28,069 bases of DNA from Zymomonas sp. (GTDB lineage Bacteria; Pseudomonadota; Alphaproteobacteria; Sphingomonadales; Sphingomonadaceae). A model generated the notes under the pieces. That model had not been told where the DNA came from and ran no database searches. It saw only the letters and a program-made list of their open reading frames with translations. Below are positions 1-28,069 of the stretch, in pieces. A program made the translations under genes and the position numbers. Numbering within the stretch: position 1 is the stretch's first letter; each line of letters starts with the position of its first letter. The DNA lies in NCBI GenBank assembly GCA_027489105.1, contig JAIYAJ010000442.1:1-28069 (forward strand), in the 5' to 3' direction.

Positions 1-569
1 AACAGGATCAGCGCGAGATTGTGCCGGGCCGCATCGAACTCCGGAGCCAGTTCGAGAGCCCGGCGCAGCAATGTCTCGGCGTCGCGGTAGCGGCCGATGC
101 GACCCGCCACTTCGGCCAGCATCCGGATCGCGGCTATGTCTGTCGGACGTTCGCGCAGCGTCTGCCGCAGCAGGGCTTCCGCCTTAGGAATATCGTTGGT
201 GACGAGCGCGTGTCCTGCCTCGATCAGGCGCGGATCGGTTGCGGCTGCCGCCAGTTCGCGAGCGGTAGCGGCCTGCGCGGCGGCATCGTCCCCGGCGGCG
301 CGCTGGAGGTCGGCGATCATCCGCCAGGCGGGGGCATGGTTCGGCACCTGCGCAACAAGACGATGGGCTGCCGCAAGCGCGCCGTCCGGATCGCCGGCGC
401 GCTGGCACGCCTGGGCCAGAAGCAGCAGGGCATCGGGTTGGCGCGGGATGACCTTCAATATCTCGCGGGCCTGTTCGGCGGCCATGGCGGGCGCGTCGCC
501 GAGCATGCGGCGAGCATGGCCCAACGCCGTTTCGAGATTGGACGTCGTCGCTGTGGCCCCTGAACCCAC
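1..569 (-). CDS. Tetratricopeptide-repeat protein, N-terminal part (runs off the left edge)
   Basis: The minus-strand frame is open from about 569 to the window edge and reads as helical TPR-like units: alternating small and large residues (A, L, R, E) with spacing such as ALxLLAQAxQRAGD, ALxxAHRLVAQVPNHAPAW, and, near the edge, AETLLRRALELAPEFDAARHN. The last of these is a classic TPR pattern of about 34 residues. About 189 residues are visible and no catalytic domain is in view. TPR proteins are scaffolds, and in sphingomonads a TPR array is often the N-terminal half of a TPR-sulfotransferase, but the window cannot show that. The start is uncertain. There is no ATG near the 5' end of this frame, and a GTG at 569 with a purine-rich GCGGGG upstream is my choice; internal ATGs near 490 are alternatives. 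It is divergent from the amidohydrolase gene. Confidence 0.7.
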   Translation of the reverse strand, partial: MGSGATATTSNLETALGHARRMLGDAPAMAAEQAREILKVIPRQPDALLLLAQACQRAGDPDGALAAAHRLVAQVPNHAPAWRMIADLQRAAGDDAAAQAATARELAAAATDPRLIEAGHALVTNDIPKAEALLRQTLRERPTDIAAIRMLAEVAGRIGRYRDAETLLRRALELAPEFDAARHNLALIL

Positions 570-703
570 GCATTGCCCCGCAAGCTTTAGAGACGACAGA
601 AGAAACCGGTGCGGGGGGAGTGTCAACAAGGATGTTAGCTGTTGCGGAACGCGGTTCGTCGCCGCACAAGGCCGTGATGCAAAAGACACAGTCAGGGAGA
701 TCG

Positions 704-2047
704 ATGATGCGTCACGCCTTGTTCGCCGGAGCCGCGGCAATCCTGCTTTCGGTGGCCGGTCCGGCTGCGGCGCAGGAAGCGAAGCTGGTCGCGATCAAGG
801 CCGGACGGCTCGTCGATACCGCCAAGGGCGTGGTGCTGACCGATCAGGTCATCCTGGTTTCCGGCGCCAAGGTCATGGCGGTGGGCCCGGCGGCTTCGAC
901 GGCGATTCCGGCCGGGGCGGCGATGATCGATCTGTCGGGCAAGACGGTCTATCCGGGCCTGATCGACACGCATACCCATGTGACGGGCGATCCCACGACC
1001 AGCCCCTATGAAAGCTACCATCTGTCGGTTCCGCGTCAGGCGGTGACCGGCGCCGCCAATGCCCGCAAGACGCTGCTTGCCGGCTTTACGACAATCCGCG
1101 ACGTCGGTTCCTCGGGCTATTCGGATATCGCTCTGCGCGACGGCATCGACGCGGGCGAGATCCCCGGACCGCATATCTTCGCCTCGGGTCCCGCTCTGGG
1201 CATCACGGGCGGGCATTGCGACGATAATCATCTGGCGCCCGAATATAGATATGAGGAGGAGGGCGTAGCCAATGGCGCCGATGCGGTGCGCGCTGCCGTG
1301 CGGCGCAACATCAAATATGGCGCAGACCATATCAAATATTGCGGCACCGGCGGCGTTTTCTCGCGCGGAGACAAGCCGGGCGCGCAGCAATATACGCAAG
1401 AGGAAGCCAACGCGCTGATCGCCGAGGCCCATCTGCACGACCGCCCCGTCGCGGTGCACGCGCATGGTGCCGACGGCATCAAGGTGGCGATCCGCGCCGG
1501 CGCGGACTCGATCGAACATGCCAGCCTGATCGACGACGAAGGGCTGAAGATGGCCAAGGCCGCTGGAACGGTCCTGTCGATGGACATCTACAACACCGAA
1601 TATACCCAGTCGGAGGGGCGCAAGAATGGCGTGCCTGAGGAATCGCTGCAGAAGGATCGCGACATCGGCGATATCCAGCGGGAGAATTTCCGCAAGGCGG
1701 TGAAGATGGGCATCAAGCTCAGCTACGGCACCGACGCCGGTGTCTATCCCAATGGCGACAATGCGCGGCAGGCGGCAATCATGGCGCGTTACGGTATGAC
1801 GCCCATGCAGGTGCTGCAGTCGGCAACGGTGGTGGGCGCGGCGCTGGTGCGCAAGCCGACGACGCTCGGTCAGATCGCGCCGGGCTTCTCGGCCGACATC
1901 GTTGCGGTCGACGCCGATCCGCTGGCCGATATCCGTGCGATCGAGAAGCCCAGCTTCGTGATGAAGCAGGGCGACGTCTATCTGGGCGACGCCGCGATCT
2001 GCGCGGCTTCGCCGTCGCGCTGGGGCTGCGCCGCACCCGCGCGCTGA
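704..2047 (+). CDS. Secreted metal-dependent amidohydrolase (imidazolonepropionase/Xaa-Pro dipeptidase-like)
   Basis: This is a complete amidohydrolase-superfamily TIM-barrel enzyme of 447 residues. A signal peptide (MMRHALFAGAAAILLSVAGP then AAAQ) directs it to the periplasm. The metal-site set is complete: H90 and H92 in DTHTHV, a candidate carboxylated lysine K211 in HIKYCGTGG, H252/H254 in VHAHG, H272 in IEHAS, and D344 in GTDAGV. The C-terminal beta-sandwich segment (IAPGFSADIVAVDADPL) is typical of the family. Relatives of this subgroup include bacterial Xaa-Arg/Lys and Xaa-Pro dipeptidases, so peptide or cyclic-amide hydrolysis is the best guess; the substrate cannot be read from sequence. 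The start at 704 (or the adjacent ATG at 707) is chosen because AGGGAG at 694-699 is a good ribosome site and the signal peptide then begins at residue 1. An in-frame GTG at 620 and an ATG at 632 are less likely. Confidence 0.88.
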   Translation: MMRHALFAGAAAILLSVAGPAAAQEAKLVAIKAGRLVDTAKGVVLTDQVILVSGAKVMAVGPAASTAIPAGAAMIDLSGKTVYPGLIDTHTHVTGDPTTSPYESYHLSVPRQAVTGAANARKTLLAGFTTIRDVGSSGYSDIALRDGIDAGEIPGPHIFASGPALGITGGHCDDNHLAPEYRYEEEGVANGADAVRAAVRRNIKYGADHIKYCGTGGVFSRGDKPGAQQYTQEEANALIAEAHLHDRPVAVHAHGADGIKVAIRAGADSIEHASLIDDEGLKMAKAAGTVLSMDIYNTEYTQSEGRKNGVPEESLQKDRDIGDIQRENFRKAVKMGIKLSYGTDAGVYPNGDNARQAAIMARYGMTPMQVLQSATVVGAALVRKPTTLGQIAPGFSADIVAVDADPLADIRAIEKPSFVMKQGDVYLGDAAICAASPSRWGCAAPAR

Positions 2048-2061
2048 GCGGGTGTTGCACC

Positions 2062-2091
2062 CGGCGCGACGCTTTTCCGGGCGTCGCGCCG
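2062..2091 (+). terminator. Perfect 11-bp hairpin after the amidohydrolase gene
   Basis: CGGCGCGACGC (2062-2072) and GCGTCGCGCCG (2081-2091) are perfect inverted repeats around the eight-base loop TTTTCCGG, starting 14 bases after the amidohydrolase stop. No T-run follows, so it is not a textbook intrinsic terminator. It may still stop or stabilise the upstream transcript and separate it from the phytate operon. Confidence 0.55.
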
Positions 2092-2181
2092 TCGATGCAA
2101 CGAAACCGCAACAGGATCTTCATGCGCACGTCACTCTGAGAGCCGAGAGGCGCCTCCCATAGGATTTCGAGGGAGGCAGAT

Positions 2182-4998
2182 ATGTTCAGGGGTCTGTTCG
2201 GCGCGAGCCGGGCCGTCATTGCGCTCGGATTGCTGGGATCGGGTGGTGCCATGGCCGGGACCATCGTCGGGACCGTATCCGACGCGTCGGGAACGCGCGC
2301 GCTCGAAAGCGCGCAGGTTCGCATCGTAGAGCTGAAGCGCGTCGCTGAAGCCGGACGCGACGGCAGCTATCGCTTCGCCGATGTGCCCGCCGGGACCTAC
2401 ACGATCGAGGCACGCTATGTCGGCGCGCCGACCGTCACCAGCAGTGTCGTGGTTCCCGAGAGCGGCGACGTTCGCGCCAATCTGGCGCTGGGGGGCGACG
2501 AAGCTGGGTCGATCATCGTCATCGGCCAACTGGCGAACCAGGCGAGCACATTGTCGCGCCAGCGCGCCGCCGACGGCGTCGAGAGCGTCCTCACCCGCGA
2601 TGCGATCGGCCAGTTTCCGGACCAGAATGTAGCGGAGTCGCTGCGGCGTCTGCCGGGCATCAATATCCTGAACGATCAGGGCGAAGGCCGCTTCGTCTCG
2701 ATTCGCGGCCTCGACCCCGAGCTCAACGCCTCGACGGTCAACGGCGTGCGGCTTCCGGCACCGGAATCGGACGTCCGCTCGGTCGCGCTCGACGTGATTT
2801 CCAGCGACATCATCGAATCGATCGAGGTGCGCAAGTCGCTCACCCCCGACATGGACGCCGATACGATCGGCGGCTCGATCGACATCAAGACGACCAGTGC
2901 CTTCGACCGCAAGAAGGACCTCTACAAGATTTCGGCCGAGGGCAGCTATAATGAGCTGACCGACAAGACCTCACCCAAGGGCAGCCTCGACTTCTCGACC
3001 CGGATCGGCGAGGATTTCGGGATTTCCGGCGGCCTGTCTTATTATCGCCGCCGCTTCGCGACCGACAATATGGAGATGGATGGCTGGGACATCGACGATG
3101 CCGGCAACGCCTATGCCGATACCGTCGAATATCGCGACTATGACGTCACGCGGAAGCGCATCAGCGCGTCGCTGTCGTTCGACGTGCGCGTCGGCGATTA
3201 CACCAAGCTTTATGCCCGCGGCCTCTACAGCCAGTTCGACGACCAGGAATATCGCCGCCGCCTGATTTTCGAGATGGACGAAGCACCGAGCAGCAGCACC
3301 GCCAATGGCGCGACCTTCCTGTCCGATGATGGCGAGATCAGCGTGCAGCGCGACCTGAAGGATCGCTTCGAATCGCAGAAGATCCGGACGCTGTCGCTGG
3401 GCGGCGAGACCGACACCGGCGTGTGGAAGGCCGTCTATTCGGCGAGCTGGGCCAAGTCTTCGGAGCGCGAGAATGGCTCGATCGATCCGGTCGTGTTCGA
3501 GCGCAAGTTCGAGGATCCCGGCGAGTTCGGCGTCGCCTTCGACTACAGCCGTCCGAAGTTTACCGGTTACAGCATCACCACGGGGCAGACCGCATTTCTC
3601 GACCCCTCGGAATATGAGTTCGACAAGGTCGAGCGTACGACGCTGAGCGATTCCAAGGACGAGGAATTCGCGATCAAGGGTGATCTGTCGCGTGAGTTCG
3701 CGATGGAGAACGGCGTCTTCACGCTGCAGGCGGGCGGCAAGCAGCGCTGGCGCAAGAAGAGCTACAACGCGCAATTCGACATATATGATGGATATCCAAC
3801 CGACCTGACGCTCGAGGACTTCCTTGGCGAGCAGGACTATGGGCTGGCGTCGATCGATCCCGTTCCGGCCAAGCGCAGCTTCCGCCGCTTCTTCTCGAAC
3901 AATCTCGGCGCGTTCGAGCTCAATGACCTCGATACCATCCAGGCGTCGGCGGAGTCCGACTACAGCGTCCGCGAGGACATCACCGCCGGCTATCTGCTTG
4001 GTCGCTGGGACAGCGCGAAGCTGCGTCTGATCGGCGGCGTCCGCGTCGAGCGCACCCGCAACCGGATCGGCGGCAACCAGGTCACGCTGGTGGCCGAGGG
4101 CGAGGAATTCGGCGGCGTCACGGTCGATGAGGACAGTGTGTTCGTCGACGCGCAGACCTTCAAGCGGACTTACACCGACTGGCTGCCGAGCTTCACGGTT
4201 CGCTATGAGCCGGTCCGCAACCTTGTCCTGCGTGCGGCCGGCTATAAGAGCCTCGTCCGCCCGAAACTGTCGCAGCTCGCGCCGCGTGCGATCATCGAGG
4301 ACAATGAGGGCGAGTTCGGCAATCCCGCGCTCAAGCCCTACAAGGCCTGGAATGGCGATCTGGCCGTCGAATATTATTTCGGCCGCAACGCCGCGATCAC
4401 CGCGGGTGTCTTCTACAAGAATATCAAGGATTATGTCGTCGAGGTCGTCAATCAGGACGTCCCCTATAATGGCCTGATCCTCGACGAGGCGACCACCTTC
4501 GCCAATGGTCCGAAGGCGACGGTCAAGGGCTTCGAGTTCAGCTACAGCCAGGCCTATACCTCGCTGCCGGCGCCGTTCGACGGGCTGCTGACCCAGATCA
4601 ACTATACCTATACCGACGCGAAGGGGCGCGTGTTCACCGATGGCGACATCACCGACCCGCGCCGCATCCCGCTGCCGGCTTCGTCCAAGCACACCTTCAA
4701 CGTCGTGATCGGCTATGAGAAGGGCCCGCTCAGCCTGCGCGCGGCCGGCACCTTCCGCGACAAATATCTCGACGAGCTGGGCGACGATGCGACCACCGAC
4801 CGCTATGTTTCCAATCACTTCCAGCTGGATCTGAGCGGAAAATATCGGATCACCGACAATATCCGCATGTTCGCCGAATGGGTCAACGTGTTCGACCGAC
4901 CCTATTTCGCCTATCAGAATCTCGACGACCGTCGCCGGCTCCTGCAATATGAAGAATATAGCTGGACGGCGAAGTTCGGCGTGACGGCAAGCTTCTGA
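2182..4998 (+). CDS. TonB-dependent receptor with N-terminal carboxypeptidase-regulatory-like domain (phytate operon)
   Basis: This 938-residue outer-membrane transporter belongs to the large Caulobacter/Xanthomonas type. The order is: signal peptide (about residues 1-26), a beta-sandwich carboxypeptidase-regulatory-like domain (about 27-110; GTIVGTVSDASG through GSYRFADVPAGTYTIEARYVG), a short IIVIG element that could act as TonB box (about 112-116), the plug (about 125-240, with FPDQNVAESLRRLPGI, FVSIRGL and GGSIDIKTT), then a 22-strand-type barrel ending in an aromatic residue (TAKFGVTASF). GAGGGAGG just upstream of 2182 supports the start. Its stop overlaps the start of the phytase gene by one base (TGATG), so the two are translationally coupled. 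That pairing suggests import of phytate or of its lower inositol phosphates, which is inference. The N-terminal extension may contact substrate or a periplasmic partner. Confidence 0.92.
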   Translation: MFRGLFGASRAVIALGLLGSGGAMAGTIVGTVSDASGTRALESAQVRIVELKRVAEAGRDGSYRFADVPAGTYTIEARYVGAPTVTSSVVVPESGDVRANLALGGDEAGSIIVIGQLANQASTLSRQRAADGVESVLTRDAIGQFPDQNVAESLRRLPGINILNDQGEGRFVSIRGLDPELNASTVNGVRLPAPESDVRSVALDVISSDIIESIEVRKSLTPDMDADTIGGSIDIKTTSAFDRKKDLYKISAEGSYNELTDKTSPKGSLDFSTRIGEDFGISGGLSYYRRRFATDNMEMDGWDIDDAGNAYADTVEYRDYDVTRKRISASLSFDVRVGDYTKLYARGLYSQFDDQEYRRRLIFEMDEAPSSSTANGATFLSDDGEISVQRDLKDRFESQKIRTLSLGGETDTGVWKAVYSASWAKSSERENGSIDPVVFERKFEDPGEFGVAFDYSRPKFTGYSITTGQTAFLDPSEYEFDKVERTTLSDSKDEEFAIKGDLSREFAMENGVFTLQAGGKQRWRKKSYNAQFDIYDGYPTDLTLEDFLGEQDYGLASIDPVPAKRSFRRFFSNNLGAFELNDLDTIQASAESDYSVREDITAGYLLGRWDSAKLRLIGGVRVERTRNRIGGNQVTLVAEGEEFGGVTVDEDSVFVDAQTFKRTYTDWLPSFTVRYEPVRNLVLRAAGYKSLVRPKLSQLAPRAIIEDNEGEFGNPALKPYKAWNGDLAVEYYFGRNAAITAGVFYKNIKDYVVEVVNQDVPYNGLILDEATTFANGPKATVKGFEFSYSQAYTSLPAPFDGLLTQINYTYTDAKGRVFTDGDITDPRRIPLPASSKHTFNVVIGYEKGPLSLRAAGTFRDKYLDELGDDATTDRYVSNHFQLDLSGKYRITDNIRMFAEWVNVFDRPYFAYQNLDDRRRLLQYEEYSWTAKFGVTASF

Positions 4999-6059
4999 TG
5001 CGCGGTTTCAGCCTAGCCTTGGTAGTCCCGCTACTGGCGGGATGCGCGGCGCGGGAAATCCCGGTCGAGCAGCGCATCGCGATGGCGGCTCCCGCCGCGA
5101 CGGTCACCGCCAAGAGCGAGACCGTGCCGGTGGGGACGTCGAACGCCGATGCGGCCGACGATCCCGCCATCTGGCGCAACCCGGCATCCCCGGCGGACAG
5201 CCTGATCGTCGGAACCGACAAGAAGGCGGGGCTCTATGTCTACGGGCTCGACGGGAAGAGCCGGGACTTCGTCGATGCGGGCCGGGTCAACAATGTCGAC
5301 CTGCGCGATGGCGTGGCGATGCCGGGTGGACCGGGCGTGCTGGTCGTCGCCAGCGATCGCAACGACGTCACCCAGGCAAAGCTCGCGCTGTTCCGGCTCG
5401 ATACTGGCACCGCCAAGCTGACCCCGCTCGGAACGCTCGCGGCCGGCAGTGGCGAGGCTTATGGCGTCTGCCTTTATCGCGAGGGGATCGTCCTGCACGC
5501 CTTCATCGTGTTGAAGGACGGCACGATAAACCAGGTCGCGATCGACGCCAGTGGCGCCCAACCGACGGGCCGCATCGTCCGCACGATGAAGCTCGGCACC
5601 CAGTCGGAGGGTTGCGCCGTCGACGATCGCTCCGGTCGGCTCTATGTCGCCGAGGAGGATGTCGGCCTGTGGCGTTTCGACGCCCATGCTGCCGGCTCGA
5701 CGGCGCCGGTCAAGGTTGCCGCTGCGGACGGGCGCAACATCGTGGCGGACGCCGAGGGTGTAGCTATAGCTGCGATCGGCGCCGACCAGGGCTATGTGCT
5801 CGTATCGAGCCAGGGCGACAATGCCTACGCCGTGTATCGCCTGTCCGACGACAGCTATGTCGGCCGCTTCCGGATTGCGCGCGGTTCGGTTGGTTCGGTC
5901 GAGGAAACCGACGGCATTGACCTGATGCTGGGCGACTTCGGACCGGATTATCCGGGCGGCCTGTTCGTCGCGCAGGACGGCCACAATGATGGCCGGGCGC
6001 AGAATTTCAAGCTGCTTGCCTGGCGTGACATCGCGGCCGCGCTTGGGCTGACCGACTGA
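4998..6059 (+). CDS. phy: Beta-propeller phytase, lipoprotein
   Basis: This is a 353-residue beta-propeller (alkaline, Ca-dependent) phytase, which removes phosphate from myo-inositol hexakisphosphate. Family hallmarks are all present: ADDPAIWRNP, LIVGTDKKAGLYVYGLDGK, NNVDLRDG, RLYVAEEDVGLWRFDA, ADAEGVAIAAIG, VSSQGDNAYAVYRL, VEETDGIDLM, and GLFVAQDGHNDGRAQNFKL followed by AWRDIA. The acidic residues in these motifs are the usual calcium and phosphate ligands. The N-terminus is a lipoprotein signal (LLAGC, Cys16), so the enzyme should be anchored to a membrane facing the periplasm or the outside. Gene and receptor overlap by one base. The phytase ends only four bases before the convergent M20 gene, with no visible terminator. 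The family call is secure; which products (InsP4, InsP3) it leaves is not visible. Confidence 0.93.
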   Translation: MRGFSLALVVPLLAGCAAREIPVEQRIAMAAPAATVTAKSETVPVGTSNADAADDPAIWRNPASPADSLIVGTDKKAGLYVYGLDGKSRDFVDAGRVNNVDLRDGVAMPGGPGVLVVASDRNDVTQAKLALFRLDTGTAKLTPLGTLAAGSGEAYGVCLYREGIVLHAFIVLKDGTINQVAIDASGAQPTGRIVRTMKLGTQSEGCAVDDRSGRLYVAEEDVGLWRFDAHAAGSTAPVKVAAADGRNIVADAEGVAIAAIGADQGYVLVSSQGDNAYAVYRLSDDSYVGRFRIARGSVGSVEETDGIDLMLGDFGPDYPGGLFVAQDGHNDGRAQNFKLLAWRDIAAALGLTD

Positions 6060-6063
6060 CGGC

Positions 6064-7287
6064 TTAGAGGGTGCCGCGCTCGGCGAGCCGCAGCATGACG
6101 AGCGTCGAGAGCATCGCCCGTTCGGGCAGGCTCTCGACGATCAGATATTCGTCGGCCGAATGGATCGCGCCGCCGCGCACGCCCATCGTATCGACCACGG
6201 GCACCCCGCAGGCGGCGATGTTGTTGCCGTCGCAGACCCCGCCGCTCGGGCGGTGGCCGATCGGCCGACCCAGCAGCGCGGCGCTGTCCTCGACCAGCGC
6301 GAACAGTCTCTCGGCTTTCGCGTCGAGCGGCTTGGGCGGCCGGCCGAAGCTGCCGTGGCGATGGATCGACACCCCGTGCGCGGCCTCGACCTCGGCGATG
6401 ATCGCGGCCATCAATGCCTCGGCGTCACGCTGGTCTTCGGGCAGGGCGGGACGGAGATTGACGCGCAGCACGGCGCGGTCGGGGACCATGTTGTTCGGCC
6501 CGCCACCGTCGATCTTTGCGGGATTGATCGACAGGCCCGGCCGCCTCGCCTGATAGAGCCGCAGCGCCAGATCGGCAGCGGCGACGACCGCATTGCGGCC
6601 ATCCTCGGGATTGCGGCCGGCATGGGCCGACCGGCCGCTGACGATCAACGAGAAGTTGCCGCTGCCGGGCCGGGCGCCTGCCAGCGTACCGTCGGGCAGG
6701 GCGGAGGGTTCATAGGTCAGTGCGGCAAGCTTGCCCTGCGCGGCGCGCGCGATCAGCGCGGCGGAGCCGGGCGATCCGATCTCCTCGTCGGAATTGATCA
6801 CGACCTCATAGCCGATACGGTCGCGCAGGGGGGACGCCTCGACGCCGCACAGTGCCGCCAGCATCACCGCTATGCCGCCCTTCATATCGGCGACGCCGGG
6901 GCCGTTGAGGACAGAACCGCCTTCCAGATCGGTCAACGTCTGGAAGGGGTGATCGACCGCAAAGACCGTATCCATATGGCCTGTAAGGATGAGCTGGACG
7001 GGGGCTTCCGGCCGAACCCGCAGATGGAGGTGGCGGCCATAGGCGACCGGCCGCACCGATCCGCTGCTGTCGACATTCTCGCCGGGCACTGCCTCGACGA
7101 GATCGAGTGCGCCCGGCAGGATCGCGAAGGCATCGGCGAGCAGTGACGCCTGCATGGCGAGTCCCTCAAGATTGCGCGACCCGCTGTTGATGCTGCTCCA
7201 CTGCTGCACCTGCGCCAGCATCGGCGCGGCGGCGGCGACCTCCAGCGCCGCGCGGTGCGCCGCGACGATGGCAGCGCCCTCGCTCAC
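6064..7287 (-). CDS. M20 family metallohydrolase, carboxypeptidase G2-like; candidate N-succinylglutamate desuccinylase
   Basis: This is a 407-residue M20 di-zinc hydrolase. Visible ligands and catalytic residues are H104 and D106 (GHMDTV), bridging D134 (GVADMKGG), catalytic E168 with E169 (NSDEEIGS) and H376 (AIHSADEY), plus the dimer-domain SAHAGRNPEDGRNAV motif. The pattern YEPSALPDG...PGSGNF and the NSDEE box resemble carboxypeptidase G2, which releases glutamate from N-acylglutamates. The gene is last in the arginine succinyltransferase operon. Its GTG start at 7287 overlaps the astD stop (GTGA), so it is cotranslated with astD. Classical AstE, an unrelated M14-type desuccinylase, is absent from the operon. 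I therefore propose that this enzyme splits N-succinylglutamate into succinate and glutamate; that is inference. A longer reading that starts at 7503 lies inside astD and is rejected. Confidence 0.88.
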   Translation of the reverse strand: MSEGAAIVAAHRAALEVAAAAPMLAQVQQWSSINSGSRNLEGLAMQASLLADAFAILPGALDLVEAVPGENVDSSGSVRPVAYGRHLHLRVRPEAPVQLILTGHMDTVFAVDHPFQTLTDLEGGSVLNGPGVADMKGGIAVMLAALCGVEASPLRDRIGYEVVINSDEEIGSPGSAALIARAAQGKLAALTYEPSALPDGTLAGARPGSGNFSLIVSGRSAHAGRNPEDGRNAVVAAADLALRLYQARRPGLSINPAKIDGGGPNNMVPDRAVLRVNLRPALPEDQRDAEALMAAIIAEVEAAHGVSIHRHGSFGRPPKPLDAKAERLFALVEDSAALLGRPIGHRPSGGVCDGNNIAACGVPVVDTMGVRGGAIHSADEYLIVESLPERAMLSTLVMLRLAERGTL

Positions 7288-8684
7288 AGCAACCGGTCCC
7301 CGAGTTCGGAGGTCAGGTCGATCACCGCGTCGGCCTCGAAGCTGGCCACCGGATAGGCGCAATAGTCGGCGGCGTAATAGGCGCTGGGCCGGTGGTTGCC
7401 CGACTGGCCGAGCCCGCCGAAGGGCATGTTCGCGGCAGCGCCCGTGGTCGGCCGGTTCCAGTTGACGACTCCGGCGCGCGAGCGGTGGAGGAAGCGATGC
7501 CAAAGCTCGGGATCTTCGCTCAGCAGTCCGGCCGACAGACCGAAACTGGTCGCGTTCGCCGCCTCAATCGCCGCGTCGAAATCCGGCACGCGGACGACCT
7601 GCAGGATCGGCGCGAAAATCTCCCGGTCGGGAGCGGCGATGCCCGTGACGTCGTACATGCCGGGCATGACGAAGGCTTCACTGCGATCGAGCCGCTCGAA
7701 GGGGAGGAGCGGGCGGGCGCCCAGCGCCTTGAGCGCATCGACCGCGTCGAGCGCGTTTCGTGCGGCTGCGGGCGAGATCAGCGGCCCCATATAGGGTTCG
7801 GCGGGATCGTCCCACGCCCCGATCCGCAACCGGGCCGCCAGCGTATGGACCGCCTCGATGGTGGAATCGCCTTCATGGCCCTCGGGGATGATCAGCCGCC
7901 GGGCGCAGGAGCAGCGCTGACCGGTGGTGACGAAGGCCGATTGCACGATCGCCGCCGCCATGACGTCGGGGTCGCCCCAGGCGATCAGCGGATTGTTGCC
8001 CCCCAGTTCGAGCGCAAGCACGACATGCGGACGATCCACCATCGCGCGGCGAAAATGGCGTCCGGTTTCGGCCGAACCCGTGAACAGAAGACCGTCGATG
8101 TCGGCATTGACCAGCGCCGCGCCCTGATCGCGGCCGCCCTGCACGATATGAAGGACGTCCGCCGGCACGCCCGCGTCATGGAGCGCGGCGATCATGTTCC
8201 CGCCGGTCAACGGCGCTTCCTCGGACGGCTTGAAGATGACCGCATTGCCCGCCAGCAGCGCCGGGACGATGTGGCCATTTGGCAGGTGCCCGGGGAAGTT
8301 ATAGGGCCCCAGCACCGCCATCACGCCATGGGGACGATGGCGCAGAACAGCCCGCCCGAAGCCGGTATCGGCTTGCCGGCTGCCGGCGCGCTCCGCCTGC
8401 GCCGCGATCGAAACTCCGACCTTGGCCGCCATCGAGCCGAGTTCCGCGCGGCTTTCCCAGAGAGGCTTGCCTGTTTCGCGGGAGATGTCGCGCGCGAGCG
8501 TTTCTGCGCGCTCGCTCAATATCTCGGCATAGCGTCTGAGGATCGCGATGCGGTCCTCTAGCGGCCGGTCGGCCCAGGCGGGAAGCGCCTTGCGTGCAGT
8601 CTGAACGAGCGCCGGAACCCGCTCCGGGGGCGTCGCTTCGCCTTCCCAGACGGTTTCGCCGGTGGCGGGATCCAGCGAGCGCAT
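7284..8684 (-). CDS. astD: N-succinylglutamate 5-semialdehyde dehydrogenase
   Basis: An aldehyde dehydrogenase of about 466 residues that oxidises N-succinylglutamate semialdehyde with NAD, the fourth step of the AST arginine pathway, in the cytoplasm. The catalytic glutamate is E226 in LALELGGNNPLI, and the nucleophile is C258 in GQRCSCARRL. The GQRC-CARR signature is characteristic of AstD. The NAD-binding FTGSAETG motif lies between residues 180 and 200, and FGGLGQSGNHRP is near the C-terminus. The ATG at 8684 overlaps the astA stop by one base (TGATG); a GTG one codon earlier (8687) is also possible. At its 3' end it overlaps the M20 hydrolase gene by four bases. It lies in an operon with astB and two astA genes, which supports the assignment over other ALDH families. 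Confidence 0.94.
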   Translation of the reverse strand: MRSLDPATGETVWEGEATPPERVPALVQTARKALPAWADRPLEDRIAILRRYAEILSERAETLARDISRETGKPLWESRAELGSMAAKVGVSIAAQAERAGSRQADTGFGRAVLRHRPHGVMAVLGPYNFPGHLPNGHIVPALLAGNAVIFKPSEEAPLTGGNMIAALHDAGVPADVLHIVQGGRDQGAALVNADIDGLLFTGSAETGRHFRRAMVDRPHVVLALELGGNNPLIAWGDPDVMAAAIVQSAFVTTGQRCSCARRLIIPEGHEGDSTIEAVHTLAARLRIGAWDDPAEPYMGPLISPAAARNALDAVDALKALGARPLLPFERLDRSEAFVMPGMYDVTGIAAPDREIFAPILQVVRVPDFDAAIEAANATSFGLSAGLLSEDPELWHRFLHRSRAGVVNWNRPTTGAAANMPFGGLGQSGNHRPSAYYAADYCAYPVASFEADAVIDLTSELGDRLL

Positions 8685-9688
8685 CACTGCCTGACCCTCA
8701 CCATATCTCCTTCGCCGATGCGCAATGCGTCCATCGTTTCACCGTCGAGCATCGCCGCGTCCGCGTCGATGCGCACTTTGGTACGAACCGCGCGGAACGT
8801 GCCGATGGCGTCGACCGACACGAGATGCTCGGCTGCTTCGCCGGGATCGCCGCGCCTTGCGGGCAGCCGCGTCGAACGCTCGATCGTGCGGATCGCATCG
8901 CGCGGCGCGGAATAGGTCGGCCCGCCGTCGAATATGTCGACGAGGCCCGAGCCGCGAAACCCCTCATGGTCGAGCATGGCGCGCGCGGCCTCGCCCTCGA
9001 CATGGACGCGGCCGATCGCCTCGGCGGCGCTGTCGGGGATGAGCTCGACATAGATCGGGTGCCGCGGAGCGAGGTCGAGGATGAACTGGCCATCGGTCGA
9101 CATCACCATATGATCGGCTTCGTCGAAAGGCAGACGGAAGAATTTGCTCGCGACGCCGTCCCAGAAGGGACAGGTGCCGTCCGGTGCGAAATAGCCGCGC
9201 AGTTCGGCCATGACGGTTTCCGAGAAGCGCTTGGGCTCGGCCCCGATCAGCATGTAGCGCGAGCGGGCGAGCAGGCTGCCGGCGCCGCCCGAGCGTCGCT
9301 CGGGGCGCAGGTAGAGCGAACCGACCTCGGTCCACCCGGCGCATTCGTTGACCAGCACCAGCGCCTGATGGTCGAAGCGCGTGTTGATCGCCGAGGAGAA
9401 TTGCGCGAGCGTCATCACCCGGAAGGAGAAATGCGGCCGACCGACGCCGACCGCCGCGCGAACCCCACACAGCCCTTCGATCCGTCCAGTCGCGCTGTCC
9501 TCGAGCATCAGCGTATACCAGGCTTCGCGCGGCGCCATTTCGCCCCGGAAGCTGGCTTCCGACAGGGTCAGACGATGGAGCAGAGTCGCCTCATCCTCAG
9601 GCAGGCTGGTGAAGCCGCGACCCGACAGGATGGCGAGTTCCATGAGCGAGCCCAGGTCCGGCGTCGCAGCTGGGCGGACGATCAGCAT
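8684..9688 (-). CDS. astA: Arginine N-succinyltransferase (second AstA-family gene of the operon)
   Basis: This 334-residue AstA-family (GNAT-like fold) enzyme transfers succinyl from succinyl-CoA to the alpha-amino group of arginine, the first AST step. Family landmarks are the N-terminal LIVRPAATPDLGSLMELA followed by GFTSLPEDEATL, then LRPERRSGGAGSLLARSRYM, VMAELRGYF, CPFWDGVASKFF, HPIYVELIP, IGRVHVEGEAAR and VDIFDGGPT. The ATG at 9688 has no recognisable Shine-Dalgarno sequence. The 22 codons between the astB stop and this ATG are open and in the astB frame, so translation here may depend on ribosomes arriving from astB. It is about as diverged from its paralogue at 11026-12039 as the two subunits of the Pseudomonas arginine/ornithine succinyltransferase are, so the two products probably form a heteromer. 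Confidence 0.9.
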   Translation of the reverse strand: MLIVRPAATPDLGSLMELAILSGRGFTSLPEDEATLLHRLTLSEASFRGEMAPREAWYTLMLEDSATGRIEGLCGVRAAVGVGRPHFSFRVMTLAQFSSAINTRFDHQALVLVNECAGWTEVGSLYLRPERRSGGAGSLLARSRYMLIGAEPKRFSETVMAELRGYFAPDGTCPFWDGVASKFFRLPFDEADHMVMSTDGQFILDLAPRHPIYVELIPDSAAEAIGRVHVEGEAARAMLDHEGFRGSGLVDIFDGGPTYSAPRDAIRTIERSTRLPARRGDPGEAAEHLVSVDAIGTFRAVRTKVRIDADAAMLDGETMDALRIGEGDMVRVRQ

Positions 9689-9754
9689 GGGCGAGCCGCG
9701 CGGTGGCAGGGACGGTTCATCATTGCTCGCTTGTGCGTCATTACGCGCCTGAGT

Positions 9755-11029
9755 TCAAACCCGGGCCAGCAGATCGTCCAACGCATCATGGGCCCGGCCG
9801 ATGCTGTTCCAAAGGTCCGGGAGCGCGAGATCGGACGTGCCGATCTGCTCGGGCCAGTGGCGGTCGACCACCGCGCACAGCGCGTCCCAGCGCCGCTCGT
9901 CGAGCAGGAAGCGCGGGTCGATCGCGGCGCGCTGCGCTTCCGTGACCGGAACACGCAGTCGCAGACAGGCCGGGCCGCCTCCATTGCGCATGCTCTCGCG
10001 CACATCGACGACGATCGCCTGTGCAATCGGGTTGTTACCCGCGACGATGCCTTCGACCGCCGCCCAGACGCTCTTATGCTCTTGTGCCTCGGAGGGGAGA
10101 ATCAGCGCCATGCTGCCATCGGGCAGCGTGATCAGCTGCGAATTGAACAGATAGGAGCGGATCGCATCGTCGAGCGTGATGCTGTCGACCTCGACCGGCA
10201 CGAAGCCGGGCACGTCGCGTGCCAGGGCCGCAAACAGCCCATCGCGGTCCTCGAAGGCCTCGGCATGGGCCAGCAGGACATATTCGTTGGCGACGGCGAC
10301 GACATCATTGTGGAAGGCGCCGGCGTCGATCGCGCGCTGCGACTGCAGCATATGGAGCGCCGGTGCGCCCGACAGACGCGCCACCGCTTCGCCCGCTCGC
10401 CGCGCTTGGCGTTCGGGAAAGCGGCTGCCGCGCTGGGTGCCGTGGATGAAGACGTTGAGGCCGCGCGCGGCATGGGAAGGCGTCAGCCGCATATGGTTCG
10501 CCGCGCCCTCGTCGCTGAAATGCTGCGAGGCAGGGAGGGGGGCATGGACGGCGAAATGGGCGGCGTCGGGGAAAATGCGGCGCAGCATGGCGAAGGTGTC
10601 GGCTGCCTCGAAACTCCGGTGGAGCATCGTCGACAGATTGGCGGTCACCAGATGCACGCGACCGTCGGCGCTGTCGGCGGGGGCAATCACGGTCGCTGCG
10701 TTCGCGGCCCACATGGCCGAGGCCGAGCAGATATTGTTGAAGAGCAGCGGGTCTTCCCCTGCCGCCGACGACAGGACTTCGCGATCCGTCCCCTCGAACC
10801 CCAGAGCGCGCAGCGCCGGCACTGCCGGGCGGCGAGGTGGAGGAAAGAAGCCCTGTACGAGGCCGAGGTCCATCAGCCTGCGCATCTTGCCCAGGCCTTG
10901 CAGCGCCGCCGCACGCGGGCGTGAAACCGCACCCGCATTGCTCGCACTGGCGATGTTGCCCGGCGACAGACCGGCATAATTGTGGATTGGCCCGACAAGG
11001 CCGTCGAAGTTGATTTCGATGGTGGTCAT
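9755..11029 (-). CDS. astB: N-succinylarginine dihydrolase
   Basis: This 424-residue enzyme of the arginine-modifying (amidinotransferase-fold) superfamily hydrolyses N-succinylarginine to N-succinylornithine, two ammonia and CO2, the second AST step. The start [20 protein letters not shown] with [13 protein letters not shown] is the AstB signature. The nucleophilic cysteine is C355 in [11 protein letters not shown] and the catalytic histidine is H240 in [12 protein letters not shown]. Length is slightly below the E. coli enzyme. The ATG at 11029 overlaps the stop of the upstream AstA-like gene by four bases (ATGA), showing translational coupling. In Pseudomonas the two succinyltransferase genes are adjacent (aruF-aruG), whereas here astB sits between them. 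Confidence 0.94.
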
Positions 11030-12039
11030 AGCGCCAGATATCCGATCGGGTCATGCTCCGCGAGGCCCAGCACGTCGGCGCTCAACCGGTCGGTGCGGAT
11101 ATGCCCGCTGGCGGCTTCCACCGCTGCGGGGACGCAGCAGAAATCGGCGCCGCTGCCTTTGACCAGCATATGGTCGCGCACCGTATCCGTGATGGTGCCG
11201 CCGGCGAATGTTGCGTGATGCAGATCGCGGACGGCGCGCAGCTGGTCGATCTCGGCCACGAGTGTGGGGCCGGCATCGAATATGTCGACATAGCCTTCCT
11301 CGCGGAACCCCTCTTCGAGGAGCAGCGCGCGCGCTGCACGGCCATCGTCATGGACCTTGCCGATCACTTTCTGCGCGTCCGTCGAGAGCATGTTGACGTA
11401 GATCGGCGCGCGCGGGCCGAGATCGGCGATGAACTGGTTGCCGGTCGTTGCATTGATATGGTCGGCCTCGGCAAAGCTCATCGCATAGAAGCGGCCGCCG
11501 ACCGCGTCCCAGAATGGCGAGCGGCCGTCGTCGAGCCATCCGCGCAGATCGGCCACGACCCGATCGCCGAACAACGCGCGGTGGGTGGCGATGAACAGAT
11601 AGCGGCTGCGCGCCATCATCCGCCCATAGCCGCCCTTGCGCAGTTCGGGGTCGACCATCAATCCACCGACCTCGGCGCAATCCTCCAGATCGTTGGTGAG
11701 GGTGAGTACGGGGAAGCGTACCATACGCCCGTCGATGCTCGACCGCTGCGTCATATGGCTGATGCGGTAGCTGTAGAAGGGCCAGTCGACGCCCAGGCGG
11801 GGAAAGACCATGCCGCATCCGCGCAGCCGGCCATCGATCTCCAGCCCGAGTATGATCGCACCGCCCAGCTTTTCGCCCGACAGCAGGCGGCGGCTGCAAT
11901 TGATCTTGCTCTCCAGCGTCGCGCGGTCGGGGGGCAAATTGGTAAAGCCCGGACCTGCCAGCCGGGCGAGGCTCATCAAGGCCTCGAGATCGTCGGGCCG
12001 TACCGGCCGGATGCGGGGGATCGTCATGGAGTCGGGCAT
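11026..12039 (-). CDS. astA: Arginine/ornithine N-succinyltransferase, first AstA-family gene of the operon
   Basis: A second complete AstA-family succinyltransferase (337 residues) and the first gene of the AST operon. Landmarks parallel those of the other copy: [20 protein letters not shown] with [77 protein letters not shown] and [12 protein letters not shown]. Both copies keep all blocks, so neither looks degenerate. In P. aeruginosa, AruF and AruG are two such subunits of one enzyme that accepts arginine and ornithine, and I infer a comparable heteromer here. The start is either the ATG at 12039 or the ATG at 12027 (MTIPRIRPV); neither has a strong ribosome site. The 92-base gap to the divergent gene at 12132 should hold the operon promoter. 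I see no clear -35/-10 pair there, nor an obvious ArgR box. Confidence 0.88.
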
Positions 12040-12131
12040 TGCCGGACGACAGTAACAATCGAAACGATCAAGTCCATATGCCGCCGGGTGCGATGGCTTG
12101 CCTCCCGCGCCGTTCCATAGGACAGCGGGCC

Positions 12132-12758
12132 ATGGACATGCCCGATCTCCTCATGGTGCGCTCTGCGCTGCCGATGCTCGACATTTTCGGCATCGCGATC
12201 TTCGCGGTCAGCGGCGCGCTGGCGGCGGCGCGGCGCGGGCAGACGATCGTCACTTTCACCTTCTTCGCGGCTGTAACGGGAACCGGCGGCGGGACGTTGC
12301 GGGACCTGCTGATCGGAGCCCCGGTCTTCTGGATCCACGATAACCGCGCACTCGCGGTCTGCTTGCTGGCGGCGCTCGCCGTCTGGATGACACCGACGCG
12401 GATCTGGCCGGTGCGGGCGCTCGAATGGTTCGACGGGGTCGGGCTGGCCGCCTATGCGGTCTTCGGCTCATGGAAGGCGCTGGCCTTCGGCATTCCACCA
12501 CTCGGCGCCGCCACCATGGGGGTGGTGACCGCCTGCATGGGCGGCATCGTCCGCGACGTGCTGGCGGGGGAGCCCTCGATCCTGCTGCGGCCGGAGCTGT
12601 ATGTGACCGCAGCGGCACTGGCTGCAGGACTGTTCGTCGTCCTCACCTTGCTCGGCGCGCCCCTGTATGTGGCTGCAGCTCTGGCGGCGGGCGCCGGCTT
12701 CGCTTTGCGCGCGTTGGCCATAGCCCGTGGCATTGCGCTGCCCGGCTACCGCGACTGA
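12132..12758 (+). CDS. TRIC/UPF0126 family trimeric intracellular cation channel-like membrane protein
   Basis: This 208-residue protein is almost entirely hydrophobic, with about seven predicted membrane helices. It shows the internal duplication of the UPF0126 (bacterial TRIC) family: a first half with FGIAIFAVSGALAAARRG and TGTGGGTLRDLLIG, and a second half with FDGVGLAAYAVFGSWKAL and TACMGGIVRDVLAGEPS. The paired GGG-(T/I)-(L/V)RD motifs are the family signature. Bacterial relatives conduct potassium or sodium as trimers; the physiological role is not established, and some relatives (YicG/YadS) have been linked to glycine uptake. The start at 12132 is chosen because AGGA at 12119-12122 is well placed and the first helix follows directly. 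An upstream in-frame ATG at 12039 would overlap the divergent gene. It has no obvious functional tie to either neighbour. Confidence 0.88.
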   Translation: MDMPDLLMVRSALPMLDIFGIAIFAVSGALAAARRGQTIVTFTFFAAVTGTGGGTLRDLLIGAPVFWIHDNRALAVCLLAALAVWMTPTRIWPVRALEWFDGVGLAAYAVFGSWKALAFGIPPLGAATMGVVTACMGGIVRDVLAGEPSILLRPELYVTAAALAAGLFVVLTLLGAPLYVAAALAAGAGFALRALAIARGIALPGYRD

Positions 12759-12838
12759 GGCACGTTCGACCGATCCCGTTCAGGAACCGGCCCTGCGCTG
12801 AGACGTAGTTAAGGGCCTGTAACGGTAAGGATGTAGAG

Positions 12839-13483
12839 ATGCGTAAAGTCACGATCGCCTTGTCCGCGACGCTGGTCCTTCTGGCCGGCTGCGGGCCGAA
12901 GAAGCTGGCGTTGCCGACCGACCCGATCGACCGGGCGGCGACCTGCGCTGTCGTCAGTGCGGCCTCCGCACGGGCGGGGAACAGCAACGTCAAGGCCGAT
13001 CTGGATTTCCCGGCGCAGACCCGAATCCTCCATTATGCGATGCTCGCCGCCTCGGACGGCAATCGCTTCGACACGCCCACGGCTTCGGCGGTAGTGTCGC
13101 GCATGAGCGAACTGGAAGGCGACGTCACCGCAGGCAACTGGCAGGATCTCGTCCAGCCATGCAACCAGAGCTTCCCGCTTGCGGCGAAGATCGGCGGCGT
13201 CGAACTGCCTGCGCAGCGGTTCGAGGCGGCCATCGGCTGCTATGCGCTGGGCGATTTTCTCACCAAGTCGGTGACGAGCAAGGAGCCAGCCACTGAGAAG
13301 ATGATGTCCGAGCTTATGGCGATGCGGCGGAACCTCGATGCGACGATCGGCGATGGGCTGAAGGCGCGCGGCGCGAGCAAATATGAAAGCACGCTCGAAT
13401 TGAAGCAGGAGGCGCTGGTCCGCATGACCCGCCTCGGGCCGCCGAACGAAACAGCCCAGGCCTGCACGGCGCGGTTCGGCTGA
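12839..13483 (+). CDS. Small putative lipoprotein of unknown function
   Basis: I do not recognise this 214-residue protein. It begins with a clear lipoprotein signal (MRKVTIALSATLVLLAGC, lipobox LAGC at Cys18), so it should be lipid-anchored in the envelope. After the signal it is a mostly helical soluble domain with three further cysteines (in TCAVV, QPCNQ and IGCYALG, plus one near the C-terminus in QACTARF), which could form disulfides in the periplasm. AAGGA about ten bases upstream supports the start. The 80-base gap from the TRIC gene holds a short GGCCCT/AGGGCC inverted repeat with a long loop, not convincing as a terminator. The gene faces sppA tail to tail. Confidence 0.75.
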   Translation: MRKVTIALSATLVLLAGCGPKKLALPTDPIDRAATCAVVSAASARAGNSNVKADLDFPAQTRILHYAMLAASDGNRFDTPTASAVVSRMSELEGDVTAGNWQDLVQPCNQSFPLAAKIGGVELPAQRFEAAIGCYALGDFLTKSVTSKEPATEKMMSELMAMRRNLDATIGDGLKARGASKYESTLELKQEALVRMTRLGPPNETAQACTARFG

Positions 13484-13496
13484 TCCGCAGGATCCG

Positions 13497-13524
13497 GCTG
13501 GCCTAGCGAAGCAGCCAGGCCAGC
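13497..13524. terminator. Inverted repeat at the convergent 3' ends of the lipoprotein gene and sppA
   Basis: GCTGGCCT (13497-13504) and AGGCCAGC (13517-13524) form a perfect eight-base inverted repeat with a 12-base loop, spanning the sppA stop codon in the 19-base convergent gap. Without a T-run it is only a possible bidirectional transcription barrier. Confidence 0.25.
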
Positions 13525-15383
13525 AAGCTGCGCGCCTCGCTTATGTCCTTGGCGCGCGGCGCGCCGGACAGGCTCTGGCATTCGAGGCAGCGCACCTGCA
13601 TCGAGGGACCCGTCAGCAAGGACTTGGCTGTCCCGACCGCCTGCAGCATCTGCCGCTCGGGCCGACCGAGAATGACGGCCCAGGGATCGGTCGCAACCTG
13701 CGCCTCACGGCTTTCCTCGGGGGCAGCGAAGTCGCGCAGCAACTGACGCCAGGGCGACAGCGGTTCCTCGATGTAGAGCGGGTGGACATTGGCGGGGTCG
13801 AGCTTGGCAAGCTTGGCGGCAGCGGCGACGGCATCGTCGACATTGCCGAAGCTGTCCACGAGGCCGATCTGCCGCGCGGCGACGCCGGACCAGACGCGGC
13901 CCTGCGCGATCTGGTTGACCCGCTCGGGAGTCATCTTGCGCGACTGCGCGACGAGACCGACGAAGCGACCATAGATGTCTTCGATCGAGCCTTGCACCAT
14001 CGCATCGAACTGCGGGGATGTACCGCGCAGCACGTCGGGCTCGCCTGAAAGGGGGGTCGTCTTTACCCCGTCGGCACCGATGCCGAGCTTTTCGAGCGAT
14101 CCCTGAAATGTCGGGATGATACCGAACACACCGATCGAACCGGTGATCGTCGAGCGGTCGGCGATGATGCGATCGGCAGGGGTCGAGATCCAGTAGCCGC
14201 CGCTGGCAGCAAGGCCGCCCATCGACACCACGACGGGCAACCCCATCGCCTTGGCTTCGAGCACTGCCGAACGGATGCGGTCAGCCCCGGTCACCGAGCC
14301 GCCGGGCGAATCTACCCGCAACACCAGCGCCTTGATGCGCTTGCGCGCCAGTTCCTCTTCGAGCAACTCGGCGATGGTCGTGCCACCGGCAGTGCCCGGC
14401 GGGGCATAGCCGTCGACAATTTCTCCGGCGACCGTCAGCACGCCGATGGGCATTCCGGCAGACTTTTCCGGGTTGGAAGACACCCAGCGATCGAAGTCGA
14501 TCGTCTTGAAGCCGTTGGGAAGGTCGCCGGCATCCTCGCCCGCGATCGCGGCGATGCGCGAACGGAAGGCGTTGCGGTCGCCGAGCTTGTCGACCAGGCC
14601 ATTGTCGACGGCGGCCTGCGACATCCTGCCCCCGGATGCGCCGATCAGCGCGGTCGGACGGGCGATATAGTCGGCGATGCGGGCCTTCGGCCGTGCCTTG
14701 CGGACGTCGGCCTGCCACTCGGCCCAGATCGCGCCGTACAGCGCCTGGCTGGCCTCGCGCGCCTCGGGTGACTGATCGTTTCTCAGGAAGGGTTCGACGG
14801 CGGCCTTATAGGTGCCGACACGGTATATCTTGGCGGTGATGCCAAGCTTGTCCATCAGCCCCTTAAAATAAGGCTGCGATCCGCCGGGCCCGGCGATGGC
14901 GACGGCGCCGAGCGGGTCGAGCCAGATCTCCGTAGCGTGGGCCGCGAGGCGATAGCCGTCGTCTGCATAGGCCGTGGCATAAGCGAAGACCGGTTTGCCG
15001 CCGGCGCGGACCTTGTCGATGGCGGCGGATGCGGCGGCGAGTGTCGCGGGTTCGGCGCCCATGAAGCCGTCGAGGTCTAGCACCACCGCTTTTACGCTGC
15101 TCGAACGCGATGCAGCGGACAGCGCGCGCTCGACATCGCGCAGGCGCGTTTCGCGAACGAGACTGTTGCCGCCCGACAGCAGCGACAGCGTATCGGTCTC
15201 GGACGGCTGTTCGACCAGGCTGCCCGCCAGATCGAGAACGAGCGCGCCGGAGGAAGGCAGGGCGCTGTTCGGTTTCATCGACAGGGCGAAAGCGAGCGTG
15301 CCGAAGAACAGCAGCATGGCGATCAGGACGAGCGCGTCCTTGATCCCCACGAGCAAGGCCCAAAGCCCCCGTACCAGTTTCAT
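13503..15383 (-). CDS. sppA: Signal peptide peptidase SppA, 67-kDa tandem S49 type
   Basis: This 626-residue membrane-anchored serine peptidase degrades cleaved signal peptides. One N-terminal membrane helix (LWALLVGIKDALVLIAMLLFF) is followed by two S49 domains, matching the length of the tandem type (E. coli SppA, 618 residues). The Ser/Lys dyad is intact and split between the two halves as expected: K193 in GTYKAAVEPFLRND and S394 in GGLAASGGYWIS, followed by STITGSIGVFG. The C-terminal tail holds a CLEC (CxxC) pair shortly after MQVR, which is unusual and could bind metal or form a disulfide. The ATG at 15383 is preferred because the membrane helix then starts near residue 5. An ATG at 15446 would add 21 hydrophilic residues. 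The gene lies 67 bases downstream of, and in the same direction as, the transglutaminase-like gene; the gap contains a GGAC/GTCC plus CCGCG/CGCGG hairpin. Confidence 0.94.
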   Translation of the reverse strand: MKLVRGLWALLVGIKDALVLIAMLLFFGTLAFALSMKPNSALPSSGALVLDLAGSLVEQPSETDTLSLLSGGNSLVRETRLRDVERALSAASRSSSVKAVVLDLDGFMGAEPATLAAASAAIDKVRAGGKPVFAYATAYADDGYRLAAHATEIWLDPLGAVAIAGPGGSQPYFKGLMDKLGITAKIYRVGTYKAAVEPFLRNDQSPEAREASQALYGAIWAEWQADVRKARPKARIADYIARPTALIGASGGRMSQAAVDNGLVDKLGDRNAFRSRIAAIAGEDAGDLPNGFKTIDFDRWVSSNPEKSAGMPIGVLTVAGEIVDGYAPPGTAGGTTIAELLEEELARKRIKALVLRVDSPGGSVTGADRIRSAVLEAKAMGLPVVVSMGGLAASGGYWISTPADRIIADRSTITGSIGVFGIIPTFQGSLEKLGIGADGVKTTPLSGEPDVLRGTSPQFDAMVQGSIEDIYGRFVGLVAQSRKMTPERVNQIAQGRVWSGVAARQIGLVDSFGNVDDAVAAAAKLAKLDPANVHPLYIEEPLSPWRQLLRDFAAPEESREAQVATDPWAVILGRPERQMLQAVGTAKSLLTGPSMQVRCLECQSLSGAPRAKDISEARSLLAWLLR

Positions 15384-15450
15384 CGCGCGATCAACCTTCG
15401 TTCCGTTATGCGGAGGCAGATAGGGACCCCGCGACGCGGCGTCCATGGGA

Positions 15451-16278
15451 TCAGCTGTGATATTGCGCCTGAGACATGCTGATGTCGACGCCCACGTTCA
15501 TCACCTCATGCCCGCCGCCGACGCGGGCGCCCGAGATCGGCGCGGCATCGCGGAAGTCGAGGCCTTTGGCGACGCGGACATAGCGCTCGTTCGGGCACAT
15601 GTCGTTGGCCGGGTCGAAGCCGATCCAGCCGAAGCCCGGCACGTCGATCTCCGCCCAGAAATGCGGGGCATGGCGATGCTCCGGATCGGGAGATTCGCGA
15701 TAGATGTATCCGGTGACGAAGCGCGCAGCGAAGCCCGCAGCGCGCGCGACCGACACGAGGACATGGGCGAGGTCCATGCTGCAGCCATGTCCCGCCTCGA
15801 TGATCTCGGCGACCGATCGAACCTCGGTGCTGCGCTGAAGATTGCAGCGGAAGAGCGCTGCCACGGCAGAATTGAGTGCATGGGCGCGGGCAAGATCGTC
15901 ACCGGTGGTCCCGCCATGGCGCTCGGCCAGATCGACCAGCGGCTCCGGTGCCTTGGTGAGTTCGGTCGGGCGTCGAAAAATGGCCGCCGGTAATGTTTCG
16001 GCGGTCCCGGTAACGACCCCGGCGCGATCCTCGGTCAGGACCTCGCCCGAAACCCGCATCCCGATCCGCTCGATCGGACCCGCCAGATAGAGCATCGAGA
16101 CGACATTGCCGAAACCGTCGCGCGAATGTTTCAGGCGCGCATCGCAATCCACGTCGATATGCCAGTTGACGATATTCTGCCCGACATGGCTCGTCGGTGT
16201 CATGCGCAGCATCTGCACCACGCGCGACTGCGGGATGGTGAAGCGATATTCGGTCTGGTGCTGGATCAGCAGGCGCAT
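15451..16278 (-). CDS. Transglutaminase-like cysteine peptidase of the ATP-grasp/alpha-E system
   Basis: A 275-residue protein with an N-terminal beta-rich domain (MRLLIQHQTEYRF and RVVQMLRMTPTSH, residues 1 to about 120) and a C-terminal transglutaminase-fold domain. The triad is visible: C166 in GHGCSMDLAH, H206 in PHFWAEIDV, and D222 in GFDPAND. Such bacterial proteins are thought to act as papain-like peptidases or amide-bond transferases, not as blood-type transglutaminases. The start is one base past the alpha-E stop, so the two are cotranslated; the reading that begins 11 codons earlier overlaps that gene and is rejected. The adjacency to an alpha-E gene and a circularly permuted ATP-grasp gene is a recurrent bacterial arrangement in which the peptidase is predicted to trim or remove what the ligase makes. 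Its real substrate is unknown. Confidence 0.92.
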   Translation of the reverse strand: MRLLIQHQTEYRFTIPQSRVVQMLRMTPTSHVGQNIVNWHIDVDCDARLKHSRDGFGNVVSMLYLAGPIERIGMRVSGEVLTEDRAGVVTGTAETLPAAIFRRPTELTKAPEPLVDLAERHGGTTGDDLARAHALNSAVAALFRCNLQRSTEVRSVAEIIEAGHGCSMDLAHVLVSVARAAGFAARFVTGYIYRESPDPEHRHAPHFWAEIDVPGFGWIGFDPANDMCPNERYVRVAKGLDFRDAAPISGARVGGGHEVMNVGVDISMSQAQYHS

Positions 16279-16279
16279 G

Positions 16280-17215
16280 TCAGGAGAACCGGAACTGTTG
16301 ACCGACGGCATGGTGGATCCGCGTATTCTCCCGAATGAACGCGGTCAGCCATTCGTGCAGGCCCTGGTTGAAAATGGCGTCGATCGATGTGCGCTCCAGC
16401 GCGTTGTGGCGGACGCGCGCGAGACGGTCTGCCTCGCCCTGAAGGCCGGTGCGCTTCCCGATCGCGTTGAGGTGACCGATCGCCTCCTCCGATGAGGCGA
16501 TGAGCGAGCGTGGCAACTCCCGGCGCAGGCTGAGCAGTTCCGCCACCAGCCAGGGCTTCAGCCCCTCGCTGTACAGCCAGCGATAGGCGGTCACCGCCGA
16601 AACGGTATGGAGGATGGTCGTCCACTGATCGCGGTCGATCGGTCCGCCCACCTTCTCGCCCTCGGGCAGGAGGAGGTGATATTTGACGTCGATCAGCCGG
16701 GCCGTGTTGTCCGCCCGCTCCATCGCCGCGCCGAGGCCTATGAAGGCATAGGCTTCGTTGCGCAGCATGCGGTGCAGAGCGCCCTCGAAACCGCGCGTCT
16801 CCGCACGAATCTGTTCGACGAGGCTGAGCGTTGCCTGGCTGCCCCCGGTGGAAGCGCGGCCACGCAGGCCCAGCCAGGCGCGGTTGATCGCTTCCCAGGC
16901 ATCGCGGCTGAGCGCCGTTCGCACCGACTTCGCATTGCTGCGCGCAGCATCGAGGCAGGAGCGCACCGAATTGGCATTGTCGGTCGACAGCGTCAGGTAG
17001 CGGCTGATGGCGAGCGGGGTCCTGGTTTCGCCGGTGAGCGCGAAATCCTGGTCGGCGGCAGCGACGAGCAGTGCGCTGTCCCAGGCGCCCTGGCCCGCCG
17101 GGCGGGCGGACAGGGCGTCGAGCCTTATGGTGGCCTCGATCAGCTTGGCGGTGAACTCGGCCCGTTCGACATAACGGCCGATCCAGTAGAGCGAGTTGGC
17201 GGTACGCGAGAGCAT
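16280..17215 (-). CDS. Alpha-E domain protein
   Basis: A 311-residue all-helical alpha-E (COG2307-type) protein. The diagnostic start MLSRTANSLYWIGRYVERAE is intact, followed by SRYLTLSTDNANSVRSCLDAARSNAKSVR, split here as two helices, and by the conserved FIGLGAAMERADNTARLID and DRDQWTTILHTVSAVTAYRW stretches. No enzymatic residues are established for the family; the acidic and arginine-rich helices suggest a partner or substrate-binding role beside the ATP-grasp ligase, with which it is fused in some bacteria. Its ATG overlaps the ATP-grasp stop by one base (TGATG). Its stop leaves one base before the transglutaminase-like start. Equimolar production of the three proteins, and a complex among them, is the natural inference. 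Confidence 0.92.
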   Translation of the reverse strand: MLSRTANSLYWIGRYVERAEFTAKLIEATIRLDALSARPAGQGAWDSALLVAAADQDFALTGETRTPLAISRYLTLSTDNANSVRSCLDAARSNAKSVRTALSRDAWEAINRAWLGLRGRASTGGSQATLSLVEQIRAETRGFEGALHRMLRNEAYAFIGLGAAMERADNTARLIDVKYHLLLPEGEKVGGPIDRDQWTTILHTVSAVTAYRWLYSEGLKPWLVAELLSLRRELPRSLIASSEEAIGHLNAIGKRTGLQGEADRLARVRHNALERTSIDAIFNQGLHEWLTAFIRENTRIHHAVGQQFRFS

Positions 17216-18660
17216 CAGGCGCGCACCTCCGGGCCGGTCAGGATGAGGCTGTCCTTGGTGCCGCCGCCCTGGCTGGAGTTCACCACCAGCGATCCCTCCC
17301 GCAATGCCACGCGGGTCAATCCGCCCGGCGTTATGGTGACGCCCCTGGCGCCCGACAGGACGAATGGCCGGAAGTCGACATGGCGTGGTGCCACCCCGGC
17401 TTCGGTGAGGGTGGGGACGGTGGACAGGGCCAGCGTCGGCTGTGCGATGTAGCGTTGTGGCTCGGCGATCAGGGCGGCGCGGAACTCTTCGATCTGCGCC
17501 TTGGTCGCGGTAGGGCCGACCAGCATGCCGTAGCCGCCGGATCCGTCGACCAGCTTGACCACCAGCTTGTCGAGATTGTCGAGCGTATAGCGCAACGCAT
17601 CGGCCTCGCGGCAGCGATAGGTCTCGACATTCGGCAGTTTGGCGTCGCTCCCCGAATAATAGCGGACGATTTCGGGCATGTAGCTGTAGATCGCCTTGTC
17701 GTCGGCGATGCCCGTACCCGGGGCATTCACCAGCGCGACATTGCCCGCCATATGGGCGGCGATGATGCCCGGCACGCCCAGCAGCGAGTCCGGACGGAAG
17801 ACCAGCGGGTCGAGATAGTCGTCATCGATCCGGCGGTAGATCACGTCGACCTGGACTCGCCCCTCGATCGTGCGCATCCAGACCTTGTCGTCGTCGACCT
17901 CCAGATCGGCAGCCTCGACCAGTTCGATGCCCATCGAATCGGCGAGGAAGCTGTGCTCGTAAAAGGCCGAGTTGAAATGGCCTGGGGTCAGCAGGACGCA
18001 GGTGGCACCAGCGCCCTGATTGCGCGGGGAGACCGACTGGAGCGTTTCCAGCAGCGCATCGGGATAGGAGTCGATCGGGGCGACCTTGAACTGCTCGAAC
18101 AGTTCGGGGCAGAGCCGCAGCATCGCCTCCCGATTTTCGAGCATGTAGGACACGCCCGAAGGTGTGCGCGCATTGTCCTCGAGCACCCAGAAATCGTCGG
18201 GCCCGGTCCGCACCAGATCGATGCCGCAGATATGCGCGAACACACCGTGCGGCGGCTTGGCTCCCGCGAGCATCGGACGGAATTGCGGATTGGACAGGAT
18301 CAGTTCTTCGGGAACGATCTTGTCGGCGAGGATCTTCCGGGGGCCGTAAATGTCGGCGAGGAAGGCGTTGATCGCCTCGACGCGCTGGACGAGGCCTTCG
18401 GAGAGATTGGCCCATTCGCGGGCGGTGAAGATACGCGGGACGATGTCGAAGGGAATGATGCGCTCGGCGGATTCGTCTTCGCCGTAGACGGCGAAGGTAA
18501 TCCCAAGTTGTCGGAAGGCGGCTTCGGCGGCCTTCTGTCTTCGATCGAGTTCGCTAGACGGCGTGTCCTCTATCCATTGCAATAACTCCGCGAACTCGGG
18601 TCGTCCTGCCGGGTCGCCCGGTGTGCCGCGGATCTCGTCGAAAGCGCCTGTCCCTGCCAT
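17215..18660 (-). CDS. Circularly permuted type 2 ATP-grasp ligase
   Basis: A 481-residue circularly permuted ATP-grasp protein (COG2308 type), predicted to use ATP to activate a carboxylate and form an amide bond. Visible family blocks are RIFTAREWANLSEGLVQRV with INAFLADIYG, ILSNPQFRP, ICGIDLVRTG, WVLEDNARTPSGVSYMLENR, the glycine-rich KLVDGSGGYGMLVGP loop, PRHVDFRPFVL, and the C-terminal VNSSQGGGTKDSLIL. The start at 18660 has GGAG five bases before the ATG. It heads a three-gene unit with overlaps of one base or spacing of one base. Comparative genomics has proposed that this unit makes and removes a short peptide or peptide-like tag. No substrate can be read from the sequence. Its 184-base upstream region carries leader hairpins and a sigma-54-like motif, described separately. 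Confidence 0.93.
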   Translation of the reverse strand: MAGTGAFDEIRGTPGDPAGRPEFAELLQWIEDTPSSELDRRQKAAEAAFRQLGITFAVYGEDESAERIIPFDIVPRIFTAREWANLSEGLVQRVEAINAFLADIYGPRKILADKIVPEELILSNPQFRPMLAGAKPPHGVFAHICGIDLVRTGPDDFWVLEDNARTPSGVSYMLENREAMLRLCPELFEQFKVAPIDSYPDALLETLQSVSPRNQGAGATCVLLTPGHFNSAFYEHSFLADSMGIELVEAADLEVDDDKVWMRTIEGRVQVDVIYRRIDDDYLDPLVFRPDSLLGVPGIIAAHMAGNVALVNAPGTGIADDKAIYSYMPEIVRYYSGSDAKLPNVETYRCREADALRYTLDNLDKLVVKLVDGSGGYGMLVGPTATKAQIEEFRAALIAEPQRYIAQPTLALSTVPTLTEAGVAPRHVDFRPFVLSGARGVTITPGGLTRVALREGSLVVNSSQGGGTKDSLILTGPEVRA

Positions 18661-18672
18661 ACAGCTCCGTTA

Positions 18673-18720
18673 TTGTTCGTATCGAACAAGTGGATGGTGC
18701 ATCGCTTTGTTGCGACGCAC
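18673..18720 (-). promoter_or_regulatory. Two consecutive hairpins in the leader of the ATP-grasp operon
   Basis: Distal arm pair: GTGCATCGC (18697-18705) and GCGACGCAC (18712-18720) around TTTGTT; on the minus-strand RNA all nine positions pair, one as a G-U. Proximal: TTGTTCG (18673-18679) and CGAACAA (18683-18689) form a perfect 7+3+7 palindrome ending 12 bases before the ATG and just upstream of the GGAG ribosome site. As DNA, the palindrome could be an operator for a dimeric repressor. As RNA, the pair could control ribosome access. Both readings are inference. Confidence 0.5.
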
Positions 18721-18781
18721 AAGAGGTTTTGCGGCTTCATGGATATGGCATGTTTCCAGCCCGCGCGAGCGCGTACAACGC

Positions 18782-18798
18782 GGCAGATATTGTGCCAG
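18782..18798 (-). promoter_or_regulatory. Possible sigma-54 promoter for the ATP-grasp operon
   Basis: On the minus strand the segment reads CTGGCACAATATCTGCC. It has a perfect TGGCAC at -24 and TGC at -12, with the invariant GG-N10-GC spacing of RpoN promoters. The G after TGGCAC and the first T of TTGC are not matched. It would start transcription about 110 bases before the ATP-grasp ATG. No enhancer-binding site was identified. Confidence 0.3.
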
Positions 18799-18844
18799 TT
18801 CCATCAAGGACTTGGCGCAAAGAAAAAGAGAAAAACGCGGCTGA

Positions 18845-20893
18845 TCAACCTGGCTTCGCCTTGCCGAGATAGCTCGAAAGACGATTCCGGTTGGAGCCGC
18901 GCGCACGGGCCGGGTTGAGCAGATCGTAGACCACGGCATTCTCCAGCACCTTCTGCACATAGCCGCGCGTCTCGGCGAAGGGAATCGCTTCGATCCAGTC
19001 GACCACGTCGACGCCCGGCAGGCGTGGATCGCCATTGGCGCGGATGAACTTGTTCACATTGCCCGGACCGGCATTGTAGCTGGCGACCGCCAGCACATAA
19101 TTGCCGCCATAATGACTGAGCATGCGATCGAAGAAGGCCGATCCGATCGTGACGTTGTAGCCGACCTCGCCCAACCGGACCGGATCATAAGGCAGTCCCA
19201 TGCGCCCGGCTTGCTCGCGCGCGGTCGCCGGCATCAGCTGCATGATGCCGCGCGCACCGGTCCTGCTGGTGGCTTCCCGATCGAACTGGCTTTCCTGGCG
19301 TCCGATCGCGTGGATCAGGGTCCAGTGGTCGCGCATCGCCTCGGGGACCGGGACTTCGGGAAAACCGATCCGCAGCGGGTCGGGCGTGCCGCTGGTGCGT
19401 GCATTACGGGAAACCATGACGCCCAGATCGGGCCGGCCGATCGACCGGGCCAGTTCGCCCGCGAGGATATGGTCGGCATCGCTCGAGGCATTATTGGCGA
19501 TGAGGCGGATGAACTGCGTCTGGTCCTGCCATGGGCCGGTCCGGCCCAAAAGGCGGGCGGCGCGAACGACCTCGCTCGCCTCGAAGCTGGCGCGCGCCTG
19601 ATTGGACACCGCCGCCTTGGGCGGCTCCGGCGGCAGCGCGATTTCGCGACCAAGGCGTTCGGTTGCGAGCTGGCCGTAGAATTGATCCACATGGACGGCC
19701 GCCTGGCCGAGATAGCTGCGCGCCCAATCGGGCTTGCCGCCGCGTTCGGCTGCGCGGCCGGCCCAGTACCAACCTTTTGTCTGTGTGCCCGGTGTCTGCG
19801 CGGCCCGCGAATAGCGGTCGAACATGGTGACCGCATCGTCATAGCGGCCGAGCTTTTCCATCGCCACGGTGCCCGCCAGCCACATCAGGCTGGTATAATC
19901 GTCGCGTTCGGCGAAGGGGCGGTCGCGGATGCGTGTGCCCGGCGGGAAGGCCTGTTCGGCATGTTTGGCGATGGCGAGCGCAAGATCGAACTGGCTGTCG
20001 GCGCGCGCCGCCTGCGCGAAGCTCAGCAGATTGTCGAGGAAATAGGCCGTGTCGAACGGTGCGGCCGTCAGGTTGCGCGACTGGGCGAGCCATATCCGCG
20101 CCGCCATGCTGTCGCCCTTGTCGCGCAGATAGCGGGCGCGCTCGATCATGAAACCGGGATCGTGGTTGATCGCGTCGCCGGCGGCATCGATCTGCGCCTG
20201 CACGTCGGCGTCCTGCCGGACGAGCGCGAGGCGCGCGGCATAGAGCGGTCGTCGGGCGGGCGAGGTATTGGCGAGTTGGCGTGCTGCGGGCGTCGTCGCG
20301 CGATCGAGCAGCAGGCGCTCCATGCGGCGATCGTGATCGGCCGCCGTCATGCTGGCGCCGAACCGTGCGGTCAGCCTGGCCTCGTCTTCCTGCGTCAGGC
20401 CTTTGGTAACCCAGGCGGCTGCCGCATTGCGCCGCGCCTCCGCCATCCGGCCGGTCGTCGCAAGCGCCTCGGCGAAGCGGGTCTGGCCGGCGGCGGTGAG
20501 TGGCGGGAAGCGGGTGAAGAAGTTGATCAGATAAGCGGCGTCGAAGCCGCCGGCATCGATGCGGCGTTCGGCCGCGCGCCGCATCGCGCTTTCGCCGGGC
20601 CAGCCGGGATGGGCCATCAGAAAAGCGGCATAGTCGCGGAAGGGCAGGGAATCGCTCTGCTGGAGGCGTCGCCATTCTGCGATCACACCTTGCAATATAT
20701 CGTCGCGCAAAGCGGGTGCGCTTTGCACAGGCGACAGTGCCGCGGGCGGCGGTGCAGCCTGCGGCACGATCGTTGCGGCGATCGCAGCGGTGGAGACCAA
20801 CAGCGCGACGCTCAGAAAAAGGCGGCGTGAGCGTCTGGACAGGGGAGGGGGCGCGAACCTATGGGGCGCTGTCGTTTCTCGGACGGACGTCAT
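18845..20893 (-). CDS. slt: Soluble lytic murein transglycosylase
   Basis: A 682-residue periplasmic lytic transglycosylase that cleaves peptidoglycan between MurNAc and GlcNAc with 1,6-anhydro ring formation. A basic N-terminus (SRRSRRLFLSVALLVSTAA) acts as a signal or anchor. A long superhelical alpha-domain with TPR-like repeats follows (about residues 60-500), then the SLT domain: catalytic E534 in AIGRQESQFDREA, GARGIMQLMPATA, GEVGYNVTIGSAFF, YVLAVASYNAGPGNV and WIEAIPFAETRGYVQKVLEN. Architecture and length match Slt70. The start is placed at 20893 because the signal helix then lies near the N-terminus, although no ribosome site is evident and a longer reading would overlap the divergent dapA. 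A T-rich run (18816-18840) follows the stop and may aid termination. Confidence 0.93.
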   Translation of the reverse strand: MTSVRETTAPHRFAPPPLSRRSRRLFLSVALLVSTAAIAATIVPQAAPPPAALSPVQSAPALRDDILQGVIAEWRRLQQSDSLPFRDYAAFLMAHPGWPGESAMRRAAERRIDAGGFDAAYLINFFTRFPPLTAAGQTRFAEALATTGRMAEARRNAAAAWVTKGLTQEDEARLTARFGASMTAADHDRRMERLLLDRATTPAARQLANTSPARRPLYAARLALVRQDADVQAQIDAAGDAINHDPGFMIERARYLRDKGDSMAARIWLAQSRNLTAAPFDTAYFLDNLLSFAQAARADSQFDLALAIAKHAEQAFPPGTRIRDRPFAERDDYTSLMWLAGTVAMEKLGRYDDAVTMFDRYSRAAQTPGTQTKGWYWAGRAAERGGKPDWARSYLGQAAVHVDQFYGQLATERLGREIALPPEPPKAAVSNQARASFEASEVVRAARLLGRTGPWQDQTQFIRLIANNASSDADHILAGELARSIGRPDLGVMVSRNARTSGTPDPLRIGFPEVPVPEAMRDHWTLIHAIGRQESQFDREATSRTGARGIMQLMPATAREQAGRMGLPYDPVRLGEVGYNVTIGSAFFDRMLSHYGGNYVLAVASYNAGPGNVNKFIRANGDPRLPGVDVVDWIEAIPFAETRGYVQKVLENAVVYDLLNPARARGSNRNRLSSYLGKAKPG

Positions 20894-20939
20894 CGGGCCA
20901 CTATGGCCATTGCGGTTGCCGAGGTGAAGGGAGTGCGTG

Positions 20940-21815
20940 ATGTTCAGCGGGTCGATTCCAGCCTTGGTGACGCCATTTCGCGACGGGACGTTCGACGAGA
21001 AGCTCTTTCGGACCTTCGTCGACTGGCAGATCGCGGAGGGATCGAGCGCACTGGTGCCGTGCGGTACGACCGGCGAGAGCGCCACGATGTCGATCGAGGA
21101 GCATAATCATGTCGTCCGGGTCTGCATCGAGCAGGCGAAGGGCCGCGTTCCCGTCATTGCGGGCTGCGGATCGAACGATACGCTGGTCGCGCTCGAACAT
21201 ATGAAGTCGGCGCAGGCCGCCGGCGCGGATGCGGCGCTGGTCGTTCTGCCATATTATAACCGCCCCAATCAGGACGGCATCCTGCTCCACTATCGCTATC
21301 TGGCCGAGCATTGCAGCCTGCCGATCGTGGTCTATAACGTCCCCGCCCGTACCGTGACCGACATCATGCCGGAAACGCTTGGAAAATTGTCCGAACTTCC
21401 CGGTATCGTCGGGATCAAGGATGCCAGCGGGAAGGTCGAACGGGTTTCTGCCCAGCGGCTGCATTGCGGCCCCGATTTCTGTCAGTTGTCGGGCAATGAC
21501 GACATGGCACTTGGATTCATGGCGATGGGCGGCCGGGGCTGCATCTCGGTCACCGCCAATGTGCTGCCGGGCCTGTGCGCCCAGTTCCAGGCGGCCTGCC
21601 TCGAAGACCGCTGGAAGGATGCGCTGGCGCTGCAGGACAAGCTGTTTCCGCTGCATGCCGCGCTGTTCAGCGACGCCTCTCCGGGCCCGGTCAAATATGC
21701 GCTGAGCCGCACCTATCCCGACTTCCCGCCCGAGCTGCGCATGCCGATGACCTGGCCGTCCGAAGCAAGCCGCGCTGCGGTCGACGCGGCCCTGCGGCAC
21801 GCGGGGGCATTGTAA
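20940..21815 (+). CDS. dapA: 4-hydroxy-tetrahydrodipicolinate synthase
   Basis: A 291-residue DapA that condenses pyruvate with aspartate semialdehyde, the first committed step to diaminopimelate and lysine. The Schiff-base lysine is K160 in GIKDASG, and the tyrosines are Y105/Y106 in LPYYNRP and Y132 in VVYNVPARTV, at the usual spacing. PCGTTGESATMS and GFMAMGGRGCISVTANV are further family blocks. Length matches the E. coli enzyme. AAGGGAG about seven bases before the ATG at 20940 fixes the start; a GTG one codon earlier is possible. It is divergent from slt with only 46 bases between starts, so at least one promoter must lie inside a gene or the slt start is further in. The link to slt is thematic: one gene supplies a cell-wall precursor and the other turns the wall over. 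Confidence 0.94.
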   Translation: MFSGSIPALVTPFRDGTFDEKLFRTFVDWQIAEGSSALVPCGTTGESATMSIEEHNHVVRVCIEQAKGRVPVIAGCGSNDTLVALEHMKSAQAAGADAALVVLPYYNRPNQDGILLHYRYLAEHCSLPIVVYNVPARTVTDIMPETLGKLSELPGIVGIKDASGKVERVSAQRLHCGPDFCQLSGNDDMALGFMAMGGRGCISVTANVLPGLCAQFQAACLEDRWKDALALQDKLFPLHAALFSDASPGPVKYALSRTYPDFPPELRMPMTWPSEASRAAVDAALRHAGAL

Positions 21816-21949
21816 GGCCGGGGCGTCTTCGGGAACAGCTTGCGGCCGGGCTTCGTATGCCTACTTTACAACGACGACACGCCGGTTGTTCCGGCCGGCG
21901 CGGTCGTCTTCCTCGATAAGGCCCGCCGTTCGCGGGTAGAATGAGATTT

Positions 21950-22432
21950 ATGGCCCGACCGCGTCCTGTAGAGTTCGAGAAGAAGAAGGTGGTCGCCGAG
22001 AACCGGCGGGCGCGCTTCGACTATTTTCTGGACGAGTTTTTCGAGGCCGGCGTCGCGCTGACGGGCACCGAGGTCAAATCGCTCCGCTTCGGCGAAGGAT
22101 CGATCGCGGAGAGCTATGCCGAGGTGAAGGACGGCCAGGTGTGGCTGGTCAATTCGAACGTACCCGAGTTCAGCCATGGCAACCGTTTCAACCATGAGCC
22201 CAAGCGTCCGCGCAAGTTGCTGCTGCATGAACGCGAGATCGAGAAGATGCGCAACGCCGTGTCGCGCGAGGGCATGACGCTGATCCCGCTGTCGATCTAT
22301 TTCAACGGTCGTGGGCGGGCGAAGGTCGAACTGGCGCTGGCCAAGGGCAAGAAACTTCACGACAAGCGCGATACCGAAAAGGCGCGCGACTGGAAGCGCG
22401 AGCAGCAGCGCCTGCTGCGCGATCGCGGCTGA
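21950..22432 (+). CDS. smpB: SsrA-binding protein SmpB
   Basis: A 160-residue SmpB, the obligate partner of tmRNA in rescuing stalled ribosomes. Conserved blocks are [88 protein letters not shown] and the C-terminal basic tail [20 protein letters not shown], which enters the mRNA path. I choose the ATG at 21950 (MARPRP), which matches the usual SmpB N-terminus; the ATG at 21941 adds MRF. Neither has a strong Shine-Dalgarno sequence. The tmRNA gene is not in this window. It follows dapA after 134 bases and precedes the DUF2062 gene by 13. Confidence 0.95.
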
Positions 22433-22445
22433 GGGCGGGCGGGGG

Positions 22446-23018
22446 ATGTTCGACCGAATCGGCAATTGGTGGCGGAAGAACGCGCCGACGCGGGAATCGC
22501 TCGAACAGGTGCGGTGGCTGCAGCCATTTGCGCACCGCATCCTTGAACCTTCGCTCTGGCGCTTTACCCGCCGCTCGGTTCCGCGCGGCGTCGCGCTCGG
22601 CCTGATCGTCGGGATCTTCCTGATGATCCCCGGTATCCAGATCATCGGAGCGGCGCTGCTCGCATTGCCATGCCGAGCGAACGTCCCGATCGCGGTTGCC
22701 ATGACCTTTTTGAGCAACCCGGCGACGACGCCCTTCATCCTCTATTTGTCGATCGTCATCGGCAACCGCTTCGTTCATTCCTCGGCCGATGTCGGCACGG
22801 TTATGGTGATGATCAATCAGGGCGCGACCTTGGCCGACTGGTTCGCCTGGCTTGCCTCGTCGGCGGCGCCCGCACTGGTGACCGGCCTGTTCGTGATCTC
22901 GGTCGTGGCGGCGGCGATCGGTTATCTGCTGTCGGGATGCATCTGGACCGCGTGGGTCGCCCATAAGTGGAAGCAGCGCGAGCGTCATCGTGACGAGGCT
23001 GCCCCCCTCGAGGTTTGA
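22446..23018 (+). CDS. DUF2062 membrane protein
   Basis: A 190-residue integral membrane protein of the DUF2062 family, function unknown. After an amphipathic N-terminus it shows the family pattern RRSVPRGVALGLIVGIFLMIPG, followed by IQIIGAALLALPCRANVPIAVAMTFLSNPATTPF read in two helices, and the conserved (S/T)NPxTTPF motif. Two further helices (APALVTGLFVISVVAAAIGYLL and a last one) precede a basic and acidic C-terminal tail. The start at 22446 follows a G-rich GGGCGGGGG ribosome site. An in-frame ATG at 22311 lies inside smpB and is rejected. It is probably cotranscribed with smpB (13-base gap). Confidence 0.88.
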   Translation: MFDRIGNWWRKNAPTRESLEQVRWLQPFAHRILEPSLWRFTRRSVPRGVALGLIVGIFLMIPGIQIIGAALLALPCRANVPIAVAMTFLSNPATTPFILYLSIVIGNRFVHSSADVGTVMVMINQGATLADWFAWLASSAAPALVTGLFVISVVAAAIGYLLSGCIWTAWVAHKWKQRERHRDEAAPLEV

Positions 23019-23076
23019 TCCTGACATTCTTGATGGTAAGCCTCCCGTCATAGTCAGATCATACACCGAGGTTTTC

Positions 23077-25098
23077 ATGAAACGCTTTGCAATCGCGCTC
23101 GTCGCCGGCTCCGTGCTGGCAGGGGCCCCTTATGCCTTCTGGGCGGCGGATGCCGGCAAGCCGGCCTATGGCAGTTTCGGCTTCGACACCCAGGGCATGG
23201 ACAAGACGGTCAAGCCTGGGGACGATTTCTACGCCTTCGCCAATGGCAGCTGGACGAAGGCTACGCCGATCCCCGCAGACCGCTCCAATTACGGTATGTT
23301 CACGGTGCTCGACGAACTTTCGATGAGTCGCAGCCGCGCCATATTGGACAAGGCGGCGGAGCGGCCGGGTTCGCGGATCGGCGATCTCTATGCCAGTTTC
23401 ATGGACGAGAAGGCGGTCGAGGCCGCCGGCATCACCCCCTTGAAACCCATGCTCGACTCGATCGCGTCGCTGCCCGACAAGTCTGCCGTCGCCGCCAAGA
23501 TGGGCGATCTCGTCCGCCAGGGGATATCCTCGCCCTTCGCTGCCTATGTCGATCAGGACGACAAGAATCCCGATGCCTATATCGCCATGCTGCGGCAGGG
23601 CGGGCTCGGCATGCCCGACCGCGATTATTATCTGAAGGACGACGCGGCGCTGACCAAGACGCGTGGCGAATATCAGGCCTATCTGGCCCGGCTGCTGAGC
23701 CTGGCCGGGGAGCAGCAGGCGGAAGAGCGCGCCGCGCGGATCGTGGCGTTCGAGGCCGACCTCGCGCGGGTCCACTGGACCAAGGTGGACTCGCGGGACA
23801 GCACCAAGACCTACAACAAATGGAGCCGCGCCGATTTCGATGCGAAGGCGGCGGGCTTCGACTGGGACGCCTATCTGAAGGCCGCCGGCCTCGACCAGCA
23901 GCAGCAATTCCTGGTGGGCCAGCCCAGTGCCTTTGCCGGCACTGCCAAGGCCGTCGAGGCGGCTCCGCTGGGGGTGCTCAAGGACTATCTGCTCGTCACG
24001 GCGCTGAACGCCTATGCGCCCTATCTGTCAAAGGCGTTCGTCGATGCCGAGTTCGGCTTCAATCAGACGGTGCTTTCGGGGACCCCGGAGAACAGCGACC
24101 GCTGGAAGCGCGGCGTGACCCTGGTCAAGAATCTGGTCGGCGAGGATCTGGGGCAGGAATATGTGAAGCTGCATTTCACCCCGGAGACCAAGGCCGCTGC
24201 GGACGAACTGGTGCGCAACGTCATCGCCGCCATGGGCCGGCGGATCGATGCGCTCAGCTGGATGTCGCCGGAAACCAAAGTGAAGGCGCGCGCCAAGCTG
24301 GCGGCCTTTACCCCGAAGATCGGCTATCCGAGCAAATGGCGCGATTATTCGGCGCTCAAGATCGACCGAAGCGACCTCGTCGGCAATGCGATGCGCGGCA
24401 ATGCCTTCGAATGGCAGCATAATCTCGACAAGCTCGGCAAGCCGATCGATCGGACCGAGTGGCATATGACGCCGATGGAGATCAACGCCTACGCCAATTT
24501 CGGGATGAACGAGATCGTCTTCCCAGCGGCTATCCTGCAGCCGCCTTTCTTCGATCCGAATGCCGATCCGGCGATAAACTATGGCGGGATCGGCGCTGTC
24601 ATCGGTCATGAGATCAGCCATCACTTCGATGACCAGGGCGCCAAATATGACATGCATGGGCGGCTGTCGGACTGGTGGACCGAAGAGGACGTCAAGAAGT
24701 TCGCGGCGCTCACCGACCGGATCGTCAAGCAATATGACGCCTATGAACCTTTGCCGGGCCTGCATGTCCAGGGCGCGCTGACGCAGGGCGAGAATATTGC
24801 CGACCTTGCCGGCCTGACGGTGGCGCATGAGGCCTATCTGATGTCGCTCGGCGGCAAGCCTGCTCCGGTGATCGACGGCTATACGGGCGACCAGCGCTTC
24901 TACCTCGGCTGGGCTCAGGTCTGGCGGCGCAGCTATCGCGAGGCCAATCTGCGGCAGCGGCTGCTGACCGACCCGCATTCGCCGTCGATCCAGCGCGCCT
25001 GGGTCGTCCGCAACCTCGATCCTTTCTACTCGGCCTATAAGGTTCAGCCCGGCGAACGACTCTATCTGTCGCCGCAGGATCGCGTCAGGATCTGGTAA
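23077..25098 (+). CDS. M13 family (neprilysin-like) secreted metallopeptidase
   Basis: A 673-residue zinc endopeptidase of the M13 (neprilysin/PepO) family with a cleavable signal peptide (MKRFAIALVAGSVLAGAPYA), so it should act in the periplasm. The zinc site is H511-E512-I-S-H515 (VIGHEISHHFDDQG), with the third ligand E572 and D576 in GENIADLAGL. The N-terminal block KPGDDFYAFANGSW and the late FYLGWAQVWR and FYSAYKVQPGERLYLSPQDRVRIW are standard. The M13 substrate-binding NAYY is NAYANFGMNEIVFPAAILQP here, so NAYA replaces the usual NAYY. Substrates are probably short peptides. The start at 23077 has GAGG at about -10 and places the signal peptide at residue 1; an ATG 29 codons upstream overlaps the DUF2062 gene. 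Confidence 0.94.
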   Translation: MKRFAIALVAGSVLAGAPYAFWAADAGKPAYGSFGFDTQGMDKTVKPGDDFYAFANGSWTKATPIPADRSNYGMFTVLDELSMSRSRAILDKAAERPGSRIGDLYASFMDEKAVEAAGITPLKPMLDSIASLPDKSAVAAKMGDLVRQGISSPFAAYVDQDDKNPDAYIAMLRQGGLGMPDRDYYLKDDAALTKTRGEYQAYLARLLSLAGEQQAEERAARIVAFEADLARVHWTKVDSRDSTKTYNKWSRADFDAKAAGFDWDAYLKAAGLDQQQQFLVGQPSAFAGTAKAVEAAPLGVLKDYLLVTALNAYAPYLSKAFVDAEFGFNQTVLSGTPENSDRWKRGVTLVKNLVGEDLGQEYVKLHFTPETKAAADELVRNVIAAMGRRIDALSWMSPETKVKARAKLAAFTPKIGYPSKWRDYSALKIDRSDLVGNAMRGNAFEWQHNLDKLGKPIDRTEWHMTPMEINAYANFGMNEIVFPAAILQPPFFDPNADPAINYGGIGAVIGHEISHHFDDQGAKYDMHGRLSDWWTEEDVKKFAALTDRIVKQYDAYEPLPGLHVQGALTQGENIADLAGLTVAHEAYLMSLGGKPAPVIDGYTGDQRFYLGWAQVWRRSYREANLRQRLLTDPHSPSIQRAWVVRNLDPFYSAYKVQPGERLYLSPQDRVRIW

Positions 25099-25140
25099 GC
25101 GCCGCTTGACGGCGGACAAGGGGCAGGGGAACTAGGCGGC

Positions 25141-27549
25141 ATGTCGACCTTGTATCCCGCCAAGCCCATTTCCGCCGGCACAGGCCGCTTCATGTTCAAC
25201 GCGCTGCTGCTGTTGCTGACGGCGGTTGCGTCGTTGGGCATGGCCGGAATGATCTGGGGCGCGACCGACGATCTGATGATCGCGGGCCTGTTCATGCTCG
25301 CTTTCTGTCTGGGCATCGGCATGATCCTGTTCGTGGCGATGCTGCGGTCGCAGATCCACGTGCGCCCGATGCGGCATATCGACGTGTCGCTGCTGCGTGG
25401 GATCGTCGAGGACGGCGACGCGGGCATTGCCGTGACCGGTGGGCGTGGCGAACTGATCTGCGCCAATGGCCAGTTCGAAAGCTGGTTCGGCGGATTGCCG
25501 ACGCCCCCGGCGCTGCCGCTGGATGAGGACGCCCGAAAGCAACTGGCCGCCGCCGCTGTGGCCGCCCGGCGTGACGGGCACGCGCAGATCGCCAATCTGG
25601 CAAGCGACCGAGGGCTGATCGACGTCGTCGTTCGTCGGGCCGGCAGCACCGACGACCATCTCGTCTGGCGCTTCCGCCGGTCCGGACGGTTCGACATGAT
25701 CGGCGACGTCATGCGCCTGCTGACCAGCGATGTAGGACGCCGCGTCGGCAGTTCGGGCGTGATGGCTGCGCTCGTCGACGGCAATGGTATCGGGCTGGTC
25801 GCGAACAAGGTGTTTCTGCGCCGCGCCCTGGGGTCGGCCGAGGCGCCTTCGTCCGGTTGGGCCTTCGCCGATCTGCTCCGCAGCGACGGCGACGTTATCC
25901 GCCTCGCCGCAGAGCCGGCTTCGGCCGATCCGATCCGGCTGATCCAGATCCCGCTGGGCGATCAGGGGACGATGAAGGCCACGCTGTTCCTGATGCTCGA
26001 CGATGCGTCGGCGGCGGGCGACAATCGCAGCTATGCGACGGGCGATCTGCACGCGCTGCTCGGCATGTTGCCGATCGGTCTCGCGCTGGCGGAGCGCGAC
26101 GGGCGGGTGGCGTTCATGAATTCGGCTTTCCGCCGTGCCGCAGGGCTCGGCCCGGATGCCACGGTCGTCTATCCGAGCGATTTGGTGGTCGAGGAGGACA
26201 AGGCGGCGGTTTCGGACGCGGTGCGCCGTTTCTCGGCCGGGCGCGGTTCGGCGAGCGACCTGTCGGTCCGTCTCAAGGCCCGCTCGGAGGAGAATGTCTC
26301 GCTGACCATAGCGGCGGCCAAGGGACTGGGCGCCACGGCCTCCGTGCTGCTCAGTCTGAAGGACAATAGCGAGGAGTCGAAGCTCAAGCGGCAGGTCGCC
26401 CAGGCGATGAAGATGCAGGCGGTTGGCCAGCTCGCCGGCGGCGTCGCGCATGACTTCAACAATATCCTCACCGCGATCATCGGCCATTGCGATCTGATGT
26501 CGATGCGCCACATTCCGGGCGACAGCGACTATGACGATATCCAGCAGATCAAGCAGAATTCGAACCGCGCGGCCGCACTGACCCGCCAGCTGCTGGCCTT
26601 CTCGCGCCAACAGACACTGCGCCCGCAGATATTGCAGATCCCCGACATCATCTCGGAAATCAGCAACCTGCTCAAGCGACTGCTCGGCGAGACGATCCGC
26701 CTCGAGGTCAGCCATGGGCGCAACCTCGGCACCGTCCGTGCCGACCCCGGGCAGCTCGAACAGGTGATCGTCAACCTCGCGGTCAATGCGAGGGATGCCA
26801 TGCCCGAGGGCGGGGCCCTCTCGATCCAGACCTATGCGGTGTCGCAGGCCGACGTCCGCGCGCTGGGTATCGAGATTATGCCTGTCACCGAATATACCGC
26901 GCTCCGCGTGACCGACACCGGCACCGGCATTCCGACGGACAATCTCAACAAGATCTTCGAACCCTTCTTCACGACCAAGGAGGTGGGCAAGGGCACTGGT
27001 CTCGGCCTGTCGACGGTGTACGGCATCGTCAAACAGACCGGCGGTTTCATCTTCGCCGAGAGCGAGATCGGGCGGGGGACCAGCTTCGTCATCTACCTTC
27101 CGGTACATCAGGCGCCCGCCGGGACGGCCGCGCCAAGGGCGGCCGTGAAGGAAGTCAGCACGGAATTGTGGGGCACCGGCACGATTCTGCTCGTCGAAGA
27201 CGAGGCCATGGTGCGCGCGGTGGCCGAACGGGCGCTGGTCCGGCAGGGTTACAAGATCCTCACCGCGACCAATGGCGAGGAGGGGCTGGAGGTCCTCGAG
27301 GACCGCATGCAGCAGATCGATCTCGTGATCTCCGACGTGGTGATGCCGACGATGGACGGTCCGACCATGGCGCGCGCGGCGCGCGCGAAGCGGCCCGATC
27401 TGCCGATCATCTTCATGTCCGGCTATGCCGAGGAGCAACTCCGCAAATCGATCGATATCGACAATATCGGCTTCCTCCCCAAGCCCTTCTCCGTCCAGCA
27501 GATCTGCCAGGCGGCGCGCGAGGCGCTGGCCGATCATGTGCGAGGCTAG
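25141..27549 (+). CDS. cckA: Cell-cycle hybrid histidine kinase/response regulator CckA
   Basis: An 802-residue hybrid kinase. Two membrane helices (about residues 18-41 and 46-71) anchor it, and two PAS-like regions follow (about 80-190 and 305-400, the second with LPIGLALAERDGRVAFMNSAFRRA). The histidine is H437 in LAGGVAHDFNNILTAIIGHC, the distinctive CckA H-box. The ATPase N-box is NLAVNARDAMPEGG (about 545-558), with DTGTGIP at about 594 and GKGTGLGLSTVYG. The receiver domain is at the C-terminus with D732 (ISDVVMPTMDG). In Alphaproteobacteria CckA phosphorylates ChpT, which passes phosphate to CtrA and CpdR. In sphingomonads this pathway controls motility and related functions more than viability. 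It is somewhat longer than the Caulobacter protein (691 residues), mostly in the PAS region. The ATG at 25141 follows GGGGAACTAGGCGGC. Confidence 0.95.
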   Translation: MSTLYPAKPISAGTGRFMFNALLLLLTAVASLGMAGMIWGATDDLMIAGLFMLAFCLGIGMILFVAMLRSQIHVRPMRHIDVSLLRGIVEDGDAGIAVTGGRGELICANGQFESWFGGLPTPPALPLDEDARKQLAAAAVAARRDGHAQIANLASDRGLIDVVVRRAGSTDDHLVWRFRRSGRFDMIGDVMRLLTSDVGRRVGSSGVMAALVDGNGIGLVANKVFLRRALGSAEAPSSGWAFADLLRSDGDVIRLAAEPASADPIRLIQIPLGDQGTMKATLFLMLDDASAAGDNRSYATGDLHALLGMLPIGLALAERDGRVAFMNSAFRRAAGLGPDATVVYPSDLVVEEDKAAVSDAVRRFSAGRGSASDLSVRLKARSEENVSLTIAAAKGLGATASVLLSLKDNSEESKLKRQVAQAMKMQAVGQLAGGVAHDFNNILTAIIGHCDLMSMRHIPGDSDYDDIQQIKQNSNRAAALTRQLLAFSRQQTLRPQILQIPDIISEISNLLKRLLGETIRLEVSHGRNLGTVRADPGQLEQVIVNLAVNARDAMPEGGALSIQTYAVSQADVRALGIEIMPVTEYTALRVTDTGTGIPTDNLNKIFEPFFTTKEVGKGTGLGLSTVYGIVKQTGGFIFAESEIGRGTSFVIYLPVHQAPAGTAAPRAAVKEVSTELWGTGTILLVEDEAMVRAVAERALVRQGYKILTATNGEEGLEVLEDRMQQIDLVISDVVMPTMDGPTMARAARAKRPDLPIIFMSGYAEEQLRKSIDIDNIGFLPKPFSVQQICQAAREALADHVRG

Positions 27550-27569
27550 GGCTGGAACAAAATAAGAAA

Positions 27570-27584
27570 GTTCTTCTCTTGTTC
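27570..27584 (+). promoter_or_regulatory. LexA (SOS) box of recA
   Basis: GTTC TTCTCTT GTTC is an exact match to the alphaproteobacterial LexA consensus GTTC-N7-GTTC. It lies 75 bases before the preferred recA start, in the intergenic gap after cckA. LexA binding here would repress recA until DNA damage. A TTGTTC overlapping its right half could be the -35 element, but the corresponding -10 (TACGTA, 17 bases on) is weak. Confidence 0.88.
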
Positions 27585-27658
27585 TCACGGAACATCTGCG
27601 GTACGTAACTTCCAGTTTGAGGTTTCGGATGGCCCGCTCTACGAGGGGAGAACGCACA

Positions 27659-28069
27659 ATGTCGGCGCAGTTGAAGCTCATCGGATCCGAAAAGGAAGCA
27701 GCTAATATGGACAGGCAGAAGGCCCTTGAAGCCGCGCTGGCGCAGATCGATCGCGCCTTCGGCAAGGGCTCGGCGATGAAGCTCGGCAGTCGCGAGACGA
27801 TGCAGATCGAGGCGGTTTCGACCGGCTCGCTCGGCCTCGATATCGCGCTGGGCATCGGCGGCCTTCCGCGGGGCCGCATCGTCGAGATCTTCGGGCCGGA
27901 AAGCTCGGGCAAGACGACGCTCGCGCTTCATGCGATCGCCGAGGCGCAGAAGGGCGGTGGTACGTCCGCCTTCATCGACGCCGAACATGCGCTCGACCCC
28001 GTCTATGCCAAGAAGCTTGGCGTCAACATCGACGAACTGGTCGTCTCGCAGCCGGATACCGGCGAGCAG
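27659..28069 (+). CDS. recA: RecA recombinase, N-terminal part (runs off the right edge)
   Basis: The first 137 residues of RecA, the DNA-dependent ATPase for homologous recombination and the coprotease for LexA. Visible are [51 protein letters not shown], the Walker [14 protein letters not shown], and [19 protein letters not shown]. Two in-frame ATGs compete. The one at 27659 ([13 protein letters not shown]) has a strong GAGGGGAG eight bases upstream. The one at 27707 (MDRQKA) has only GGAAGCAGC. I take 27659. The LexA box upstream shows SOS control. The adjacency of cckA and recA is probably conserved in the group, from memory. Confidence 0.96.

What the first reader, a model, noticed from the sequence alone, without database searches (positions are those of the whole stretch)
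15451..18660. Complete ATP-grasp / alpha-E / transglutaminase-like operon: a candidate peptide-tagging or peptide-synthesis system
Three coupled genes (overlap of one base, then a gap of one base) encode a circularly permuted ATP-grasp ligase, an alpha-E protein and a cysteine peptidase of transglutaminase fold with an intact Cys166-His206-Asp222 triad. The sequence shows this directly. Comparative genomics of amidoligases (the COG2308/COG2307/COG1305 neighbourhood) has predicted amide-bond ligation paired with hydrolysis, often together with the proteasome-like Anbu peptidase. No substrate or product is established. All catalytic parts needed for a make-and-remove cycle are present.
Basis: partly seen in the sequence, partly recalled or inferred. 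Interest (0 to 1): 0.75.

Follow-up and report, generated by a model that had tools for sequence, protein, structure and literature searches.

The report
Ligase operon with disarmed peptidase partner
Three linked bacterial genes look like an amide-bond-making enzyme kept intact beside a peptidase-like protein that has lost its key catalytic residue, and their promoter carries the kind of switch with which related bacteria sense stored carbon (bioplastic granules), which points to a role when nitrogen is short.

Summary
The trio is real at 15451-18660 (minus strand): circularly permuted ATP-grasp ligase, Alpha-E, transglutaminase-like protein (TG). It is a known gene set (the Anbu-operon core); ligase and Alpha-E occur together in 80 of 80 fetched relatives. 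The catalytic column (family GVCQD) is Ser167 in the window; the named Cys166 sits on the preceding Val column. Of 81 loci 18 keep the TG Cys; 61 have another residue and 2 no TG found, nearly all sphingomonads, while ligase and Alpha-E invariants stay. Anbu is not beside the trio; the closest relative has it elsewhere. So a self-contained make-and-remove cycle is not shown; this looks like a ligase-only variant whose TG is still under purifying selection. New: 53 of 69 sphingomonad-side trio promoters, the window's included, carry the published PhaR operator (background 0.07%). PhaR is the repressor titrated by polyhydroxybutyrate granules. In Pseudomonas putida the homologous operon rises in nitrogen limitation. 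Substrate, product and PhaR binding remain untested.

The parts
17215..18660 (-). Circularly permuted type 2 ATP-grasp ligase (COG2308 kind), 481 aa; first gene of the operon
   Evidence: PDB 3n6x E=3.3e-182 over residues 6-474; 200 of 204 positions invariant in 18 Cys-intact loci kept
16280..17215 (-). Alpha-E protein, 311 aa, all-helical model; shares one base with the ligase gene
   Evidence: AlphaFold model pLDDT 87.7; no PDB match at Foldseek E<=0.001
15451..16278 (-). Transglutaminase-like protein, 275 aa, fold intact, catalytic Cys column is Ser: predicted pseudo-peptidase
   Evidence: AlphaFold model pLDDT 91.0, Foldseek best hit 3isr E=2.1e-20
15778..15780 (-). Codon AGC, Ser167: the column that is Cys (GVCQD) in intact relatives
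15781..15783 (-).
15661..15663 (-). His206 of the former triad, conserved
15613..15615 (-). Asp222 of the former triad, conserved
18707..18722 (-). PhaR-type operator TTGTGCGTCGCAACAA; its 12-mer on the plus strand at 18711-18722 fits the published consensus TGCRNYGCASMA; its 5' end lies 62 bases before the ATG
   Evidence: only match in the window even with one mismatch; consensus in 53 of 69 sphingomonad-side trio promoters; consensus from PMC6201568
18782..18798 (-). Candidate sigma-54 -24/-12 element (GG-N10-GC); weak evidence, not conserved in the closest relative
13503..15446 (-). SppA (peptidase S49), longest ORF begins after a 4-base gap from the TG stop; possible fourth operon gene in this lineage
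   Evidence: also follows the trio in L050

Best explanation
The locus is a ligase-only variant of the Anbu-associated ATP-grasp/Alpha-E/TG system, placed under the carbon-storage repressor PhaR. When carbon is in excess and nitrogen short, polyhydroxybutyrate (PHB) granules form and titrate PhaR off the operator at 18707-18722, releasing transcription (operator shown by sequence; titration published for other alphaproteobacteria; its action here inferred). The ATP-grasp enzyme, with Alpha-E as its partner, then forms an amide bond on a small amino compound or peptide (chemistry inferred from family and intact conserved positions). The TG-like protein no longer hydrolyses: it keeps fold, His and Asp and is under purifying selection, so it most likely serves as a non-catalytic binding or scaffold subunit (inferred). 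Removal of the product, if it happens, must come from elsewhere (a paralogous TG with intact Cys, or Anbu encoded at another place, both seen in relatives).
For: Trio conserved, ligase and Alpha-E in 80 of 80 loci. TG Cys column of 79 TGs: Cys 18, Pro 26, Ala 21, Ser 12, Gly 1, Val 1; no TG found in 2 of 81 loci; His and Asp stay in 78 of 79. Positions invariant in the 18 Cys-intact loci and kept in at least 95% of the Cys-lost loci: ligase 196 of 204, Alpha-E 57 of 63, TG only 24 of 50. TG dN/dS: 0.06-0.39 in 14 Cys-lost pairs, 0.08-0.31 in 6 Cys-intact pairs. Published PhaR consensus in the 100 nt upstream: 53 of 69 sphingomonad-side loci, 0 of 11 others, background 0.07% of 5762 stretches. 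A trio-derived pattern hits 26 places in 11 genomes, reversed control 0: 8 trio, 7 beside a phasin gene, 3 upstream of a PHB depolymerase gene. PhaR family gene in 11 of 11 genomes. Nitrogen-limitation induction of the homologous operon in P. putida and NtrC and sigma-54 dependence in B. cenocepacia. Second TG with GVCQD read in 5 of 6 genomes examined.
Against: No substrate, product, transcript or binding measurement is known to me for this species, and its own genome is not held. Loss of Cys and of Anbu map to 4 changes each on the tree, too few to test co-loss (a quick tree with long branches flagged). Cys166 or Ser167 could still act as nucleophile in the window and L050. 16 of 69 sphingomonad-side promoters lack the consensus, and so do the 11 others, Bradyrhizobium among them. 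In the three PhaR papers searched the word transglutaminase does not occur in the main text (supplements not seen). In P. putida the operon is induced also in an rpoN mutant, and most in a relA/spoT mutant that makes little PHA, so there induction follows nitrogen, not PHA. The PP_2685 promoter did not respond to nitrogen in a reporter test, the PP_2688 promoter did, 3.7 fold.
Confidence: 0.6

Rival explanations
1. Complete make-and-remove cycle: the TG is catalytic, using Cys166 shifted by one position, or Ser167 as a serine nucleophile with His206 and Asp222.
For: Cys166, Ser167, His206 and Asp222 are present in both the window and its sister L050; TG is under purifying selection; fold confident. 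12 of 61 Cys-lost TGs have Ser at the column.
Against: The Cys of solved relatives aligns to 167; in the other Cys-lost loci the column is mostly Pro or Ala, so no nucleophile is selected there; Val166, Gln168, Gln202 and Ala207, invariant in the intact set, are changed in the window too.
Confidence: 0.15
2. The operon makes a nitrogen-scavenging ligation intermediate: ATP-dependent ligation tags a poor amine source, and other enzymes oxidise or hydrolyse it, comparable in logic to gamma-glutamylation routes of amine catabolism (recalled).
For: Induction under nitrogen limitation together with urea uptake genes in P. putida and NtrC dependence in B. cenocepacia; metagenome correlation of these domains with urea domains; strong sigma-54-like sites upstream of the trio in 7 of 20 sampled Pseudomonadota at score >=27 (background 0.27%).
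Against: Of the nine neighbour families other than Anbu that I annotated by Pfam (one representative each, not every conserved family), none is an amine oxidase or a small-molecule transporter. Regulation does not reveal the substrate.
Confidence: 0.25
3. A relic: the system is decaying in sphingomonads and the trio has little function.
For: TG Cys and Anbu are lost in most sphingomonad loci; 6 of 16 genomes searched have no Anbu match.
Against: Ligase and Alpha-E invariants kept; their dN/dS is 0.01-0.22 in the 20 pairs; trio and operator conserved.
Confidence: 0.07
4. The element is not a PhaR site but the operator of another regulator, or part of the core promoter.
For: Its TTGTGC could be a -35 box (my reading); binding untested.
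Against: The same element lies beside phasin and upstream of PHB depolymerase genes and fits the published PhaR consensus; PhaR family gene in 11 of 11 genomes.
Confidence: 0.12

Closest known systems
Anbu operon / COG2308-COG2307-COG1305 amidoligase neighbourhood (Iyer 2009, recalled, paper not held; described in passages of PMC5666114)
   Same: Same three families; CP ATP-grasp ligase with Alpha-E
   Different: No Anbu next to the trio in the window; TG lacks the catalytic Cys; promoter carries a PhaR-type operator
P. putida PP_2685-PP_2688 and B. cenocepacia I35_5080-83 clusters
   Same: Homologous families by their annotation; expressed in nitrogen limitation, and during PHA accumulation in P. 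putida (PMC7801951, PMC3325844)
   Different: NtrB/NtrC control is proposed there (NtrC and sigma-54 dependence reported in B. cenocepacia; in P. putida induction persists in an rpoN mutant); the P. putida cluster includes the Anbu gene, the B. cenocepacia one a further large transglutaminase-like protein. The state of their TG Cys was not checked here
PhaR (AniA) regulon of Bradyrhizobium diazoefficiens and Sinorhizobium meliloti
   Same: Operator consensus; phasin, PHB depolymerase and ppdK targets
   Different: The word transglutaminase does not occur in the main texts searched; among the loci examined the consensus is found at the trio on the sphingomonad side only (none in 20 others)
PDB 3n6x, 'putative glutathionylspermidine synthase' (a label of the record)
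   Same: Near full-length sequence relative of the ligase (E=3.3e-182)
   Different: No activity known to me

Membership tests
CP ATP-grasp type 2 (PF14403/PF04174) | Profile match above the curated cut-off over the whole domain | tested here: met
   531.8 bits against 32; 467.5 against 23.1
CP ATP-grasp type 2 (PF14403/PF04174) | Conserved positions of the family intact | tested here: met
   window departs at 4 of 204 positions invariant in 18 Cys-intact loci: V196I, P219A, L299I, T309A
CP ATP-grasp type 2 (PF14403/PF04174) | ATP-dependent amide ligation | not testable with these tools
   needs enzymology
Alpha-E (PF04168) | Profile match over the whole protein | tested here: met
   260.7 bits against 20.8, residues 1-308
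Transglutaminase-like superfamily (PF01841, COG1305 kind) | Fold | tested here: met
Transglutaminase-like superfamily, active cysteine peptidase | Cys-His-Asp triad | tested here: not met
   Ser at the Cys column; His and Asp present
Anbu operon | Trio adjacent and in order | tested here: met
Anbu operon | Anbu gene in the operon | tested here: not met
   none in the window by tblastn
Anbu operon | Anbu anywhere in the genome | not testable with these tools
   own genome not held; the closest relative G001 has it at another place
PhaR regulon | PhaR consensus operator in the promoter | tested here: met
PhaR regulon | phaR gene in the genome | tested here: inconclusive
   11 of 11 relatives have it; own genome not held
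PhaR regulon | PhaR binding and derepression by PHB | not testable with these tools
   needs gel shift and reporter
NtrC/sigma-54 regulon | Sigma-54 promoter upstream | tested here: inconclusive
   one site scoring 26 of 29.5 at -138 (sphingomonad background 0.57% at >=26), absent at the aligned place in L050

The most novel reading that the evidence does not exclude
In sphingomonads the hydrolytic half of the Anbu system has been discarded step by step (TG nucleophile first, Anbu afterwards), leaving a PHB-sensing ligase machine, ATP-grasp plus Alpha-E plus a dead TG as substrate receptor, that makes a stable amide or peptide product, possibly on granule-associated protein or as a small metabolite, whenever storage granules form.
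Probability: 0.3. Interest if true: 0.8.

Novelty: new variant of a known kind. Interest (0 to 1): 0.6.

Why it matters
Alpha-E, a marker of this system, occurs in about half of the sampled Pseudomonadota (156 of 299 genomes), yet the product is not known to me. That the ligase half is kept where hydrolases are lost says that the ligase is the core, and the PhaR operator tells when and in which environmental bacteria to look for the product: PHB-accumulating, nitrogen-limited sphingomonads that lack Anbu and the TG Cys, where the product may not be degraded. That makes a long-standing open question directly testable.

Tried and rejected
Sigma-54 promoter in the window: first favoured (GG-N10-GC at 18782-18798), but a 15-letter form of it is expected 0.56 times per window by chance, it is not at the aligned place in L050, and 10 of 69 sphingomonad-side trio promoters score >=24 against a background of about 9%. 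Kept only as possible. It is better supported in L073-L080 (8 of 8 at >=25.5, local background 2.7%, but mostly close kin) and in 20 sampled Pseudomonadota (7 at >=27, background 0.27%). Against a strict sigma-54 dependence: P. putida rpoN mutant still induces the operon.

Arginine succinyltransferase (AST) genes near the trio in the window and in L040: considered as a hint to an arginine substrate; one of 80 loci plus the window is about what chance gives (my rough estimate from genome size, no call), so rejected.

ATE (aminoacyl-tRNA-protein transferase) downstream on the other strand in 49 loci: tempting as protein tagging, but a synteny feature of one clade; rejected as evidence.

Co-loss of TG Cys and Anbu as statistics: 17 / 59 / 4 / 1 in the two-by-two of 81 loci reduces to 4 changes each; no significance claimed.

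Alpha-E and PhaC co-occurrence in 299 Pseudomonadota: 97 of 156 against 24 of 143 counting only the 121 strong PhaC matches (44 weaker ones dropped), or 128 of 156 against 37 of 143 with all 165; not corrected for kinship or genome size, so only a hint.

Paper search for PhaR with transglutaminase returned papers on pharmacy and polymers because the term matched word starts; uninformative. A first phasin test had a background that contained the trio promoters themselves; it was redone without them. A first count of window departures saw only part of the positions; the full count is.
Full report
WHAT IS THERE. The minus strand carries three tightly packed genes: a 481-aa circularly permuted ATP-grasp protein (17215-18660), a 311-aa Alpha-E protein (16280-17215, one shared base) and a 275-aa transglutaminase-like protein, TG (15451-16278, one-base gap). 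Pfam scores are far above the curated cut-offs; NCBIfam gave no match for any of the three. The ligase is a near full-length relative of PDB 3n6x. The organism is a sphingomonad close to Rhizorhabdus: the best protein match is 98% identical to a protein named after R. phycosphaerae. No whole genome is held for the window.

CONSERVATION. Ligase and Alpha-E lie side by side in 80 of 80; a TG follows in 78 by tblastn, all but L025 and L065.

THE TRIAD IS NOT INTACT. In the family the catalytic Cys lies in GVCQD. A profile of 28 TGs aligns this column to the GVC of 3isr and the GFC of TgpA 6g49. AlphaFold (pLDDT 91.0) starts the helix 167-180 at that residue, and Foldseek's best match is 3isr (E=2.1e-20). 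I had no coordinates, so distances were not measured. The sister locus L050 has the same change.

AN ASYMMETRIC LOSS. Of 81 loci (80 plus the window), 18 keep the TG Cys. In 61 the column is Pro 26, Ala 21, Ser 12, Gly 1 or Val 1, and no TG was found in two; His and Asp stay in every TG found but that of L063. Combined with Anbu in the same locus: intact and Anbu 17; lost and no Anbu 59; lost but Anbu present 4 (L002, L003, L055, and L065 without a TG); intact and no Anbu 1 (L016, whose genome has Anbu elsewhere). At genome level, 16 genomes searched for Anbu: intact with Anbu 7, lost without Anbu 6, lost with Anbu 3, intact without Anbu 0. The order seems to be Cys first, Anbu later (inference from the intermediates). 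On a quick tree of ligase plus Alpha-E each trait needs 4 changes, so no significance is claimed. In a sample of 30 Alpha-E loci from the phylum (among the best-scoring), 22 of 24 TGs found are intact and 18 of 30 loci show Anbu within the short flank held.

THE LIGASE HALF IS KEPT. Positions invariant in the 18 Cys-intact loci and kept in at least 95% of the Cys-lost loci: ligase 196 of 204, Alpha-E 57 of 63, TG 24 of 50, with the strongest TG losses at C167, V166, Q168, Q202 and G165. The window itself keeps 200 of 204, 61 of 63 and 42 of 50. The TG does not look like a decaying pseudogene: dN/dS in 14 Cys-lost pairs is 0.06-0.39, in 6 Cys-intact pairs 0.08-0.31 (pairs chosen by hand, some loci used twice, simple counting method). 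TG has a higher dN than its two partners in each of the 20 pairs. Each of six sphingomonad genomes has at least one further TG besides the trio's: in five (G001, G005, G007, G010, G014) one of them reads GVCQDFAQ, next to a distant ligase-like match in four of these and to an Alpha-E-like match in G001; in G011 my motif search did not read the site.

THE PROMOTER. Aligning five upstream regions showed a conserved block, CTTGTGCNNCGCARCAAAGCG about 60 bases before the ATG. The 16-letter core occurs once in the window, at 18707-18722, also with one mismatch allowed (expected 0.03). In 11 sphingomonad genomes it occurs 26 times, the reversed control never. Sorted by the genes beside them: 8 trio; 7 within 0.7 kb of a phasin domain, six of these with a PhaC-like ORF on the other side (PhaC by Pfam in L090, the rest by my reading; L100 shows none); 3 upstream of a PHB depolymerase gene (PF10503); 1 upstream of pyruvate phosphate dikinase; 2 upstream of a glycosyltransferase (Pfam on L105, L083 by reading); 1 that I read as galU (not searched); 1 (L102) between the 3' ends of two ORFs, one of them DUF1989, so probably no promoter; 3 unassigned, one of them apparently within an ORF. 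In three of the 11 genomes the trio has no exact match: G001 and G014 have an altered box, G003 none that scores. The PhaR family (PF07879) is in 11 of 11. The PhaR consensus of Bradyrhizobium, TGCRNYGCASMA, built on footprinted sites and further promoters (PMC6201568, passages read), was then tested as an independent pattern: 53 of 69 sphingomonad-side loci carry it in the 100 nt upstream, 16 do not, 0 of 11 others do, and 0.07% of 5762 random stretches do (the stretches are mostly coding; L019 was dropped for too short an upstream). The window's plus-strand 12-mer at 18711-18722, TGCGACGCACAA, is letter for letter a site listed for phaP1 in PMC10888616 (table passage). A matrix built from ten PHB-gene sites, themselves found with the trio pattern, finds the element in 44 of 69 trio promoters at a 0.1% background threshold; a matrix from 50 trio sites finds it upstream of 9 of 11 phasins at score >=15 (background 0.1%); one of the two misses has its box closer to the gene than the stretch scanned. 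PhaR represses phasin and depolymerase genes until PHB sequesters it (PMC12542648, abstract and passages); that paper also discusses ppdK as a target.

CONDITION OF USE. In P. putida the homologous operon rises under nitrogen limitation: PP_2686-2688 11 to 37 fold in wild type, relA/spoT and rpoN mutants, PP_2685 1.1 to 4.8 fold (PMC7801951, passages and table); PP2685-2687 in nitrogen-limited, PHA-accumulating cells (PMC3325844, passage); PP_2685 and PP_2688 are up on nitrate against ammonium, and of their promoters that of PP_2688, the ligase gene, answered nitrogen limitation 3.7 fold while that of PP_2685 did not (PMC8050072, passages). [quoted passage not shown] putida it follows nitrogen rather than PHA. 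In B. cenocepacia the cluster I35_5080-83 depends on NtrC and sigma-54 (PMC5491218, passages). In 20 sampled Pseudomonadota, 7 trio promoters score >=27 for a sigma-54 site against 0.27% background, and none has the PhaR consensus. So different switches point to the same state: carbon excess, nitrogen short. On the sphingomonad side the box occurs also where the TG is intact (L016, L027, L045, L060, L064), so it is not a consequence of the TG loss.

MECHANISM, WITH STATUS OF EACH STEP. Operon and families: shown. TG nucleophile column lost: shown by alignment; loss of activity: inferred. PhaR operator: shown by sequence; PhaR binding and derepression: inferred. Amide ligation by ATP-grasp with Alpha-E: inferred from family knowledge and intact conserved positions. 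TG as binding or scaffold subunit: inferred from fold, kept His and Asp and purifying selection. Product: unknown.

COMPARISON AND NOVELTY. It is a member of the known CP ATP-grasp / Alpha-E / TG gene set and works, if the prediction holds, like an amide ligase system. It fails two features of the complete Anbu system: no Anbu in the operon and no intact TG. I found no statement of the PhaR link or of the TG loss in what I read after ten paper searches (library limited to open-licence PMC; one search was uninformative; most listed papers were seen as listings only). The founding paper (Iyer 2009) was not held and is cited from recall and through PMC5666114 (passages). Verdict: new variant of a known kind.

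Noticed in passing
window 6064-12039: Arginine succinyltransferase pathway cluster (aldehyde dehydrogenase, two astA-like genes at 8684-9688 and 11026-12039, astB, M20 peptidase) on the same strand, 3.4 kb downstream of the trio; L040 has astB, astA and M20 beside its trio on the other strand. Probably chance.
   Followed up: partly
window 13503-15446: SppA (S49) ORF begins after a 4-base gap from the TG stop; in L050 SppA also follows the trio, so it may be a fourth operon gene in this lineage.
   Followed up: partly
L073-L080 and L183-L202: Strong sigma-54-like elements upstream of the trio in Bradyrhizobium relatives and in several sampled Pseudomonadota, suggesting that sigma-54 control is widespread and was exchanged for PhaR on the sphingomonad side.
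   Followed up: partly
L004:13294-14082 and family 3 (49 loci): An aminoacyl-tRNA-protein transferase (ATE) gene lies downstream of the trio on the other strand in many loci of the Sphingomonas side.
   Followed up: no
L087, L104, L083, L105: PhaR-type boxes upstream of pyruvate phosphate dikinase, a galU-like gene (my reading) and glycosyltransferases: candidates for a wider sphingomonad PhaR regulon.
   Followed up: partly
L148:6972-7808 (G001) and L150 (G006): Anbu encoded away from the trio; no ligase, Alpha-E or TG match around it and no PhaR box upstream.
   Followed up: partly
L155, L158, L160, L162, L163: Second TG copies with the intact GVCQD motif, beside distant ligase-like matches (L155, L158, L160, L162) or an Alpha-E-like match (L163).
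   Followed up: partly
L138 and L120: Outside the sphingomonad side two of 24 TGs also lack the Cys (Gly and Ser); L138 keeps Anbu in the locus, L120 shows none in the short flank. Independent cases to compare.
   Followed up: no
window 16280-17215, Alpha-E: All-helical AlphaFold model (pLDDT 87.7) without a significant PDB match by Foldseek.
   Followed up: partly
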